A stretch of 64,000 bases of DNA from Helicobacter sp. 11S03491-1. Lineage in GTDB: Bacteria > Campylobacterota > Campylobacteria > Campylobacterales > Helicobacteraceae. The stretch is taken from positions 1 to 64,000 of the forward strand of contig NZ_MLAO01000011.1 of NCBI RefSeq assembly GCF_002272835.1. The letters run 5' to 3'. How positions within the stretch are numbered: position 1 is the first letter of the stretch; every line of letters begins with the position of its first letter. The notes below the pieces were generated by a model, which saw only the letters and a list, made by a program, of their open reading frames with translations, did no database searches and was not told the origin of the DNA. Shown piece by piece: positions 1 through 64,000 of the stretch. Made by a program: the position numbers and the translations under genes.

Positions 1-67
1 CTGATATAGGCTTACCTATAGTAAAAAACGATAGCCAAGGTAATATTAATGCCAGAATTAATCTCAT
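1..67 (-). CDS. Pmp3/YqaE family membrane protein, 5' part only
   Basis: The first 22 codons lie in the window and the rest runs off its left edge. The translation begins MRLILALILPWLSFFTIGKP, which matches the opening of the Pmp3/YqaE proteolipid family: a short protein of two membrane helices with the conserved LPWLSFF-GKPI region. Such proteins are usually 50-60 residues and sit in the inner membrane; their role is poorly defined, with stress links in other organisms. The gene is downstream of the outer-membrane protein at 95-1012 on the same strand with a 27-bp gap. An AAGGAG-like site precedes the ATG. Confidence 0.8.
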   Translation of the reverse strand, partial: MRLILALILPWLSFFTIGKPIS

Positions 68-94
68 ATGAACTCCTTAATTTTTATTTATATT

Positions 95-1012
95 TTAAAA
101 CCGATAAGCATAATTGAGTGTGAGGTAGGATTGGGTGAGTAGAGTAAGATTCAACTTTTTAATCCATATATGTGTAGATGATGTATCCGTATACACATCT
201 TTTTGATATATAATCTCTTTTTTAGTTGTCGAACCTAAAATACCTCCTCCTCGCCAGAGGATTTCAAACTGATGGTGTCCGTAGTAATAATGCAAACCTA
301 GCACGCCATAAACATCATTGGCAAAAATATTATTCATCGCAGTTGCAGGTCCTATGTCGTTCGGATATTTGTCATTCTTGTTTTCATCTTTTCCGGCTAT
401 ATACAAATCAAACTCATCGCCAAGCCCTACATTGAATCCTAAAGTGTGCGCCCCTCTTTGTAGAAAATCCCAAACATATTTCACATCTAAGCCAAACTTA
501 ATAGGAATGTAAGAGAAGAGAGCGTGTTGTCCGGGAAGGGGATCATTCTTCCAACTATTTCCAAACCCCGAATACAAATGAGCAGATACTTTTATCCCAT
601 GTCTTTGAGATTCTCCGAAATAATGTTGATACCCTCCGACTAAACCCAGATCAAAAGTGGCACTTTTATTAAAAAATACATCTTCTTTATTTTTTCCATC
701 ATCAGAATCTGACAGTATGAATGTAACGTTATTTCCTCCTAAACTCCCTTCCACACCTAAGAAAACTCCATTCTTAGAATTGAAGTTTTTAACTTTCTTT
801 TGGTTTTGGGTATTGCTTTGGTTGGGCTGGCTGACTTGGCTTTGACTTGTTTGGTTTGGTTGGAGTTGTTTTTGTTTGTTTTTTAACTCAAGTATTTTAT
901 TTTCTTTCTCCAGTTTTTGAATTTGTTCATCTAATTCATCTGCCGGAGCCATACTCACTCCTGCTATTGTTGTTGCCAATAAGGCAGCCATTATTCTCAT
1001 TATTCTTTTCAT
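95..1012 (-). CDS. outer membrane beta-barrel protein with coiled-coil stalk (Helicobacter OMP)
   Basis: A 305-residue protein starting at the ATG at 1012, chosen because AAAGGG lies just upstream and a clean signal peptide follows (cleavage predicted after APA, about residue 24); an in-frame start 18 codons earlier has neither. Residues 27-50 are a charged heptad stretch (LDEQIQKLEKENKILELKNK), followed by a Gln/Asn/Ser-rich linker to about residue 75. The rest is rich in alternating aromatic and polar strands and ends in YAYRF; a terminal Phe is the usual outer-membrane barrel signature. It resembles the variable outer-membrane proteins of Helicobacter; the ligand or pore function is unknown. 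The coiled coil plus linker at the N-terminus might form a periplasmic stalk or oligomerisation region (inference). Confidence 0.75.
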   Translation of the reverse strand: MKRIMRIMAALLATTIAGVSMAPADELDEQIQKLEKENKILELKNKQKQLQPNQTSQSQVSQPNQSNTQNQKKVKNFNSKNGVFLGVEGSLGGNNVTFILSDSDDGKNKEDVFFNKSATFDLGLVGGYQHYFGESQRHGIKVSAHLYSGFGNSWKNDPLPGQHALFSYIPIKFGLDVKYVWDFLQRGAHTLGFNVGLGDEFDLYIAGKDENKNDKYPNDIGPATAMNNIFANDVYGVLGLHYYYGHHQFEILWRGGGILGSTTKKEIIYQKDVYTDTSSTHIWIKKLNLTLLTQSYLTLNYAYRF

Positions 1013-1219
1013 TGTGTTCCCTTTTTGATGTTGTTGTTTTTTGATTATAAAAAACTCAAGACTCAATCTGTCTTGTTACAAAGCTGTTTATAATCTATTT
1101 TTTCTATCCGGGTTAAAAACTCTCATGAATTTTTTATAATTAAACTAAGTACTTACTAAAATTATCCGGTTATTCTAAATAATTATTTCTTAAAATAAAA
1201 TTATACTTATTGATATTTA

Positions 1220-1373
1220 TATATTTATTTTAGATTGATTCAATATTTCAAAATCATATAGAAGGTGCTGAAATATCTTTATTAAGGATATTTCAGAATG
1301 GAATTTCTTCACCTTCACCTAAAAGAGAAATAATTTCTTCGTGTTTGGCAGAAGATTCTTGAGATTCTTTTGA
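1220..1373. repeat. 154-bp direct repeat, copy A (ssb 3' end)
   Basis: Identical base for base to 2004-2157. The copies are 784 bp apart, and the matching stops abruptly at both ends (1219 A against 2003 T; 1374 C against 2158 G). The repeat holds the last 27 codons of ssb, its stop and about 70 bp of downstream DNA. Copy A lies on the far side of the mazEF pair and is cut off from the rest of ssb. Confidence 0.97.
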
Positions 1374-1382
1374 CACCATCAT
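1293..1382 (-). pseudogene. 29-codon ORF carrying a detached SSB C-terminal tail
   Basis: Within repeat copy A, the ssb tail is joined in frame to ATG-ATG-GTG from the sequence after the toxin stop. The product would be 29 residues, ending in GEGEEIPF, the acidic tip through which SSB proteins recruit partners. It begins 5 nt after the mazF stop codon, so ribosomes finishing mazF could reinitiate, but no clear Shine-Dalgarno site is visible. Most likely it is a by-product of the duplication; whether it is translated is unknown. Confidence 0.45.
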
Positions 1383-1387
1383 AAAAA

Positions 1388-1702
1388 CTAAAATGCAAAC
1401 ATTGCATTTAAGATCTCACATAAAGCCATACAATCATCAACGCCTAACTCACCTATTTTATTAATAAGCCTGCTTTTATCAACACTTCTTATATGATCAC
1501 ATAACAGCAAGGAAGACTTGTTGTTAAATTGAATTCTTAATCTGCAAGGCAAATCAAAACCTTTTGTTGTTAAAGGAATAACAATTCTTGTATATAAATC
1601 ATTGAGTTCATCGGGAGAAACAATCACACAGGGTCTGGTTTTTTTGACTTCTTTGCCTTGTGTGGGATCTAAATTAATATACCAAATTTCAAATCGTTTC
1701 AT
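1388..1702 (-). CDS. mazF: MazF/PemK-type mRNA interferase toxin
   Basis: A 104-residue protein of typical MazF/PemK length. It opens MKRFEIWYINLDPTQGKEVKKTRPCVI, matching the family pattern (G-[ED]-[VI]-[x2]-[x]-RP-x-[VL]-[IV]). Members fold as small SH3-like barrels and cleave single-stranded RNA; Arg and Thr in the TRP segment and the later S/T before the conserved D-Q/H region contribute to catalysis. The start at 1702 overlaps the antitoxin stop by the classic ATGA. The pair forms one transcription unit read from the antitoxin side. It is wedged between duplicated copies of the ssb tail, pointing to recent acquisition. Confidence 0.9.
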   Translation of the reverse strand: MKRFEIWYINLDPTQGKEVKKTRPCVIVSPDELNDLYTRIVIPLTTKGFDLPCRLRIQFNNKSSLLLCDHIRSVDKSRLINKIGELGVDDCMALCEILNAMFAF

Positions 1703-1947
1703 TCCCAATCTTTCAAATCCAAATCAAATCTTAAAAATTCATTATCAAAACTGTTTGTATTGTTTTTCAAAGCAGATTTTACCTTATTCTCCCAACCTGA
1801 TCTTTTGTTTGTTCCAATAGGTTTAATAAGAAGTCCTTCTTTTAAAATCTCAAAGGTTAATTGTGTATTTTGAAGTTTTGTTTTTTCAATATAAGCCTTT
1901 GGAATTCTTATACCCAAAGAATTTCCTATCTTAATCAAGGTTGTCAT
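1699..1947 (-). CDS. mazE: MazE/AbrB-type antitoxin
   Basis: An 82-residue protein whose N-terminus (MTTLIKIGNSLGIRIPKAYI) is the AbrB/MazE swapped-hairpin DNA-binding domain. The acidic, flexible C-terminal half (about residues 48-82, ending DLDLKDWE) would wrap the toxin. A strong AAGGAG site lies 7 nt before the ATG. MazE proteins neutralise MazF and repress their own promoter, which would lie between 1948 and 2003 just outside the ssb repeat. It overlaps mazF by 4 nt. Confidence 0.9.
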   Translation of the reverse strand: MTTLIKIGNSLGIRIPKAYIEKTKLQNTQLTFEILKEGLLIKPIGTNKRSGWENKVKSALKNNTNSFDNEFLRFDLDLKDWE

Positions 1948-2003
1948 TTTGCTCTCCTTATCCTGACAGATATGTTATTATATTGTATCTACATAAACAG
2001 GTT

Positions 2004-2157
2004 TATATTTATTTTAGATTGATTCAATATTTCAAAATCATATAGAAGGTGCTGAAATATCTTTATTAAGGATATTTCAGAATGGAATTTCTTCACCTTC
2101 ACCTAAAAGAGAAATAATTTCTTCGTGTTTGGCAGAAGATTCTTGAGATTCTTTTGA
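2004..2157. repeat. 154-bp direct repeat, copy B (in place at the ssb 3' end)
   Basis: Identical to 1220-1373. In this copy the sequence continues in frame into the rest of the ssb remnant, so it is the original position. The 630 bp between the copies (1374-2003) is the mazEF cassette. Confidence 0.97.
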
Positions 2158-2439
2158 GGGTGCTTGGGCATTCTCTTGTATTGGAGTGTCTGAAACACCG
2201 GAAGAGACATTGGTTGTTGGGTTTTCACTCCGGGCATTCTCTTCTTGGGCAAGTTCTTGGGTTTGGGCTTTGGTATCCATCATTTGCATGCTTTCAGCCA
2301 TGATGGTATGCTTGCTTCTTTTTGTGCCATGTTGATCTGTCCAACTCTCCAAACTCAAGCGTCCTTCAATCAAAACTTTCGAACCTTTTCTGAGATATTC
2401 ATTAGCCACTTCTGCTCCCCTGCCAAAGAGTTTGACATC
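2077..2439 (-). pseudogene. ssb: 5'-truncated single-stranded DNA-binding protein (ssb remnant)
   Basis: The readable SSB homology starts at [16 protein letters not shown] near 2439 and runs through the C-terminal half of the OB fold ([16 protein letters not shown]) to a Gln/Ser/Asn-rich linker and the acidic tip EEIPF. Bacterial SSBs of this family are about 170-180 residues; the first 55-60 residues of the OB fold are absent. Upstream in the same frame the translation loses similarity and meets a stop about 20 codons further. A GTG at 2409 preceded by AGGGGAG could start a 110-residue fragment, but this could not form a complete OB fold. A full ssb, normally between rpsF and rpsR, should exist elsewhere in the genome. 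Confidence 0.8.
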
Positions 2440-2484
2440 TTGTAAATTGCCACATAAAACCGAAGTGATTTGAAACTTAAAATC

Positions 2485-2509
2485 GAAGTGAGGGGCTCAC
2501 TTCTGTTTT
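2485..2509. terminator. 8-bp stem hairpin, likely terminator
   Basis: GAAGTGAG and CTCACTTC pair perfectly around a GGG loop, followed on the plus strand by TGTTTT and on the minus strand by GATTTT. It sits at the broken 5' end of the ssb remnant, where it may mark a junction with foreign DNA. Confidence 0.55.
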
Positions 2510-2702
2510 ATATGGCAAAAATTAGAATTAAATTAAGCTTAAAATTAAACTTTTTTAATTCTATATCTACTCTATTTTAGATCCGATACAAATACTCCAA
2601 ATACCAAAGATTCTTTTTTGAGTAAATAAAAAACATCAATGGCTATTCTCTCAATCTCTAAGCCCTTTAGCTTCCTCTTAAGCCTATAACCCCTTCATTA
2701 AC

Positions 2703-2888
2703 TTAATCCAAAACTTCAACGGCTAAAATATTGGAATTACGATGACTCCAAATATTAACGATTTTATCTTTATCAAAAACTTCAATAAAATTATCTTGGC
2801 AGTCAAATTTTGAAATAGCATTTAATGGGATCTGCGTGGCTATAGGTTCAAAGCCAACTTCTGAGTAATCTTTTGTTTGATGCTTCAT
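2703..2888 (-). CDS. small hypothetical protein, 61 aa
   Basis: I do not recognise this protein. It has ordinary composition (EVGFEPIATQIPLN near the middle, ending AVEVLD), no signal peptide and no membrane helix. AGGG lies a few bases before the ATG, but the site is weak. A further open stretch without a start follows downstream to about 2576. It lies between the ssb scar and yqhA, so it may be a fragment of an accessory gene. Confidence 0.4.
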   Translation of the reverse strand: MKHQTKDYSEVGFEPIATQIPLNAISKFDCQDNFIEVFDKDKIVNIWSHRNSNILAVEVLD

Positions 2889-3000
2889 TACCCTACATTT
2901 TTATTTTTTGAATTTGTTTTTATTTGTTGTTATGGTGCGCATAATAATTGTTGAAATGTTATAATTCCATCTCAGAAACATTTTATTTTCGGAGATTTTG

Positions 3001-3507
3001 ATGGAGTTTTTACAAAAATTGTTTGAAAAATTACTTTGGAATTCAAGACTTTTTATTTTGTTGGCAGTTATTTTGTCAATGGTAGGAGCAGTATTGCTTT
3101 TTATTGTGGCAAGTATTGATGTAATTAAGGCTGTAATAAATACTTATAAATATTACTTTAATTTATTAGATCAAGAGTCTGATATACATAATGTTTTGCT
3201 GCATATGATTGTCTCAGCGATTGATTTGTATCTGATTGCGGTAGTGCTTTTAATTTTTTCATTTGGACTTTATGAACTTTTTATCAGGAAAATCACTATC
3301 AAAGATGATAAAAGTTCAAAAGTTTTAGAAATTCACACCCTCGATCAACTCAAAGATAAATTGGCAAAAGTTATTGTCATGGCATTGATAGTAGCATTTT
3401 TTTCAAAAGTTCTTAGTATGGGGATAACCGATGCTAAAGATATGGTATTTTTTGCTTCATCTATATTGGCTATTTGCGTTGGTCTTTATTTTTTGCACAA
3501 ACATTAG
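3001..3507 (+). CDS. YqhA/UPF0114 family inner-membrane protein
   Basis: A 168-residue protein with hydrophobic segments near residues 16-40, 67-95, 124-142 and 146-163. It fits the UPF0114 (YqhA) family, whose N-terminal part (LWNSRLFILLAVILSMVGA) and FSFGLYELFI region are characteristic. The function is unknown; an inner-membrane location is predicted. The ATG at 3001 follows GGAG at 2990-2993; a TTG just before it was rejected as the weaker start. It stands alone on the plus strand and converges on the CNNM gene with only 4 bp between them. Confidence 0.8.
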   Translation: MEFLQKLFEKLLWNSRLFILLAVILSMVGAVLLFIVASIDVIKAVINTYKYYFNLLDQESDIHNVLLHMIVSAIDLYLIAVVLLIFSFGLYELFIRKITIKDDKSSKVLEIHTLDQLKDKLAKVIVMALIVAFFSKVLSMGITDAKDMVFFASSILAICVGLYFLHKH

Positions 3508-3521
3508 AAGCTTAGGCTTCT
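3506..3521. terminator. short bidirectional hairpin between convergent genes
   Basis: AGAAGC and GCTTCT pair around TTAG, overlapping both stop codons of the convergent yqhA and CNNM genes, with a short TTT after it on the plus strand. A weak shared terminator is plausible. Confidence 0.35.
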
Positions 3522-4849
3522 TTGAGTTCCTCATCATTTTGTATGCGTATTTTTTTAATTTTAAGTTTTTTGATTCTTGCTCCTTCCATGTCTAAGACTT
3601 CAAATTCGCAGTATTTATCACTCACACAATCTCCTATAACGGGGAGTCTTCCAAGCAATCCAAATACATACCCTCCAATTGTAACTTGCTCACATTCATC
3701 ATCAAATTTCACGTCCATAATTTCTTCAACACTTTCTAAGTCCATTGTCCCATTAAATTCATAGGTATCTTCATCAATACGTTGCATATCTTCACTTTTA
3801 AGATCATGCTCATCAGATATATCTCCCATAATCTCTTCAATGATGTCTTCCATTGTTAATAAGCCTGCTGTTCCGCCATATTCGTCAATGACAAGTGCCG
3901 TATGGATTTGTTCTTTATTCATTTTGATAAGAATTTGTGAAATAGAAGCGCTTTCAGGTACGATAATCATTTCTCTTACGAGACTTTTCATATCATGTTT
4001 ATTTGCATCAAATATCGAGCTTGTAAGCAAATCGCGAATATGAATCATTCCAATAATATTGTCTTTATTGCCTTTGCAATAAGGATATCTTGTATGCCTG
4101 CTTTCCATTACAATTTGAATATTTTCTTCATAGCTTTTTTCAGTATTTAGGCAAATCATATCTTTTCTGGGGGTCATGATTTCTTTTGCAATAGTATCTG
4201 AAAAATCTACGGCATTTTTGATGATTTCACCCTCAATAGAGTCAATGAAACCCCCTTTTAAACTTTCTCCTACAATGATTTTGAGTTCTTCTTCAGAATG
4301 TGCATTATCTTGACCTTTTGAAGGTTCTATGCCTATTCTTTTTAAAAAAAATGCAGCCAAAATATCAAAAAGTTTAATGACCGGATAAAATATCACCCAA
4401 AATGAGTATAAAGGTCTTGCAACAAAAAGAGCTGCATTTTCAGACTTAGCAATAGCTATTGATTTGGGCACAATTTCGCCCAATACGACGTGTAGAAGAG
4501 TGATAAAAGTAAAAGCAACAACAAAGCTAATTGTATGTACAACAATAGGATTAGATCCAAAAAGTTTGTCCAATGGGACACTGAGAATCCTGGCTACTGC
4601 AGGTTCTCCAATCCAACCCAACGCTAATGAAGAGAGTGTGATACCAAGTTGAGTGGCACTTAAATAAGTATCCAGTTGATTAGATATTTTTAAAGCTAAC
4701 TTTGCATTTAATTTATTGGTTTTGGCTAATTCTTCAAGGCGAGTTTTTCTTACCTTGACAATAGCAAATTCAGAGAGGACAAAAAAAGCATTCAAAAAAA
4801 CTAAAAATATTGCGCAAATAAACATTAAAACCGACTGATACGGGTCCAA
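3512..4849 (-). CDS. CNNM/CorC family membrane transporter with CBS pair
   Basis: A 445-residue protein in the hemolysin C/CorC group (HP1490-like). Residues 1-150 hold the CNNM (DUF21) membrane domain with the hallmark LNAFFVLSEFAIVKVRKTR. Two CBS domains follow (EIMTPRKDMI near 225; ALVIDEYGGTAGLLTMEDIIEE near 315-340), then a CorC_HlyC domain. Family members are linked to Mg2+/Co2+ handling; the old 'hemolysin' label is not well founded. The start is TTG at 4849, supported by AAGGAG 7-8 nt upstream. The PiT gene lies upstream on the same strand, so the two may be co-transcribed as in H. pylori HP1490-HP1491. Confidence 0.88.
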   Translation of the reverse strand: MDPYQSVLMFICAIFLVFLNAFFVLSEFAIVKVRKTRLEELAKTNKLNAKLALKISNQLDTYLSATQLGITLSSLALGWIGEPAVARILSVPLDKLFGSNPIVVHTISFVVAFTFITLLHVVLGEIVPKSIAIAKSENAALFVARPLYSFWVIFYPVIKLFDILAAFFLKRIGIEPSKGQDNAHSEEELKIIVGESLKGGFIDSIEGEIIKNAVDFSDTIAKEIMTPRKDMICLNTEKSYEENIQIVMESRHTRYPYCKGNKDNIIGMIHIRDLLTSSIFDANKHDMKSLVREMIIVPESASISQILIKMNKEQIHTALVIDEYGGTAGLLTMEDIIEEIMGDISDEHDLKSEDMQRIDEDTYEFNGTMDLESVEEIMDVKFDDECEQVTIGGYVFGLLGRLPVIGDCVSDKYCEFEVLDMEGARIKKLKIKKIRIQNDEELKEA

Positions 4850-4930
4850 ACTATTACTCCTTAAATTTTAGGACAACACCTAATAATGAATACATTCTAT
4901 CATATTATCATAAAATTGTATTTTAATGAT

Positions 4931-6595
4931 TTAAAGTTTAAATCCTACAGCCATTACAATAAAATAAACAATCCCTCCTAATATTGCTGATATTGGCACG
5001 GTGATAATCCAAGAAGCAATAATTTTATTAATGGCACTTCGTTTGACAAGCTCATTTTTATAGGCTTTTTTGAGAGATTTTTTTTCTTTTTTATTCAAGG
5101 GAGGCAGGAAAGATTTCTTGTTGGTTTTTTTAAGACTTTCCAGCATAATTCCCTTTCTTTTGACGCTTGCTTTATGAAATCTTTGCAAAAACTCTTCAAT
5201 TGCTTTAGAATCTTTGCCGCTATGGGCTTGAATGATAGTTTGTTGCATTTGGTGATATCTATTTTTAAGATATTCCCTCAAAAATCCCACTCCAAATACT
5301 GCTCCAATAGCAATGTGAGTCGAACTCACAGGCAACCCAAGTCCGGAAGCAATCAACACAGTGAGTGCAGCAGACATTGCAATACAAAAAGCCCTTATTT
5401 TATCTAATTCAGTAATCTCACTCCCTACTGTTTTGATGAGTTTTGGTCCATAAAGTGCCAATCCTAAGGAAATTCCCAAGCCTCCTACTGCCATAATCCA
5501 CAAAGGAACATTTGCTGTTTTTCCCACGCTTTGCAAACTCCCCAGGGCTTGATTGATAGCAGCCAAAGGACCAATGGCATTAGCAACATCATTAGCTCCA
5601 TGCGCGAAACTTAACAAGGCTGCAGCAAAAATGAGAGGGAGAGTGAAGAGTAGATTAATATCTTCTTTGGTATTTTGGAGTGTATTTGCTTTTTTATAAA
5701 TAAAAGGTTTGGTAATGAAATAAATTGCTAAAGCGATTAAAAAGCTAATTCCTAATGCCGTAGGAAAATCAATTGAATAAATTTTTTTTAATCCTTTTAA
5801 AATTAAATATAATCCAAAAGACCAGGTCATTATAAAAATCAGAATAGGGACTACTTTTTTTGCTGCAAGTTTTTTATTTTGTTTGTAAGTAATGGTTTTT
5901 TTGATAATCATTAAAAAAACCATTGCAAAAAGTCCTCCCATTAAAGGAGAGATAATCCAACTTGCTACAATTTCCCCAAGCGCCTCCCAATGAGCGACTC
6001 CAAATCCTCCCGCTCCAATCCCCGCGCCCAAAATACCTCCAACAATTGAATGCGTAGTCGAAACAGGAGCGCCAATTATTGTGGCTAAATGCACCCAGAT
6101 TGCACCGGAAATAAGTGCAGCCATCATGACACCAACAAATACTTTAGGGTCGGCTATGCTAAGGGGATCAATAATGCCTGATTTGATAGTATCAACTACA
6201 TCGCCTCCGGCGATAATTGCTCCACTTGCTTCACAAATTGCAGCAATAATAATTGCCCCTATCAAAGTAATTGCTTTAGATCCTACGGCAGGGCCAACAT
6301 TGTTTGCAACATCATTTGCGCCAATGCTCATAGCCATATAGCCCCCAACAATTGTCGTAAAAACAAGCAATAAAGGATTAGAAGTATTCCCAAAAGTAAG
6401 CCCAATGATAGAAATCAATATTGCAAAGACCATGATAATAGCGACTTTTGAGCTTTCTTTCTGAAATTTTTTATTTACTTTTTGGATTTGATTAATATCT
6501 TTTATTTCCACGCTATCTCCAAATAATGCCAATTTAAGATATGATACCAAAAACTTCAATAAGGCAAACTTATATATTTTTTGGTAAGCCGGCAT
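4931..6595 (-). CDS. pit: inorganic phosphate transporter, PiT family
   Basis: A 554-residue polytopic protein with the duplicated PiT signature: GANDVANNVGPAVGSKA in the N-terminal half and HGANDVANAIGPLAAIN in the C-terminal half. GLPVSSTH and GAPVSTTH mark the two matching loops. These carriers move metal-phosphate complexes across the inner membrane with protons or sodium. About 10-12 membrane helices are visible, with a charged cytoplasmic region near residues 440-510 (KRKGIMLESLKKTNKK). The ATG at 6595 has only a weak AGGT upstream. H. pylori depends on a PiT-type protein (HP1491) for phosphate; no pst genes are in this window. Confidence 0.93.
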   Translation of the reverse strand: MPAYQKIYKFALLKFLVSYLKLALFGDSVEIKDINQIQKVNKKFQKESSKVAIIMVFAILISIIGLTFGNTSNPLLLVFTTIVGGYMAMSIGANDVANNVGPAVGSKAITLIGAIIIAAICEASGAIIAGGDVVDTIKSGIIDPLSIADPKVFVGVMMAALISGAIWVHLATIIGAPVSTTHSIVGGILGAGIGAGGFGVAHWEALGEIVASWIISPLMGGLFAMVFLMIIKKTITYKQNKKLAAKKVVPILIFIMTWSFGLYLILKGLKKIYSIDFPTALGISFLIALAIYFITKPFIYKKANTLQNTKEDINLLFTLPLIFAAALLSFAHGANDVANAIGPLAAINQALGSLQSVGKTANVPLWIMAVGGLGISLGLALYGPKLIKTVGSEITELDKIRAFCIAMSAALTVLIASGLGLPVSSTHIAIGAVFGVGFLREYLKNRYHQMQQTIIQAHSGKDSKAIEEFLQRFHKASVKRKGIMLESLKKTNKKSFLPPLNKKEKKSLKKAYKNELVKRSAINKIIASWIITVPISAILGGIVYFIVMAVGFKL

Positions 6596-6746
6596 TTTAT
6601 TACCTACATTATCTAACTTGCTTTATTTTATTGGATTTTATAAAATTTATTTCGTTATATCTGTTGAAGTCAAAACATAGAATTTTAGAAATTGAAATTT
6701 ATTGAGACCGGAGTTTGGAAATTCTTAATAAATTATACAACCAAAG

Positions 6747-7109
6747 TTATTTTTTAGAAGTAATATAAAGATAGATAGCCTTTATTTCTTCGTCAGTTAA
6801 ATTATATCTTGGCATAATGCCTTTATCTTTATTGAGAGCTTTTTTGAAAATATCAAAATCTAAATCATTAATTTTTGGAGTTTTGATAATTTTATTTTTA
6901 CCTTTGCTTTTGTATTGAGCAATCACTTCGCTTTCTCCATTTTTTCCGTGACATTTTATGCAGCCTATGTTGCGAGGATTTTCATAGAGTTTTTTGCCAT
7001 ATTCTTGAGGGGTGATAAAACTATCATCTTTGGGATTTTGAAGAGAGTAGCAAAAAATAGGGATGAGAGAAAAACCACAAGCATAATAAGCTATTTTTTT
7101 ATACACCAT
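6747..7109 (-). CDS. small periplasmic c-type cytochrome
   Basis: Starting at the ATG at 7109 (AAAGGAAA upstream) the protein is 120 residues; the longer open frame overlaps the folD start region and lacks a signal sequence. The N-terminus ([22 protein letters not shown]) is a signal peptide or anchor. CIKCH near residue 49 is the single haem-binding CXXCH, and [18 protein letters not shown] near the end supplies the expected axial Met and the last helix of a class I cytochrome c. It probably carries electrons in the periplasm. It is transcribed divergently from folD with 78 bp between the starts. Confidence 0.85.
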
Positions 7110-7187
7110 AGTATTTGTATTTCCTTTAAAGGTTTTAGAAATAGAGTTTTTATTATAATACACTACTTCAATTTTAAAGGTGATAAA

Positions 7188-8039
7188 ATGGTGCTCCTTG
7201 ATGGAAAATCTTTGGCAGAAACGATTGAAAAACAAATCATTATCCAAACAAATTTTTTGAAAGAAAAAGGAGTTACCCCAACTTTAGCAGTTATTTTAGT
7301 TGGAGAAGATCCTGCAAGTTGCGCTTATGTGAGTATGAAAATTAAGGCGTCCGAACGTTGTGGGATTAGATGTATCCCAAAAAAATTATCCCAAAATATA
7401 ACTCAAAAGGAGTTACTACAGATTATTCAAGATCTTGATAAAGACGAACAAATTGATGGTATTTTAGTCCAACTGCCTTTGCCTAAGCATATTGAAACAA
7501 AATTTATTTTAGAGGCGATAAGTTATCAAAAAGATGTTGATGGTTTCCATCCTTTTAATATAGGTAGAATTTTAGCAGGAGTAGAGGCTTTTGCGCCTGC
7601 AACTCCATTGGGAGTAATGAATTTACTCCAGCATTATAATATTAATGTGAGTGGCAAAAATGTTGCTATAATTGGGGCTAGCAATATTGTTGGTAAGCCA
7701 TTAGCTTCTTTGATGTTGAATGCGGGGGCAACTATTAGTGTGTGCCATATCCTTACGCAAGATATTGCATTTTTTACTAAAAAGGCAGATATTGTTTGTG
7801 TAGGTGTAGGGAAACCCGGATTAATCCGGGCTGATATGATTCAAGAAGGGGCTATTATTATAGATATCGGGATGAATCGTTTAAACGATGGAAGATTGGT
7901 GGGTGATGTGGCTTTTGAGAGTGTGAGTCAAAAAGCAAGTTTTATAACCCCGGTTCCGGGAGGAGTGGGACCAATGACAATTGTTTCATTACTTCAAAAT
8001 ACGCTTTTAGCTGCCAAACAAAGAAAACTTAAAAAATAA
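7188..8039 (+). CDS. folD: methylenetetrahydrofolate dehydrogenase/cyclohydrolase
   Basis: A 283-residue bifunctional enzyme that interconverts 5,10-methylene-, methenyl- and 10-formyl-tetrahydrofolate in one-carbon metabolism. The start at 7188 follows AAAGGTGA; the longer open frame upstream lies over the cytochrome gene and is spurious. Visible motifs are [14 protein letters not shown] (containing the catalytic Lys), [13 protein letters not shown], the NADP-binding region [20 protein letters not shown], and the C-terminal signature [11 protein letters not shown]. It opens the operon folD-lepB-M50-rpiB-apt, the same order as HP0577 onward in H. pylori. Confidence 0.96.
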
Positions 8040-8053
8040 AATTAGGGGTTTGA

Positions 8054-8950
8054 ATGAAATTTTTAAAATCTGTTTATAATTTTTGTTCGGGTTGGACAGG
8101 GACAATTGTTATTGTCTTGTTTGTAATATTTTTTGTTGCACAGGCATTTATTATACCTTCTCGTTCAATGGTGGGAACTTTGTATGAAGGGGATATGTTA
8201 TTTGTCAAAAAGTTTTCTTATGGCATACCTACACCTAGAATCCCTTGGCTAGAGATTCCAATTTTTCCTGATTTTAGAGGAGATGGACATATCATAGAAG
8301 GCAAAAGACCTCAAAGAGGCGATGTTGTAATTTTTATCCCTCCTCATGAAGAAAAAACATATTTCGTCAAAAGAAATTTCGCAATTGGTGGTGATGAAGT
8401 TATTTTTACACAAAAGGGGCTTTATCTTCATCCTTATGAAGGGGATAATTATATAGAGTCTCATTATGATCCCTCAAGAATCACTACGATGTTGGGCAAG
8501 AAATTTGTTTTTGAACCTTATTCTTTGGCGCATTTAGGTATTCATTATAAGCATAATAATTCTTCTTATTTTAGAATGGCAGCTATTGCTCAAGATCTTT
8601 GGACAAAAGGATTGTTAGGCAGCAATGATGATCCTAATCAAATAGGGATTGCAATGATGCCTATAAATCTTGATGGTCAATTAGCTTTTTACAAAAAAAT
8701 CGCTCCTGATGAGTTTTTTATGATTGGGGATAATCGTGATAATAGCGATGATTCTAGATTTTGGGGTAGTGTTGCTTATAAAAACATTATTGGCAAGCCA
8801 TGGTTCATTTATTTTAGCATTAATCTTAAAAATAGTGTAGAAGCAGGGGTGCAAGATAATCCTAAGGCAATCTTTACAATACGGTGGAATCGAATGTTTA
8901 AGAGTGTTGAAGGACTTGAGAGTGAACTTAAGAAAAAAGTAGAGGGATAA
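8054..8950 (+). CDS. lepB: signal peptidase I
   Basis: A 298-residue inner-membrane protease that removes signal peptides from exported proteins. One N-terminal helix (residues 16-34) is followed by PSRSM with the catalytic Ser38, and YFVKRNFAIGGDE with the general-base Lys106. Box E, GDNRDNSDDSRFWG, lies near residues 225-238. The extra 60-70 residues between the catalytic blocks are usual for Helicobacter LepB. It follows folD by 14 bp and abuts the M50 protease gene directly. Confidence 0.96.
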   Translation: MKFLKSVYNFCSGWTGTIVIVLFVIFFVAQAFIIPSRSMVGTLYEGDMLFVKKFSYGIPTPRIPWLEIPIFPDFRGDGHIIEGKRPQRGDVVIFIPPHEEKTYFVKRNFAIGGDEVIFTQKGLYLHPYEGDNYIESHYDPSRITTMLGKKFVFEPYSLAHLGIHYKHNNSSYFRMAAIAQDLWTKGLLGSNDDPNQIGIAMMPINLDGQLAFYKKIAPDEFFMIGDNRDNSDDSRFWGSVAYKNIIGKPWFIYFSINLKNSVEAGVQDNPKAIFTIRWNRMFKSVEGLESELKKKVEG

Positions 8951-9622
8951 ATGCAAATTTTAAATTCTTTTTTATCTGCAGATATTCTCAAACCTCTTAT
9001 CATGATAGTGACTTTTTTGATAGCCATCATTGGTCATGAAATCATGCATGGGTGGGTTGCTTTTAAATATGGCGATGACACAGCCAAAAAAATGGGCAGA
9101 CTAAGCATTAATCCAATCAAACATATTGATCCAATAGGTTCGATCCTCATCCCTTTGATTTTATTTGTTATCCAAGCCCCTTTTTTATTTGGATGGGCAA
9201 AACCTGTGCCTATTAATATGAATTTCATTATTCAAAGATGGGGTTATGGGGCGGGAGTGGCAGTAAGTTTGGCAGGAGTAGCTTATAATTTAATTTTGGC
9301 TTTGATTGCAAGTGGGATTTTGTTTAGCGGCATTTTTGGAAATGTTTTGGGAGATTGGGAAATCATTATAGTGGCTTTTTTAACACAACTTATTGTTTAT
9401 AATGTGGTATTAGGTGTTTTTAATCTTTGGCCTATCCCTCCACTTGATGGTTCTCAGGCTTTGGGATTTATTTGTCTCAAATTAGGCATTCAAAGCATTC
9501 CAAGATTTTTTTATCAAATAGGCGCTTATGGTACGATGATTATTTTGCTTATTCTGGCCACCCCATTATCAAGAATATTTTTTTATCCAACAGAATTTTT
9601 ATTGCAATTTTTATTAACATAA
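8951..9622 (+). CDS. site-2 protease family (M50) membrane metalloprotease
   Basis: A 223-residue polytopic protein with the zinc motif HEIMH at residues 29-33 inside the first helix and the second metal-ligand motif NLWPIPPLDGSQ in a later helix. These are the active-site elements of intramembrane M50 proteases of the short, PDZ-less type (HP0575-like). Its substrate is unknown. It starts immediately after the lepB stop codon, so two proteases acting on membrane-inserted segments are translated together. Confidence 0.88.
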   Translation: MQILNSFLSADILKPLIMIVTFLIAIIGHEIMHGWVAFKYGDDTAKKMGRLSINPIKHIDPIGSILIPLILFVIQAPFLFGWAKPVPINMNFIIQRWGYGAGVAVSLAGVAYNLILALIASGILFSGIFGNVLGDWEIIIVAFLTQLIVYNVVLGVFNLWPIPPLDGSQALGFICLKLGIQSIPRFFYQIGAYGTMIILLILATPLSRIFFYPTEFLLQFLLT

Positions 9623-9632
9623 AGGATTTTTG

Positions 9633-10070
9633 ATGGTTTATATTTTGGGAACAGATCATGCAGGTATTATTCTTGGAGATTTTGTAAAAAATTATTTAAT
9701 TTCAAATGGTTTTGAAGTCATTGATTATTCTCCAAAACAAGCCCATAAGGTAGATTATCCGGATTTTGCCCAAAAAGTATGCAAAGAAGTTTTAAAAACA
9801 GGAGATGCAAAAGGAGTGTTGATTTGTGGAACAGGTATTGGAATGAGTATTGCTGCTAATCGTTATAAAGGAATCCGAGCCGCCTTATGCTTAGATGCTT
9901 ATATGGCAAAAATGGCCAGACTTCATAATGATGCTAATATTTTATGTTTGGCAGAACGTATTAGTGGTTTGGGTGAGGTAGAATCAATTATGGAAGCTTT
10001 TATCCATACTGAATTTGAAGGAGGAAGGCATGCGTGTAGGGTTTCAAAAATTGAGGATTTTGATTCTTAG
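9633..10070 (+). CDS. rpiB: ribose-5-phosphate isomerase B
   Basis: A 145-residue RpiB/LacA-type isomerase interconverting ribose 5-phosphate and ribulose 5-phosphate. GTDHAG at the N-terminus and LICGTGIGMSIAANRYKGIRAAL in the middle carry the catalytic Cys and anion-hole residues. ATG 9633 is preferred over the TTG directly before it because of the AAAGGA at 9621. Length is normal. It sits 10 bp after the M50 gene in the folD operon. Confidence 0.94.
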   Translation: MVYILGTDHAGIILGDFVKNYLISNGFEVIDYSPKQAHKVDYPDFAQKVCKEVLKTGDAKGVLICGTGIGMSIAANRYKGIRAALCLDAYMAKMARLHNDANILCLAERISGLGEVESIMEAFIHTEFEGGRHACRVSKIEDFDS

Positions 10071-10076
10071 GAGTTT

Positions 10077-10421
10077 ATGATGACAAATGTAGCTATAGAG
10101 TGGTTTTTAGTTACGGTTTTTATTCTTTTTGTTCTCTATATGATTATTAAGACTTTTTTCTATAAGTCAATCGCAGAAAAAGAAGAAAGAAATTCAGCTT
10201 CAATGAAGCTTACCCTTCAAGAAGCTGAAATCTTAATTCAAAAACATCAGTTACAACTTCAAAGAGCATTAGGAAATATTGATATACTTACTCAGGAAAT
10301 GAATTCATTAAAAAATGAAGTCAAAACACTCAAACAAAGAAATTCTCAATATCGTATTGAAACAGATAAATACAGAAGCAGGATTAAAGATTTGGAGCAA
10401 AAAATTGAAGCTCTCTTATAA
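10077..10421 (+). CDS. membrane-anchored coiled-coil protein (HP0573-like)
   Basis: A 114-residue protein with one helix at residues 6-26 ([18 protein letters not shown]) and then a long charged coiled coil to the C-terminus ([19 protein letters not shown]). No enzyme motif is visible. AGGAG lies 4 nt before the first of two consecutive ATGs, so the second, at 10080, is equally possible. Its fixed place between rpiB and apt in Helicobacter suggests a conserved gene, but the function is unknown. Confidence 0.75.
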
Positions 10422-10429
10422 GGAAAAAT

Positions 10430-10982
10430 ATGCATCCATTTTCTAAACAATTTAAAAAAGATTTGCTGGATTCTATCAGAAATATCCCTGATTACCCAAA
10501 ACCGGGAATTATTTTTCGAGATATCACAACTTTAATCAACTCTCCTTTATTTTCTAAACTCATTGATGCTCTCAAAGAATATTATTCTCCTATGAATATT
10601 GATTTTGTTGCCGGAATTGAATCACGAGGGTTTATTTTTGGCGCATCATTAGCCTATGCTTTAAATATAGGATTTGTTCCTATTAGAAAAAAAGGCAAAC
10701 TTCCTTTTACAACCGTAAGTGAAAAATATACTCTTGAGTATGGTTTTGATGAGATTGAGATCCATATTGATGCCTTTAGAGACTTACAAAAACCGCGGGT
10801 ATTACTTATTGATGATTTAATTGCTACAGGAGGCACAGCTGCTGCAAGTGTAAAATTAATTCAAAGCGTAGGAGCACAATGTCCGGAGGCTTGTTTTATA
10901 CTAAATTTGCCCCAATTAGGAGGGATAAAAAAGATCGAAGGTCTCACTAAGGTATTTACAATATTGGATATAGGGGGAGAAA

Positions 10983-10993
<11 letters not shown>
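10430..10993 (+). CDS. apt: adenine phosphoribosyltransferase
   Basis: A 187-residue enzyme that salvages adenine to AMP using PRPP. The PRPP-binding signature [16 protein letters not shown] is at residues 124-139; the N-terminal [17 protein letters not shown] and the [14 protein letters not shown] block are typical of Apt. Length fits the family. The stop overlaps the dedA start by 11 nt, indicating translational coupling. Confidence 0.96.
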
Positions 10994-13057
<2,064 letters not shown>

Positions 13058-13058
13058 A

Positions 13059-14159
13059 ATGGGACTCTCAATTGGAATCGTAGGTCTGCCTAATGTAGGT
13101 AAATCAAGCACTTTTAACGCACTTACAAAAGCACAAAATGCTCAATCTGCAAACTATCCATTTTGCACGATTGAACCTAATCGTGCTGTAGTTAATGTCC
13201 CTGATGTTAGGCTTTTTGAGTTGGCAAAAATTGTTCAACCCGAAAGAATTTTGCATTCTGTTATCGAATTTGTCGATATTGCAGGGCTTGTTAAAGGGGC
13301 AAGCAAAGGTGAAGGACTGGGAAACCAATTTTTAGCAAATATTAAAGAAAGCGATGCAATTTTGCATATTGTGCGTTGTTTTGAAGATTCAAATATCGTG
13401 CATGTCGAAGGTAGAATTAATCCTATTGATGATATTGAAATTATTGAGCTTGAGCTTTTATTAGCTGATATTGATACGCTTAACAAACGCATTGAAAAAC
13501 TTCAAAGGCAAACCAAATCCGATAAAGAGGCAAAGAATTTCTTAGAATGTGCTTTAAAATTATTACAACATTTAGAAAATAACCACCCGGCTAGAACTTT
13601 TGAATTTAGAGATACAGAAGAGTTTATAGGACTTAACAAAGAACTTAGATTTTTAACTTTTAAAGAAGTGATTTATGGGGCTAATGTCAGTGAAGAATAT
13701 ATTGCTTCAGAGAATAAATATTTCAAAGAAGTAAAAGAATATGCACATAAAAACCATGCTGAAGTTATTAGAATTTGCGCTAAACTTGAAGAAGAAATGG
13801 TGGGTATGGAGGAGGATGAACGCAGTGAGTTTTTGCATACTTTAGGGTGCCAAGAGAGTGGGTTGGAACAAATTATCAAAAGAGGATTTGCCAAACTGGG
13901 ATTGATTAGTTATTTTACTGCAGGTATCAAAGAAGTGCGTTCTTGGACAATCCATAAGGGGGATAGTGCCCCTGTAGCTGCAGGTGTTATCCATAAGGAT
14001 TTTGAAAAAGGTTTTATTAGGGCAGAGACGATTGCTTATGAGGATTTTGTCAAATATGGTGGGGAATCCAAAGCAAAAGAAGCAGGGGTTATGAGGGTAG
14101 AAGGCAAGGATTATATTGTTAGAGATGGAGATGTTATGCACTTTAGGTTTAATGTTTAA
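13059..14159 (+). CDS. ychF: redox-regulated ATPase/GTPase YchF
   Basis: A 366-residue Obg-like P-loop protein. GLPNVGKSSTFNALTKA (residues 8-24) is Walker A, DIAGLVKGASKGEGLGNQF the G3 region, and the C-terminal TGS domain ends MRVEGKDYIVRDGDVMHFRFNV. YchF proteins hydrolyse ATP in preference to GTP, bind ribosomes and influence oxidative-stress responses and start-codon use. The central coiled-coil insertion around residues 135-200 is present. It overlaps the following radical SAM gene by 8 nt. Confidence 0.96.
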   Translation: MGLSIGIVGLPNVGKSSTFNALTKAQNAQSANYPFCTIEPNRAVVNVPDVRLFELAKIVQPERILHSVIEFVDIAGLVKGASKGEGLGNQFLANIKESDAILHIVRCFEDSNIVHVEGRINPIDDIEIIELELLLADIDTLNKRIEKLQRQTKSDKEAKNFLECALKLLQHLENNHPARTFEFRDTEEFIGLNKELRFLTFKEVIYGANVSEEYIASENKYFKEVKEYAHKNHAEVIRICAKLEEEMVGMEEDERSEFLHTLGCQESGLEQIIKRGFAKLGLISYFTAGIKEVRSWTIHKGDSAPVAAGVIHKDFEKGFIRAETIAYEDFVKYGGESKAKEAGVMRVEGKDYIVRDGDVMHFRFNV

Positions 14160-14997
14160 GTTTAAAAAAATTTATATTGAGCTTAGTGATATTTGTGGGT
14201 TAAATTGTAGTTTTTGCCCTAGCCAAAAAAATATTCGCAAAATCATGGATATTGCATTATTTCAGAAAGTTTGTGAGCAAAGCGTGGGTTTGACCCAAAG
14301 TATTGCTTTTCATTTGTTGGGCGATCCTTGTATTCTTAAAAATCTTAAAGATTATCTAAAAATTGCTAAAGATTATGGGCTTAAAGTAGATTTGGTTACA
14401 AGTGGGGTTTATTTAAGACATGATATGTTTGATTGGCTTGTTTGTGATCCTATAGCGCAACTTTCCTTATCGTTAAATGCAGGATTTGATAGGAACAATC
14501 AAGATAGGGTGAGTAAAAATTATCTTGAGAATATTTTGAGTTTATGCCGCTATAAGATTTTCAAAGATAGCGCCGGGTTTATTAATCTTAGGTTACAAGA
14601 TAGCACATTAGAGGAGCTTTTGTGGTTGAAACAAAAAATTCTTAGAGAATTTGGAATTCTTGATGATAATACAAAATCACGTTTTAGACTTGGAAAAAAG
14701 GTATTTTTAAATATTACCAAAACATTTCAATGGGCAAATCCGAATTCAAAAGTATTCTCTCAATCGCATAAATATTGCCATGGATTGATTGCTCAAGTGG
14801 GGATTTTGGCTGATGGGAGTGTTGTGCCTTGCTGTATTGATGCGCAAGGAGTTATTAAATTGGGTAATCTCAAGGATCAAAAATTAATAGATATTCTACA
14901 ATCCGGGCGTGCTCAAAACATCAGAGAAGGTTTTATGCATAACCAAGCTGTTGAAAAGCTCTGTATTCATTGTTCTTACCCGGCAAAGAAATCATAA
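14152..14997 (+). CDS. radical SAM/SPASM domain protein
   Basis: A 281-residue protein starting at ATG 14152 inside the end of ychF. DICGLNCSFC (about residues 12-21) is the CX3CX2C site for the radical-SAM iron-sulfur cluster. The C-terminus has clustered cysteines (YCHG, VPCCIDAQG, CIHCSYP) like a SPASM or twitch auxiliary-cluster domain. The GILADGSVVPCC region is typical of SPASM proteins that modify peptides or act in maturation. The substrate is unknown and no obvious peptide substrate gene lies next to it. It is the last gene of the folD operon. Confidence 0.85.
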   Translation: MFKFKKIYIELSDICGLNCSFCPSQKNIRKIMDIALFQKVCEQSVGLTQSIAFHLLGDPCILKNLKDYLKIAKDYGLKVDLVTSGVYLRHDMFDWLVCDPIAQLSLSLNAGFDRNNQDRVSKNYLENILSLCRYKIFKDSAGFINLRLQDSTLEELLWLKQKILREFGILDDNTKSRFRLGKKVFLNITKTFQWANPNSKVFSQSHKYCHGLIAQVGILADGSVVPCCIDAQGVIKLGNLKDQKLIDILQSGRAQNIREGFMHNQAVEKLCIHCSYPAKKS

Positions 14998-15003
14998 AGT
15001 TTT

Positions 15004-15031
15004 TTGAAATAAAACTATGATATGATATAAA
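15004..15031 (+). promoter_or_regulatory. possible housekeeping promoter for cheV
   Basis: TTGAAA at 15004-15009 and TATAAA at 15026-15031 with a 16-base spacer, 28 bp before the cheV start. The region is AT-rich, so chance matches are likely. Confidence 0.35.
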
Positions 15032-15058
15032 AATTTATATTGCATGCGAGGGAAAAGT

Positions 15059-16024
15059 ATGTCAAATCTGTCTCAAATTGATCAAGTTACAAGTTTGCAT
15101 AAAAATAATGAACTTCAATTATTGTGTTTTCGTCTACAAAAAGATAAAGATTTGTATGCTGTGAATGTGTTTAAGATTCGAGAAGTTGTGAAGTATGATG
15201 GGACGCTGACTATTGTTAGTCATGAAAAAAGTTCTTTGATAGAAGGGCTGATCACAATTAGAGAGCTTACAATTCCACTTATTGATATGAAAAAATGGTT
15301 TTATTATGATGATAAAAATAAAAATAAAGATTTGACGCCTTATAAAATCCAACGTGAAGAAAATGAGCATGATATTATTATGATTTGTGAATTTTCTCAA
15401 TGGACAATTGGCGTAAGGATTTATGAAGCTGATCGCATTTTGAATAAGAAATGGACTGAAATGGAGCAAAGCGCAGGTATAGGAGGCACTGGAAGTAATA
15501 ATAAATTAGTCAGTCGCACAAGATATTTTGATGGAAGGCTTGTACAAGTTGTGGATATTGAAAAAATGCTTGTAGATGTTTTTCCATGGATTGAAGAAGA
15601 AAAACAAGAAGAGTTAAAAAAGGTTAGCCAAGTTAAAACAAACAAAGTTATTTTGCTTGCTGATGACAGCCCTAGTGTTTTAAAAACTATGCAAATTATT
15701 TTAAACAGAATTGGAGTAGCCCATAATGATTTTATTAATGGGCAAAAGTTGCTTGATTATTTGTTTGCTCCAACTACAGAGATTGAAAATATTGGTATGA
15801 TTATTACAGATTTAGAAATGCCTGAGGCCAGTGGATTTGAAGTTATTAAACAAGTCAAAAATAATCCCTTAAGTGCCCATATTCCGGTTGTGGTAAATTC
15901 GTCTATGAGCGGGAGTAGCAATGAAGAAATGGCAAAGTCCTTAAATGCCGATGATTTTGTATCCAAATCTAATCCTATTGACATTGAAAGGTCCATCAAT
16001 CAACTCCTTATCCATAAACAATAA
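15059..16024 (+). CDS. cheV: chemotaxis coupling protein CheV
   Basis: A 321-residue fusion of a CheW domain (residues 20-170) and a response-regulator receiver domain (about 197-318). CheW couples receptors to CheA; the receiver (VILLADDSPSVLKTM, ITDLEMPEASGFEVI with the phospho-acceptor Asp, and a VSKSNP Lys) tunes adaptation. The start at 15059 follows GAGGGAAAA. Because nspC follows, as HP0020 follows HP0019, this corresponds to CheV1 of the three H. pylori CheV proteins. Confidence 0.93.
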   Translation: MSNLSQIDQVTSLHKNNELQLLCFRLQKDKDLYAVNVFKIREVVKYDGTLTIVSHEKSSLIEGLITIRELTIPLIDMKKWFYYDDKNKNKDLTPYKIQREENEHDIIMICEFSQWTIGVRIYEADRILNKKWTEMEQSAGIGGTGSNNKLVSRTRYFDGRLVQVVDIEKMLVDVFPWIEEEKQEELKKVSQVKTNKVILLADDSPSVLKTMQIILNRIGVAHNDFINGQKLLDYLFAPTTEIENIGMIITDLEMPEASGFEVIKQVKNNPLSAHIPVVVNSSMSGSSNEEMAKSLNADDFVSKSNPIDIERSINQLLIHKQ

Positions 16025-16033
16025 AGAGCAAAT

Positions 16034-17248
16034 ATGAAATTTTTTGATATACCCTCTCCATGTTATGTTCTTCAGGAAGAAAAACTCAAGTATAATTTGG
16101 AGATTTTAAATAATGTGCGCCAACATAGTGGCGCAAAAATACTGCTTGCTTTGAAGGGTTATGCTTTTTGGAGGAGATTTGAGCTTGTCCGAGAATATCT
16201 TAATGGTTGTTGTGCCAGTGGTATTTATGAGGCATTACTTGCTTTTGAGGAGTTTGGAGGTAGAGAAATCAAGAAAGATATTTGTGTTTTTAGTCCTGCT
16301 TATAAAGATTTTGAAATCCAACAGCTTCTTGGTATTGCTACGCATATTATTTTTAATTCTTTTGCCCAGTGGCAGAAGTATAAAAATAAAATAGAAATTA
16401 AAAATAAACAACTCCAATCTTTGGGTTTCACTAAGATTGAAGTAGGATTACGTCTTAATCCCCTTTATAGCGAAGTACAACCCCCTATTTATAATCCTTG
16501 CATCAAAGGTAGTCGTTTAGGAATTACCCCCGGTGAGTTTGAAAAAGGGGTAAAAGAATTTGGTCTTGAGGGGATTGAGGGATTACATTTTCATACTCAT
16601 TGTGAGCAAAACTCAGATGCACTTTTTAGGACATTGGGGCACTTTGAAAAATATTTTAGCCCTTATATTCCTCAAATGAAATGGGTAAATTTTGGCGGGG
16701 GGCATCATATCACGCGTGCTGATTATGATATAGAAAAACTAATTGATATTCTCAAGGATTTTAAAGCGAGATATTGTAATACAGATGTTTTTTTAGAACC
16801 TGGAGAAGCCATAGGTTGGCAAAGTGGATTTTTGATTGGAGAGGTTATTGATATTGTTTGGAATGGGATGTATATTGCTATTTTAGATGTAAGCGCGAGT
16901 GCGCATATGCCTGATTGTTTGGAAATGCCCTATCGTCCGAATGTAAAAAAAATTTCTCTTATAGATAAAAAAGAAGTTTTTGAAGAAGATAAGGGAGTCA
17001 ATAAAGCTAAGTATGCTTATCGTTTTGGGGGTCATACTTGTTTAGCCGGAGATATTATTGGGGATTATAGTTTTGATAGTGAGCTTAAAATTGGGGATAG
17101 AATTTTATTTGAAGATATGATGCACTATAGTATTGTCAAAAATAATACTTTTAATGGTATGCCTTTGCCTGGTTTGGGGACAATTCAAGAGGATAAATTC
17201 ATACTTCTAAAAAGTTTTGATTATAATAATTATAAAGATCGTAATTAA
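16034..17248 (+). CDS. nspC: carboxynorspermidine decarboxylase
   Basis: A 404-residue fold-type III PLP enzyme of the alternative polyamine pathway used by Campylobacterota, converting carboxyspermidine to spermidine (or the nor-forms). ILLALKGYAFW (residues 35-45) carries the PLP-binding Lys; HFHTHCEQN and WVNFGGGHH supply cofactor contacts, and the C-terminal AYRFGGHTCLAGDIIG includes the conserved Cys. Length matches the family. It is 9 bp behind cheV, and its stop overlaps the convergent trmL end by 4 nt. Confidence 0.94.
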   Translation: MKFFDIPSPCYVLQEEKLKYNLEILNNVRQHSGAKILLALKGYAFWRRFELVREYLNGCCASGIYEALLAFEEFGGREIKKDICVFSPAYKDFEIQQLLGIATHIIFNSFAQWQKYKNKIEIKNKQLQSLGFTKIEVGLRLNPLYSEVQPPIYNPCIKGSRLGITPGEFEKGVKEFGLEGIEGLHFHTHCEQNSDALFRTLGHFEKYFSPYIPQMKWVNFGGGHHITRADYDIEKLIDILKDFKARYCNTDVFLEPGEAIGWQSGFLIGEVIDIVWNGMYIAILDVSASAHMPDCLEMPYRPNVKKISLIDKKEVFEEDKGVNKAKYAYRFGGHTCLAGDIIGDYSFDSELKIGDRILFEDMMHYSIVKNNTFNGMPLPGLGTIQEDKFILLKSFDYNNYKDRN

Positions 17249-17709
17249 AAATGCAGATAATTTTTGCTTTGTCTGATAGCTTCATATAGGACTGCTCCTA
17301 CAGCAGTTGCAAGATTAATGCTTCTTGTTGTTGATACCATGGGGATTTTAAGATTTTGGTTAGGATATAAAGAGAGAATATTTGGTTCAATACCTGCATC
17401 TTCTCTGCCAAAATATAAGAAACACTCATCGCAAAAATCAGCTTCATAATAATTTTTTTGAGCTTTTGTGGTGAGAAAGAAATGTTGTTTATCAACACGG
17501 TGGGCTTCCCAAAATTCTTGTATATTTTGCCATTCTTGGACTTGGAGTTTTTCCCAATAGTCCATTCCGGCTCTTTTAAGAGATTTCTCATCAATAAAAA
17601 ATCCCAGAGGATGGATAAGGTGTAATCTGGCATTTCCGGCTACACAAAGTCTGCCAATATTGCCTGTATTTTGAGGAATTCTAGGTTGTATAAGTATGAT
17701 ATTTATCAT
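17245..17709 (-). CDS. trmL: tRNA (cytidine/uridine-2'-O)-methyltransferase TrmL
   Basis: A 154-residue SPOUT methyltransferase that 2'-O-methylates the wobble base (position 34) of certain leucine tRNAs. Motifs include ILIQPRIPQNTGNIGRLC at the N-terminus, FGREDAGI for motif 2 and MVSTTRSINLATAVGAVLYEA for the knot and SAM-binding motif 3. Start ATG 17709 replaces a TTG just upstream. It converges on nspC and is read in the same direction as, and just downstream of, mutS2. Confidence 0.92.
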   Translation of the reverse strand: MINIILIQPRIPQNTGNIGRLCVAGNARLHLIHPLGFFIDEKSLKRAGMDYWEKLQVQEWQNIQEFWEAHRVDKQHFFLTTKAQKNYYEADFCDECFLYFGREDAGIEPNILSLYPNQNLKIPMVSTTRSINLATAVGAVLYEAIRQSKNYLHF

Positions 17710-17730
17710 CAATAGCCCTTTATGTCTTAG

Positions 17731-19980
17731 TTATAATCGAATCAATTTAGCTCCAAAACCTCCCATTTGTGGAGGTGCATCACAAAAGCTAATCACTTTT
17801 GGGTGGGAAGAAAGAAATTCTTTAACACAAAAAGATAATTTTCCTGTTCCAATTCCGTGATAAACAATTACTTCATCAAATCCGGCAATAAGTGCATCTG
17901 ATAAAAATTTATCCAGTTTTTCTATAGCTTCTTGACTTCGGAGTCCATGTAAGTCAAGACTCACATGAGCATTATTTTGATAATTGATGTTAATTTTTGG
18001 AGAGCTTGCAGGGATGGGGCGATGGTTTGGAATGATTTTGAGTTTGGTGGCACTTGTTTTTAATCGCACTCCACTATCAAGTTCAATAAGATACATATCC
18101 CCATTTTTACCAATAACGCTGCCTTTTTGAGATCCATGTTTGATTCTATCGCCTATTTTGATTTCTTTATAATTTGGAGGAATGGAAGTGAGAATATTGT
18201 GTTGATTTTTAAAATTATTTAAAATTTTATTTGCATTATTGATGCCTCTGTGAATATCGCTTGTTTCTTTGCTTTTGGCTATTTCTTTAAGTTTATCAAG
18301 GGCTTGCGTATAAGATGTATGCAAGAGATATTTTTCTTTTTCATAATCATTCTTGAGTTTTTCTATGATATCTTGTTGTTCTTGTTTTTTTCTTTCATAT
18401 TCAGATATTTTATCTTGTAGTTGTGTTGTTTTTTGTTTGAGTGCCATTTCAAGTTGGGTGGATTTTTCAATCAATTCATTGAGTTTTTCTTTATCTTCTC
18501 CATAGATTTTTTTGGCTTGAGTGATGAGATTTTCAGGGATGCCATATCTTTTAGCGCTTTCAAAGGCATAACTTTTGCCAATACTTCCATGCAAAAATTC
18601 ATAAGTGGGGATTTGCCTTTTTTCATCAAAAATGGCTGCGCATATTTGGATTCTACTATCATTTGCCATAAGAGCAGCCAGTCTTTTGTGGTGTGTTGTG
18701 ATGATTATTTTTGCTTGTTTGTTGAGTAAGAATTCAAGTAGGATTTTATAAAGACTTGCCCCTTCATCTGCATCAGTGCCTAATTCAATTTCATCTATAC
18801 CAACAATCAAGTCTTGAGTATTCAAAATCTGACTAAAGTTGAGCATACGCCCTGCAAATGTTGAAATATCATTTTTGCTGTTTTGAGGATCAGAAATGAT
18901 GGCAAATATATTTTTAAAATTGGCAATTTTGGAATGATGAGCATTGATTTTCATAGGCAATAAATATTTAGAGAGAAAAACACTTGTTAGAATGGATTTT
19001 AATAGCATTGTTTTCCCCCCGGCATTTACGCCTGTAACCATCAAAAGCCCGGATCGAAATTCAATGTTAATAGGTTTGGGATGAGTTAATGCAGGATGGA
19101 CAAAGTCTTTTAAAATGATTGTTTTATCTGTTGTTTGGGTATTGACAAATTCTAAATTGTATGTTTTGGCAAAACAAACTCTTGCTTGTAAATGATCAAA
19201 TTTATCAAATTCTTTGTTAATAAAATTTAAGAATAAAATGTTTTTATGGAATAAAGTAGAAATATTTTTGCAAATTTCATACAGATAATCTTGGAGTTTA
19301 TCATTAAGTTCAGAAATTTTTTGATGAATACTATAAACTTGATTAGGTAATAAATAGAAAAATCCACTTTGAGACCTGGAGATAATGATGCCTTTAATGG
19401 CATGATTAAATCCTGCTTTTAATAATAAAGTTTCATTGGTATTGATGTAGTGAATTTGTTTATCTACAAGATAAGGAGCAAGTTTGGCGCTTGCAAGAAT
19501 TTCTGATAATGTTTTTGAAATCTCCTCTTTTTGTCTTGAAATAGAAAACATTAGACTGTCAAGCTCTTCATAGACACCGTTTTTGATTTCACAAGATTCG
19601 GTAAAAATTTTTGTAAGTTTGCTTAAAGATTCAGGAATAATAATATTTTGTAAATATCTATGAAGATGCATTTCTTCTGTAATATTGTCTAAAGATTTAA
19701 GGTAGAGAAAATAACGAATAATTTTTATAAATTCAAAAATCTCTTCAAGTTTTAAGACACCAAATTTTTTGAGTTTCAAGATAAAGGTATCTAGTGATTC
19801 TATCTTGGGTGGAGGAGTGAAGATAATCTTATCGAGTTCATGAATAAGACTTATGAGAGGAGATTTATCTCCTTGCAAATGTAGGGGTTTTGGACGAGCA
19901 AAAAAACCATTAAATTGATTTATAAAATCACAAAGATCAAGCTTGCCAATGAGATTCTCATAATGATAATTTTCTTGCAT
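17731..19980 (-). CDS. mutS2: endonuclease MutS2
   Basis: A 749-residue MutS-family ATPase without the mismatch-recognition domains. Walker A is TGVNAGGKTMLLKS near residue 320 and Walker B LIVGIDEIELGTD near 393; a long coiled coil spans about residues 495-575; the C-terminal Smr nuclease domain begins SLDLHGLRSQEAIEKLDKFL and contains YHGIGTGKL. H. pylori MutS2 suppresses homologous recombination and acts in oxidative-damage repair; MutS2 in other bacteria rescues collided ribosomes. It starts on the last base of the upstream membrane gene (TAATG). Confidence 0.95.
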   Translation of the reverse strand: MQENYHYENLIGKLDLCDFINQFNGFFARPKPLHLQGDKSPLISLIHELDKIIFTPPPKIESLDTFILKLKKFGVLKLEEIFEFIKIIRYFLYLKSLDNITEEMHLHRYLQNIIIPESLSKLTKIFTESCEIKNGVYEELDSLMFSISRQKEEISKTLSEILASAKLAPYLVDKQIHYINTNETLLLKAGFNHAIKGIIISRSQSGFFYLLPNQVYSIHQKISELNDKLQDYLYEICKNISTLFHKNILFLNFINKEFDKFDHLQARVCFAKTYNLEFVNTQTTDKTIILKDFVHPALTHPKPINIEFRSGLLMVTGVNAGGKTMLLKSILTSVFLSKYLLPMKINAHHSKIANFKNIFAIISDPQNSKNDISTFAGRMLNFSQILNTQDLIVGIDEIELGTDADEGASLYKILLEFLLNKQAKIIITTHHKRLAALMANDSRIQICAAIFDEKRQIPTYEFLHGSIGKSYAFESAKRYGIPENLITQAKKIYGEDKEKLNELIEKSTQLEMALKQKTTQLQDKISEYERKKQEQQDIIEKLKNDYEKEKYLLHTSYTQALDKLKEIAKSKETSDIHRGINNANKILNNFKNQHNILTSIPPNYKEIKIGDRIKHGSQKGSVIGKNGDMYLIELDSGVRLKTSATKLKIIPNHRPIPASSPKININYQNNAHVSLDLHGLRSQEAIEKLDKFLSDALIAGFDEVIVYHGIGTGKLSFCVKEFLSSHPKVISFCDAPPQMGGFGAKLIRL

Positions 19981-20399
19981 TAGTCTCTTTGTAACTCTTC
20001 TTCAAGGCTTTTAGATGTGGTATCTTGATCTTGGGGCAGATCTTGTTTTTGAATAATATTGCATTTGTCTAAGGGGACGATAATATTGTTCATAGGAGTA
20101 TTTTTTTTGCCAATAAAACTAAGTGTGCCTGTAACAAGATTGAAATTTTCTTTGTTGATGATAATACCATTGCATTCTAAAGATTCTCCTCTTTTGAATG
20201 CTGTTTGAAGCATAAAATCTTTCCTATCGGACTGGCTTTGAAAATAACTATATAAGGCAATTAAAATACCAAATACAATCAATGTGCTTAGGGAGATTAA
20301 TTTTTGTTTGGGTGTGATAACGCCAAAATCTCTAAGAATAAAATATAAAAGCGCCAGCGTAAGCAAAAGCACCAAAAAAATTGCCAATAATGCAGACAT
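19980..20399 (-). CDS. conserved two-helix membrane protein (HP0622-like)
   Basis: A 139-residue protein with helices at residues 2-24 and 36-53, then a hydrophilic domain ending in an acidic tail (LEEELQRD). No catalytic motif is visible. It is coupled by one-base overlaps to murC upstream and mutS2 downstream, the same arrangement as HP0622 between HP0623 and HP0621. A role at the envelope is inferred only from topology. Confidence 0.75.
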   Translation of the reverse strand: MSALLAIFLVLLLTLALLYFILRDFGVITPKQKLISLSTLIVFGILIALYSYFQSQSDRKDFMLQTAFKRGESLECNGIIINKENFNLVTGTLSFIGKKNTPMNNIIVPLDKCNIIQKQDLPQDQDTTSKSLEEELQRD

Positions 20400-21733
20400 T
20401 ATTTTTCCCCCCTTAATTGATAGGTAATATCTCCTGCTCCAAGTCCTACTGCAATACCCTCCTCAATAGTTTTAATGATTTTATTTTGGGATAAAAGTGC
20501 GATTTGATTGCCTTGTTTGTGAATTTTATCGACAAAAATAGGACGGTATTGATTGAAGAGTTTTTTCATGTCTATCAAGACTTCTTTTTCACCTGCTTTC
20601 CAAACCGGAAGAATAATAAGTTCATCGCAGTTTTGTTCAAAACACTTTTGAAAACCTTCTAAATTATCTAAAAGTCTTGAATATTTATGTGGCTGCCAAA
20701 TAACAATAATTTTGTTTTGTCCTTTTAGATTAGAATAAATTTTTACTGCATCAAGTGTGGCTTTGATTTCAGTGGGGTGATGGGCATAATCATCAATCAA
20801 AGTTAATCTACCTTTTTGAAGGATATCAAAACGCTTTTTAATACCCTTAAAGTTTTTTAGATTATCTCTAATAGTTTGAATAGAGAGTTCCGGGCTTGCA
20901 GCTAAAATAGCTAAAGAGGCATTTAGGGCAGTATGTTCTCCAAATCCCCAAACTTCAAATGCACCTAAATCTCTAAGTTCAAATTGTGTATAAGGCTCAT
21001 CATCTCTAAGAATATAAGAAATATTTTTAATATCTTCAGAGGGAGAAAGCTTGATAGCTTCTAAATTAAGGGTAGCCAAAAATGGATCTTCAATATTGAT
21101 GCAGCATTTACAAGCAGAGGATAAAAATTGCTTATAAGCATCATAAAAAATATCTAAATCATAGTTATAGCTTTCCATATGTTCGGGTTCGGCATTGGTT
21201 ACGATAGCGCAATAAGGATTGGAATTTAAAAAACTCTTGTCAGATTCATCTGCCTCAAAGACAATGTTTTGACTTTCTATTTCTCTGACATTAGAACCAT
21301 ATTCTTTAGTGTCTGCTCCAATAATAGCTCCAAAATGAGGGAATATAGCACTAAGCATTGCGCTTGTTGTGCTTTTGCCATGAGCTCCACAAATGCTAAA
21401 TACTCGTTTATTGCCCAAAATAAATTCTAATGCCTCTTTTCTGGATAAAACAGGGATTCCTTTTTTGGCAGCTTGAAGTATTTCAATATTATCCGGTTTA
21501 ATAATAGCAGAATGAATCACAAGGTCTTGATCTTTGAGAGCATCTTGACTGTGGGGAATTGTAATGGGAACACCCATAGATCGAAGATACTTTGTTGCAC
21601 TTCCTTCAGCTATATCAGAACCTGTAATTTCTGCTCCTTGGGCTTTAAGGTATTTGGCAAGTCCTGAAATGCCAATACCCCCAATACCGATAAAATGAAT
21701 TTTTAAATTATTAAAGTTTTTTTTAAGAGTCAT
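20399..21733 (-). CDS. murC: UDP-N-acetylmuramate-L-alanine ligase
   Basis: A 444-residue Mur ligase that adds L-Ala to UDP-MurNAc in peptidoglycan precursor synthesis. The N-terminal Rossmann motif is [14 protein letters not shown]; the ATP-binding P-loop is [13 protein letters not shown] near residue 114; later blocks include [11 protein letters not shown] and [18 protein letters not shown]. Length is normal for the family. It starts on the last base of the aminotransferase gene. Confidence 0.96.
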
Positions 21734-22872
21734 TAAATACCTTTTTTGAGATAAGAATACAAAAATTTACAAAGGATTTCTAAGGTTTGTCTAAGAATAT
21801 CTTCTTCATAAACAAGGGCAATACGCACATAATTTTTACCTATATGATTTCTACCCAGAAACGATCCCGGAAGCACCAAAATCCCTTCTTCTTCATAAAG
21901 TTTTTGTGTAAAATCAATATCATCCCCAACTTCAAGCCATAAATAAAAGCTATAGGGATAGATGGTTGCATTTGGAAATATTGTTTGGGCAATTTGAAGA
22001 TTTTTGGCATATTTTTGGCGAATTTTTTCACTCTCTTGTGTGTCTTGCCAAGCCTTTGCTCCAGCTCTTTGAAGAGGATTTGGGATTGCGCAGCCTGTAT
22101 AGGTACGATATTTTTGATAATCTTTCAAAATCACTTCATCTCCACTTACAAAACCACTTCGCAACCCGGGAGCGCAAGAGCGTTTTGAAATAGAATTAAT
22201 AGAGAGGATGTTTTTGAAACTTGTATTCCCGATAGCATAAGAAGCCTCTAGAATCCCTGCAGGGGGTGAAGATTGGTAAATTTCGCTATAACATTCATCG
22301 TTAATCAAAATAAAATCATATTCTAAAGCCCATTGTACCCACATCTTAAGCTCATCTAAAGTGAGTGTAGAGCCTGTAGGGTTGTTGGGTGAGTTGAGGA
22401 TCACCAGATTGACTTGTTTTTTTTGTTCTTGTGTGAGGATTGGTTTGAAAGCGTTGTGTTTTTCCAGATTCATATAAATTGTTTTGGCTCTTGAACAAAT
22501 AGCCGCCCCTTCATAAATTTGGTAAAAGGGGTTGGGGTAAGCCATGATGGGATGAGGTAAATCAAAAAGTAAAAATTGGGGCAAATTAAAAAGCACCTCT
22601 CTTGTTCCAAAAGTTGGGATAAGCTCAGAAGGTTTGAGAGTAATTTTAAATCTTTTTTTTACAAAATCTAATTGGGCTTTTTTGAGATAATCTTCCCCTG
22701 AGGTTTTGGGATAAAAACGCAACTCACCGGCAGAATCTTTAAGTTGTTTTTGAATAAAATCAGGAGTTTGAAATTGAGGTTCTCCAATGGTGAGGGAGAC
22801 TCCTTTTTTTTTGGGCGCGATAGAATGGAGTAAATCTTTTAGTCTTTCAAATGGGTAGGGTTGGAAATTCAC
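21733..22872 (-). CDS. class I/II aminotransferase, probable DapC-type
   Basis: A 379-residue PLP enzyme of aspartate-aminotransferase fold (HP0624-like). [23 protein letters not shown] and [18 protein letters not shown] (containing the PLP Lys) are seen in the proper order. Its place directly before murC suggests N-succinyl-diaminopimelate aminotransferase, which would feed diaminopimelate into peptidoglycan and lysine. That assignment is inferred from context; the substrate cannot be read from motifs alone. The start is GTG at 22872, with GGAG 9 nt upstream. Confidence 0.8.
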
Positions 22873-22944
22873 GTTGATTTTCTCCGGTCTTGGTATTCTA
22901 AAAGGTTATTGTATATAAAATTTTGTAATTTTTTGCTTTTAGCC

Positions 22945-22973
22945 TTGATTTTTTATAAAAGGGTTGCTAGAAT
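22945..22973 (+). promoter_or_regulatory. promoter of the tRNA operon
   Basis: TTGATT at 22945-22950 and TAGAAT at 22968-22973 are separated by exactly 17 bases, with TGC directly before the -10 (an extended -10). Transcription would start about 16 nt before tRNA-Gly. Confidence 0.65.
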
Positions 22974-22995
22974 TATGCCCTTGATATTATGATTT

Positions 22996-23070
22996 GCGGG
23001 AATAGCTCAGTGGTAGAGCACAACCTTGCCAAGGTTGGGGCCGCGGGTTCGATCCCCGTTTCCCGCTCCA
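22996..23070 (+). tRNA. tRNA-Gly (GCC)
   Basis: A complete 75-nt cloverleaf with encoded CCA. The acceptor GCGGGAA pairs with TTCCCGC, anticodon loop CTTGCCAAG gives anticodon GCC, and the T arm is GGGTTCGATCCC. First gene of a four-tRNA operon. Confidence 0.97.
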
Positions 23071-23161
23071 TAACTTCAATAGCTTCTTGTATTATCATAG
23101 AATCTTGATTTGCTTTATCGTAAGTTTGGGTTAATCTTGAAGTTAGGTTAATTTAAATAAT

Positions 23162-23248
23162 GCCCGGGTGGTGGAATGGTAGACACAAGGGACTTAAAAT
23201 CCCTCGGATATTGCTTCCGTGCCGGTTCAAGTCCGGCTCCGGGCACCA
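23162..23248 (+). tRNA. tRNA-Leu (TAA)
   Basis: An 87-nt class II tRNA with a long variable arm (TCGGATATTGCTTCCGT region). GCCCGGG pairs with CCGGGC plus discriminator A and an encoded CCA. The anticodon loop ACTTAAAAT gives TAA. Confidence 0.96.
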
Positions 23249-23256
23249 CCTAATGG

Positions 23257-23331
23257 GGCGACATAGCCAAGTGGTAAGGCATGGGCCTGCAAAGCCTTGA
23301 TTCCTCGGTTCGAATCCGAGTGTCGCCTCCA
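23257..23331 (+). tRNA. tRNA-Cys (GCA)
   Basis: A 75-nt cloverleaf: acceptor GGCGACA with TGTCGCC, discriminator T and encoded CCA; anticodon loop CCTGCAAAG gives GCA. It lies 8 bp after tRNA-Leu. Confidence 0.97.
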
Positions 23332-23368
23332 AAATTTTTTTGAATCCTTGATTTAATTGTTTGAAATA

Positions 23369-23456
23369 CGGGAGATGGCTGAGTGGTTGAAAGCGGCGGT
23401 CTTGAAAACCGTTGAGGGTAACACCTCCGGGGGTTCGAATCCCTCTCTCCCGGCCA
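23369..23456 (+). tRNA. tRNA-Ser (TGA)
   Basis: An 88-nt class II tRNA: acceptor CGGGAGA with TCTCCCG, discriminator G, encoded CCA; anticodon loop TCTTGAAAA gives TGA; a long variable arm is present. Its last 19 nt (23438-23456) recur at 39190-39208, so this gene or a relative has probably served as an integration site. Confidence 0.97.
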
Positions 23457-23869
23457 CCGCTTTTACGCATAGTTTCATGCTTTTTCTACGCTTTTTTAAA
23501 CTTCATTTTTAATCATTTTGATTCATTGAATTCCTTCATACGAACTTTCTTGAAGTTAGATTTTTTGAATGCCACAAGTGATTTGGTGGATCTATCACAT
23601 CCTTTTAATCATTTTAAGCTTTTAAGAAATGATTTTATCTAATATATCAAAAAGCGATCATTAATAAGAATATTTTAAATCATATTACTATTAGATAATA
23701 AACTTCATTTTTATATATTTTGCTAAAAATAGATATAAAACTTCTTTTATGGTACTTTTTTACTCATCAATACTATATTTATTCTTTAATTTATAAATAT
23801 TACTCTATTTATAAAGTATAAAATTAATTTTTTTTGATAAAATTAATAAAATATATTAAGGATAATTAA
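23457..23869. other. 413-bp AT-rich gap without a clear gene
   Basis: After the tRNA operon the sequence is AT-rich with short open frames only, the first of them a read-through of tRNA-Ser. I see no stem-loop with a T run that would make a convincing terminator. Its 3' end provides the upstream region of the small membrane gene at 23870. Confidence 0.6.
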
Positions 23870-24106
23870 ATGCTTAAAACTATTTTAATTAGTGGTGTTT
23901 TTTTAATCGTAATTTTTTTATTAATGCCCGACAATAGGACACTCAATGATTTGGGTATTAAAATGATTGGTCTATATTTTTTTGCAGGGATTGTTTATTT
24001 TCCCATAGTGATTATTTTATGGTTATTTTTCAATATAAGATCGCCTATCGGAATTATTGATGATTTTATTTACGAAAAATTTCTAAAAAAATGGTTTTTG
24101 TCATAA
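23870..24106 (+). CDS. small two-helix membrane protein, hypothetical
   Basis: A 78-residue protein with helices at residues 3-19 and 33-53, and a basic C-terminus (FLKKWFLS). TAAGGA lies 8 nt before the ATG, a good ribosome-binding site, which supports a real gene. I do not recognise the family. It stands alone between the tRNA operon and the convergent prmC gene. Confidence 0.6.
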   Translation: MLKTILISGVFLIVIFLLMPDNRTLNDLGIKMIGLYFFAGIVYFPIVIILWLFFNIRSPIGIIDDFIYEKFLKKWFLS

Positions 24107-24163
24107 GTCTCCAATAGAAATATTCTTATAATCTTTGTAATTTCTGAGTCGTAATTGTAAAAA

Positions 24164-25015
24164 CTAGTCCCTCAAAATAGCAACAAATCCTCTATCTAAA
24201 CCACTCAAATCTTTATAAAATTCCCCATCATAACCATGATCTTGCAGATAATGATCAAAAGTTTCTTTTTGATCATATCCCATTTCACAAGCTAAAAATT
24301 TGATTCTTTTTTTGGCTCCAAGTTTGATGATATTCTTTAGAATTTCATCACCGCAAATACCCCCAAATAAAGCTATTTTAGGTTCATAAAGCACATTTTT
24401 TTCTAAAGGATAATCTTGGGCGATATAAGGGGGATTAGATACCAAGAGATCAAAATCTCCTTCTATACCATCAAGCAAGTTTGTACACACAAGATTTATG
24501 CGTTCTTCAAGGGTATTTTTACGGGTACTGAATTGTTCAATATTAGTCTGAGCAACTTCAATAGCCAGATTAGAAATATCTGTTGCTGTGATTAAAATAT
24601 CTAAATTTTTTAATGCCAATGTAATAGAAATAATACCGCTCCCCACGCCAATTTCAGCAAGAGTTCTAATGGAATAATTTGCCATTAAATTTTGGACCTT
24701 TTGCACTAATATTTCAGTTTCAGGTCTGGGGATCAAAACTCTTTGATCTACATAAAATTTTTCACCATAAAAACTTGCGCTTTGAATAATATATTCAATA
24801 GGCTCTCCTCTGATTCTGCGACATACGCAACCCATAAATTCTCTTAATTCACACTCATCAACTTCACGTTCTCCCCAAGTGTGCAACCACTCCCTTGTGC
24901 AATCCATCACAAACCCCAAAAGCAATTCTGCTTCAAGTCCTATGCGAACATTTTCGTTATAACTACAATTTAAAAATTCTCTTTTGGCATAACCAAGGGC
25001 TTGAAAAATATTCAA
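24164..25015 (-). CDS. prmC: release factor glutamine methyltransferase
   Basis: A 283-residue SAM-dependent enzyme that methylates the Gln of the GGQ loop in release factors RF1 and RF2. The SAM-binding region is LAEIGVGSGIISITLAL and the catalytic motif LVSNPPYIAQD is the N-P-P-Y signature. RVLIPRPETEILV is another family block. It starts at TTG 25015 with a strong GGAGG site, overlapping the end of the M48 protease gene by 4 nt. Confidence 0.94.
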   Translation of the reverse strand: MNIFQALGYAKREFLNCSYNENVRIGLEAELLLGFVMDCTREWLHTWGEREVDECELREFMGCVCRRIRGEPIEYIIQSASFYGEKFYVDQRVLIPRPETEILVQKVQNLMANYSIRTLAEIGVGSGIISITLALKNLDILITATDISNLAIEVAQTNIEQFSTRKNTLEERINLVCTNLLDGIEGDFDLLVSNPPYIAQDYPLEKNVLYEPKIALFGGICGDEILKNIIKLGAKKRIKFLACEMGYDQKETFDHYLQDHGYDGEFYKDLSGLDRGFVAILRD

Positions 25016-26241
25016 TCTACCCCTCCTCCCTGATAATCTAGCGCCCTCAGTCTCTCAAGTAAAGGCGGATGAGTATAATAAAAAAATATATAAAGCGGGT
25101 GTGAGCAGGGAAAAGCTTTGTTTTCATTAACAAGTCGTATTAGCGCCTCTGCCAAAGCACGTTTATTTGTAAGCTCAGCGCCATATTCATCAGCGCCATA
25201 TTCTGCTTTTCTGCTAAAATACCCAATAATAGGCATTGCCCAAAAAGATACTACAGGAGAGATTAAAAGTAAAAAAACAATCATTGTCGCGGGGTTATAT
25301 TCTATGCCTATTGAATTAAATAATTCTTGAGGTAAATTCCCTGCAATAAAAAATAAAATAAATAAAACAATCCCCATAATAACAATATTTTTCAAAATAT
25401 CTTTATGCTTAAAATGCCCCAGTTCATGTCCTAAAATTGCCAATAACCCTTCTTGGCTGACTTTTTGCAAAAGAGTATCAAATAAAACTACCCGCTTAGA
25501 TTTTCCCAAACCTCCAAAATAAGCATTTAGCCTACCATCACGCCTACTGGCATCCATTACAAAAATTCCACTTGCCCTAAACCCCACCTTTTTCATCATA
25601 TATTCTATTTGTTCGCGTAAATTATCATCATTTAAGGATGTGAATTTATTAAAAATAGGGGCAATCAAAATAGGATAAAGCACATTTGCTAAAATGGCCA
25701 GCATGAAAACCAATAAAAAACTATACACCCACCAATAATAAAAATTTTCTATAATTTCAATCAATAAAAATACCACAATACCGGCTATGATTATAAGCAT
25801 TGCAAATTCTTTTAATGTATCTTTTATAAACAAACTCAAAGTGCCTTTAGCAAAACCATATTTTTTATCTAATTTCATAGTTACATAAAAACTCATTGGA
25901 ATAGAAATAATTGCCCCAATAATTAGGAAAATCAAAACATATGTTAAAAAATATACATTTTCAAAAATATCCCACTCTTTAAGAAAATTCTCAAGCCCAA
26001 AAAGTCCAATTCCAATCCACAAAACAAAAACAACTGCTTCAATAATGTTTTGAATAATAGAAACTCTAAGCTTCGCCAAAGAATACTCTCCTGCCTCCTG
26101 CCAGTCCTTTGGAGATAAGATAATGGGATTTTTATTGATATGAGAATTGATATGCTTGAATTGAAGGCAAGACAAAACAATGCTAGGGAATGTATAAAAA
26201 ACAATAAAGATAAATCCTAACAAATAGAGCATATACACCAT
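25012..26241 (-). CDS. M48 family (Ste24-type) membrane metalloprotease
   Basis: A 409-residue polytopic protein. ILGHELGHFKHKD carries the HEXXH zinc motif near residue 272, and SRKAEYGADEYGAEL supplies the third ligand Glu. The N-terminal half has several helices and matches the CAAX-protease/Ste24 group (HP0382-like) rather than short HtpX. Bacteria lack farnesylated CAAX proteins, so a role in membrane-protein quality control is more likely (inference). The start is ATG 26241 or the in-frame ATG at 26232; neither has a strong ribosome-binding site. It is divergent from pyrG. Confidence 0.87.
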   Translation of the reverse strand: MVYMLYLLGFIFIVFYTFPSIVLSCLQFKHINSHINKNPIILSPKDWQEAGEYSLAKLRVSIIQNIIEAVVFVLWIGIGLFGLENFLKEWDIFENVYFLTYVLIFLIIGAIISIPMSFYVTMKLDKKYGFAKGTLSLFIKDTLKEFAMLIIIAGIVVFLLIEIIENFYYWWVYSFLLVFMLAILANVLYPILIAPIFNKFTSLNDDNLREQIEYMMKKVGFRASGIFVMDASRRDGRLNAYFGGLGKSKRVVLFDTLLQKVSQEGLLAILGHELGHFKHKDILKNIVIMGIVLFILFFIAGNLPQELFNSIGIEYNPATMIVFLLLISPVVSFWAMPIIGYFSRKAEYGADEYGAELTNKRALAEALIRLVNENKAFPCSHPLYIFFYYTHPPLLERLRALDYQGGGVD

Positions 26242-26350
26242 CCACTTTTAATTTTAAAAAATTCTACACTAAAAGCATAAATCCTTTTGAAATTAAATCA
26301 CTTTTAACCACGATTTTACTAAGATAATAAAAAAATTTAAGAGAGCAAAC

Positions 26351-27982
26351 ATGAAATACACTAAATATATTTTTGTTACCGGTGGGGTGTTAAGTTCGCT
26401 TGGAAAGGGGATTTCATCTTCTTCTATTGCTACATTACTTAAACATTCCGGTTATCAAGTTTCTATCCTTAAAATCGATCCTTATATTAATGTTGATCCG
26501 GGCACAATGAGTCCATTGGAGCATGGAGAAGTCTTTGTAACTTTTGATGGAGCAGAAACCGATCTCGATATTGGTCATTACGAAAGGTTTTTGAATACGA
26601 ATTTCTCCAAACAAAATAATTTTACAACAGGACAAGTTTATCTCTCTGTTATCGAAAACGAAAGGCATGGAAAATATTTGGGCAAAACCATTCAAATTGT
26701 CCCACATATTGTAGATGAAATTAAAAATCGTATTAAAAATGCCAGCTTAAATAGTGATTTTTTAGTTGTTGAATTAGGAGGGACTGTAGGAGATATGGAA
26801 GGTATGCCTTATTTAGAAGCAATGAGACAAATGAAACACGAACTTGGCAATGATTTGGTCATCAGTATCCATGTAACACTTATTCCTCTTATCAAGGCTG
26901 CCGGAGAACTCAAAACAAAACCCACACAACATTCTGTCCAAGAACTCCGTCGCATAGGTATCTCACCTCAAATTATTTTAGCACGGTGCGAAAAACCCTT
27001 AAGCAAAGAATTGAAGAAAAAACTAGCCCTTAGCTGTGATGTAGATGATGATAGCGTGATTGTTGCCGAAGATGCAGAAAGTATTTATAAATGCCCTATT
27101 AATTTCTTAAAGGAAGATATACTTACCCCTATTGCCAGGCGATTCAGACTTGGAAATCTTAAACCCAAAATGGATGAATGGGACATGCTTGTTAAAAAAA
27201 TTATTTCTCCAAAAGATTCAATTACAATTGGTTTTGTGGGGAAATATTTAAGCCTCAAAGAATCTTATAAATCCCTTACAGAAGCCCTTGTTCATGCCGG
27301 AGCAAATATGGATACTCGCGTCAATATCAAGTGGATTGATAGTGAAAATCTTTATGATAGCGATCTTTCTGTGCTTGAAGATGCAGATGGCATCTTGATA
27401 CCGGGTGGTTTTGGAGAAAGGGGGGTAAATGGAAAAATTGAAGCCATTAAATATGCTAGAGAAAATAAAATACCTTTTTTAGGAATTTGTTTAGGGATGC
27501 AACTTTCAATCATAGAATTTGCACGTAATGTTTTGGGTATCCATGATGCAAATTCAACAGAATTTGATACCCGCACAAAGAATCCATTTATTTATTTAAT
27601 TGAAGATTTTATTGATCAGCAAGGCAATGAACAAATTCGCACACATCAATCCCCTATGGGTGGCACAATGCGACTGGGAGAATATCCTTGCAAGATCAAA
27701 AAAGATTCTAAACTTGCTAAAGCTTACAATAATCATCTTGATATCAAAGAAAGGCATCGCCATCGCTATGAAGCCAATCCAAAATATAAATCCAATTTGG
27801 AGTCTCAAGGGATGCTCATTAGTGGAGAATCTGCCAATGGGCTTATTGAAGCCATAGAGCTCAAAGACCATCCCTTTTTTGTAGGCGTGCAATTCCATCC
27901 GGAATTCACTTCAAGACTCCAAAGTCCCAATCCTATTATCTTAGAGTTTGTTAAAAAAACTTTAGAATTTCAAAATAAATGA
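26351..27982 (+). CDS. pyrG: CTP synthase
   Basis: A 543-residue enzyme making CTP from UTP with glutamine. The N-terminal synthetase domain starts [20 protein letters not shown]; the C-terminal glutamine amidotransferase domain contains [10 protein letters not shown] with the nucleophilic Cys near 378 and GVQFHPEF with the catalytic His. [11 protein letters not shown] is also present. Length is normal. Its TGA overlaps the recJ ATG. Confidence 0.97.
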
Positions 27983-29550
27983 ATCCTTCTTTAAATAAGC
28001 AAACTATCCAACAACTTTTGGCGCAGAGATTTAAAGATGACATATTTGTATCTCCCAGCCAATTGCCCCATCCTCACAAACTCAAAGATGCACAAAATGC
28101 TGCTATCATCATTACACAAGCTATTAAAGAAGACAAAAAGATTCTTATTGTAGGTGATTATGATGTTGATGGGATCACATCAACTGCATTGATGATGCGA
28201 TTTTTTTCTTTGATTGATTACCCAAATATTAGTTATGTTATTCCCAATCGTTTTAGCGATGGATATGGCGTTAGCCAATCAATATTAGAAAAAAATCCTG
28301 CTGATATAGTCATTACCGTAGATAATGGTATCAGCGCTTTTGAATGTGGGGAATATTGCTTGCAAAAAGGGATTATTTTTATCATTACCGATCACCATAG
28401 TATCAAAGACAAACTACCCCAAGCAAACGCAATTATCAATCCTCAACAAACACAATGTCTCTTTCCTCAAAAAGAAATTTGTGGCGCTGCTGTAGCATGG
28501 TATTTGTGTAATGCTATTAAAATAGAGCTGGGTTTAAAAATTTCTTTGATTGATTTGCTTGATTTTGTTTGTATTGCAACCATCGCAGATATGATGCCCT
28601 TAACCAAAGTCAATAAACTTCTTGTTAAAATTGGGTTAAAAAAATTTCAAGATTCTAATTCCCCTGCCAACAAAGCATTAAAAAGACATCTTAAGACTAA
28701 AAATATCATAGCCGCAGACATTGCCCACTATATTGCTCCGCTGATTAATAGTGCCGGGAGAATGGGGGATGCAAATATAGCGTTGCAACTTTTACTCTCT
28801 AATAACGAACAAGAAGCTGCAAAATTCTACAAAGAACTCTATCTTTGCAACAATGAGAGAAAAACTATTGCCAAAGATACTCTTCTTCTCGCTCAAGAAA
28901 CTTCTTTAATAAGCAAAAATTGCATATTAGCTTATGGAGAGAATTGGCATGAAGGAGTCTTGGGAATTGTAGCTGCCACCCTCGCGCAATCCTATCAAAG
29001 ACCTGCAATTGTTTTGAGTAAAAAAGAGGATATTCTCAAAGGCAGCGCTAGAAGTTATGACAATATTGACTTAATAGAAACATTCAATGCTCATTCAGAG
29101 TTTTTTATTCAATTTGGAGGGCACACAAAAGCTGTAGGACTCCAAATAAATCAACGAAATTTAGAGCCTTTTTTTGAATCTCTCAAAAACTTCCAAATGC
29201 CTCAAGTAAAACAAGCAGAGATATCAGAAACATTGGGTGTTTTAAATCTTGAAGAAATTGATGGAGAACTTCTAAGAATATTAGATCAATTTGAACCCTA
29301 TGGGCAAGGAAATCCTCAGCCTCATTTTACTTGCAATAATCTCACAATCGCCTCTGCCCAAACTCTCAAAGCCCTTCATCAAAAACTCGAATTTGATGTC
29401 TATAATCGCAAACAAAAAGCAATGGTGTTTTTTTGTGAAAAATTTTATGAAAAGAATGATCAAGTCAATATTAACTTTAGTGTGCAAAAAGACAGCTTTA
29501 GTAATTGTGCTTTGATGATTGTCAAAACAATTCAAAAATGCCCTTTGTAA
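27979..29550 (+). CDS. recJ: single-stranded-DNA exonuclease RecJ
   Basis: A 523-residue DHH-family 5'-3' exonuclease for recombination and mismatch repair. Motifs: [13 protein letters not shown] (motif I), ITDHHSI (the DHH triad), [10 protein letters not shown], and the DHHA1 block [15 protein letters not shown]. The start overlaps pyrG by 4 nt, and its end overlaps the pseudouridine synthase gene by 13 nt, suggesting coupled translation. Confidence 0.95.
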
Positions 29551-30440
29551 CGAAAGCTTTCACGCTTAATAGTCCCAAAAAGGCTTTTTTATTTGTAATG
29601 CAAACTCTCCAATGCTCTCAAAAAGAAGCACAAAAGCATCTGGACAAACAAAGACTCAAACAAAATGATTTGCCTGTTCATAAATCTCAAATTATAGAAG
29701 GAAAAGTTCATTTAACCTACTTTGAACCTCATAACTTCAATCTTGCACCTATTTTTATTGCTCCTGATTTCGTTATCTATGAAAAACCATCAAAATTATT
29801 AATCCACCCAAAGGGCTATTTTAAACACCCTAGTTTGTGTGATGTTATCAAATCACAATTCGGGAAACAAGCCAATCCTGTCCATAGACTTGATTATGAA
29901 ACAAGTGGTTTAATCATGGCTTCAAGAAAAAAACAACATGAAGCAGAACTTAAAAATCTTTTTGAAACCAAGCATATCTGCAAACAATATATCGCTCTTG
30001 TCCAAGGGCATATACAAACACCTCAGACAATAGACCTTCCCATCAAAGTTCCCCGCAAAACAGATAAATATGAAGACTTGAAGATTCAATGTGTTATTTC
30101 TCCTGAAGGCAAACCTTCTGTAACAAAAATTTTTCCTATTTTTTATGACAAGATAAAAGATACTACCCTTCTAAAGGTTATCCCCATTACAGGCAGAACC
30201 CATCAAATCAGAATTCATCTTGCTCAAATTGGTCATAAAATCATTGGTGAATCTCTTTATGGAGTCAGCAAACAAAGCGCTAGAGATTATCTCAATCAAA
30301 AATTTCTAGATTCTCAAACGCCTACTTTAATGCTTCATGCTCAAGTTCTTAGCTTTGATTACAAAAATACTTTCTACTATATCAAAAGCCACAAAAATTT
30401 TGGAGGAAATAAAATATTGCAAAAATATAATAACCCATAA
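29538..30440 (+). CDS. RluA-family RNA pseudouridine synthase
   Basis: A 300-residue enzyme of the RluA/RluD group (HP0347-like). PVHRLDYETSGLIMASRK contains the catalytic Asp; GRTHQIRIHLAQIGHKIIGE is the second family block. An N-terminal S4-like region (ECSQKEAQKHLDKQRLKQND-type pattern) would bind RNA. The start at 29538 is preferred to an upstream in-frame codon because the latter lies deep in recJ. The modified RNA position cannot be read from sequence. Confidence 0.88.
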   Translation: MPFVTKAFTLNSPKKAFLFVMQTLQCSQKEAQKHLDKQRLKQNDLPVHKSQIIEGKVHLTYFEPHNFNLAPIFIAPDFVIYEKPSKLLIHPKGYFKHPSLCDVIKSQFGKQANPVHRLDYETSGLIMASRKKQHEAELKNLFETKHICKQYIALVQGHIQTPQTIDLPIKVPRKTDKYEDLKIQCVISPEGKPSVTKIFPIFYDKIKDTTLLKVIPITGRTHQIRIHLAQIGHKIIGESLYGVSKQSARDYLNQKFLDSQTPTLMLHAQVLSFDYKNTFYYIKSHKNFGGNKILQKYNNP

Positions 30441-30753
30441 AGTCGGCATTGATTTCTTAATTTTTTTTGGTAAAGCCCTATTATCAAATCTTATCTTATT
30501 TACCATACCATCAAAACTATAAACTATTTAATATTTAGAATTATAAAATACTCAACTTATTCAAAAACTTCAAAAAACAAGGTACTAAAATACTTATTCC
30601 ATCAAAGCCCAAAAATTACCGCCAATTTATTAAAAAACTAAATTTATCTTCTTCTAACTGATTTTTGAATAATTTTTATAATCAAATTCCCTTCTATCTA
30701 GACTCTCAGTTTCTTTCCAACCTTCAAATTTTTCGAAATAAAGGATAATCGAA
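30441..30753. other. 313-bp AT-rich convergent gap
   Basis: Lies between the convergent pseudouridine-synthase and thioredoxin genes. I see only short shadow frames, no RNA gene and no strong hairpin terminator. Confidence 0.6.
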
Positions 30754-31068
30754 TTATAGAATTTTCTTTAAAGCTGTCTCTATTAAGACTTTATTATCAG
30801 GCTCTACAAGTCTTTCTCCCACTTCTTTTCCATCTTTGTAAAAAATCAATGTAGGGATTCTACGCACTCCCAGCTCATCTTTTAGGGCTTCTTGGGCATC
30901 AATATTGATTTTATAAATTTTTATTTTATCTGCATATTCTTTTGCTAACACTTCCATAATTGGCTCAATTTTGCGACAATCCGGACACCAATTAGCTCCA
31001 AAATCAACAATGACACTCCCTTCTTTGGTTACTTGCTCAAATTTTTTTCTATCAATTACTTCAATCAT
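30754..31068 (-). CDS. thioredoxin with a CPDC active site
   Basis: A 104-residue thioredoxin fold. The active site is WCPDC (NWCPDCRKIEP, residues 27-37) in place of the classical WCGPC; the cis-Pro loop is VRRIPTLIFYKDGK. This matches the second H. pylori thioredoxin (HP1458, Trx2), which also has CPDC. No signal peptide is visible, so it is probably cytoplasmic. It reduces disulfides in target proteins, and the altered pair should change its redox potential. It is 13 bp downstream of the YeiH-type gene on the same strand. Confidence 0.9.
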   Translation of the reverse strand: MIEVIDRKKFEQVTKEGSVIVDFGANWCPDCRKIEPIMEVLAKEYADKIKIYKINIDAQEALKDELGVRRIPTLIFYKDGKEVGERLVEPDNKVLIETALKKIL

Positions 31069-31081
31069 TTATTCTCCTTGT

Positions 31082-32134
31082 TTATATAAAAAATTTTACC
31101 AGGCAAAATCCGCCTACTATCAGGATAGCAAACAATATCAATGCAAGTGTAAATGCTTTGCCTCCTGAACTTAAAAATTTCTTCAAATCAACTTGAAGTC
31201 CTAAGGCAACCATTGCAAACACCAAACTTACATTACAAAGATATTTTAGTATTTCAATAATTTCAGAAAGTTTTTCCTCAGTTATAAATTTAGGAGCTAA
31301 ATAAGAAATATAAGAATTGACAATTACCATAGCCAAAAATCCAAAAGCAAACCATGGAATATGCAATTTTCTACGATTGCCCCCATGTGGATTATGAGCA
31401 ATCAAATAAGGAATTACCAAAAGCAATGGCACCAATAAAATAACACGAATCATTTTAATCGTTACAGCTACTCCTTCAGCTTCAGGAGAAATTGAACTGG
31501 CCGCCCCTACAACATTTGCTACCTCATGAAGTGTAGCCCCAATATAAATCCCTTCTTGTGTATGAGTTAAAGGAATAATACCAATATTGTAAAGTATGGG
31601 GTATAAAAACATTGCGATAATGCCAAATATCACAACTGTCCCTACTGCTATGACACCTTTATAAGGTTCAGATTTGATTGAAGCCTCTAGAGCAAGAACA
31701 GCTGCAGCCCCACATACAGCACTTCCTCCACTTACAAGCATAGCGATATCTTTGTCAAGACCAAGAAATTTCACACCAATATAAGTCCCCACTGCAAAAA
31801 TAATAACAACAACTATAAAAGAGATGATAATTCCGGGTGCGCCTACACTTGTAATCTCGCCTAGCGTTACATTAAAACCATATAAAATAATACCGAATCT
31901 CAGAAGTTTTTTGGCGCTAAAAGAAACGCCACGCTCTGTAGATTTTCTCGATCTTCTAAAGACTGATGAAGCTAACGCTCCAATAATAACACCAATCAAT
32001 AAGGGTGATAAATGCAAAGCTTTTACAATATCAATATCAGCAAAATATAATGCAGCAAATGATATTGCTCCCACCAAAATTATCCCATTAAAATAACTAT
32101 TTGCAATCACGGACTTTCTTGCATTTAACATCAT
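31082..32134 (-). CDS. YeiH/UPF0324 family putative sulfate exporter
   Basis: A 350-residue protein of about ten membrane helices with the family blocks RFGIILYGFNVTLGEI, SGGSAVCGAAAVLALE and TLHEVANVVGAASSIS. Some members are described as putative sulfate exporters or sulfonate-related carriers; the substrate here is uncertain. Two consecutive ATGs (32134 and 32131) are possible; AAAGGTAA favours the second by spacing. Confidence 0.82.
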   Translation of the reverse strand: MMLNARKSVIANSYFNGIILVGAISFAALYFADIDIVKALHLSPLLIGVIIGALASSVFRRSRKSTERGVSFSAKKLLRFGIILYGFNVTLGEITSVGAPGIIISFIVVVIIFAVGTYIGVKFLGLDKDIAMLVSGGSAVCGAAAVLALEASIKSEPYKGVIAVGTVVIFGIIAMFLYPILYNIGIIPLTHTQEGIYIGATLHEVANVVGAASSISPEAEGVAVTIKMIRVILLVPLLLVIPYLIAHNPHGGNRRKLHIPWFAFGFLAMVIVNSYISYLAPKFITEEKLSEIIEILKYLCNVSLVFAMVALGLQVDLKKFLSSGGKAFTLALILFAILIVGGFCLVKFFI

Positions 32135-32228
32135 TTACCTTTTCTATGAAGTTTTATGGGTATTCTACTTCAAACTAGAAAAAATAAACCTTAACTTGTT
32201 CAATAATTTTATAAAATAGAATTAACAA

Positions 32229-33089
32229 TCAATCTTTTTTAATACCTTTTATTGTTTGAGTGGTATTTTTATTTTTTGTATCTTTAGCATTTTTGCTTTT
32301 ATTGAGAGTATTTTCAAGTGTTTTATAATTTTCACAAGATTGTTTATTGCCCAAATCACAAGCTTTTTTGAAATAATTTATTGCTTCTTTAATGTCTTGA
32401 TGAATAACCTTTCCTTCAGCATATAAAAAGGCTACATTTGAACAAGCTACACCAACACCTAAATCACAAGCTCGTTTTGAATATGCAAGAGTATTTCCAA
32501 TATCTTTATATTTTGTAAAATACAAATCACTTGCATTAAAACAACCGGCTCCATTTCCTAATTCACAAGCTTTTTGACACATTGGCAATGCTTTATCTCC
32601 TTGTGCATCATCTTTATAAAATGCACAAGCATCCAAGCAACCATAAGGGTTGCCCAAATCACAAGCTTTAGAAAACATGCTTGCAGAATAATCTAAATCT
32701 TGAGTAACTCCCTCGGCATTTTTATACATTATGCCAATACTATAACAAGCTTGACCAAAATTTTTTTCACAAGAATCTTTGAAACGCTCCATTGCTTTTT
32801 TGTAGTCTTGTTTATCACGATCAATCACGCCTAAATTGTAACAACCCGTAGGATTACCTCCTTTGCAAGACTTATCAAATAATTCCTTTGCAGCATTTAT
32901 ATCTTTGGAAATATCTTGTCCTAAGGCGTATTTTGCGCCTAAATTTGCACAACTCTCCAAATCTCCTGCGACGCAATTTGTCTTAAGAGTAGAAATTTCT
33001 GTGCTATCTCCTTCTTTTGGGGCAGTCGGATCACTGCAACCATAAAAAAATACTCCAAGTATTGCTGAAATAAAAATCAATTTTTTCAT
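32229..33089 (-). CDS. Sel1-like repeat, cysteine-rich lipoprotein (Hcp-type)
   Basis: A 286-residue protein starting with a lipoprotein signal (ILGVFFYGC, acylated Cys18). About seven Sel1-like repeats follow with the pattern A-C-D/E-L-G-N-x-x-G-C and paired cysteines spaced for intra-repeat disulfides, as in the Helicobacter cysteine-rich (Hcp) proteins. Hcp proteins are secreted, bind some beta-lactams in vitro and are immunogenic. The C-terminal 35 residues are a Lys/Asn/Thr-rich tail. AAGGAAC-like sequence precedes the ATG. Confidence 0.87.
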   Translation of the reverse strand: MKKLIFISAILGVFFYGCSDPTAPKEGDSTEISTLKTNCVAGDLESCANLGAKYALGQDISKDINAAKELFDKSCKGGNPTGCYNLGVIDRDKQDYKKAMERFKDSCEKNFGQACYSIGIMYKNAEGVTQDLDYSASMFSKACDLGNPYGCLDACAFYKDDAQGDKALPMCQKACELGNGAGCFNASDLYFTKYKDIGNTLAYSKRACDLGVGVACSNVAFLYAEGKVIHQDIKEAINYFKKACDLGNKQSCENYKTLENTLNKSKNAKDTKNKNTTQTIKGIKKD

Positions 33090-33160
33090 CTTGTTCCTTA
33101 TTGAGATAAATTAAAGCCAAAATTATATATATTTTTTGCTTATATCAAAATTTACATCAT

Positions 33161-33913
33161 TTATTTATTCATAAAATGATGAAGTCTTTTGTATTCGTCT
33201 TTATTTAAAAATCTTGTTTTTCCTACAGGCAAGGCATTTAAATGAATCCAACCATAACGAATACGTCGTAAATCAAGCACATCTCTTTTGAAATAAGCAA
33301 AAAATCTACGTAACTCACGATTTTTTCCTTCATGGATGCATACTTTAAGTTTAGAAAAATGCACATCATCTTTGCTTATTTCATATTTTACAAAAGGTGC
33401 AAAACGCATTTTTTGAATCCGGCTTTTCTCATGCGCGCCTGCTCTGGCATCGTTAAGTTCTAATCCATTAACCATTCCCTCGCATATTTCTTTGGTAACT
33501 TTTCCATTAATTTTAAGAATATATTCACGCTCCAAATCGCTTTCCATTAGGGCTTGGGCAACCTTTTTATTATCACTGAGCAATAAAACGCCCTCTGATG
33601 CAAAATCAAGTCTCCCTACCGGGACAAAATGTGCGTATTTCTTATCTAATGTGTCATAAATTACCCGCCTATTTCTATCGTCTTTTTTGCTTACAATCTC
33701 ACCCTTAGGCTTATGATAAACAATCACTGTATATAAATCTTCTTCTTTGGGCTTAACATACCTGCCATCGATAAAAACCCTCTGTCCTTCTTTCAAAATA
33801 CTCTGAAAACCGGCTTTAGTTTTTTCAATATTGACTCTTCCCTCTTTAATTAACAAATCAGCTTCTCTGCGAGAATATTTTGTATGATGAGAAATGAACT
33901 GATTTAATCTCAT
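33161..33913 (-). CDS. RluB/RsuA-family pseudouridine synthase
   Basis: A 250-residue enzyme with an N-terminal S4 RNA-binding domain (RLNQFISHHTKYSRREADLLIKEGRV) and the catalytic block PVGRLDFASEGVLLLSDN including the essential Asp. GKNRELRRFF is the third family block. It corresponds to HP1459. The ATG at 33913 overlaps the dnaE TGA by 4 nt, so it is translated from the dnaE message. Confidence 0.9.
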   Translation of the reverse strand: MRLNQFISHHTKYSRREADLLIKEGRVNIEKTKAGFQSILKEGQRVFIDGRYVKPKEEDLYTVIVYHKPKGEIVSKKDDRNRRVIYDTLDKKYAHFVPVGRLDFASEGVLLLSDNKKVAQALMESDLEREYILKINGKVTKEICEGMVNGLELNDARAGAHEKSRIQKMRFAPFVKYEISKDDVHFSKLKVCIHEGKNRELRRFFAYFKRDVLDLRRIRYGWIHLNALPVGKTRFLNKDEYKRLHHFMNK

Positions 33914-36900
33914 AATATATCTAACCATTCAAGTTCGCAAAAACTTTCTTTAATTTTTGTATTTACCTTGAGATTACTTATAAATTTATATTTTCTTTCT
34001 GTGTCATCAATGAGTACTTGAAGCTCGCGTTTGCCTTCAAATTTTTTGGCTTCTATCTTGAGTTTTTCAATCAAACTTATTTGAGTGTTCTTCTTTAACA
34101 CCACTGCCAAAGGACAAGTAGCATCGTTAAAATCTTGGGGTTTCATATCAAGAGGTATGCTCTCTTCTTCTTTTTGTTCAATAACTTTATACTCAAGTTT
34201 ATTTTTTACTTTTTTTGCTTGTTCTAAGTCCATAATTTCAAACAAACGCAATTGTATTTTTTCTTCACGCTCTTCAATTTTGCACTTAAAGGCTAAGGGC
34301 TTGGAAATATCAAATTTATCTAGCTCTTGAAGGTGTTTTTCAAACAACATCAATTCAATCTTACCATAGAGATCCAGAATATCTGCCTTGCCATAGACAT
34401 TTCCTGATTTGCTGACCTTTTTCTTGATATCAAGGACTTTACCTACAAGCATTATATTTGAACCAACTTCTAAATCCTCTAATTCTACACTTTTGGCTAC
34501 ATTTTTGATTGTCTTGATTTCTTTGGCAAATTCGTCCAAAGGATGCCCTGAAACACAAATTCCCAAACACTCATATTCATAATCCAGTAAAATTTTTGCA
34601 TCATATTCATCTTCTTGTTTTAAATCCAGAGAAATTGTTTGTATTTCTTCAGATTCATAAATCCCTTCTAATAGTGTTCCCTCTACCTTTAGTTTATTTT
34701 TTGATCTCCCTATTTCACAAATTTTATCAATATTTTTTAGCATTGTCGCACGCGTATAACCAAGCCCATCCAGACTCCCTGTTTTTATAAGAGGTTCCAG
34801 AATTCTTTTGGTAAGTTTAGTAAAATCAACCCTGGAAATAAAATCTTCTAAACTTTTGAATTTACCCCCACTTTCTCTGACCTCAATGATATTTTTTAGA
34901 GGTCCTTCTCCTGCCCCTTTAATGGCGCTCAATCCAAAAATAATTTTTTTGACAGGCTTAGTATTTTCATCTTCAAAATCACCCACACTAAAATCAAGCA
35001 TAGAAGTGTTGATATGGGGAGGAATAATTTCCATATCCAAAAGTTTAACTTCATCAATATATTTAGCCACAGATTCTATTTTGTCTGATTCGCTTGTCAG
35101 CATTGCAGCCATAAATTCATATTCATAATAAGTCTTTAAATAAGCAGTTTGAAAAGTCAGCATTGCATAAGCTGCGGAATGAGATTTGTTAAACCCATAC
35201 CCTGCAAATTTAACAATCAAATCCCAAAGCTCTTCGGCTTTTTGTTTATCAAATCCTTTGCTTTGAGCTCCCAAAGCAAATTTATTTTTATTATCTGCCA
35301 TAATTTGGGCATCTTTTTTTCCCATTGCCCGACGGATCAAATCTGCTTCTCCTAATGAAAAACCTCCAATGCTCCGGACAATTTGCATAACTTGCTCTTG
35401 ATAAACAATAGTTCCATATGTCGGCTTTAAGATAGATTCAAGTTCAGGAAACATATATTTGATAGGCTCACTTCCATGCTTGCGATTCACAAAATCATCA
35501 ACCATGCCTGACTCCATAGGACCGGGACGCCCCAAAGCAATAATAGCAATCACATCTTCAAAGCCGGAAGGCTTCAAACGCTTATTAAGTCCTTGAAACA
35601 TTCCTGATTCTACTTGGAATATGCCCACTGTGTTGCCACTTTGCATAGTTTTATAAACTTCAGGATCGTCAGTATCAATCGTCAAAAAATCCAAATTCTT
35701 TTGGTATCGTTGTGAAATAAGCTTAAGCGCATCATCAATCACAGTGAGTGTTTTTAAACCTAAAAAGTCAAATTTGATCAAATCAACAGGTTCAAGATAT
35801 TTCATCGAATATTGCGTTACAATAGCCCCGCCTGTTTTGTCGCTTGTATAAAGAGGAGTTTTGTGCCATAATTCTTTTTCGCTATCAACCACCAAAGCAG
35901 CTGCATGTTTGCCTGCATTGCGATTGAGTCCTTCAAGCATGAGTGAAAAATCCCAAACTTTTTTAGCAAGAGGATTGTTTTGAGTCAGTTCTGAAAGCTT
36001 AGGTTCAAGCTCCCATGCCCCATCTACCCATTCTCCATTTTTTTCATATTTTTGAAGCGTAATCCCCAGCTTATCAGGAATGAGTTTTGCCATGTCATCA
36101 GCTTCTTTATAGGGCATGTTCAGCACTCTTGCCACATCCCTGATAACACCCTTTGCAAGCATTTTACCAAAAGTAATAACTTGGGCAACATTATATTTGC
36201 CATATTTTCTAATCATATACTCAATAATTTCACCCCGACGTCTTTGACAAAAATCTGTATCAATATCAGGCATAGACACACGTTCAGGATTCAAAAATCG
36301 TTCAAAAAGCAAATCATATTTAAGAGGATCAATATTGGTGATTTTGAGACAAAATGCTACTAAGCTACCCGCTGCACTCCCTCTGCCTGGTCCTACAGGA
36401 ATGCCATTTTCCCTTGCGTATTTGATAAAATCCCATACAATCAACATATAGCCGGGAAATTTCATCTTATTAATGACTTCTATTTCTTGCTCTAATCTGT
36501 CTTTGTAGATTTGATATTTTTCTTGGGGAATAATCTTTAATCTTTCTTGCAGTCCTTCTCTGGCCTTGTAGGCAAAATAACTCGCATCATCATTGATATC
36601 AAGCCCTTCTATTTTAGCATATTCTTGGGTAAATTTAAACTTTGGAGGTGTGGGAGGGTTATGTTTTTCATCTTTGAGATCAATTTCAAGATTACATTTT
36701 TGGGCAATTTCTTCTGTGTTTTTGAGAGCTTCAGGTATATCTGCAAAAAGTTTCGCCATTTGTTCGGGGGATTTGACATAAAATTCTTGTACAGAATGTT
36801 TGAGCCTATCTTTGTCATCAAGTGTTTTTCCCATTGCTACACACATTGCGACTTCTTGAGCATTTGCGTCTTTTTGGTTGGTATAATGTGTATCGTTAGT

Positions 36901-37527
36901 GGCAATAAGTTTAATCCCTGTTTGTAGCGAAATTCTAATTAATTGTTCATCAATAAAAGCCTGATCGGCAATCCCATGGCGCATAATCTCTATATAAAAA
37001 TCATCCCCAAAAATATCTTGATATTCAAGTGCGACTTCCTTGGCTATCTCATAGCCTTTTGCACCAAACTTAATATTTCTAGGGTTATTGGTATTGAGTT
37101 GCCAACTTACCTCTCCTTGCAAACATGCTGAGGAACAAATAAGCCCTGCAGAATGCTCACGCAATATTTTTTTGTTGATTCTGGGATAATAATAAAATCC
37201 CTCAATAAAAGCCATAGAACTTAAATACATCAGATTTTTGTAACCTTCTTCATTTTTGGCATAAAGGCAAAGATGAAAACGTTGTTTAGATTCTTTGCTT
37301 GCCAAATCTTGGGCATTATGAAGGTAAGTTTCAATACCAATGATAGGCTTAATACCTTCTTTTTTCATCGTCATATAAAAATCAATAGCTCCAAACATAT
37401 TGCCATGATCGGTCATACTGACACTTTTCATTCCTAAAGCTTTGATTTTTTTGGCAAGGGCTTTGATTTTATTAGCCCCATCAAGGAGAGAATATTCTGT
37501 ATGCAAATGTAAATGTGTATAACTCAT
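33910..37527 (-). CDS. dnaE: DNA polymerase III alpha subunit
   Basis: A 1205-residue replicative polymerase. The PHP domain opens YTHLHLHTEYSLLDGANKIK and includes SMTDHGNMFGAIDFY; the catalytic palm has PGRGSAAGSLVAFCL and MPDIDTDFCQRRRGE with the active-site aspartates; the fingers have GRPGPMESGMVDDFVNRK and YGFNKSHSAAYAML. An OB-fold region follows near residue 1000. Length is typical for the DnaE1 class in Campylobacterota. No gene lies just upstream; the long AT-rich gap to 38050 should hold its promoter. Confidence 0.97.
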   Translation of the reverse strand: MSYTHLHLHTEYSLLDGANKIKALAKKIKALGMKSVSMTDHGNMFGAIDFYMTMKKEGIKPIIGIETYLHNAQDLASKESKQRFHLCLYAKNEEGYKNLMYLSSMAFIEGFYYYPRINKKILREHSAGLICSSACLQGEVSWQLNTNNPRNIKFGAKGYEIAKEVALEYQDIFGDDFYIEIMRHGIADQAFIDEQLIRISLQTGIKLIATNDTHYTNQKDANAQEVAMCVAMGKTLDDKDRLKHSVQEFYVKSPEQMAKLFADIPEALKNTEEIAQKCNLEIDLKDEKHNPPTPPKFKFTQEYAKIEGLDINDDASYFAYKAREGLQERLKIIPQEKYQIYKDRLEQEIEVINKMKFPGYMLIVWDFIKYARENGIPVGPGRGSAAGSLVAFCLKITNIDPLKYDLLFERFLNPERVSMPDIDTDFCQRRRGEIIEYMIRKYGKYNVAQVITFGKMLAKGVIRDVARVLNMPYKEADDMAKLIPDKLGITLQKYEKNGEWVDGAWELEPKLSELTQNNPLAKKVWDFSLMLEGLNRNAGKHAAALVVDSEKELWHKTPLYTSDKTGGAIVTQYSMKYLEPVDLIKFDFLGLKTLTVIDDALKLISQRYQKNLDFLTIDTDDPEVYKTMQSGNTVGIFQVESGMFQGLNKRLKPSGFEDVIAIIALGRPGPMESGMVDDFVNRKHGSEPIKYMFPELESILKPTYGTIVYQEQVMQIVRSIGGFSLGEADLIRRAMGKKDAQIMADNKNKFALGAQSKGFDKQKAEELWDLIVKFAGYGFNKSHSAAYAMLTFQTAYLKTYYEYEFMAAMLTSESDKIESVAKYIDEVKLLDMEIIPPHINTSMLDFSVGDFEDENTKPVKKIIFGLSAIKGAGEGPLKNIIEVRESGGKFKSLEDFISRVDFTKLTKRILEPLIKTGSLDGLGYTRATMLKNIDKICEIGRSKNKLKVEGTLLEGIYESEEIQTISLDLKQEDEYDAKILLDYEYECLGICVSGHPLDEFAKEIKTIKNVAKSVELEDLEVGSNIMLVGKVLDIKKKVSKSGNVYGKADILDLYGKIELMLFEKHLQELDKFDISKPLAFKCKIEEREEKIQLRLFEIMDLEQAKKVKNKLEYKVIEQKEEESIPLDMKPQDFNDATCPLAVVLKKNTQISLIEKLKIEAKKFEGKRELQVLIDDTERKYKFISNLKVNTKIKESFCELEWLDIL

Positions 37528-38026
37528 AACTACTCTTTCTCAGGTGTTCTTATTTTATCTTCAATAAGTGTATTTTGGCAATGCAAATAGCACAATGATT
37601 TATCAAAAATTATAACTTAAAATCCGGATAAAAAACAAATAACTCTTCTTTAAAAATATTAAAATCCTCAAATGCAGGCTAAAATATTTTAGCCTTAAAA
37701 TTTAAGCTACCAAAATAAAAACTAAAATCCCTAAAAATTTTACTTTTGTCTTTTGATGAAATATTTTAGATTTTAGTTAAAAATTTAAAATATATAAAAT
37801 AAATTTATTTATATTTAAATCAAATATTATTTTTTATAATAAACTAACCATAAATCACTAAAATATTCTTATTATTATTTCAATCCGGAACTCTGCTATA
37901 AAATCTTAATGAGGGGTATCTAAAATAAATTTTACTTATCTTGATGTTTTGAAACTTCAGAAGTTAATCTCTCAAAAGTTAAAATTTTGCTAATCTTGAC
38001 TTTGATGAGAAAATTCTATCAAGAAA
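37528..38026. other. AT-rich gap upstream of dnaE
   Basis: About 500 bp without a convincing gene. It contains a 20-bp perfect palindrome (37676-37695) and a very AT-rich near-palindromic tract around 37780-37825. The dnaE promoter must lie near its left end; the right end leads into the small-peptide locus. Confidence 0.6.
37676..37695. repeat. 20-bp perfect palindrome
   Basis: AGGCTAAAATATTTTAGCCT reads the same on both strands and is followed by TTAAAATTT. It could be a hairpin terminator for plus-strand transcription or an operator 150 bp upstream of dnaE. Confidence 0.7.
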
Positions 38027-38055
38027 TTCAAATAAAGACATAATTGTGTTATAAA
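38027..38055 (+). promoter_or_regulatory. promoter of the 31-aa peptide gene
   Basis: TTCAAA at 38027-38032 and TATAAA at 38050-38055 with a 17-base spacer, and TGT immediately before the -10 (extended). It would give a leader of about 50 nt ending in AAAGGG before the ATG. Confidence 0.55.
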
Positions 38056-38111
38056 ACGTGTCATAAAAAAGATTTAAAAAGACTTTTGAAATCCAAAAGA
38101 AAGGGAACACA

Positions 38112-38207
38112 ATGAAAAAGCTAAGATTATTCGCACTAATCCTGCAAATTGTCTTCTATTTGATAGCGATTTGCAAACTCTTCTTTTGGAGAAGAGACCC
38201 CGTTTAA
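38112..38207 (+). CDS. 31-aa hydrophobic peptide, candidate type I toxin
   Basis: The peptide starts MKKLRLFALILQIVFYLIAI, continues through one membrane span to CKLFFW, and ends RRDPV. Basic residues flank a helix of about 20 residues, the layout of membrane-acting type I toxins such as TisB or ShoB. AAAGGG lies 6 nt before the ATG. Bases 38106-38115, covering the start codon, are perfectly complementary to 38221-38230 after the stop, with a further 4 bp (38118-38121 with 38215-38218). Two hairpins fill the 3' end of the frame. A consensus promoter on the other strand would produce an antisense RNA over the whole gene. I know of no named family for the peptide; toxicity is inferred from architecture. 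Confidence 0.65.
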   Translation: MKKLRLFALILQIVFYLIAICKLFFWRRDPV

Positions 38208-38230
38208 CGGGGTTGCTTAATCATTGTGTT
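38114..38230 (-). ncRNA. predicted antisense RNA opposite the 31-aa peptide gene
   Basis: Predicted from an extended -10 (TGG then TATAAT, 38244-38236 on the minus strand), giving a start near 38229-38230. The RNA of about 115 nt would contain hairpins at 38213-38197 (ACCCCG/CGGGGT) and 38196-38178 (CTCTTCT/AGAAGAG), then end in a 7-bp hairpin (38143-38137 with 38129-38123) followed by five T residues at 38119-38115. It covers the full peptide frame and would pair with its mRNA. Expression is not shown by sequence. Confidence 0.5.
38178..38213. repeat. two adjacent hairpins at the peptide gene's 3' end
   Basis: CTCTTCT/AGAAGAG (38178-38184 with 38190-38196) and ACCCCG/CGGGGT (38197-38202 with 38208-38213) abut without a gap. 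The second spans the stop codon. Neither is followed by a good T run on the plus strand, so they look structural rather than terminating. Confidence 0.8.
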
Positions 38231-38235
38231 AGCCA

Positions 38236-38244
38236 ATTATACCA
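38236..38244 (-). promoter_or_regulatory. extended -10 promoter for the antisense RNA
   Basis: Minus-strand TGGTATAAT is a perfect TGn-TATAAT. No good -35 is visible, but Helicobacter housekeeping promoters often lack one. Confidence 0.55.
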
Positions 38245-38256
38245 CAGGAGACGCAA

Positions 38257-38367
38257 ATGGACTTAGAATTTTTGCTAATCATTATTTTAGCAGGTTGGGT
38301 TGGGGTGAATGAGTGGCGATTAAATAAGCTTGAGAAGAAGATAAAAACATTCCAAGAAAGACTCTAA
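38257..38367 (+). CDS. 36-aa membrane peptide
   Basis: MDLEFLLIIILAGWVGVNEW forms one membrane helix; the remainder (RLNKLEKKIKTFQERL) is an amphipathic, coiled-coil-like tail. ACAGGAG sits 7 nt before the ATG, a strong ribosome-binding site. A good terminator follows at 38380. It lies 49 bp after the candidate toxin and may share its transcript. The N-anchor plus coiled-coil layout resembles small phage or plasmid accessory peptides. I do not recognise it. Confidence 0.6.
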   Translation: MDLEFLLIIILAGWVGVNEWRLNKLEKKIKTFQERL

Positions 38368-38379
38368 CCATTGCCGGAG

Positions 38380-38408
38380 CCCGCTTCTATTGAACGGAAG
38401 TGGGTTTT
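38380..38408 (+). terminator. rho-independent terminator after the peptide genes
   Basis: CCCGCTTC (38380-38387) pairs with GAAGTGGG (38397-38404, one G-U) and is followed directly by TTTT. It ends the small-peptide unit and overlaps the upstream region of the IbrA-like remnant. Confidence 0.8.
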
Positions 38409-38456
38409 ATGGAGTGGAGACAACATTCCAATTTTTTAAAAGCGAGGTACCATAAC

Positions 38457-39014
38457 ATGGAAATGCAAGTTTTTCAAGAAGAAATCATTGATGAGAAATA
38501 TTCGGAAAGCTCAAAACAATATTTGGATATAAATGTCCTTGAAGCCACAAAAGGTCGGCTATGGTTTGTATTGGATAACTTTAAAAATATCTGCATTAGT
38601 TTCAGCGGGGGTAAAGATAGCACCATACTCCTCCATCTTGTGCGTGAATATTTAAAACACAAACCCGAATTAAAAACAAAAAAGAATCTCTTTATTTATC
38701 ACTTGGATTATGAAGCCCAATATAACCAAACCACAAAGTTTGTGCAACAAACCCTCCAAGAATGTAAGAAAGAAGGCTTTAAGATATTTTATATCTGCAT
38801 GCCCTTCAAAGCCCAATGTGCTTGTTCGATGTATCAAACCTATTGGAGACCTTGGGCGATAGAAGACAAAGACAAATGGCTAAGAGAACCTCCAGGTTAT
38901 AGCATTACAGAGGAAAACCATTCTTTTGATTTTTGGAGCAGGGATTTGAGCGATTGCGCTTTTAATGTTGAGCTATTATTAAAATTAATTTTAATAATAG
39001 CTTCTATAGAATAA
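38457..39014 (+). pseudogene. 3'-truncated IbrA-like (DUF3440) PAPS-reductase-family gene
   Basis: The 185-residue frame begins near MEMQVFQEEIID (ATG 38457; an in-frame ATG at 38409 lacks a ribosome-binding site). ICISFSGGKDSTILLHLVRE holds the SGGKDS PP-loop (residues 50-55) of ATP pyrophosphatases related to PAPS reductase. The later blocks (CMPFKAQCACSMYQTYWRPWAIEDKDKW; REPPGYSITEENHSFDFW) fit DUF3440/IbrA proteins found in prophages and islands, which are usually about 400 residues. Similarity stops at about 38960, and the last codons run into a 32-bp palindrome. The C-terminal half is missing, and no ibrB partner follows, so it is probably inactive. Confidence 0.65.
38971..39002. repeat. 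32-bp perfect palindrome
   Basis: AGCTATTATTAAAATT is followed at once by its exact reverse complement, with no loop bases between. It lies at the point where the IbrA-like gene breaks off and may be a bidirectional terminator, a recombination site or a fold-back scar. Confidence 0.9.
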
Positions 39015-39335
39015 TTTTTAGATTTAAAACAAAGTGAAAACCAGTAAAATTAGAATGTCCTAAAATAGGCGACTATAAGGCTATGATCCGGATTATACCT
39101 CTAAAAACACTCGGCATAAGGTATTTAATGCTATTTGGAAACTAATTTTAACCTTAAACCACATAAAATAGGGACTTATAAAGTTTTGCAATCCCTCTCT
39201 CCCGGCCATTGAATTTATTAAATTTTAGTTTTTCCGCATTCTTTTATTTTTACAAATATCTTCTATTAAAGATTTATTCATATTTTATATAATTGCATAT
39301 GTTATTGAGGCATTTAAAAATAAAAGGCAACAAAG
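39015..39335. other. 321-bp gap with decayed element DNA
   Basis: No intact gene. It contains the 19-bp tRNA-Ser fragment at 39190-39208 and, near its right end, a TATAAT at 39288-39293 that probably serves the first DUF1090 gene. Confidence 0.6.
39190..39208 (+). repeat. 19-bp copy of the tRNA-Ser 3' end (attachment-site-like)
   Basis: AATCCCTCTCTCCCGGCCA matches 23438-23456, the last 19 nt of tRNA-Ser(TGA) including CCA, without a tRNA attached. Such fragments are left as att repeats when integrases insert elements at tRNA 3' ends. It marks the right edge of the accessory segment. Confidence 0.8.
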
Positions 39336-39731
39336 ATGGTTTTGAAGGTTTTTTTTATTATATTCCTATGGAGTTCTTTTGTATATGCAGGTCCGGTGTG
39401 CAAATATAAACTCAATGATTTTAAAGCTCAGATTGATTATGCAAAAAAAAATCATTTATCCCAAAAGGTCAAAAAACTAGAAAAAACTATGTCAGATTTT
39501 CAAAAAACTTGCAAAGATTCTGATATTTTGGCAGAAATCAACCAAAATATTCAAATAACTCAAAAAAATCTCCAACAAGCCCGGACAAACTTTAATAACG
39601 CACAAATTGAGGGCAATGCGCATCAAATCAGACAAACAAGCATACAACTCAAAATTGCAAATCTTGAATACATTGCTGCTAAACAAGAGCTTTTGAGAAT
39701 GAAAGATTTATTAAAAACACAAAGACAATAA
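39336..39731 (+). CDS. DUF1090 family periplasmic protein, copy 1
   Basis: A 131-residue protein with a signal peptide (MVLKVFFIIFLWSSFVYAGP, cleavage after YA). The mature part matches DUF1090/YqjC: CKYKLNDFKAQIDYAKKN, a second Cys in DFQKTCKD, then a long charged helix. It should fold as a helical hairpin fixed by one disulfide in the periplasm; its function is unknown. AAAGG precedes the ATG. A paralogue follows 82 bp downstream. Confidence 0.8.
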   Translation: MVLKVFFIIFLWSSFVYAGPVCKYKLNDFKAQIDYAKKNHLSQKVKKLEKTMSDFQKTCKDSDILAEINQNIQITQKNLQQARTNFNNAQIEGNAHQIRQTSIQLKIANLEYIAAKQELLRMKDLLKTQRQ

Positions 39732-39773
39732 TCTTTAGTATGATTTATTTTAAATTTTTAGGAGAAATTAGGC

Positions 39774-39779
39774 TATAAT
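39774..39779 (+). promoter_or_regulatory. -10 box for the second DUF1090 gene
   Basis: A perfect TATAAT 35 bp before the second DUF1090 start, with no good -35 match. Confidence 0.4.
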
Positions 39780-39813
39780 TCTATGTTTTAAAAAATAATT
39801 TTTAGGAGAAAAA

Positions 39814-40218
39814 ATGAAGAAATTTTTTATTTTAAGTGCTGTAGCTTGTGGTATTTTGATAGCAGGACCTGTCTGTGATTTTAAAGAAAAAGATGTGCTT
39901 TCTCAGATTGATTATGCAACCAAACATAATCATAAAGATAAGATTTCAGGTTTGCAAAAAGCCTTGAAAGAATTACGAGATCATTGCAAAGATAATATCG
40001 TTTTAAGCGAACTTGAACTTGATGTCCAAAAGCTTGAAAATAAGGTGATTGAAGCAAAGTCAAAAATAACTCAAGCTCAAGCAAAAGGTAAGGCTGATCG
40101 TATTAAAAAAGCAGAAATGAAGTTAAGATTAATTGAAACAGAATTAGCCTCAAAAAAAGACGAACTTCAAAGGATGCAGGATTTAGCTAAGGGAAATAAT
40201 CCTCAACCAAAGTCTTAA
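39814..40218 (+). CDS. DUF1090 family periplasmic protein, copy 2
   Basis: A 134-residue paralogue of the preceding gene. The signal peptide is MKKFFILSAVACGILIAGP; the mature part starts CDFKEKDVLSQIDYATKHN, with the second Cys in LRDHCKDN and the charged helix KAEMKLRLIETELASKKDEL. TTAGGAGAA gives a strong ribosome-binding site. The two copies share the framework AGPVC-x-n-QIDYA-x-C-KD but are clearly diverged, so the duplication is not recent. Confidence 0.8.
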   Translation: MKKFFILSAVACGILIAGPVCDFKEKDVLSQIDYATKHNHKDKISGLQKALKELRDHCKDNIVLSELELDVQKLENKVIEAKSKITQAQAKGKADRIKKAEMKLRLIETELASKKDELQRMQDLAKGNNPQPKS

Positions 40219-40290
40219 GCTAAGCTTTTTGGATTTTAAACTGCTATCTTTTTTTGGTATGATTGCATAAAATTTTTATGGGGGAATTTT

Positions 40291-41835
40291 ATGGATTATG
40301 CCCATTCTGCTTTGAGTTTATTGGTTCCGGTTTGTGTAATTGTTATGGTTTTTCTCACCAAAAGAGTGGTGCTTTCTTTGTTATTAGGAGTGGTGCTTGG
40401 TGGGGTAATGGTAAGTTATGATAATTTTATTGGAATTTTTGTTTATATCTATGAAAAAATATCCTCTGTACTTTTTAGCATACAACACAATCAGGAAGGC
40501 AAGACAAGCTTAGTAATCAGTTGGGAAAGTGTATATGTATTTGGATTTTTGATTATTCTGGGCATACTTTCTCAACTTATTTCTCACTCAGGCGCTGTGA
40601 ATGCATTTGTAAAATGGGCACGACAGCGTATAAAAAGTCCCCAAGGTTCTGAATTTGTCGCCTTTATTGCCGGGATTGTAATTTTTATTGATGATTATTT
40701 TAATGCCTTGACAGTAGGGCAAATTTCAAAATCTTTAAATGATGCAAACCACTCTACCAGAGAAAGACTTGCGTATGTTATTGATTCAACTTCTGCTCCT
40801 GTTTGTATTTTGATGCCCATTTCAAGTTGGGGAGCCTATATCATAGGGATTATGCAAAGTAGTGTTCCTCCATCTGTTGGCGATGGATTGTTTGTGCTTA
40901 TTAGCAGCGTATGGAGTAATTATTATGCTTGGTTTGCGCTTTTAGCAGTATTTTTAACTATATATTGGCAAATCAATCTCCCTGCGATGAAAAAATATAA
41001 AAACGTTGGGGTTACAGATTTACTCCGCGATGATGATTTGAATAAATATTCAAGTTCAGTATGGCTACTTGTAATCCCTGTGATAGTCTTGGTTATTTCA
41101 ATTGGTTCTATGATTTTATGGACAGGATATGATGTGGGAAAAGAATGGAAACTTTTGGATATGCTCAAAAATACCAATACGGCTTTTTCTTTATTTTATG
41201 GTGGTTTATTTGCTCTTGTGATAGCTTTTTTAGTTTCAATCAAACATATACGCAAAGATTCTCTGGCTAATCTTGCAGTAAATGGTGTTAAAAGTATGTT
41301 GCCTGCAATTTTGATTTTAATTTTGGCTTGGGCAATAGGACCTGTTATCCGTGATGATATGCAAACAGGGATTTATTTGGCGAATTTAAGCAAAGAGTTT
41401 TTATCTCAAGATATGGTTGTAATGATGCCTGTGATTTTGTTTTTGATTTCAGGATTTATTGCTTTTGCTACAGGGACCAGTTGGGGGACTTTTGCGATTA
41501 TGCTTCCCATAGGAGTTAGTGTGGTAGGTGCTTCAGGAGGAGATATTCTTTTGTCGATTTCAGCTGTGTTAGCTGGGGCAGTATATGGAGATCACGCTTC
41601 TCCAATATCTGATACAACGATTCTTTCGGCAACAGGGGCGGGTTGCTCAGTGCAAAGTCATTTTATCACACAATTTCCCTATGCCACTACAGTTGCTGTA
41701 GTGGCTATGATTAGCTTTGGTGTGGCAAGTTTAAGTACATCGCTTTTGAGCGGTTATGGGGTTGGTATCGTTTTGATGTTGGGTATATTTTATTTTTATA
41801 AGAAATTTTTCAAACCCATTAAAAACATATCTTAA
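40291..41835 (+). CDS. Na+/H+ antiporter NhaC family
   Basis: A 514-residue protein with about 12 membrane helices. FIDDYFNALTVGQI, SAPVCILMPISSWGAYI, FATGTSWGTFAIMLPIG and YGDHASPISDTTILSATGAGC are the conserved ion-path blocks of the NhaC/IT superfamily. It probably exchanges sodium for protons, although relatives also carry amino acids. GGGGGAA precedes the start, and an extended -10 (TGG then TATGAT, 40255-40263) lies upstream. It is transcribed alone. Confidence 0.88.
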   Translation: MDYAHSALSLLVPVCVIVMVFLTKRVVLSLLLGVVLGGVMVSYDNFIGIFVYIYEKISSVLFSIQHNQEGKTSLVISWESVYVFGFLIILGILSQLISHSGAVNAFVKWARQRIKSPQGSEFVAFIAGIVIFIDDYFNALTVGQISKSLNDANHSTRERLAYVIDSTSAPVCILMPISSWGAYIIGIMQSSVPPSVGDGLFVLISSVWSNYYAWFALLAVFLTIYWQINLPAMKKYKNVGVTDLLRDDDLNKYSSSVWLLVIPVIVLVISIGSMILWTGYDVGKEWKLLDMLKNTNTAFSLFYGGLFALVIAFLVSIKHIRKDSLANLAVNGVKSMLPAILILILAWAIGPVIRDDMQTGIYLANLSKEFLSQDMVVMMPVILFLISGFIAFATGTSWGTFAIMLPIGVSVVGASGGDILLSISAVLAGAVYGDHASPISDTTILSATGAGCSVQSHFITQFPYATTVAVVAMISFGVASLSTSLLSGYGVGIVLMLGIFYFYKKFFKPIKNIS

Positions 41836-41932
41836 ATCAAATAAAGGCGCAAAAGAGAGAGGCAAATTTAGTGATATTTTTGATTGAAATTTTCATAAAT
41901 GAGGGCAAAAAATCTCTTAATATAAGAATATA

Positions 41933-41950
41933 AAGGTATGGTTTTTGCTT
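41933..41950 (+). promoter_or_regulatory. putative sigma-54 (RpoN) promoter
   Basis: GG at 41935-41936 and GC at 41947-41948 are separated by exactly 10 bases ending in TTTTT, giving GGTATGGTTTTTGCTT. This matches the -24/-12 pattern of flagellar RpoN promoters in Helicobacter and Campylobacter. Confidence 0.65.
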
Positions 41951-41980
41951 TAGCTAAGTAACTACCTTTAGGAGATCCCT

Positions 41981-42433
41981 ATGAATATCCAAAATAACTC
42001 TACAGATTTAAAAGATATTTTTTCACAATCTTATCACCGGAATGTTTTATCTCCTTCTTTACCCCAAAATAACTCTCATTCTGAAGTTTCTCTTTTAGAA
42101 AATAATTTTCACAAGCCTATTGAAGATAGTTTTGTTCCCTCTAAAGAATATACGAAAATTATTGAACTCCAAGATCAAATTAAAGGTGGTTTTAAAGATG
42201 TGAATTCTTTTGTTGTCATATCGGAGAAACTTCACAAAGAAGGTATTCTTAACAATGACGATATGATAGCGGTAGATTTTTTGGCAAAAGAGAGTCCTAA
42301 GCCGGATTTTGATGAGTTTAATAAAATCATGCAAAATGATTATTTGAGTTTAGAAATGAAAGGGCTCATTAGCCGGCTTGTTCAAAAACTTGAAATGATT
42401 GATTATCTAAGCAAGGGCGCTATGAGTGCATAA
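41981..42433 (+). CDS. hypothetical protein, probably in the RpoN flagellar regulon
   Basis: A 150-residue soluble protein without a signal peptide or membrane helix. The first 55 residues are polar and probably disordered (Asn/Ser-rich); the rest is helical (EYTKIIELQDQIKGGF; MKGLISRLVQKLEMIDYLSK). TTAGGAGA precedes the ATG by 7 nt. The RpoN-type promoter 31 bp upstream points to the flagellar middle-class genes. I do not recognise the family; a chaperone or structural accessory role would be guesswork. Confidence 0.75.
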   Translation: MNIQNNSTDLKDIFSQSYHRNVLSPSLPQNNSHSEVSLLENNFHKPIEDSFVPSKEYTKIIELQDQIKGGFKDVNSFVVISEKLHKEGILNNDDMIAVDFLAKESPKPDFDEFNKIMQNDYLSLEMKGLISRLVQKLEMIDYLSKGAMSA

Positions 42434-42438
42434 ACTTC

Positions 42439-43023
42439 TTAGAGATTTTTAGGATCAATAAGAGAACCGGGGAGTTGATAATATTTGCCTACTCTGCCTA
42501 CATTCTGAAGCGTAAAGCGTAGGTCTTGTGTATAGATTTTATTATCAATGAAGCATTTTGTTGATTCAAGCAAGATTGTTTTGGAGTTTTTTCCAATCTC
42601 TAAAATATCATAAAATTCGCACATGAAACTCGCTTGGGAATTTTTGATAATAGGGGGATAATCGTTTTGGATTATTTCGAGATCAATGTTAAATTTGACT
42701 GCTTCAGAAATACCATATTCAAGCTCACCGGCAGAATCTTGAAGAGATTTAAGATTTTTTTGATTACACATGCAAATGGTGGCTTTTTTTGTTTCTGTAA
42801 TATTCTTAAATGTGTCTTTGGGCGAACCATCACTTTTGGGAGTAAAGCAAATAGAAAATACGACAGGATCAGAACTTATAGGGCAAAAAAAACTAAAAGG
42901 AGCAAGATTAACAACACCATTTTGGTCTATAGTGCTTACCCATGCAATAGGTCTGGGGGTAATACAATTGGCTAGGATTTTATATTTTATTAAGGGACTT
43001 GTTTGGTCAAAATCAACAATCAT
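42439..43023 (-). CDS. flavin reductase-like FMN-binding protein
   Basis: A 194-residue protein of the flavoredoxin/flavin-reductase group: NCITPRPIAWVSTIDQNGVVNLAPFSFF is the flavin-binding N-terminal block and SDPVVFSICF and KDTFKNI follow. Such proteins bind FMN and reduce it or transfer electrons. The partner is unknown. It overlaps the waaF end by 11 nt and converges on the 41981 gene with a 5-bp gap. Confidence 0.87.
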   Translation of the reverse strand: MIVDFDQTSPLIKYKILANCITPRPIAWVSTIDQNGVVNLAPFSFFCPISSDPVVFSICFTPKSDGSPKDTFKNITETKKATICMCNQKNLKSLQDSAGELEYGISEAVKFNIDLEIIQNDYPPIIKNSQASFMCEFYDILEIGKNSKTILLESTKCFIDNKIYTQDLRFTLQNVGRVGKYYQLPGSLIDPKNL

Positions 43024-44041
43024 TGTTATTCCTTTTAAGAATTTTATTTGCCTCTATGATGACCTCATCAGGAGTAATAAGCTTCATACAATTGTGGTGT
43101 ACTAGGGGACAAACACGTTTTTTGCACGGAGAACAAGCTAATTTTTTGTTTAAAATAACAGCTTGAGAATGGCACCAAGGAGAAGTTTCTTGATCGTTTG
43201 TGGGTCCGAATATTGCAATTAATGGAATTTGAAGCGCTGTTGCAATATGCATAGGACCGCTATCATTGGTAATAAATAAATCAAGTTTGCTGATAGTGTC
43301 TATAAGCGTAGGGATAGTGGTTAATCCGGTAAGATTAGTGATGTTTTGTAATAATTGCTTATTCAAAGAGAGCTTTTCAATGGTTGTTATAATGTCTTTG
43401 GCAGAATCAATGTCTGATTGATTCCCAAATAAGACAATTTCATAATCTTTTTGAATAAAATATAAAATAGTTTCAGCAAAATATTCCTTAAGCCATCGCT
43501 TTGCACTCCCAAATGCTCCACCGGGGTTGATGCCTATTTTTGTTTTTATCTTGTGATAATGGTTATTTGAAGCAATGAGGTGTAATTTTGGAGTTTGTTT
43601 GATAATTTCAGATTTGCCAAGTTTCAACACAGGTTCCAATAAACAAGCATACAATAAAACCTGATGAATCTGTTTAAGGGGAATGAGCTTGCAAGTGAGA
43701 AAAAGCGAGCGTAAATTTTTGGAATAACCTATTCGTATGGGAGTCTGACTCCAAAATAAAAGCAAAGCAGAGAAAATATTATTTGTAAAGGTAATACCTA
43801 TGTCATGCTTGCCAATCATTTTGGCAAATTGATAAGTGGCAAGAATTCTATTTTTATTTTTTTTGGTTTGATCAATAAAAGCAGAAGTAATACACTTATC
43901 TCTGGAAAAAAGCTCACAAACAGCAGGGGTGCCAATGATCGTGAAGGAGGCTTGAGGGAATTTTTGTTTGAGCAATTCCAGTGTTGGCGTTGCCATCACA
44001 GCATCGCCAATCCAATTTGGCAATCGTAATAAAATTTTCAT
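43013..44041 (-). CDS. waaF: ADP-heptose:LPS heptosyltransferase II
   Basis: A 342-residue glycosyltransferase family 9 enzyme that adds the second heptose to the lipopolysaccharide inner core. It begins MKILLRLPNWIGDAVMATP; the C-terminal ADP-heptose site includes INPGGAFGSAKRW and LFITNDSGPMHIATAL with IAIFGPTND. The start at 44041 is preferred over an in-frame codon 69 bp upstream, which adds a non-conserved leader. It is divergent from hisS, as in H. pylori HP1190-HP1191. Confidence 0.92.
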   Translation of the reverse strand: MKILLRLPNWIGDAVMATPTLELLKQKFPQASFTIIGTPAVCELFSRDKCITSAFIDQTKKNKNRILATYQFAKMIGKHDIGITFTNNIFSALLLFWSQTPIRIGYSKNLRSLFLTCKLIPLKQIHQVLLYACLLEPVLKLGKSEIIKQTPKLHLIASNNHYHKIKTKIGINPGGAFGSAKRWLKEYFAETILYFIQKDYEIVLFGNQSDIDSAKDIITTIEKLSLNKQLLQNITNLTGLTTIPTLIDTISKLDLFITNDSGPMHIATALQIPLIAIFGPTNDQETSPWCHSQAVILNKKLACSPCKKRVCPLVHHNCMKLITPDEVIIEANKILKRNNNDC

Positions 44042-44138
44042 CAAATAGCCTGTCCTTTTAGATTTTAACTTAAACTGAATTTTACACAAAAGTGGATAAA
44101 ATTCAAGCATTGACTAAAAATTTTGGAGAGACTTAAGT

Positions 44139-45461
44139 ATGTTAGTTGTCCCTAGAACTTTAAGCGGATTTAAAGATAGATTACCCAAAGAAGCTATGGC
44201 AAAAGAAAAGTTATTGGCAAAAGTTTCTAAGGTATTCGAAAGTTTTGGTTTTGTCCCTATTGAAACTCCTCATCTTGAATACGCTGATATTTTGATTAAG
44301 CAAGGTAGTGAAGAAATACAAAAAGAACTTTATCGATTTAAAGATCATGGGGGAAGAGATGTTGCGTTGCGTTTTGACCAAACAGTGCCTTTAGCAAGAT
44401 TTATTTCTCAATACCACAATGAGGTTGATTTGCCTTTTAAACGTTATGTGATTGGGAATGTTTTTAGGGGTGAAAGAGCCCAAAGGGGAAGGTATCGAGA
44501 ATTTACTCAATGTGATTTTGATTTTATCGGGAGTAATTGGATTGTTTGTGATGCTGAAATTGTGCAAGTTATTTATGCTTCAATGGCTTCTTTAGAGATC
44601 GAAGAATTTACAATTTGGCTAAATCACCGAGATATTTTGAATGGAATTTGCAAATATTTTGGTATCCATGAGAAAAAAAGTATTGATACCACTTTAAGAA
44701 TTATTGACAAAATGGATAAAATTGGCAAAGATAATGTGTGTGCAGAATTGAAAAAAGAATTAAATATTACAGATAAAAAAGTTGAGGGTCTCTTAGAGGC
44801 AACAAGTATCAAACAAATTGGATCAGGGAGTGAATTTTTTTCTGAAATTGCTCAAATGAAGGGTTGGAATGAGGAACTTAAAAAAGGAATTGAAGATTTA
44901 GAGCGGATGTATGAAATTCTCTCAGAGCTTGAAATGGATAGAGATACTTATCGAGTAAATTTTTCTATTGCAAGGGGATTGGGGTATTATACAGGTATTG
45001 TGTATGAGACTACATTGAATAGGTTAAAAAGCTTAGGCAGCGTATGTTCCGGGGGAAGATATGATGATTTAACAAGAACTTTTTCTAAGGAAAAATTAAG
45101 TGGGGTTGGAGCATCAATAGGGATAGATAGACTTTTGGCAGGACTTGAAGAATTGGGTTTATTGAGTGGAAAATCAACGAGTGCTCGTATTTTGATTGTT
45201 TGTATGCAGGAAGCTTATTTTGCTTTTGCCCATAAGCTTGCAGAATCTTTTCGTCGGAGCACAGTAGCAACAGAAGTCTATCCTGAAGTCAATAAGCTTA
45301 AAAAACAATTTAGTTATGCCCACGCTAAAGGCCATGAGTTTGTTGTAGTGATTGGAGAAAATGAATACATAAGCCAAACAATCACACTTAAAAATATGAC
45401 TTCCGGGATGCAATTGGATGGATTGAGTTTCCTTAAAGCGCTTGAAATTGTTAGAGAATAA
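44139..45461 (+). CDS. hisS: histidyl-tRNA synthetase
   Basis: A 440-residue class II synthetase. Motif 2 is [26 protein letters not shown]; the histidine-specific blocks [25 protein letters not shown] and [12 protein letters not shown] are intact; the C-terminal anticodon-binding domain starts near [17 protein letters not shown] lies before the ATG. It converges on the phosphoesterase gene with a 5-bp gap. Confidence 0.97.
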
Positions 45462-45466
45462 AAAAT

Positions 45467-46621
45467 TTATTTTGGTAAAAGAGTTATGAGAGTGATTTCT
45501 GAATGAGTTCCTATTCTCATGGGTGGTCCCCAAAATCCTGTTCCTTGATTGACATATAATACTTGATGAGAAGAAAGTTTATGTAATCCCATTAGATAGG
45601 GCTGTTGCAACAAAACTGCCAAACCAAAAGGGAAAATTTGCCCTCCATGTGTATGCCCACTTAGAATAATATCGATAGCTTTATCTTGGGTTTGATGAAT
45701 AATTTTTGGTTGATGAGAGAGCAAAATAGTAGGGACATGGGAGTTTTGATTTAAGAGTGCTTCTTGGAGATTAGGGCGCAGATACCCCAGACGATTGCCC
45801 ATAAAATCTGTAATACCTGCTATATTAATAAGTGGTTTATTTTCTTGGGTAATGGTAATATTTTGATTGATAAGGACATGAAACCCCAGATTTTCCATTT
45901 TTTGGACAATATTGTCAATATCATAAAAGTATTCATGATTGCCCAACACATAATAAACACCATAACTTGATTTTAGATTTTTGAGTTCTTCGACAGTTTG
46001 GATTACATTTGATGATTTTGTATCTATGATATCCCCTGTGAGGACGATAATGTCAGGATTTTGTTCGTTGGTGATTTGGACAATTTTTTTAACATAATCT
46101 TTTTGTATTAATCCCCCAATATGGATATCGCTTAATTGGACAATTTTTAATGGAAAAGTTAAATTAGCAACATAGATAGAGATTTTTTTTAGAATTAGTA
46201 TTGATTGGGCGTTGTAGATACCATAGCCAATATAAAAGATGGAAAGAAGAATGAAAAGTTCTTGGAGATAACGGGTGTAGATTATTTGTCTATTTTTGCG
46301 GATAATGAAGCGTATAAAAAATGCCAAAAACTGATAAACAACAGTTGCAATAAATAATGAAAAAATAATCCCAATAGATAAAGATAATAAAAAATAGATC
46401 CACTGAGGGAGGGAGGAGTATTGTTTTAAAAATAGATAACAAACACTGCCAATGAAATTAATAATCATGAGAAATTTTAAACAATTCTTCACAATTTTTG
46501 AGTGGCTAAGTTGGTAAAATAACCCACGATAAACAACAAAATGAAGAATGAGAAAAACTATAGAAATCAAAAAAGGGAATAAATGTGTTTGCATTTGTAT
46601 AATTTGTGGAGTATCTTGCAT
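45467..46621 (-). CDS. membrane-anchored metallophosphoesterase
   Basis: A 384-residue protein with about four N-terminal helices (to residue 145) and a C-terminal calcineurin-like domain: VQLSDIHIGG, LTGDIID, YVLGNHEYFYD and LSGHTHGGQIFP contain the two-metal ligands. Related YaeI/YkuE enzymes hydrolyse UDP-sugars or lipid-linked substrates; the substrate here is unknown. ATG 46621, preceded by AAAGGG, is preferred over the TTG before it. Confidence 0.87.
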   Translation of the reverse strand: MQDTPQIIQMQTHLFPFLISIVFLILHFVVYRGLFYQLSHSKIVKNCLKFLMIINFIGSVCYLFLKQYSSLPQWIYFLLSLSIGIIFSLFIATVVYQFLAFFIRFIIRKNRQIIYTRYLQELFILLSIFYIGYGIYNAQSILILKKISIYVANLTFPLKIVQLSDIHIGGLIQKDYVKKIVQITNEQNPDIIVLTGDIIDTKSSNVIQTVEELKNLKSSYGVYYVLGNHEYFYDIDNIVQKMENLGFHVLINQNITITQENKPLINIAGITDFMGNRLGYLRPNLQEALLNQNSHVPTILLSHQPKIIHQTQDKAIDIILSGHTHGGQIFPFGLAVLLQQPYLMGLHKLSSHQVLYVNQGTGFWGPPMRIGTHSEITLITLLPK

Positions 46622-46723
46622 CAAATCCCTTTGGTATTGATTGGTATTTAAATAATTTTTATATTATACTTAAATAAAATTTAAAAAGTAATTGTTGATG
46701 TAGTATCTAATATTGAGGAAAAA

Positions 46724-47170
46724 ATGAGAGTCTTATTTGTATGTTTGGGAAATATTTGTCGTTCTCCTTTGGCTGAGGGGATCGCAAAACATTATGCCCA
46801 AAAGTTATTTTTGGATATAAAAATTGATTCAGCCGGGACTTCAGGGTGGCATAATGGTCAAAAACCTTGCGAGGGATCTGTTGCAATAGCCAAAAATCAT
46901 CATATTGACATTTCGGATTTCAAAAGTCGAAAAGTAAGTCTATATGCAGATTCTTGTTTTGATTTAATTGTAGGAATGGATAAAGCAAATGTTTTAGATT
47001 TGCTCCAAATGGGGTTTGAAAAATCAAAGGTTTGTAAAATAGGAAAGTTTGGTTTAGAAAATGCAGATATTCCAGACCCTTACTACTATAAAGATAACAA
47101 AGGTTTTGAATGTATTTATCAGATGATAGATACAGGTGTAAGAAATTTGTTAAATTATTATTTCAAGTAA
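46724..47170 (+). CDS. low-molecular-weight protein tyrosine phosphatase
   Basis: A 148-residue LMW-PTP. The P-loop VCLGNICRSPLAEG (C-X5-R-S, Cys7) is at the N-terminus and the general-acid Asp is in DIPDPYYYK. Bacterial members act on tyrosine-phosphorylated kinases of polysaccharide synthesis or on small phosphorylated proteins. GAGGAAAAA precedes the ATG. It is divergent from the phosphoesterase gene. Confidence 0.92.
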   Translation: MRVLFVCLGNICRSPLAEGIAKHYAQKLFLDIKIDSAGTSGWHNGQKPCEGSVAIAKNHHIDISDFKSRKVSLYADSCFDLIVGMDKANVLDLLQMGFEKSKVCKIGKFGLENADIPDPYYYKDNKGFECIYQMIDTGVRNLLNYYFK

Positions 47171-47201
47171 ATTTCTAAAATTATTTTTAAGGAGATTGGT
47201 A

Positions 47202-47552
47202 ATGCTTATGTTTGGGATTAAAAATTGCGGTAGCGTGAAGAAAGCAAAAGATTTTTTTGAAACAAGGGGTATAAAGTATGATTTTATAGATTTAAAGATT
47301 CATAAACCCACCTTATCTGATATTCGCAGATGGGTAGAAAATAAAGGAATTGATAGAGTATTGAACTCAAAGGGTACTACTTATAAAAAGTTAGGACTAA
47401 AAAATATGAATTTAGATTTATCTGCTAAAATTAAATATTGTTATGAGAATCCTTTGTTGCTCAAGCGTCCTATTATCGATAAAATTGATGGAGATAAGAT
47501 AATTGTTGGGTTTGATGAAGGGGAGTATAAAGAAACTTTTGGGCAAATATGA
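47202..47552 (+). CDS. ArsC/Spx family thioredoxin-fold protein
   Basis: A 116-residue protein of the arsenate reductase-like family. FGIKNCGSVKKAKDFFETRGI carries the N-terminal Cys; DLKIHKPTLSDIRRWV and LLKRPIIDKIDGDKIIVGFDE match the YffB/ArsC pattern. There is only one Cys at the active site (NCGS), so it is not a CXXC Spx. The role is uncertain: a glutathione- or thiol-linked reductase is the usual guess. AAGGAG fixes the start. Its stop overlaps the NlpC/P60 gene by 4 nt. Confidence 0.82.
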   Translation: MLMFGIKNCGSVKKAKDFFETRGIKYDFIDLKIHKPTLSDIRRWVENKGIDRVLNSKGTTYKKLGLKNMNLDLSAKIKYCYENPLLLKRPIIDKIDGDKIIVGFDEGEYKETFGQI

Positions 47553-48901
47553 AATCACTTTTTTTATCTTTTTTAATATTATTTTTAGTTGGGTGTGCAA
47601 GTAAAAATGCTCCATTAGCAGATTTATCTCTCCCTCAAGATGCAAATTTTTATATCCAACAAGGACAAGAGATTCATTTACCTCCCAAAGCACTTGAAAA
47701 TCTTAAAGAAAACTATTTGAAAATTTGGTTTTCACCTTGGACAACTATGGAAGTCAATCAAGATAAGAATGAAGTTTTCTGGATAGGACCTTCTTTGCTC
47801 AAAAGCCCTGGTTATGGGGAGAATTTGAAGAAAAATTCTTTGGAATACACAAGTAAAATTTATGCGGATATGGATATAGAGCATTACCCAAGTGTTGCAA
47901 TAAAAGCTATCATCACAACAGATACTAATGTGCGTGCAGTGCCTACAGATAAACCTCGATATAATTCTCCAAGCGGCTATCCTTTTGATAGATGGCAAAA
48001 TTCTTTGATTTTTCAAGGTACTCCTGTGTTGATTACTCATTATGATATTACAAAACGATGGGCGCATATTCAAAGTAGTTTTGTTTATGGTTGGGTAAAG
48101 GTAGGGGATATTGCCAGAATTCATCCAAAAGATATCACTTATCTTTTGTCATTAAAAAACTATGTAGTTCCCAATCAAGACAAAATACCCCTTTACGGTC
48201 CTAAGGGCAATTTTTTAACAGATGCGCGCATAGGAGAGATATTTGCCCTAAAGCCATCCGGGCATCCGGATAAACAAGACTCTATGGCTAAAGAAGTTTA
48301 TGTTTATAAGAAAAATTTAGATGGGTATGGGGTTTTCATTAGCGCTAAAATAGAGGATTCGGATTTTAGTCCTTTTCCAAAAAGAATGGATGCTATCGCC
48401 ATGGCAGGTATTGTGAATTCTATGTTGGGAGAAAGCTATGGCTGGGGAGGTTCTTTGGAAAATAGAGATTGCTCTGCTTTTACAAGGGATAGTTTTGCTA
48501 ATTTTGGTATTTTGTTGCCTAGAAATTCTGCTTCTCAAGCTAAATATGCAAACAATATGATTGATTTGAGCAAAATGAGCGCTAAACAAAAAGAGCAATA
48601 TATCATCAAGCATGCCACTCCTTTTGCGACAATTTTATGGCTTAAGGGGCATATTATGCTTTATATAGGGACATATGAAGGTAGGGCAATAGTTGCCCAT
48701 AGCGCTTGGAGTATCTCAACTTCAAATTTATTTTCAAAAACTCAAAACATTTTGGGAGGAGCTGTGATTACAACACTTTGGGTAGGAAAAGAAAAAAATG
48801 GAATTTTATTTAAATCAAAGATGTTAATTGATAGAGTATTAGGGATGTCTGATTTATATGATTATGCTTTTCATCTTGAAAATTCCGGAGGGAAAGAGTG
48901 A
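47549..48901 (+). CDS. NlpC/P60 lipoprotein with SH3 domains
   Basis: A 450-residue lipoprotein: the signal LSFLILFLVGC gives acylated Cys16. An SH3-type stabilising region (about residues 110-200, WAHIQSSFVYGWVKV) precedes the NlpC/P60 peptidase: YGWGGSLENRDCSAFTRDSF with the catalytic Cys near 308, and KGHIMLYIG with the His. It should cut peptidoglycan stem peptides (HP0087-like) at the outer-membrane face. In H. pylori this gene neighbours mqo; here znuA and znuC lie between. Confidence 0.88.
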   Translation: MKSLFLSFLILFLVGCASKNAPLADLSLPQDANFYIQQGQEIHLPPKALENLKENYLKIWFSPWTTMEVNQDKNEVFWIGPSLLKSPGYGENLKKNSLEYTSKIYADMDIEHYPSVAIKAIITTDTNVRAVPTDKPRYNSPSGYPFDRWQNSLIFQGTPVLITHYDITKRWAHIQSSFVYGWVKVGDIARIHPKDITYLLSLKNYVVPNQDKIPLYGPKGNFLTDARIGEIFALKPSGHPDKQDSMAKEVYVYKKNLDGYGVFISAKIEDSDFSPFPKRMDAIAMAGIVNSMLGESYGWGGSLENRDCSAFTRDSFANFGILLPRNSASQAKYANNMIDLSKMSAKQKEQYIIKHATPFATILWLKGHIMLYIGTYEGRAIVAHSAWSISTSNLFSKTQNILGGAVITTLWVGKEKNGILFKSKMLIDRVLGMSDLYDYAFHLENSGGKE

Positions 48902-49755
48902 GATTTTTTTTAGTTATTCTCTTGCTGGGAACATTTTCTTGGGCAACAAATAAAGTAAATGTGATTGTGAGCGTTATTCCTCAAATCTATTTTGTTAAAA
49001 AGATTGGGGGAGATTATGTCCATGTGAGCGCAATGGTCCCTGATGGGAGAAGTCCGGAAACATATGAGCCTCTTCCGAGTCAAATCAAGCTTATTAAAAA
49101 TGCTGCTATTTATTTGGGTGTGGGGATGGAGTTTGAAAAGATGTGGCATGATCGTTTCATGGGAGTGAATCCTACAATGAAATTTGTAGATTTATCCAAA
49201 GCCCTCAATCTTTTCCAAACACATAACTCAAGCCATAGCAATAACCTTCATCATCAAAAGCATGATCCCCATATTTGGTTGTCCATAAAATTTGCAAGAA
49301 TCCAGGCTCAGAAAATCTATGAAGTTCTTTCTCAAATAGATGTATCTAATAATTTAATTTATAAAGATAATTTAAATAAATTTTTAAAAGAAATTGATAA
49401 TATTGATTCAGAGATTAAGATAATTTTTGCGCAACCTCATGCACAAAAAATATTTGTTGTCTATCACCCGGCTTTTGGTTATCTGGCAAATGAATATGGG
49501 CTTGAAGAAATTGCACTTGAAAATGAGGGTAAATCACCAAAAACAAAACAATTAATTGCAATGAGAAAGCTAATCCAACAAAAAAATATTAAAGTCATTT
49601 ATATCCAACCTCAATTTTCTAAGAAACGTATCCAATCTTTGGCAAATGATTTGAAACTAAAGGTGTTGGAACTCGATCCTCTCGCGCCGGATTGGGAAAA
49701 AAATATGGTGTATATAGCTAAAATGATTGCCACACAAGGAAAAATAAGTCAATGA
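48898..49755 (+). CDS. znuA: zinc ABC transporter substrate-binding protein
   Basis: A 285-residue periplasmic protein of cluster A-I (ZnuA type). The signal peptide is MRFFLVILLLGTFSWA. A His-rich loop (THNSSHSNNLHHQKHDPHIW, about residues 103-122) and YHPAFGYLANEYGL supply metal ligands. The start is GTG at 48898 overlapping the NlpC/P60 stop by 4 nt. The His loop favours zinc over manganese. Its end overlaps znuC. Confidence 0.9.
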   Translation: MRFFLVILLLGTFSWATNKVNVIVSVIPQIYFVKKIGGDYVHVSAMVPDGRSPETYEPLPSQIKLIKNAAIYLGVGMEFEKMWHDRFMGVNPTMKFVDLSKALNLFQTHNSSHSNNLHHQKHDPHIWLSIKFARIQAQKIYEVLSQIDVSNNLIYKDNLNKFLKEIDNIDSEIKIIFAQPHAQKIFVVYHPAFGYLANEYGLEEIALENEGKSPKTKQLIAMRKLIQQKNIKVIYIQPQFSKKRIQSLANDLKLKVLELDPLAPDWEKNMVYIAKMIATQGKISQ

Positions 49756-50471
49756 CACTTCTTGAATGCAAAGCCTTGTCTTTTCGTTATGGGAATGAGT
49801 ATGTGCTGGAAAATATAAATTTTTCAATCATGGAAAAAGATTTTTTGGCAGTTATTGGTCCTAATGGAGGTGGAAAAACAACATTGATACGGATTTTATT
49901 GGGGTTATTAAAGCCAAATAAAGGAGAGATTGTTTATCCTAATCCTTTGATGTTCGACTCTCACAGTTTGATTGGCTATGTTCCCCAAGACACCACTATT
50001 AATAGCGATTTTCCTATACAAGCTATTGATGTGGTAAAAATGGGATTTTTGAAAAAAAGTTTTTTAGGTTATAAAGTGAGTAAAAAAGAAACATATATTG
50101 CTTTTGAAATGCTTGAAAAATTAGGGGTAGCACACTTAGCACACTATAGGATATCGGAGCTTTCAGGAGGACAGAGGCAAAGGATTTTGATAGCTAGAGC
50201 ACTTTGTGGTAATCCAAAATTGATTATTTTAGATGAACCCACTTCAAGCATTGATACAAAAACTCAAAGTGAAATTTATAAAATATTAAAAAACTTTAAT
50301 ACCTTTCATACTATAATTGTGATTAGCCATGACATATCTATATTGTTGGGATATGCTTCAAGAGTTCTTTATGTCAATAAAGAAGTAATTACGCATAAGC
50401 TTCCAAATGTAAATTTAGATACAAATGGGCACATATGTGAAGTCGATCTGCTTGATAGATTTGCAAATTAG
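49752..50471 (+). CDS. znuC: zinc ABC transporter ATP-binding protein
   Basis: A 239-residue ABC ATPase: Walker A GPNGGGKTT, Q-loop GYVPQDTT, signature LSGGQRQR, Walker B KLIILDEPTS and the switch His in VISHDIS. The ATG overlaps the znuA stop by 4 nt. It should energise the permease encoded at 51845, but the mqo gene separates the two. Confidence 0.92.
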   Translation: MTLLECKALSFRYGNEYVLENINFSIMEKDFLAVIGPNGGGKTTLIRILLGLLKPNKGEIVYPNPLMFDSHSLIGYVPQDTTINSDFPIQAIDVVKMGFLKKSFLGYKVSKKETYIAFEMLEKLGVAHLAHYRISELSGGQRQRILIARALCGNPKLIILDEPTSSIDTKTQSEIYKILKNFNTFHTIIVISHDISILLGYASRVLYVNKEVITHKLPNVNLDTNGHICEVDLLDRFAN

Positions 50472-50480
50472 GAGTGATAA

Positions 50481-51833
50481 ATGGAAAATGAATTTGATGT
50501 CGTGATTATAGGTGGAGGTATTTCCGGATGTGCATCTTTTTATGTTTTGAGTGAATATAGCAGTATTAAAAAAGTTGCCATTGTAGAAAAATGCGATCAG
50601 TTAGCAAAAATAAGCACAAATGCGAAAGCAAATTCTCAAACCATTCATGATGGCTCCATTGAGACAAATTATACTGTTGAAAAAGCTAAAAAAGTCAAAC
50701 TCTCTGCTTTTAAAGTGAGACGTTATGCTATGAATAAAAATTTGCAAAATAAAATTATTTTTGAAAATCAAAAAATGGCTATTGGTGTGGGAGATGAAGA
50801 ATGCGCCTTCATGAGAAAAAGACATGAAAATTTCAAAGAAGTTTTTCCCGATCTGGAGTTTTTTGATAAAAAAATTATCAAAGAAATTGAGCCTAATATA
50901 ATTTTGGGGACAAATGGGGGAGATAGATTAGAAAATGTTGAGGGTTCAGGATTTAGAAAAGATTGGTCTGCAATGAATTGGGAGCTTTTGGCTGAAAATT
51001 TTGTTTCTGAGGCAAAAAAGATAAATCCTGAAGGCGAGGTATTTTTGAATTTTCGTGTAAAAAAAATAGAGCAGCATGCCGGTGGTTATACACTTATATC
51101 AGATAGATCAGACAAGATTCATGCAAAATTTGTGTTAGTAGATGCAGGGTCTTATTCTTTACCTTTAGCACAATCTATGGGTTATGGTTTAGATTTGGGG
51201 TGTTTGCCGGTTGCAGGAAGTTTTTATTTTGTGCCTGATTTGCTTAGAGGTAAGGTTTATACCGTTCAAAATCCCAAACTTCCTTTTGCTGCTTTGCATG
51301 GAGATCCCGATGTGGTTATTAAAGGCAAATCGCGTATTGGACCTACAGCGCTTACAATGCCAAAATTAGAAAGAAATAAGCATTTATTTGGAGGCATTAG
51401 TATGGAGTTGCTTAAAATGGACTTAAATAAAGAAGTTTTTAAAATTTCTTGTGATTTGCTTTCTGATAAAGAAATTCGTGATTATGTTTTTAGAAACATA
51501 GTTTTTGAGTTGCCTTATATTGGAAAACGAAAATTCCTTAAAGATGCACGTAAAATTATTCCATCTTTGAAGCTTGAAGATCTTGAGTATGCAGAAGGAT
51601 TTGGAGAGGTTCGTCCTCAAGTACTTGATAGGACTAAAAAGAAACTTGAACTTGGAGAGAAAAAAATCTCTACCAATAAAGGGATTACTTTTAATATGAC
51701 GCCTTCACCGGGAGCTACAAGTTGTTTGCAAAATGCTTTGGTGGATGTCCAAGAAATTACTACATATTTAGGGGCAAATTTTGACTTAGAGAGATTTTAT
51801 CAAGATCTTTCTCCGGAGGAATTAAATCATTAA
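50481..51833 (+). CDS. mqo: malate:quinone oxidoreductase
   Basis: A 450-residue FAD enzyme, opening [19 protein letters not shown] (dinucleotide-binding GXGXXG). [20 protein letters not shown]-type sequence and [16 protein letters not shown] near the end match the HP0086 class of Mqo, which oxidises malate to oxaloacetate and reduces menaquinone at the inner membrane. It starts 9 bp after znuC and ends 11 bp before znuB, so it is transcribed inside the zinc operon. A generic FAD-dependent dehydrogenase is the alternative reading. Confidence 0.85.
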
Positions 51834-51844
51834 TAAGTTATCCA

Positions 51845-52660
51845 ATGAGTGAGCTTTTAACTTATGATTTTGTCCGAAATGCTTTAATCGCATCATTTTT
51901 GATTAGCATTTGTGCAGGGGTGATTGGTTCTATTGTTGTTTCAAATAAAACTGTGTTTTTAACAGGAGGGGTAGCTCATAGTGCTTTTGGAGGGGTAGGT
52001 GTTGCTTTATATTTTGGATTTAATGCTACTTTAGGAGCTTGTTTTGCAGGAGTGTTAATGGCATTATTAATGGTATATGCCACTACTAAATATAAAAATA
52101 GGATTGATACTTTTATTGCTGCGAGTTGGGCTTTGGGAATGGCAATTGGAATAATTTTGATCGATTTGACACCCGGATATAGCAGTGATATTACAAGCTA
52201 TTTATTTGGTTCTATTATTGCAGTGGCTCCAAGTGATATAGTAAGCATTGGAGTGTTTGATGTTGTATTGTTATTTTTTGTTGGGGTTTATTATAGAGAA
52301 CTTTTGAGTATTTTCTATGATAGTGAATTTTGCAAACTTAAAAAAATCAATGTCAAAGTTTTTAATATCATTATTTTTGTGCTTGTTTCTCTTGGAGTGG
52401 TCATGAGTATGGGCGTAGCAGGACTTATTTTAGTGCTTTCAATTCTTTCTATCCCGGCTTACATTGCAACAATGTTTGTTTCTTCTTTAAGGTCACAAAT
52501 GTTTTTATCATGGATTCTTTCATTGATCTTTATGTGGAGTGGTTTTTTTATCTCTTATGCTTATGATTTAAGTATAGGAGCTTGTATTGTTGTGGTGTCT
52601 GTATTGGGAATGGGGCTTGGGATTTTATTTAAAAATATATCTTATAATTTTAGAATCTAA
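51845..52660 (+). CDS. znuB: zinc ABC transporter permease
   Basis: A 271-residue ABC-3 family permease with about eight helices. FLTGGVAHSAFGGVGVALYFG, TSYLFGSIIAVAPSDI and LSILSIPAYIATMF are family blocks. It should form the channel for the ZnuA/ZnuC system encoded upstream across mqo. The ATG at 51845 has only a weak upstream site, which fits translation coupled to mqo. Confidence 0.9.
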   Translation: MSELLTYDFVRNALIASFLISICAGVIGSIVVSNKTVFLTGGVAHSAFGGVGVALYFGFNATLGACFAGVLMALLMVYATTKYKNRIDTFIAASWALGMAIGIILIDLTPGYSSDITSYLFGSIIAVAPSDIVSIGVFDVVLLFFVGVYYRELLSIFYDSEFCKLKKINVKVFNIIIFVLVSLGVVMSMGVAGLILVLSILSIPAYIATMFVSSLRSQMFLSWILSLIFMWSGFFISYAYDLSIGACIVVVSVLGMGLGILFKNISYNFRI

Positions 52661-52670
52661 AAGGAAAAAA

Positions 52671-52880
52671 ATGTCTGAACATCAAGAAATAAAACTTTCT
52701 TTACAAGTAGCAAGAAGAGCAGTTAAAATTGTTGTATTTATTGGGATGTTTGCCATTTTTTTAATGATGATTAATATTTATATCTTGCTTAGTCAAATTA
52801 CAGCTACAGCACAAATGAGCAAAGAAATTCATTCTATGCAAGAACAAATCAAAGCCTTAGAAGCAAAATTTGAAAAATAA
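52671..52880 (+). CDS. small membrane protein with coiled-coil tail
   Basis: A 69-residue protein starting at ATG 52671 after AAAAGGAA; the longer open frame overlapping znuB is rejected. One helix at residues 18-40 (KIVVFIGMFAIFLMMINIYILL) is followed by a coiled coil (SKEIHSMQEQIKALEAKFEK). It may correspond to the small HP0085-like protein of Helicobacter; no function is known. Its end overlaps the next gene by 11 nt. Confidence 0.75.
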   Translation: MSEHQEIKLSLQVARRAVKIVVFIGMFAIFLMMINIYILLSQITATAQMSKEIHSMQEQIKALEAKFEK

Positions 52881-53721
52881 TCTAAAATTTTTTTTCCCTT
52901 TATTTTTTCTTTTGGATTTTGTCATGGCTCAGGATTTAAGGATAAACAGAACTGATACAATAAACCTATCTCTAAAGCCTACATTTTATGGAACTATCAA
53001 AACAGGGTTAGGGTATTATTCTTACAAAGAACCCAATGTGATGTCTATTACGGGTCCTATGTATGTGGTCAGTGCAATCGGAGGTCTCAAACTCAATCCC
53101 TTAATCAAGACTGATGCAACTCTTTATTATTCTAGAGATTTGGGTAGAAATACTTATGATGGGGGGATTATGCTAAATGATGGAAGTATCTTACCCCATC
53201 AATCATTGTCGAGCGATTGGTATGTAGGGGGAAAATATCGAGCAGGTTTGATTATTGGTAATGGTATTGATGAGTGGCTTGTGCTTTATTTGGGATTAGG
53301 CTATCGTTATTTGCATAATCAAATACATGGCAGTGGAGCTTATTTAAGAGAACAAACCTATCTCTATATGCCAATGGGGGGGCAGGTAAAAGTATGGTTG
53401 TTTGATAAAGTGAGATTAAATCTTGATGTTGAGTTTAGAGCGTTACTTTTAGGAAACAATATCAGTCACTTTAAGGATCTTGGATATGACAACAATCTTC
53501 ATTTTATTCAAAATAGTGGCAGCGGGACCAGAGTTACCTTAGGAGCAGAGGTTTTTATCACAAGAAAATCCTCTATTTTAGTTGAGGGATTTTTAGATTA
53601 TTGGAACATAGGGCAATCAAGTAAAGAAAAGCTTTATGAAAAAGGAATATCAAAAGGATCTTATATAGAACCTGTTAATAAAACTTTGTTTTATGGACTT
53701 CAAGTAGGCTATTCTTTTTAA
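52870..53721 (+). CDS. outer membrane beta-barrel protein
   Basis: A 283-residue protein. The start is TTG 52870, the only one that gives a signal peptide (KNNLKFFFPLFFLLDFVMA, cleavage before QDLR). The mature part has alternating strands with many Tyr and Gly (GTIKTGLGYYSY, LVLYLGLGYRYL) and ends LQVGYSF, a C-terminal Phe typical of barrels. The function is unknown; a place at the end of the zinc operon makes a metal-linked outer-membrane role possible but unproven. It overlaps the convergent comF gene by 4 nt. Confidence 0.8.
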   Translation: MKNNLKFFFPLFFLLDFVMAQDLRINRTDTINLSLKPTFYGTIKTGLGYYSYKEPNVMSITGPMYVVSAIGGLKLNPLIKTDATLYYSRDLGRNTYDGGIMLNDGSILPHQSLSSDWYVGGKYRAGLIIGNGIDEWLVLYLGLGYRYLHNQIHGSGAYLREQTYLYMPMGGQVKVWLFDKVRLNLDVEFRALLLGNNISHFKDLGYDNNLHFIQNSGSGTRVTLGAEVFITRKSSILVEGFLDYWNIGQSSKEKLYEKGISKGSYIEPVNKTLFYGLQVGYSF

Positions 53722-54299
53722 TCTCCGGCATCACAAAGCGCAATCCCAAATAAAACATTTGAGCCTGATTTTTCTACAATATTTTTAGCTTCAGCCATTG
53801 TTGTGCCTGTAGTGATAATATCATCTACAATAAATACATTTTTAGGCGCGCCGGAATAAAAAAATTTTCTGGGATTTGCTTGGCGATATTGGAGTGATTT
53901 ACCTGCATAATGAACATTATTTTGGGCTTTGAGCTGCCCGTAGGAGGGTTTAATACCATGCTTACAGAATTCTTTGAGAATAACGCCTGTATGGGAATAA
54001 TAGCTTCTTACCCAATCATCAATACCAATCCCATAAAGTTTATTTTGCTTCCAGATAGATAGATGTTGGTGATGGGAATCAAAGAAATAGTTACTTGCTT
54101 TTTTGGCAAGTATTTTTAATAGGCGGCTGCCAAAAACCCAATATTTACTTGTGAGTAGCATAGAAATATCTTGATAATAATAAAAACTATAAATACTTAT
54201 GCCTTCAATAACGCGTGTTCTTGGAGTAATTCTGATTGATTCAAGACACTTTTTACAAATAGGTTTGAGTGAAAAATTGCCACAACTAACACATTTCAT
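53718..54299 (-). CDS. comF: ComF family phosphoribosyltransferase-like protein
   Basis: A 193-residue protein starting at ATG 54299. The N-terminal zinc ribbon is CVSCGNFSLKPICKKC; the C-terminal PRTase motif VFIVDDIITTGTTMAEA binds PRPP-like ligands. ComF proteins assist uptake of transforming DNA; H. pylori ComF (HP1473) is needed for competence. The start overlaps the tmk stop by 4 nt. It is the last gene of the serS-comF unit. Confidence 0.88.
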   Translation of the reverse strand: MKCVSCGNFSLKPICKKCLESIRITPRTRVIEGISIYSFYYYQDISMLLTSKYWVFGSRLLKILAKKASNYFFDSHHQHLSIWKQNKLYGIGIDDWVRSYYSHTGVILKEFCKHGIKPSYGQLKAQNNVHYAGKSLQYRQANPRKFFYSGAPKNVFIVDDIITTGTTMAEAKNIVEKSGSNVLFGIALCDAGD

Positions 54300-54931
54300 A
54301 GCATTTTTTCGATAGCCTTGATGATTTGAGTATGAATACATTCAGGGGGGAGAGAGGCATCAATGACAACGAGTTTGGATTTCAATTCGTTAGTTACTTG
54401 TTCGATATTTTTTTGAATATCAAGTAAATAGTCAATTCCTCGTAATTCTATAGAATCATTAGATTTTTTTTCTAAACGAGATTGAAGCGTAGAGGTATTA
54501 ATTTTTAACATAATCACCAAATCAGGCACGATATGGTCAGTAGCAAATAAATTAAATTCTTTTGCTTTTGGAATTTGTTGTGCATAAGCAATGCCTGATA
54601 TAATACTTCTATCAGACAAAATAAGTTTGCCTTGATTGGGGATAAGGACTTTTGCAGTATGCTCTGCTCTATCAGCCAGAAATAATAAAAATTCTGTTTT
54701 AGAATCCATGTGGTAGCTTTTTGTTGCATTTTGAACAGATGTTAAATGGGATTTTTTTTTATTGTTTATATTCTCCGGATTATTTTCTTTCAAAATGATT
54801 TCACGAATTTGCGCTCCTATAGGACTACCTCCGGGTTCTTTGGTAAAAATAGCTTGAGGATAGCAAGCTTTTAACAAAGAGAGCTGTGTAGATTTACCAC
54901 AAGTATCAATCCCTTCCAGTGCGATATACAT
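54296..54931 (-). CDS. tmk: thymidylate kinase
   Basis: A 211-residue P-loop kinase phosphorylating dTMP to dTDP. ALEGIDTCGKSTQLSLL is Walker A, KEPGGSPIGAQIR the DR/PGG block and LSDRSIISGIAYAQ the thymidine-site motif. Residues 50-70 carry an inserted Asn/Lys-rich stretch. It overlaps coaD by one base and comF by four. Confidence 0.94.
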   Translation of the reverse strand: MYIALEGIDTCGKSTQLSLLKACYPQAIFTKEPGGSPIGAQIREIILKENNPENINNKKKSHLTSVQNATKSYHMDSKTEFLLFLADRAEHTAKVLIPNQGKLILSDRSIISGIAYAQQIPKAKEFNLFATDHIVPDLVIMLKINTSTLQSRLEKKSNDSIELRGIDYLLDIQKNIEQVTNELKSKLVVIDASLPPECIHTQIIKAIEKML

Positions 54932-55413
54932 TATTCTCCTTTTAATTCTTGGATATATTTATGAACAACTTCAGGGATTAGATGAGAGACCTTACCATTG
55001 TGTTGGAGAATACTTCTGATGATAGAAGAGCTAATAAAAGCATTTCTTAAAGTTGGCATGAAATAAATCGTATCTAATTCGTCATTTAAAGAAGCATTGG
55101 CATATCCCATTTGAAGTTCATATTCAAAATCACTGACTACGCGAAGTCCTCTGATGATAAGCTTAGCTTTGTTATCTCTGGCAAAATCAGCCAAAAGATT
55201 ATCGAAGCACACACATTGGACTTTGGAGATATTTGCTGTGGCAAGCTCTAACATGGCTTTGCGATCTTTGAGGGCAAACATGGGGTGTTTGGAGCTTGAT
55301 TTGGCAATAGCAATAATAACTTTATCAAAAAGTTCTATGCTTCGTTTGATGATATCAAGATGTCCATTGGTAAGAGGATCAAAAGTTCCCGGATAAATAG
55401 CTATTTTTTGCAT
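54931..55413 (-). CDS. coaD: phosphopantetheine adenylyltransferase
   Basis: A 160-residue enzyme adding AMP to 4'-phosphopantetheine in coenzyme A synthesis. [17 protein letters not shown] holds the T/HXGH nucleotidyl site, and [10 protein letters not shown] the C-terminal signature. The start at 55413 lies 13 nt inside the ubiX end; an in-frame codon 15 bp upstream was rejected because the family starts at the KIAIYPGTF strand. Confidence 0.95.
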
Positions 55414-55985
55414 GGATTTTCTCCCCATCTGGGATAAAGATCATTGGGAATATTTAGGGCATCCAACCATTTGCCTACTAAAAAGTTTTCCATAGACTCC
55501 AAATTTGATATTTTAGAATAATAAGCTAAGATGGGGGGCGCAATAATGACATTGAGATGAGAGAGTCTAAGCATATTTTCAAGAGCAATACTTGAGAGAG
55601 GGAGCTCTCTTGGAGCAAGGAGAAGCTTTTTGTGTTCTTTGAGAATAACACTTGCGCAACGTGAAATTAATTCATCGGCTATACCCCAAGAGATTTTTGC
55701 TAACATATTCATACTTGTAGGAACAACCGCCATCATATCAACCCCAAAACTACCTGATGAAATATTAGCCCCAATTTCATCTTCATCAAATAACGTCATT
55801 TTGCGGCCATTTTTGATAAGCCTATCAAGCGCAGATTCAATTTCACATCCTATTTCTTTTTCTGCGACTATTTTTGCACTCTCAGAAATAATAACAAAAA
55901 GATCTATTTCTTTAGGAATAGATTCAATAAGTCTAATACCCAAATTAACCCCACTTGCACCGCTAATACCTGCAATCATTTTCAT
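55401..55985 (-). CDS. ubiX: flavin prenyltransferase UbiX
   Basis: A 194-residue enzyme that prenylates FMN to make the cofactor of UbiD decarboxylases. [17 protein letters not shown] binds flavin; [23 protein letters not shown] and [11 protein letters not shown] are the characteristic blocks. Campylobacterota use a UbiD-type step in menaquinone synthesis, which fits. The start overlaps flgA by 4 nt. Confidence 0.93.
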
Positions 55986-56656
55986 AGGACTTCTCCTTTG
56001 TTTATATCTATAACTTTTATACGAAGTATTTTTTTTGTTTCAGGATTTATAGCTTGAATCACCTCTCCTAATGAGCCATTTTGTTTGGCAATAAGAGTAG
56101 TTTGAAGATTAATATGATTATCCTTAATAATACCTATAAAATTATCATTTTTGTGTATGAGGATTTTGGGTTGGATTTTGTCCATTGTAATAATACTATT
56201 AGGAGGGATATAGGATTTGGCACTGACTTGATTGATTTGTGAAGCAACAATAGGGGTTTGATTTAGTTTATCCAGAGTAATTGTGTCTTTAAAGGTATTA
56301 GTATCGGTGATATCTTGAGATGTTTTGATAGTATTGTTTGATCGATAAACATTGATCGTAGCTTTTATTTGATATTGCAGGGGGATTTGCAATAAAGAAT
56401 TTTGCAAAGATGTATGCAACAAAATAATCCCATCTTTTTTATTGAGGTATTTAGAATCAAGTCCAATAGAATGGATATGGTAGTTTTCAATCAAAATATT
56501 AGGCGGGATAAATAATGAAATATCAATGATGCGGATATGATAATTTTTGTATTTTTCTCCATAGGCATTTTGGAGATAAGTTTTGATTTGGGAAATATTG
56601 CTATTTGCCCAAAGATTAAGACTTACCAACAAAAATAGAAAAATTTTTTTTATCAT
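55982..56656 (-). CDS. flgA: flagellar basal-body P-ring chaperone FlgA
   Basis: A 224-residue periplasmic protein with the signal peptide MIKKIFLFLLVSLNLWA. The C-terminal SAF-type domain (AKSYIPPNSIITMDKIQPK; GEVIQAINPETKKILRIKV) matches FlgA, which helps FlgI assemble the P ring. It lies in the housekeeping serS-comF unit, 2 bp after uvrD, as HP1477 does. Confidence 0.88.
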   Translation of the reverse strand: MIKKIFLFLLVSLNLWANSNISQIKTYLQNAYGEKYKNYHIRIIDISLFIPPNILIENYHIHSIGLDSKYLNKKDGIILLHTSLQNSLLQIPLQYQIKATINVYRSNNTIKTSQDITDTNTFKDTITLDKLNQTPIVASQINQVSAKSYIPPNSIITMDKIQPKILIHKNDNFIGIIKDNHINLQTTLIAKQNGSLGEVIQAINPETKKILRIKVIDINKGEVL

Positions 56657-56658
56657 GT

Positions 56659-58722
56659 TTATCCTTTTTGGACAAAGGAGGCTAATATGTCCCTTTCCAT
56701 ACCTCCAAAACTGATTTTTAACTTGGCATTTTTCCCATCTCCTTGGATATTGAGTATTCTCCCTGAACCAAAAATTTTGTGTAAAACTAAATCCCCTTTT
56801 TTAAAATCATCTCGCATTGTTTCTTGCATATTTTGTTTGATTGGAGAGTTTTTATTCATCAAACCTGATTCTATAAAAAATCTAGATTTTTCTAATTCTG
56901 TGCGCTTGCCTTTGTAAAATCTTGAATTAACATAAGAAATATAAAGTTCATCTTTTGCCCGCGTGAAGGCCACATAACCAAGCCTTCTTTCTTCTTCCAT
57001 ATCGCTCCCTTCACGGATGAGGGGGAAAAACCCTTCTTCAAAACCTGTAATAAAAACATATTTAAATTCAAGTCCTTTGGCAGAATGCACACTCATACAA
57101 GAGACATGGTTTTGAGTTTGGGTATCTGCATCAGAGCTCAGGGACAAATCATTTAAAAAATCTTCAAGAGAGTTCATGGGAGATTGGATAATATAGTCTC
57201 GAAACATGCCATAAAATTCCTCAATATTTGAATTTTTATCAATACGATCATGAGAATTTTCAAGGGTACTCATGAGATTAACTTGAGAAATGAACTCATC
57301 AAGAAATTTAAGCGTAGAAATACAAAGATAATCTCTCAAATCTTCAATGAGTGAAAAAAATTTTTCAAGAGTTTGATGATTTTTTTCACTCATGATTCCC
57401 ATAAGATAATTTGCCTTAAATGCCTGATAAACAGATATTTTTAAGTCTCCGGCAGTTTCAAAAATTTTGTCTTGAGTAGTTTTGCCAATCCCTCTTTTGG
57501 GTTTATTGATAATTCTAGAGAGTGAAAAATCATCATCAAGATGAATCACCAATCGCAAATAACTTAAAATATCTTTAATCTCTGCACGCTCATAAAATCG
57601 CATAGCTCCAATAAGTTTATAGGGAATTTTCGATCGATTAAGCCCTTCTTCAATGCTTCTGGAAAGTGCATTAAGTCTAAAAAGAATAGCAATGTCGCTT
57701 GGATTTATCCCTTTAGCTAAGAGAGTTTTAATTTCTTTAGAAATTTTATTTCCTTCTTGGGTTTCATCACCGGAATGCAAAATAACAATTTCTTTACCCT
57801 CTCCCTTGGTGCTTTGGAGTTGTTTGCCTAACCTTGCATTGTTATGCGATATCAAAGCATTTGCAATTTCTAAAATTTGGGTGCTGGAGCGATAATTTTG
57901 TTCAAGTTTAATAATTTTTACTCCTTCAAAATTATCTTTAAATTCTAAAATATTAGTAATATCCGCCCCTCTCCAACTATAAATACTTTGATCATCATCG
58001 CCGACGACACAGAGATTTTGATGGGAAGTGCAAAGTTTTTTAAGCAATTGGTATTGCAAATAATTTGTATCTTGATATTCATCAACCATAATGTATTGGT
58101 ATTGGTTGGAGCACTCTTTGGCTAAAAGTGGGTTAGAGTCCAGAATTTGATAACTCAGATAAAGTAAATCATCAAAATCCAGCATATTTTTTGATTCTAA
58201 AAAATCTGTGTAGTTTTTATAAATTTGAGCTATTAATTTTTGATGTCTGTCTTGAGCTGTATTTAGGGCTTCTTGTGTGGAAATAAGTAGATTTTTCATT
58301 TGGGAAATTCTTGATTCAATATAACCAATAGAAAAGGTAGTATCAAGGTTTTTGAGAATCTTTTTTTTGTCGTCTCCATCAATGAGAATAAAGTTTGATT
58401 CACGTCCCAAATGATGAATATGAAATTTCAAAAATAAAAGACCAAATTTATGAAAAGTGCATAATAAAGGAGGGTAAGTATTCTTATTTTGAATCAATTC
58501 TAAAGCTCTCTCTCTCATTTGAGAAGCTGCTTTATTTGTAAAAGTAAGTGTGAGTGTTGCATTTGGAGGGATGCCTACTTCATCAATCAAATAAGCTAAG
58601 CGCGTTGTGAGGGTTTTAGTTTTGCCACTCCCTGCCCCGGCTAAAATCAGCATAGGTCCATCAATGTGTTTGATAGCCTCAAGTTGAGAAGGATTGAGCT
58701 GGCTTAGGGCTTGTTCAGTCAT
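56659..58722 (-). CDS. uvrD: ATP-dependent DNA helicase UvrD/PcrA type
   Basis: A 687-residue superfamily 1A helicase for nucleotide-excision and mismatch repair. Motif I LAGAGSGKTKTLTTR, motif II VDEYQDTNYLQYQL, motif III DDDQSIYSWRGADI, motif IV EQNYRSS, and motif V/VI MSVHSAKGLEFKYVF and RRLGYVAFTRAKDELY are all intact. A C-terminal Tudor-like segment (GDLVLHKIFGSGRIL) is present. The start overlaps the TPR gene stop by 8 nt. Confidence 0.95.
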   Translation of the reverse strand: MTEQALSQLNPSQLEAIKHIDGPMLILAGAGSGKTKTLTTRLAYLIDEVGIPPNATLTLTFTNKAASQMRERALELIQNKNTYPPLLCTFHKFGLLFLKFHIHHLGRESNFILIDGDDKKKILKNLDTTFSIGYIESRISQMKNLLISTQEALNTAQDRHQKLIAQIYKNYTDFLESKNMLDFDDLLYLSYQILDSNPLLAKECSNQYQYIMVDEYQDTNYLQYQLLKKLCTSHQNLCVVGDDDQSIYSWRGADITNILEFKDNFEGVKIIKLEQNYRSSTQILEIANALISHNNARLGKQLQSTKGEGKEIVILHSGDETQEGNKISKEIKTLLAKGINPSDIAILFRLNALSRSIEEGLNRSKIPYKLIGAMRFYERAEIKDILSYLRLVIHLDDDFSLSRIINKPKRGIGKTTQDKIFETAGDLKISVYQAFKANYLMGIMSEKNHQTLEKFFSLIEDLRDYLCISTLKFLDEFISQVNLMSTLENSHDRIDKNSNIEEFYGMFRDYIIQSPMNSLEDFLNDLSLSSDADTQTQNHVSCMSVHSAKGLEFKYVFITGFEEGFFPLIREGSDMEEERRLGYVAFTRAKDELYISYVNSRFYKGKRTELEKSRFFIESGLMNKNSPIKQNMQETMRDDFKKGDLVLHKIFGSGRILNIQGDGKNAKLKISFGGMERDILASFVQKG

Positions 58723-61213
58723 TATGATGAGCTGCCTTTATTTTTTTCGTATCAATGATAAAATCAAAAAACTCTGATTTAAAGTTTGCCATAGAAATGT
58801 AATTATAATGACTGGAAGCTGCTTTGAAATTGCCTGCTTCTTGATAAAGAAGTCCAAGCACGTAATGGGTTTCATAATTACTTGGAGCATCCATTTTGGA
58901 GAGTTGGAGGAGCAAGACAGCGTTTTCAGGGTGATTAGCCCCGATTGCAGCAACTGCGGCTAAAAATTTTGTTTGGGCATCATCTTCTTTTAGATCTTCA
59001 ATAAGGGTATTATAAAGGGTATAGGCTTTTTCAAATTTATGTTGATAGATATTAATAAGTGCCATTGTTTGTAAAATTCCATTCGGATTGTTAGTTTGAG
59101 CAATCAGTTTTTCTTCAAGTGTTTTTTCTTGTTTTTCTAAAGAACCTGTGATAAATCCAATATAGACATATAATTCTCTAGTGAATGTAGGTCCGTAATA
59201 AACACTGCTTAAATCAAGTTTATCTGATAAAAATAAATTATGCAATCTAAGCGCAACTTGTTTGAGATTGGTATCATAATTGTGGGCTAATTCATATAAA
59301 ATATTTGAAACAATATCTTTGGGATAGATAGATTTCAAATAAGAAAAGGCATTTAATAGGGCATTTTTATTTTTGCTTCTAATGCCATAGGCAGCTTTGA
59401 GTGCATAATAAATAGGGAGTTTGTGTTTGGCTTGCTTGATCCAATCCAGTCCATCATCAATGTTATTATTTAGGTATCCTATAAATGAAGAAAGAAATTT
59501 TTTTTGTGCTATAGATTTGAAGGGGACATTTTCAAAGTCTTGAGATATTTGATGAGAAATTCTGCTTGTATCTTGATAGACAAAATTAGCTGCCATGATA
59601 GCAAAAAGACCCGACACGATGTCATAATTATTAAGATGATAAGCCCTCAAAAAATGTGTATAGGCATTTTGAAAATCTCCCATTTGTGCATACACAAGAC
59701 CTAAGTCATAATGAAGCACGGCATGATCAGGATTTGATTTTGCAGAAAGCAAAAGATAGTGGAGTGCATCTCGAATATTATTTTTATTGAGTTCTACAAG
59801 AGCTTTGGCAATATTTTTGTTAATACTGGAGATAGTCCCCCCGCGAATAAGAACATTTTTAGCTTCTTCAATATTTTTAATATCCGAATATATCCCTCCT
59901 TCCCGAATAGTTTTTAGAGCTTCTTCTGCATTAAATACACGAAAAGGGGCATAGTAGAAGATAATTTTATATGGAATTTTTTCTTGGATTTCAAAGCTGC
60001 GATTCCAGAATTCTTCTTGGGCAAGATTGACATCAAAAAGCGATCGGTTGAGGACAACTTTAATGGGGTAGGTTTGCATGGCCAGTTTAATTGGATCTTG
60101 ATGCTTGTCATTTTTGTTTGAACTAATAGAATCAAGTGTAGAACCGGCTGAAGCAAAATTACCAAGTTTGAGGTCGATAATTTCCAGGGCAAGAAGGGTT
60201 TGAAGGTCTTTGTGAGTATTAAAGTATTTATATAAATAACTTTTTGCTTTGGTGTATTCTCCTACCCTGGCATAAAGAAGTCCTAAGGCTTGGTAATCTT
60301 TGGGTGTTGCAATTTCTTGCAAGCTAGTTAAGGCATTGTAATCATCATTAAAAATAAGAAAAATTTTAGAAGCAAGCCGATGATTTTGGTGCATAAAGCT
60401 TTCTGAATTTGGGTTGAGTAAGGGAGAAAGAGATTCAAAATAATAACCATCATAGTATTGTATTAAAGCATAAAGATAGGAATAAAATGGTTCATGAGCC
60501 AAGTCAGATATATGATCATTAGCAAGTTTGAGATAATGCCAATAGAGATTGTTTTCATTTAAATAATAAGCGCTTATCATCGCATCAATAGCACTAGCAC
60601 TAATATTTTCTCCCGTTTTAATAGCGTTATCAAAAGAATTGATTGCTTGTTGGTAGGATTTTTCTTTCAATTTAATAACTCCAAAATTATGGCTGGCGAT
60701 AGATTGGGAGAAAGTTGCTATATTGTTGAAAATATTCAAAGCCTCAATTTTATCTCCCCCATTATAGAGAATATTGGCTTTTTTGATAAGATTATCCAAG
60801 CTTTTATCATCAATTTGGGGCATTTTGGTTTCGAGCTTTGGAATAGGTAATATTTCAGGTTCAGGTTGTTTGTAAATTTTATTTTGAGGGGGAAGAGAAA
60901 CAGAGTTTGTTTTGATCTTGTTCCCTTTTGAAAACATTAAAAAAATTATCAAAACAGCAATGATAAGTATCAATGCGCCAAAAACACCAAGAATTAAAAA
61001 AAATATTTTTTTGTTTTGCTTGATTTGATTGTAACGTGCAAGAATACTTTGTTTAAGATTTTGAAATTTTTGTAGGTTAAAAATTTTAGAAAACTTAAAA
61101 AGTTTGGCAAAATTTGTTTGTAAAATATTTTTGAATTTAGAAATTTTACTTTTAGGGTTCTCTATAATAGAGTTAATATGTGTTTGAGAGTTGGGAGTTT
61201 GTTTTTGGTCCAT
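58715..61213 (-). CDS. membrane-anchored TPR protein (HP1479-like)
   Basis: An 832-residue protein: a basic cytoplasmic N-terminus of about 66 residues, one helix (FFLILGVFGALILIIAVLIIFL), a proline-rich stretch (KQPEPEILPIPKLETK), then a long tetratricopeptide region in the periplasm to the end (ASHNFGVIKLKEKSYQQAINSF; AVLHYDLGLVYAQMGDFQNAY; YETHYVLGLLYQEAGNFKAA). The role is unknown; scaffolding of an envelope complex is a reasonable guess. Position between serS and uvrD is conserved. Confidence 0.85.
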   Translation of the reverse strand: MDQKQTPNSQTHINSIIENPKSKISKFKNILQTNFAKLFKFSKIFNLQKFQNLKQSILARYNQIKQNKKIFFLILGVFGALILIIAVLIIFLMFSKGNKIKTNSVSLPPQNKIYKQPEPEILPIPKLETKMPQIDDKSLDNLIKKANILYNGGDKIEALNIFNNIATFSQSIASHNFGVIKLKEKSYQQAINSFDNAIKTGENISASAIDAMISAYYLNENNLYWHYLKLANDHISDLAHEPFYSYLYALIQYYDGYYFESLSPLLNPNSESFMHQNHRLASKIFLIFNDDYNALTSLQEIATPKDYQALGLLYARVGEYTKAKSYLYKYFNTHKDLQTLLALEIIDLKLGNFASAGSTLDSISSNKNDKHQDPIKLAMQTYPIKVVLNRSLFDVNLAQEEFWNRSFEIQEKIPYKIIFYYAPFRVFNAEEALKTIREGGIYSDIKNIEEAKNVLIRGGTISSINKNIAKALVELNKNNIRDALHYLLLSAKSNPDHAVLHYDLGLVYAQMGDFQNAYTHFLRAYHLNNYDIVSGLFAIMAANFVYQDTSRISHQISQDFENVPFKSIAQKKFLSSFIGYLNNNIDDGLDWIKQAKHKLPIYYALKAAYGIRSKNKNALLNAFSYLKSIYPKDIVSNILYELAHNYDTNLKQVALRLHNLFLSDKLDLSSVYYGPTFTRELYVYIGFITGSLEKQEKTLEEKLIAQTNNPNGILQTMALINIYQHKFEKAYTLYNTLIEDLKEDDAQTKFLAAVAAIGANHPENAVLLLQLSKMDAPSNYETHYVLGLLYQEAGNFKAASSHYNYISMANFKSEFFDFIIDTKKIKAAHHND

Positions 61214-61223
61214 TAAAATTCTT

Positions 61224-62513
61224 TTAGAGATACTTTTTCAAAACTTCCGGGATTTGTATTTCCCCATTTTGAGTTTGATAATTTTCCATAATTGCCACAA
61301 GTGTTCTGCCTACTGCCAAAGATGAGCCATTGAGGGTATGCACTAAAGAATTTTTTTTGTCTTCTTTGAAGCGGATTTTTGCTCTTCTGGCTTGAAAATC
61401 TTGAGTATTAGAGACAGAACTGATTTCTCGATAACAATTTTGTCCGGGTAGCCATACTTCTATATCTACAGTATTGCTTGCGCTAAACCCCAAATCCCCG
61501 CTGCATAATTGCATCCAACGATGAGGTAATCCAAGTTCGCAGAGTATCCCACTGGCTGTTTGAAGCATTTTTTGTTGCATTTCTTCGCTTTTGTTTGGAT
61601 GGGTAAGGGCAACTAATTCGACCTTGTCAAATTGATGTTGGCGAATCATGCCTCGTGTGTCTCTGCGAGCGCTTCCGGCTTCTTTGCGAAAGCAAGGAGT
61701 TTGTGCTGTAAGCATGATAGGAAGTTCTTCTATGGGAATAATAGTATCATTATAAAGATTAGTTAGAGTAATTTCTGAAGTAGAAATAAGGTAGAGATCA
61801 TGACCCTTAGGTTTTTCTCCGGGTCTGGAATCGATTTCTTCTAAATCCCCGCTAACTTTAAACATGTCTTCCTCAAATTTTGGTAATTGCCCTGTGCCAA
61901 AAAGCATATTTTTATTGACAATCACAGGCGTAACCACCATTTCAAATCCTGCTTGTTGGTTATAATCAAGCATGAAATTGATCAAAGCACGATTGATTCT
62001 TGCTCCCATGCCTCTCAAAACAGAAAAACGACTTTTGGCAAGTTTTACCCCTGCTTCAAAATCAATCCAATGATTATTTTGGGCTAATTCCCAATGTTGT
62101 TTGGGGATAAAATCAAATTTTTTGGGAGTGAGTATTTTTTTAATTTCTACATTATCATTTTCGTCATTTCCTATGGGTGTATGCTTGTCAGGAAGGTTTG
62201 GAATGCCAAAAAGAAACTCTTGAAGGGTATTTTCAAGAGTGAGGACTTCTTTATCCAGGGATACAATATTTTCTTTATTTTCTTCTAAATTATTTTTAAG
62301 TTCATCTATATTCTTGCCCTCTTTTTTATATTCTCCAAAAAGCTTAGAAGTTTTATTTTGATGGGCTTGGAGAGTTTCAAGTTCTTGTTTTTTTGATTTA
62401 TAGATAAAAGCAGTATCTTTTAATTTTTGAAGTGTAAAAATATCAACTTTTCTGGATTGAAGCTGTTTGCTTATTGTATCAAAGTCATTCAACAAAAGTT
62501 TTATATCTATCAT
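61224..62513 (-). CDS. serS: seryl-tRNA synthetase
   Basis: A 429-residue class II synthetase. The N-terminal coiled-coil arm spans about residues 25-105 and binds the long variable arm of tRNA-Ser. Motif 2 is [27 protein letters not shown] and motif 3 [20 protein letters not shown]. First gene of the minus-strand unit ending with comF. Confidence 0.96.
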
Positions 62514-62653
62514 ATCCGGCCTTATTTAGAAACTTTTTAGAATTTTATCTAAAATCATTTAAAGAAATAAGCATTTTTTATTCCTTGAGTATTTGGACTT
62601 GGGTGATGGCTTATTGCAAACATTCTTATGCAAAAGTAAAAGTTTAGAATTTT

Positions 62654-62662
62654 TGTTATACA
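62654..62662 (+). promoter_or_regulatory. extended -10 promoter for tatBC
   Basis: TGT then TATACA at 62654-62662, about 37 bp upstream of the tatB start, without a clear -35. Confidence 0.4.
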
Positions 62663-62698
62663 ATTATTAAAATTATTTCAGATACTAAGGCTACTAAC

Positions 62699-63271
62699 AT
62701 GTTTGGTATGGGCATTTTTGAGATTTTGGTCATTTTGATTGTTGCTGTCATATTTCTAGGACCTGAGAAGCTTCCCCAAGCAATGATAGATATTGTAAAA
62801 TTTTTTAAGGCTGTAAAAAAAACTCTCAATGATGCTAAGGATACATTTGATAAGGAACTTCAAATTAGTGAAATTAGAAAAGAAGCTCTTGAATATAAAA
62901 AAAATTTTGAATCAAGCTTGGATCCCATCACTAAAGATATCCAACTTCAAGAAATTGATGAGATGTTTCATGATTATAAAGAAGAAAATCAAAATAATAT
63001 CTCTGCAAAAACCCTAAAAATTGGGATGTCTCAACAAGATGGCGATCATGAGGAATCTGCACCTAAAAAAAGGGGCAGAAAACCAAAAAATCCTCAAAAA
63101 TCCTCAGAAGTTTCTGTATCATCATTGAATACAACAAATCCAACACTTAAAAAAACGAAGTCAAACACTCAGAAATCTTTAGAACCTAAAAAAGCTGCTC
63201 GCACGCTCAAACCAAAAGAAGGAAAGAATGTGGGATTTAAAAAAACAAGCAAAACATCAAAGGAGGGTTAG
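62699..63271 (+). CDS. tatB: Sec-independent translocase subunit TatB
   Basis: A 190-residue protein: short N-terminal helix FGMGIFEILVILIVAVIFLGPEKLP with the Phe-Gly and Glu typical of TatB, an amphipathic helix (IDIVKFFKAVKKTLNDAKDTF), and a long Lys/Ser/Thr/Pro-rich C-terminal tail. TatB and TatC form the receptor for folded twin-arginine substrates such as cofactor-bearing respiratory enzymes. It is followed by tatC after 3 bp. Confidence 0.93.
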   Translation: MFGMGIFEILVILIVAVIFLGPEKLPQAMIDIVKFFKAVKKTLNDAKDTFDKELQISEIRKEALEYKKNFESSLDPITKDIQLQEIDEMFHDYKEENQNNISAKTLKIGMSQQDGDHEESAPKKRGRKPKNPQKSSEVSVSSLNTTNPTLKKTKSNTQKSLEPKKAARTLKPKEGKNVGFKKTSKTSKEG

Positions 63272-63274
63272 AGT

Positions 63275-64000
63275 ATGTTTGAAGATTTAAAGCCCCATAT
63301 CCAAGATCTTCGCAAAAGGCTTATGATTTCTGTAGCCACTCTTTTGGTGGTTTTCTTGATATGTTTTAGTTTCTGGAAACATATTTTTGAATGGATTAAA
63401 GCCCCTTTAGCCGCTGTTTTTGGCACTCATCAAGTAGATGGAATGCTTGTTCAAATAGAACCTCTTGAGGGGATTTTTGTTGCACTTAAGGTAAGCTTTT
63501 TTGCAGCGCTTGCTATTTCAGTCCCGGTAATTTTTTGGCAGCTGTGGCTTTTTGTAGCTCCAGGTTTGTATAAAAACGAGAAGAGAGTTGTCTTGCCTTT
63601 TGTTTTTTTTGGGACTATCATGTTTGTTTGTGGAGCAGGGTTTGCTTATTATGTTGTGTTTCCTTTCACAATTAAGTATGCTTTGATGTTTGGAAATGAA
63701 ATGTTTGCTGCTAATATTTCTGCTTCTAGTTATGTTACGCTTTTCACAAGGTTTGTAATTGGTTTTGGAGTAGCATTTGAATTGCCTGTATTGGCTTATT
63801 TCTTGGCAAAAATTGGTTTGATTACAGATCAAACTTTGAAAAATTATTTTAAATATGCTATTGTGGTTATTTTTATTTTAGCCGCAGTTATTACTCCTCC
63901 GGATGTTATTTCGCAAGTCTTTATGGCTTTGCCTTTAATTGGGCTTTATATTTTATCTATTGTGATTGCAAAAGTTGTTAATCCCGCGCATAAGACGCAA
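63275..64000 (+). CDS. tatC: twin-arginine translocase subunit TatC, 5' part
   Basis: The first 242 codons are present and the frame is still open at the window end. It begins MFEDLKPHIQDLRKRLM (family motif HL-x-ELR-x-RL variant) and has GIFVALKVSFFAALAISVPVIFWQLWLFVAPGLYKNEKR, the conserved TatC loop, and FELPVLAYFLAKIGLI. Six helices are expected. AGGAGG lies in the tatB stop region. TatC recognises the twin-arginine signal peptide. Confidence 0.95.
   Translation, partial: MFEDLKPHIQDLRKRLMISVATLLVVFLICFSFWKHIFEWIKAPLAAVFGTHQVDGMLVQIEPLEGIFVALKVSFFAALAISVPVIFWQLWLFVAPGLYKNEKRVVLPFVFFGTIMFVCGAGFAYYVVFPFTIKYALMFGNEMFAANISASSYVTLFTRFVIGFGVAFELPVLAYFLAKIGLITDQTLKNYFKYAIVVIFILAAVITPPDVISQVFMALPLIGLYILSIVIAKVVNPAHKTQ

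What the first reader, a model, noticed from the sequence alone, without database searches (positions are those of the whole stretch)
38027..38408. Candidate new type I toxin-antitoxin locus in the accessory scar
A self-contained unit: promoter (TTCAAA-17-TATAAA, extended), leader with AAAGGG, a 31-residue single-helix peptide with basic ends, structured 3' part, and an opposing consensus promoter with its own terminator-like end. The combination of a tiny membrane peptide, a start codon that can be masked by the distal part of the mRNA, and a full-length antisense RNA is the defining layout of type I systems. H. pylori has aapA/IsoA loci of this design, but the AapA peptides I recall (about 30 residues, such as those starting MATKHGKNSWKTL) share no obvious sequence with this one. 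It would be a new peptide family within a known architecture.
Basis: partly seen in the sequence, partly recalled or inferred. Interest (0 to 1): 0.85.

Follow-up and report, generated by a model that had tools for sequence, protein, structure and literature searches.

The report
Prophage toxin cassette with antisense switch
This short stretch is a worn copy of an unnamed prophage cassette, found in many Helicobacter-related bacteria, in which a tiny membrane peptide (probably a toxin) appears to be kept silent by its own folded messenger RNA and by an antisense RNA; related prophages carry up to five such cassettes in a row, mostly with different RNA locks.

Summary
Window 38027-38408 encodes a 31-aa membrane peptide (pep1, 38112-38207). 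Its start region (AACACAATGA, 38106-38115) is exactly complementary to 38221-38230. An extended -10 promoter (TGGTATAAT, 38244-38236) lies on the minus strand.

I collected 26 homologous units from prophages in two families of the order. Across them:
- The start/anti-start helix covaries: 42 double-changed cells against 16±3 in shuffles, 0/500.
- The antisense -10 is TGnTAnAAT in nearly all, with the n fully free, 5-10 nt from the anti-start in 23 of 25.
- Both ORFs are under purifying selection (pN/pS 0.29).

An architecture-only scan found further cassettes with diverged peptides. Some form tandem arrays of 4-5, with small HTH genes between cassettes and mostly distinct start/anti-start pairs.

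No Pfam, NCBIfam or Rfam family matches either peptide or the RNA. The layout resembles aapA/IsoA and yonT/SR6/yoyJ, but it belongs to neither.

The window copy is decayed: degenerate promoter, lost leader palindrome, lost stop codon, no HTH gene, truncated downstream gene. Neither toxicity nor the antisense RNA has been shown experimentally.

The parts
38027..38055 (+). degenerate sense promoter (TTCAAA-17-TATAAA, 9/12). By sequence alignment the position homologous to the relatives' TATAAT is CATAAT, 38039-38044
   Evidence: relatives have TTGACA-17-TATAAT at 12/12, with the -10 ending 48-61 nt before ATG
38062..38098 (+). 5' leader that has lost the perfect palindrome/hairpin found in relatives
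   Evidence: fold z = +1.0 here against -1.1 to -8.7 in the other 25 units
38106..38115 (+). start region AACACAATGA, masked by the anti-start element (SD-like AAAGGG at 38100-38105)
38112..38207 (+). pep1, 31-aa single-helix peptide MKKLRLFALILQIVFYLIAICKLFFWRRDPV; the last 6 residues arise from a lost stop codon
   Evidence: relatives; pN/pS 0.295
38196..38213 (+). G+C hairpin after pep1 (contains the pep1 stop codon)
   Evidence: a hairpin of different sequence stands here in nearly all relatives
38221..38230 (+). anti-start element TCATTGTGTT, exact complement of the start region
38236..38244 (-). extended -10 (TGGTATAAT) of the antisense RNA; predicted start near 38229, reading leftward over pep1
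   Evidence: conserved as TGnTAnAAT in nearly all of 24 distinct sequence contexts; spacing to the anti-start 5-10 nt in 23 of 25
38257..38367 (+). pep2, 36-aa membrane peptide with a charged coiled-coil-like tail, MDLEFLLIIILAGWVGVNEWRLNKLEKKIKTFQERL, with SD AGGAG 38246-38250
   Evidence: pN/pS 0.293
38376..38408 (+). terminator-like 13-bp hairpin ending in TTTT, probable 3' end of the sense transcript; shared with the copies on own contig C10
38457..39014 (+). 5' part of a phage PAPS-reductase-like (IbrA-type) gene, truncated; its 3' part lies on contig C10

Best explanation
A decayed copy of a prophage-borne, type I-like toxin-antitoxin cassette. In intact copies a strong promoter makes an mRNA for two small membrane peptides. 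The start codon of pep1 (25-28 aa, the presumed toxin) is sequestered by an anti-start element about 110 nt downstream, so the full-length mRNA cannot be translated into pep1. An antisense RNA is started by an extended -10 promoter in the pep1-pep2 spacer; it begins at the anti-start and runs back over pep1, acting as antitoxin. Pep2 has its own ribosome site outside the antisense RNA and is probably made whenever the mRNA is; whether it is a second effector or a partner is unknown. A small HTH protein encoded next door probably represses the sense promoter through palindromes in the leader and upstream. Shown by sequence: helix, covariation, antisense -10, selection on both ORFs, neighbour genes, arrays. 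Inferred: that the antisense RNA is made, that pep1 is toxic, that the HTH binds the palindromes.
For: Start/anti-start helix of 8 or more bp in 24 of 26 units. Covariation 0.397 against 0.142±0.021 in shuffles, 42 double-changed cells against 16±3.3, 0/500 reach it, and slid versions collapse. Antisense extended -10: TG and TA..AAT near-invariant, with the spacer base of the motif fully free (G8 A7 T5 C4) in 24 distinct contexts; 5-10 nt from the anti-start in 23 of 25. Sense promoter TTGACA-17-TATAAT at 12/12 in many relatives. pN/pS 0.29 for both ORFs in the coding frame only. Minimum-energy folds of nearly all units mask the pep1 start. An architecture-only scan gives 0 hits in 768 kb of shuffled sequence and recovers cassettes with diverged peptides. 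Prophage context with HTH and antirepressor neighbours. The published hallmark of type I loci is a non-translatable primary transcript, in some by long-distance pairing (PMC6733600).
Against: There are no transcript data and no toxicity data. Two diverged units (G103, G103b) do not show the helix in the common register. The role of pep2 is unexplained. The window copy itself has lost its promoter consensus, leader palindrome, stop codon and HTH neighbour, so it may be silent. Sequences are related, so shuffle p-values are not probabilities.
Confidence: 0.75

Rival explanations
1. Pep1 is not a toxin but a regulatory leader peptide: its masked start and the hairpins control expression of the downstream pep2 and phage regulator (attenuation or translational coupling), and the antisense promoter tunes this.
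For: The unit often precedes and overlaps an antirepressor or HTH gene. There is a G+C hairpin between pep1 and pep2.
Against: Pep1 is conserved as an amino-acid sequence (pN/pS 0.295) rather than as a codon-specific leader. The anti-start masks pep1, not pep2. The hairpin lacks a U-tract. The neighbour downstream changes between units while the pep1/anti-start/antisense block stays.
Confidence: 0.12
2. A two-peptide phage membrane function (holin-like lysis or superinfection exclusion), timed by RNA structure and antisense RNA, with no addiction role.
For: Two membrane peptides in prophages; pep2 has a very weak match to a PHROG holin (E 0.22).
Against: The cassettes stand beside repressor or antirepressor-like genes, not in lysis operons, and occur in tandem arrays. 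Peptides of 25-38 aa are shorter than known holins (general knowledge). The mechanism of control would still be type I-like.
Confidence: 0.2
3. In the window the locus is only a non-functional prophage scar; nothing is expressed there.
For: Degenerate promoter, lost leader palindrome, lost stop codon, truncated IbrA-type gene and missing HTH gene. Rearranged neighbourhood: all six congeners have another gene upstream of dnaE.
Against: The pep1 helix, pep2, anti-start pairing, antisense -10 and terminator hairpin are all still intact in this copy.
Confidence: 0.5
4. A diverged member of the H. pylori aapA/IsoA family.
For: Same order of bacteria, similar size of peptide, long-distance masking of the toxin start, antisense promoter recognised by its -10 box (PMC6733600).
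Against: No sequence relation found: the pep1 profile finds no PDB chain at E up to 10, although an AapA1 NMR structure is published. The antisense promoter lies in the spacer, not in the ORF. A second ORF is always present, and an HTH gene usually.
Confidence: 0.05

Closest known systems
aapA/IsoA type I toxin-antitoxin family of Helicobacter pylori (PMC6733600, PMC8309996)
   Same: Roughly 30-aa inner-membrane peptide; primary mRNA silenced by long-distance pairing of the translation start region; cis-antisense RNA from a promoter with a -10 box; stable 5' stem-loop
   Different: Unrelated peptide; antisense promoter in the intercistronic spacer rather than inside the ORF; second membrane ORF in the same mRNA; prophage location with HTH neighbour; tandem arrays. 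In H. pylori several copies are present on the chromosome
yonT/SR6/yoyJ of Bacillus subtilis prophage SPbeta (PMC5848175)
   Same: Prophage-borne, two small ORFs on one mRNA, antisense RNA from an extended -10 promoter at the junction of the two ORFs
   Different: SR6 overlaps the yonT 3' end and the yoyJ ribosome site; here the antisense starts upstream of the pep2 ribosome site and covers the whole of pep1. I found no start/anti-start locking or HTH described for it in the passages read; different peptides
hok/Sok and par-type systems (general knowledge; long-distance masking mentioned in PMC6733600)
   Same: Long-range mRNA pairing that blocks toxin translation until processing, plus antisense RNA; addiction role on mobile elements
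   Different: No mok-like overlapping frame; peptides unrelated; second ORF downstream with its own SD

Membership tests
type I toxin-antitoxin systems (general) | small hydrophobic peptide encoded by the sense mRNA | tested here: met
   25-31-aa single-helix ORF under purifying selection
type I toxin-antitoxin systems (general) | primary transcript not translatable because the start region is sequestered | tested here: met
   covarying start/anti-start helix, folds; by computation only
type I toxin-antitoxin systems (general) | antisense RNA antitoxin transcribed from the opposite strand | tested here: inconclusive
   conserved minus-strand extended -10; no transcript data available
type I toxin-antitoxin systems (general) | peptide is toxic when antitoxin is absent | not testable with these tools
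   needs expression in a laboratory strain
aapA/IsoA | AapA peptide family | tested here: not met
   no match of the pep1 profile to PDB chains at E up to 10; no obvious sequence likeness to the AapA start quoted in the finding
aapA/IsoA | antisense promoter inside the toxin ORF | tested here: not met
   -10 lies 12-24 nt upstream of the pep2 ATG, in the spacer; IsoA3 -10 is in the ORF
aapA/IsoA | long-distance interaction masking the toxin start region | tested here: met
   similar principle, but here the start codon itself is paired
yonT/SR6/yoyJ | antisense RNA covers the 3' end of toxin 1 and the ribosome site of toxin 2 | tested here: not met
   predicted antisense start lies upstream of the pep2 SD and runs over pep1
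Rfam RNA families | match above gathering score in the unit | tested here: not met
Pfam, NCBIfam and PADLOC protein families | match of pep1 or pep2 | tested here: not met

The most novel reading that the evidence does not exclude
Campylobacterota prophages carry a previously undescribed, modular class of type I-like cassettes: toxin peptide plus partner membrane peptide plus HTH repressor. They multiply in tandem and diversify their start/anti-start and antisense sequences and their operators, so that each cassette is regulated separately; this would be a set of parallel locks that could act in prophage maintenance or in competition between related phages.
Probability: 0.4. Interest if true: 0.87.

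Novelty: new variant of a known kind. Interest (0 to 1): 0.77.

Why it matters
Type I systems are hard to find because the peptides are tiny and the RNAs unannotated. A recent survey of Helicobacter prophages mentions only type II systems among cargo genes (PMC11840440), and the pep1 and pep2 genes are unannotated or 'hypothetical' in the phage records. The covariation and the conserved antisense promoter give an architecture signature that finds new members without peptide homology. Tandem cassettes with mostly distinct RNA pairs (mean own duplex -18.6 against cross -8.8 kcal/mol) would make a natural test case for how antisense specificity evolves. The apparent addition of a dedicated HTH repressor would link RNA-based and protein-based control in one module.

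Tried and rejected
Exact-substring test of the leader palindrome against the upstream region: mostly not significant; a gapped, specificity-based test was positive (permutation p 5e-5; Stouffer z 6.2), but composition effects are not fully excluded, so the operator idea is kept as an inference. RNAalifold on the MAFFT alignment gave no pairs because loops of different length misaligned the anti-start; the helix was counted on fixed start and anti-start pieces instead. Rfam hit SpF61_sRNA in the leader (20.6 bits against a cut-off of 60) is chance. PHROG holin match of pep2 (E 0.22) judged chance. PDB hits of pep2 are generic coiled coils and other weak matches. IMG/VR hits L014, L017, L018 to the pep1 pattern are chance matches outside the layout. 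No plasmid match. No covariance model was built: peptide profiles and the architecture scan already gave the distribution. No structure prediction was run: peptides this short give little information.

Full report
WHAT IS THERE. The window region 38027-38408 contains, on the + strand, a leader with AAAGGG, a 31-aa ORF (pep1, 38112-38207), a G+C hairpin (38196-38213), an element TCATTGTGTT (38221-38230) that is the exact complement of the pep1 start region AACACAATGA, a second small ORF of 36 aa with a good SD (pep2, 38257-38367), and a terminator-like hairpin (38376-38408). On the - strand an extended -10, TGGTATAAT (38244-38236), points back over pep1. The 356-nt RNA folds with z = -5.5 and pairs the start codon with the anti-start. 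A strict architecture-only scan of the 64-kb window finds this site and no other, and none in 768 kb of shuffled window.

RELATIVES. The DNA matches three Helicobacter prophages and a second copy in the same genome, inside a prophage on contig C10. Profiles of pep1 and pep2 find units in 9-11 of 121 species of the family. Pep2 matches occur in 9 of 153 species of another family of the same order, though one of these (G274) carries only broken matches. Several IMG/VR contigs also carry the unit. I used 26 units. G105 appears to be Helicobacter sp. 13S00477-4: its contig C20 has the same length and sequence as an IMG/VR contig of that genome and C5 holds BK070152, so the window's genus is that group of Helicobacter (inference).

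EVIDENCE THAT THE RNA ARCHITECTURE IS REAL. (a) Start/anti-start helix: 24 of 26 units have 8 or more consecutive pairs (G-U allowed) at the same place, in several different sequence versions (ACACAATGA, GATAAGATGA, GATACAATGA, GGAAAAGATGA, AACACGATGA, AGGCAAAT). On 20 distinct pairs the covariation score is 0.397 against 0.142±0.021 in shuffles, 42 double-changed cells against 16±3.3, 0 of 500 shuffles reach it, and slid versions collapse. (b) Antisense promoter: in 24 distinct sequence contexts the minus strand reads TGnTAnAAT with near-invariant TG, TA, AA and T while the n of the extended motif is free (G8 A7 T5 C4), the signature of an extended -10. Its distance to the anti-start is 5-10 nt in 23 of 25 units, so the predicted antisense RNA starts at the anti-start. 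Helicobacter promoters often lack a -35 (general knowledge); the IsoA3 promoter is described by its -10 box. (c) Both ORFs evolve as proteins: pN/pS 0.295 and 0.293 in frame, about 1 or more in the other frames. (d) The sense promoter is a perfect TTGACA-17-TATAAT in many relatives, 48-61 nt before the start.

CONTEXT. In most units a 67-93-aa HTH gene lies 80-210 bp upstream of pep1, divergent or co-directional; downstream lie antirepressor-like (Bro-N, Rha-like) or further HTH genes, often overlapping the pep2 stop. The leader carries a palindrome of unit-specific sequence that resembles the unit's own upstream sequence more than that of other units (permutation p 5e-5; Stouffer z 6.2 against shuffled upstream). 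I read these palindromes as operators of the neighbouring HTH protein; this is an inference, and an exact-match version of the test was weak.

ARRAYS. The architecture scan, which ignores peptide sequence, finds further cassettes with clearly diverged peptides. In BK070152 (= G105 contig C5) five cassettes follow one another every 609-690 bp (pep1 at 1412, 2102, 2742, 3395, 4004), with HTH-type ORFs between them. On G105 contig C20 there are four in a row plus two elsewhere on the same strand. One hit occurs in 612 kb of shuffled sequence with the relaxed rule. Start/anti-start pairs are mostly specific: mean own duplex -18.6 against cross -8.8 kcal/mol, own the best in 8 of 11; the exceptions share closely similar start sequences. 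None of these peptides is annotated in BK070152.

THE WINDOW COPY IS A REMNANT. Its best sense promoter is 9/12 (TTCAAA-17-TATAAA; the position aligned to the relatives' TATAAT is CATAAT). Its leader palindrome is gone (z +1.0 against -1.1 to -8.7 in the others). The pep1 stop codon is lost, adding WRRDPV. There is no HTH gene. The next gene is only the 5' part of an IbrA-type phage gene whose 3' part lies on contig C10 with a 59-bp overlap. In all six congeneric genomes another gene stands upstream of dnaE, so this is a rearrangement scar. The anti-start pairing, antisense -10, pep2 and terminator hairpin are intact, so expression cannot be excluded.

MECHANISM. Most likely: the sense mRNA is born with a pep1 start that becomes locked once the anti-start is transcribed; the antisense RNA pairs with pep1 mRNA that escapes or is processed, as IsoA does (PMC6733600); pep2 is translated independently; the HTH protein limits sense transcription. 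When antisense supply or repression falls (prophage loss or induction), pep1 would accumulate in the membrane. Shown: sequence anatomy, covariation, selection, neighbours. Inferred: RNA production, toxicity, repression, role of pep2.

COMPARISON. It works like aapA/IsoA but is not a member: unrelated peptide, antisense promoter in the spacer, two ORFs, prophage arrays. It resembles yonT/SR6/yoyJ in having two ORFs and a junction antisense, but the antisense covers the first ORF and not the second ribosome site. No match of either peptide in Pfam, NCBIfam or PADLOC, and none of the RNA in Rfam. No held paper contains the peptide strings, and a 2025 Helicobacter prophage survey mentions only type II systems as cargo. 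Arnion et al. 2017 was not held, so published aapA-like loci outside H. pylori could not be checked directly.

Noticed in passing
L006 (BK070152) 1412-4100; L073 (G105 C20) 3071-3498 and 8216-10142; L074 (G105 C5) 8288-10880: Tandem arrays of 4-5 cassettes (pep1, pep2, HTH) with mostly different start/anti-start sequences in one prophage; found by architecture, not by peptide similarity.
   Followed up: partly
window 38914-39002; L009 (own contig C10) 9591-8693 minus: IbrA-type PAPS-reductase gene split between two contigs with a 59-bp exact overlap; a 32-bp perfect palindrome (38971-39002) sits at the break in the window.
   Followed up: partly
window 37528-39330: In six congeneric genomes dnaE has a different upstream neighbour (a MauG/cytochrome-c-peroxidase-like protein, by eye, in five); here it is the phage remnant followed by two DUF1090 genes (39336-40218): a rearrangement breakpoint.
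   Followed up: partly
L009 (own contig C10) 7580-7131 and 7138-6365, minus strand: SocA/Panacea-domain (antitoxin-like) protein followed by an overlapping membrane protein, a candidate Panacea toxin-antitoxin pair in the same prophage.
   Followed up: no
L009 6360-6000, minus strand: Remnant of another cassette directly before the HTH gene: pep2-like MEWIQTIGNIALIIFLVITFFKISNIEKRIRKLEDKIDKKESHE with a pep1-like stretch that has lost its start.
   Followed up: partly
L027, L028, L029, L032: Several genomes of one genus (g3) hold degenerate copies in which pep2 remains but the pep1 start is lost; some carry long G runs in the spacer hairpin.
   Followed up: no
L060 and L061 (G505, G508): Identical pep1 and pep2 with different HTH genes and correspondingly different leader palindromes, a natural swap that suggests HTH-operator specificity.
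   Followed up: partly

Follow-up and report, generated by a model that had tools for sequence, protein, structure and literature searches.

The start codon of p1, a gene for a small hydrophobic peptide in the 64,000-nt stretch of Helicobacter sp. 11S03491-1 DNA analysed here (the window), is complementary to an element just past the p1 stop codon, and the two segments do not drift apart in homologues: 40 of 42 loci keep the pairing while its letters differ. It is this natural compensatory variation that lends strong support to the proposal of the initial annotation, according to which a long-distance interaction hides the translation start. Judged from the sequences compared, the resulting lock is very probably a selected RNA structure, and the locus is probably a member of a prophage-borne family that resembles type I toxin–antitoxin systems. 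Sequence and statistics together establish the pairing, its compensatory conservation, a −10 element on the opposite strand and constraint on the coding of p1. The features of the locus are collected in Table 1.

Table 1. Features of the p1–p2 locus, in positions of the window
Feature	Position	Strand	Remarks
Candidate sense promoter of p1	38027..38055	+	TTCAAA (38027-38032), 17 nt, TATAAA (38050-38055), TGT before; read by hand
Predicted p1 transcription start	near 38062	+	From the candidate sense promoter
Leader motif AAATCC	38089-38094	+	AAATCC/T in 21/42 leaders vs 1.7% of shuffles
p1 Shine-Dalgarno region AAAGGGA	38100-38106	+	Leader motif and Shine-Dalgarno region together span 38089..38106
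5' arm of the long-distance stem, AACACAATGA	38106..38115	+	Contains the start codon; compensatory changes in homologues
p1, 31-aa peptide MKKLRLFALILQIVFYLIAICKLFFWRRDPV, hydrophobic and cationic; putative membrane toxin	38112..38207	+	42 homologues
Hairpin ACCCCGT-TTA-ACGGGGT, overlapping the p1 stop codon	38197..38213	+	MFE structure, within the closed fold
3' arm (anti-start element), TCATTGTGTT	38221..38230	+	Fold and covariation
Extended −10 TGGTATAAT of the predicted antisense promoter	38236..38244	-	TGNTANAAT perfect in 35/42 loci
Predicted antisense RNA start	about 38229-38230 (at the arm)	-	Reads toward lower coordinates
p2 Shine-Dalgarno AGGAG	38246..38250	+	Kept beside the antisense −10 in homologues
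p2, 36-aa ORF MDLEFLLIIILAGWVGVNEWRLNKLEKKIKTFQERL	38257..38367	+	One hydrophobic stretch and a charged tail; homologues by profile
Candidate terminator hairpin after p2, CCCGCTTC...GGAAGTGGG then TTTT	38380..38408	+	Read from sequence

In the window, the ATG of p1 (38112-38114) lies within the 5' arm, which is the exact reverse complement of the 3' arm over 10 nt, as the initial annotation had it; the inner extension described there is also present, 38118-38121 (AAGC) facing 38215-38218 (GCTT) across an AA/AA 2x2 mismatch. The claim that such a match is unlikely by chance holds as well, with P = 0.00045 at this locus, from 20,000 dinucleotide shuffles of 38208-38256, that perfect complementarity would include the ATG and extend over 10 nt or more. 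Folding of the RNA from 38062 to 38260 (199 nt), which had been suggested as a check, returns the full stem in both the MFE and the centroid structures, at −56.5 kcal/mol (z = −5.4; 0/200 shuffles equally stable), and the hairpin at the stop codon has a counterpart at the same place in most p1 loci. For the window AUG, the predicted probability of being unpaired is 0.001-0.003 if the RNA is taken to the p2 start, 0.002-0.003 if it is taken to the terminator, and 0.76-0.99 if it ends 5' of the 3' arm. The mRNA does not clearly end at the 3' arm, because p2 starts 27 nt past it; terminator-like signals ahead of p2 are found in 24/42 p1 loci. The window copy is a weakened one, in its promoter (9/12) and also in its Shine-Dalgarno region. 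By itself, the window locus makes the pairing only moderately surprising; it is the homologues that are decisive.

When 121 Helicobacteraceae genomes were searched with profiles of p1 and p2 and the loci were read, 42 p1 units came to light in 18 of the genomes. In a nineteenth genome (G176), which belongs to another genus than G074, the p1 copies are the same as in G074, and the p1–p2 array common to the two (L397, L398) is a sign of recent horizontal transfer. The genome from which the window comes (G000, 1.83 Mb) carries a second p1 copy on contig C10, and in another family of the same order a unit (L441, in G385) matches by eye, TTTTCATCTTT with AAAGATGAAAA. How far the letters of the arms vary is seen in the pairs GGATAAGATGA/TCATCTTATCC and GATACGATGA/TCATCGTATC, in GACACAAGATGAA/TTCATCTTGTGTT, which contains one G·U, and in CGATACAATGA/TCATTGTATCG and AAAACAAGATGG/CCATCTTGTTTT. 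The duplex energy of each start region was computed with the downstream segment of the same unit and with those of every other unit; over the 42 loci it averaged −14.1 kcal/mol for own arms against −7.8 for swapped arms; the summed own-arm energy, −594, was reached by 0/2000 permutations (mean −336, sd 16; z about −16). Moreover, for 29/42 units no shuffled downstream segment was as good in 200 tries. Across the units, the AUG is predicted to be unpaired with a mean probability of 0.08 in full-length RNA, 0.64 in RNA cut before the arm and 0.49 with the arm shuffled.

The changes were also counted column by column over 27 distinct ungapped arm pairs, against shuffles that leave relatedness in. 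Paired cells amount to 90% vs 66% in shuffles, a percentage that leans toward structure since the arm register was picked by complementarity. Double-change cells number 78 vs 23 in shuffles (0/500 reaching), with double changes in 8/11 base pairs, and covariation is 0.649 vs 0.200 shuffled (0/500), never exceeding 0.115 once the register is slid. Among the non-Watson-Crick cells from −8 to +2, 23 are G·U on the sense RNA vs 4 on the antisense only (binomial P 1.6e-4); with the counted positions shifted to −7..+5, the numbers are 21 (sense) vs 16 (antisense). This asymmetry favours selection on the mRNA but is suggestive only, and a mutation bias from C to T would have the same effect. Two of the 42 p1 copies (G001b and G068) have no recognisable pairing and a few (G173, G078) pair weakly; these may represent decay or exceptions. 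In Helicobacter mesocricetorum (L151) and at L055, the p1 frame is broken and most of the pairing between the start and the 3' arm is still there. One genome, G004, harbours at least 11 p1 units with nine different start-codon arm sequences (L039, L040, L403, L417, L428), and avoidance of cross-talk is a possible reason for the differing codes.

A sense promoter of the form TTGACA-17-TATAAT, or near it, is found at most p1 loci, where the 5' leader measures about 37-54 nt, and UCC/GGA pairing between leader and Shine-Dalgarno sequence is predicted in the nascent RNA at several of the loci. On the opposite strand, the extended −10 TGNTANAAT is perfect in 35/42 loci vs 0.4% of shuffles, and is present with at most one mismatch in 39/42 loci vs 9% of shuffles; its two free positions vary in promoter fashion, and it sits 0-9 nt from the 3' arm. 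The predicted antisense promoter adjoins the arm, and the predicted antisense RNA would therefore begin there, its 5' end copying the start-codon segment. An antisense promoter within the p1 ORF, as in aapA/IsoA, was considered and dropped, there being no enrichment of antisense −10 elements in that position. Terminator-like signals near the p1 3' end (at or below −8 kcal/mol) occur in 14/42 loci vs 6.5% in shuffles; such signals are enriched but not general, and an antisense terminator is not clearly conserved. The terminator hairpin that follows p2 in the window is kept by the paralogue on contig C10 with changed letters.

The p1 homologues are 18-31 aa long, with hydropathy above 1.6 in 40/41 and a mean net charge of +3. 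Among close members, and beyond the first four codons, pN is about 0.22 vs a pS of about 0.64; p1 is a coding gene, because pN well below pS indicates purifying selection. Nearly every p1 is followed by p2, a membrane-like small ORF product with a hydrophobic stretch and a charged tail, and XRE-like or phage antirepressor genes often lie downstream of p2. p2-like ORFs are also found with no p1 upstream, at L409 (G004:C12:31079-31186) and L412 (G000:C7:11359-11466). From 38236 to 38367, the window was compared with the copy on contig C10 of the same genome (L405): p2 and its leader are identical, and p1 and the arms differ, at about 70% DNA identity. It is as if the cassette of lock plus peptide had been exchanged as a block.

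Prophage records also contain these units, namely BK070151 and BK070152 (Helicobacter sp. 13S00477-4), BK070157 (uncultured Helicobacter) and BK070133 (H. pullorum); in all of them the pairing is intact and p1 is absent from the annotated features. The units of BK070152 are also found in genome G004. In the window, p2 is followed at 38457-39014 by a truncated phage-type phosphoadenosine phosphosulfate (PAPS) reductase gene (phrog_2302), also weakly DndC/BrxP-like (PP-loop), which suggests a prophage remnant beside dnaE (33910-37527). Further along, at 39336-39731 and 39814-40218, are tandem small ORFs, the first of which matches DUF1090; the second resembles the first by eye.

We propose that, in the p1 mRNA, the start codon and the spacer that precedes it pair with the anti-start element, which comes shortly after the stop codon, and so close a multi-branched fold; locked in this manner, the full-length RNA would not be translated in the cell. 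The promoter on the opposite strand would give rise to an antisense RNA that starts right at the anti-start element and copies the start-codon arm in its 5' end, which would make it a competitor of the start codon for binding to the 3' arm. This RNA would attack the open, translatable mRNA, probably via RNase III. The p1 peptide would then be made only when the lock has been removed, perhaps by the 3' trimming suggested in the initial annotation, and the antisense RNA is scarce, and, as a putative toxin, would act on the membrane. Counting against the model are the weakened promoter and Shine-Dalgarno region of the window copy, the few p1 copies that pair poorly or not at all and the lack of a clearly conserved antisense terminator; nor does p2 find an explanation within it.

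Several other readings of the locus have to be weighed. In one of them, p1 would be a leader ORF and not a toxin, with the lock setting ribosome entry and the translation of p1, or the stem, tuning p2 and the downstream XRE or antirepressor gene. The presence of p2 behind nearly every p1 and often of a regulator gene behind p2, the existence of orphan p2 copies, and a p2 Shine-Dalgarno sequence 16 nt past the 3' arm, near enough for steric coupling, all fit this arrangement. In the locked fold, however, the p2 Shine-Dalgarno sequence is predicted to be mostly free, purifying selection on p1 and its steady hydrophobic and cationic character exceed the needs of a leader, and a dedicated antisense promoter in 35/42 loci is typical of type I toxins; we thus regard a leader function as unlikely. 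About as improbable, in our estimation, is that p1 and p2 form a protein pair in which the lock only balances stoichiometry; p2 might, for example, be a membrane peptide that confers immunity to the toxin p1, or both might be membrane peptides of the phage. That p2 accompanies nearly all p1 copies and can occur without p1 agrees with such a pair, but p1 and p2 are both without a family match and the nearby antisense promoter would be superfluous.

The arms could also act as DNA and have no function in RNA. They would then be an inverted repeat (an invertible segment, a recombination site or a site bound by a protein) whose identity is maintained through gene conversion or template switching. 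Their distance, about 100-130 bp, is compatible with this idea, and concerted evolution could mimic covariation. The arms, however, are always centred on the start codon, their letters vary among loci, unlike recombinase sites, and no inverted orientation of p1 was noticed; moreover, gene conversion would yield perfect repeats and not the excess of sense G·U (23 vs 4), to which C-to-T bias may contribute. We consider a role as DNA very improbable. The complementarity at one locus might also be due to chance, since other small ORFs in the window have 10-nt complements nearby, but with P = 4.5e-4 at the locus itself and compensatory conservation in 40 loci this explanation is refuted by the homologues, and we assign it next to no probability.

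The predicted RNA lock invites comparison with aapA1 and aapA3 of H. pylori, in which a long-distance interaction silences the full-length mRNA and the 3'-trimmed form is translated, and in which IsoA, from a promoter inside the aapA ORF, attacks the trimmed mRNA (PMC6733600, PMC8322730); the aapA lock works by occlusion of the Shine-Dalgarno sequence (PMC6733600). The p1 family shares with aapA/IsoA a hydrophobic cationic peptide of about 30 aa, a 5'-3' interaction by which the ribosome-binding region is concealed (predicted for p1), antisense transcription (predicted in the p1 family from the promoter) and several copies per genome; half of the p1 leaders also have in common with the aapA1 leader an anti-Shine-Dalgarno-like AAATCC ahead of the Shine-Dalgarno sequence. 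The peptides, in contrast, are not similar: a search with AapA1 in 120 genomes of the family gave matches in other genera (mostly g6), none of which is a p1 locus, and in the genome of the window no match at E <= 0.1. Whereas the predicted 5' arm spans −45 to +6 in aapA1 copies, the pairing of p1 is on the start codon and spacer; the antisense −10 of the p1 family lies beyond the 3' arm and the IsoA promoter inside the ORF; and p1 is followed by p2. An anti-Shine-Dalgarno element inside the ORF, like aSD2 of aapA3, is unsupported in the p1 loci (mean −5.1 vs −4.4 shuffled, better in 24/42). Thus, the p1 family is aapA-like, and is not aapA by sequence or by the predicted position of its antisense promoter.

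The Hok peptide we take to be unrelated to p1 in length and sequence. The 3' end of the hok mRNA is described as pairing with the 5' end until 3' processing (PMC6733600), and the likeness to p1 lies in a start region inactivated in the full-length RNA by 5'-3' pairing, predicted for p1; the position of the antisense RNA is other than that predicted in the p1 family. With yonT/yoyJ/SR6, bsrG/SR4 and txpA/RatA of B. subtilis, as covered in the parts of the sources used, the family shares a prophage-type location and an antisense RNA (predicted for p1) convergent at the 3' end of the toxin mRNA, and with yonT/yoyJ also a putative message of two small ORFs, toxic in that system, which have the antisense lying between them (PMC5848175, PMC8167048). 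A long-distance lock of this kind on the start codon is not among the features described in those parts (PMC5848175, PMC8167048). The peptides are unrelated.

Searches of p1, p2 and the RNA against Pfam, NCBIfam, PADLOC, PHROGs and Rfam gave no significant family match, and p1 and p2 found nothing in a plasmid collection. A wide DNA scan for the leader motif in collections of genome contigs and viral contigs yielded matches that were for the most part due to chance, and only the one in Helicobacter mesocricetorum, with its frameshifted p1, was useful; the leader pattern combined with ATTATACC at a gap of 117-147 nt rose little above the control outside genus g1. It is possible, and we put it forward tentatively, that the units constitute a new phage-borne toxin–antitoxin family in which one short element would serve as both self-lock and antisense landing site, so that ribosome access, the lock and antitoxin binding would be mutually exclusive and each copy would have its own pairing code; novelty was judged against the family libraries and the open-access literature.

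In any event, locking of the start site by a long-distance interaction, which has been worked out in detail for aapA of H. pylori, appears also in an unrelated, prophage-spread peptide family of Helicobacter. The natural compensatory variants, about 40 in number, are ready-made mutants, and with at least 11 copies and nine arm codes in a single genome, the opening of the lock, the avoidance of cross-talk and the benefit to a phage of membrane peptides that stay silent can now be put to direct tests.
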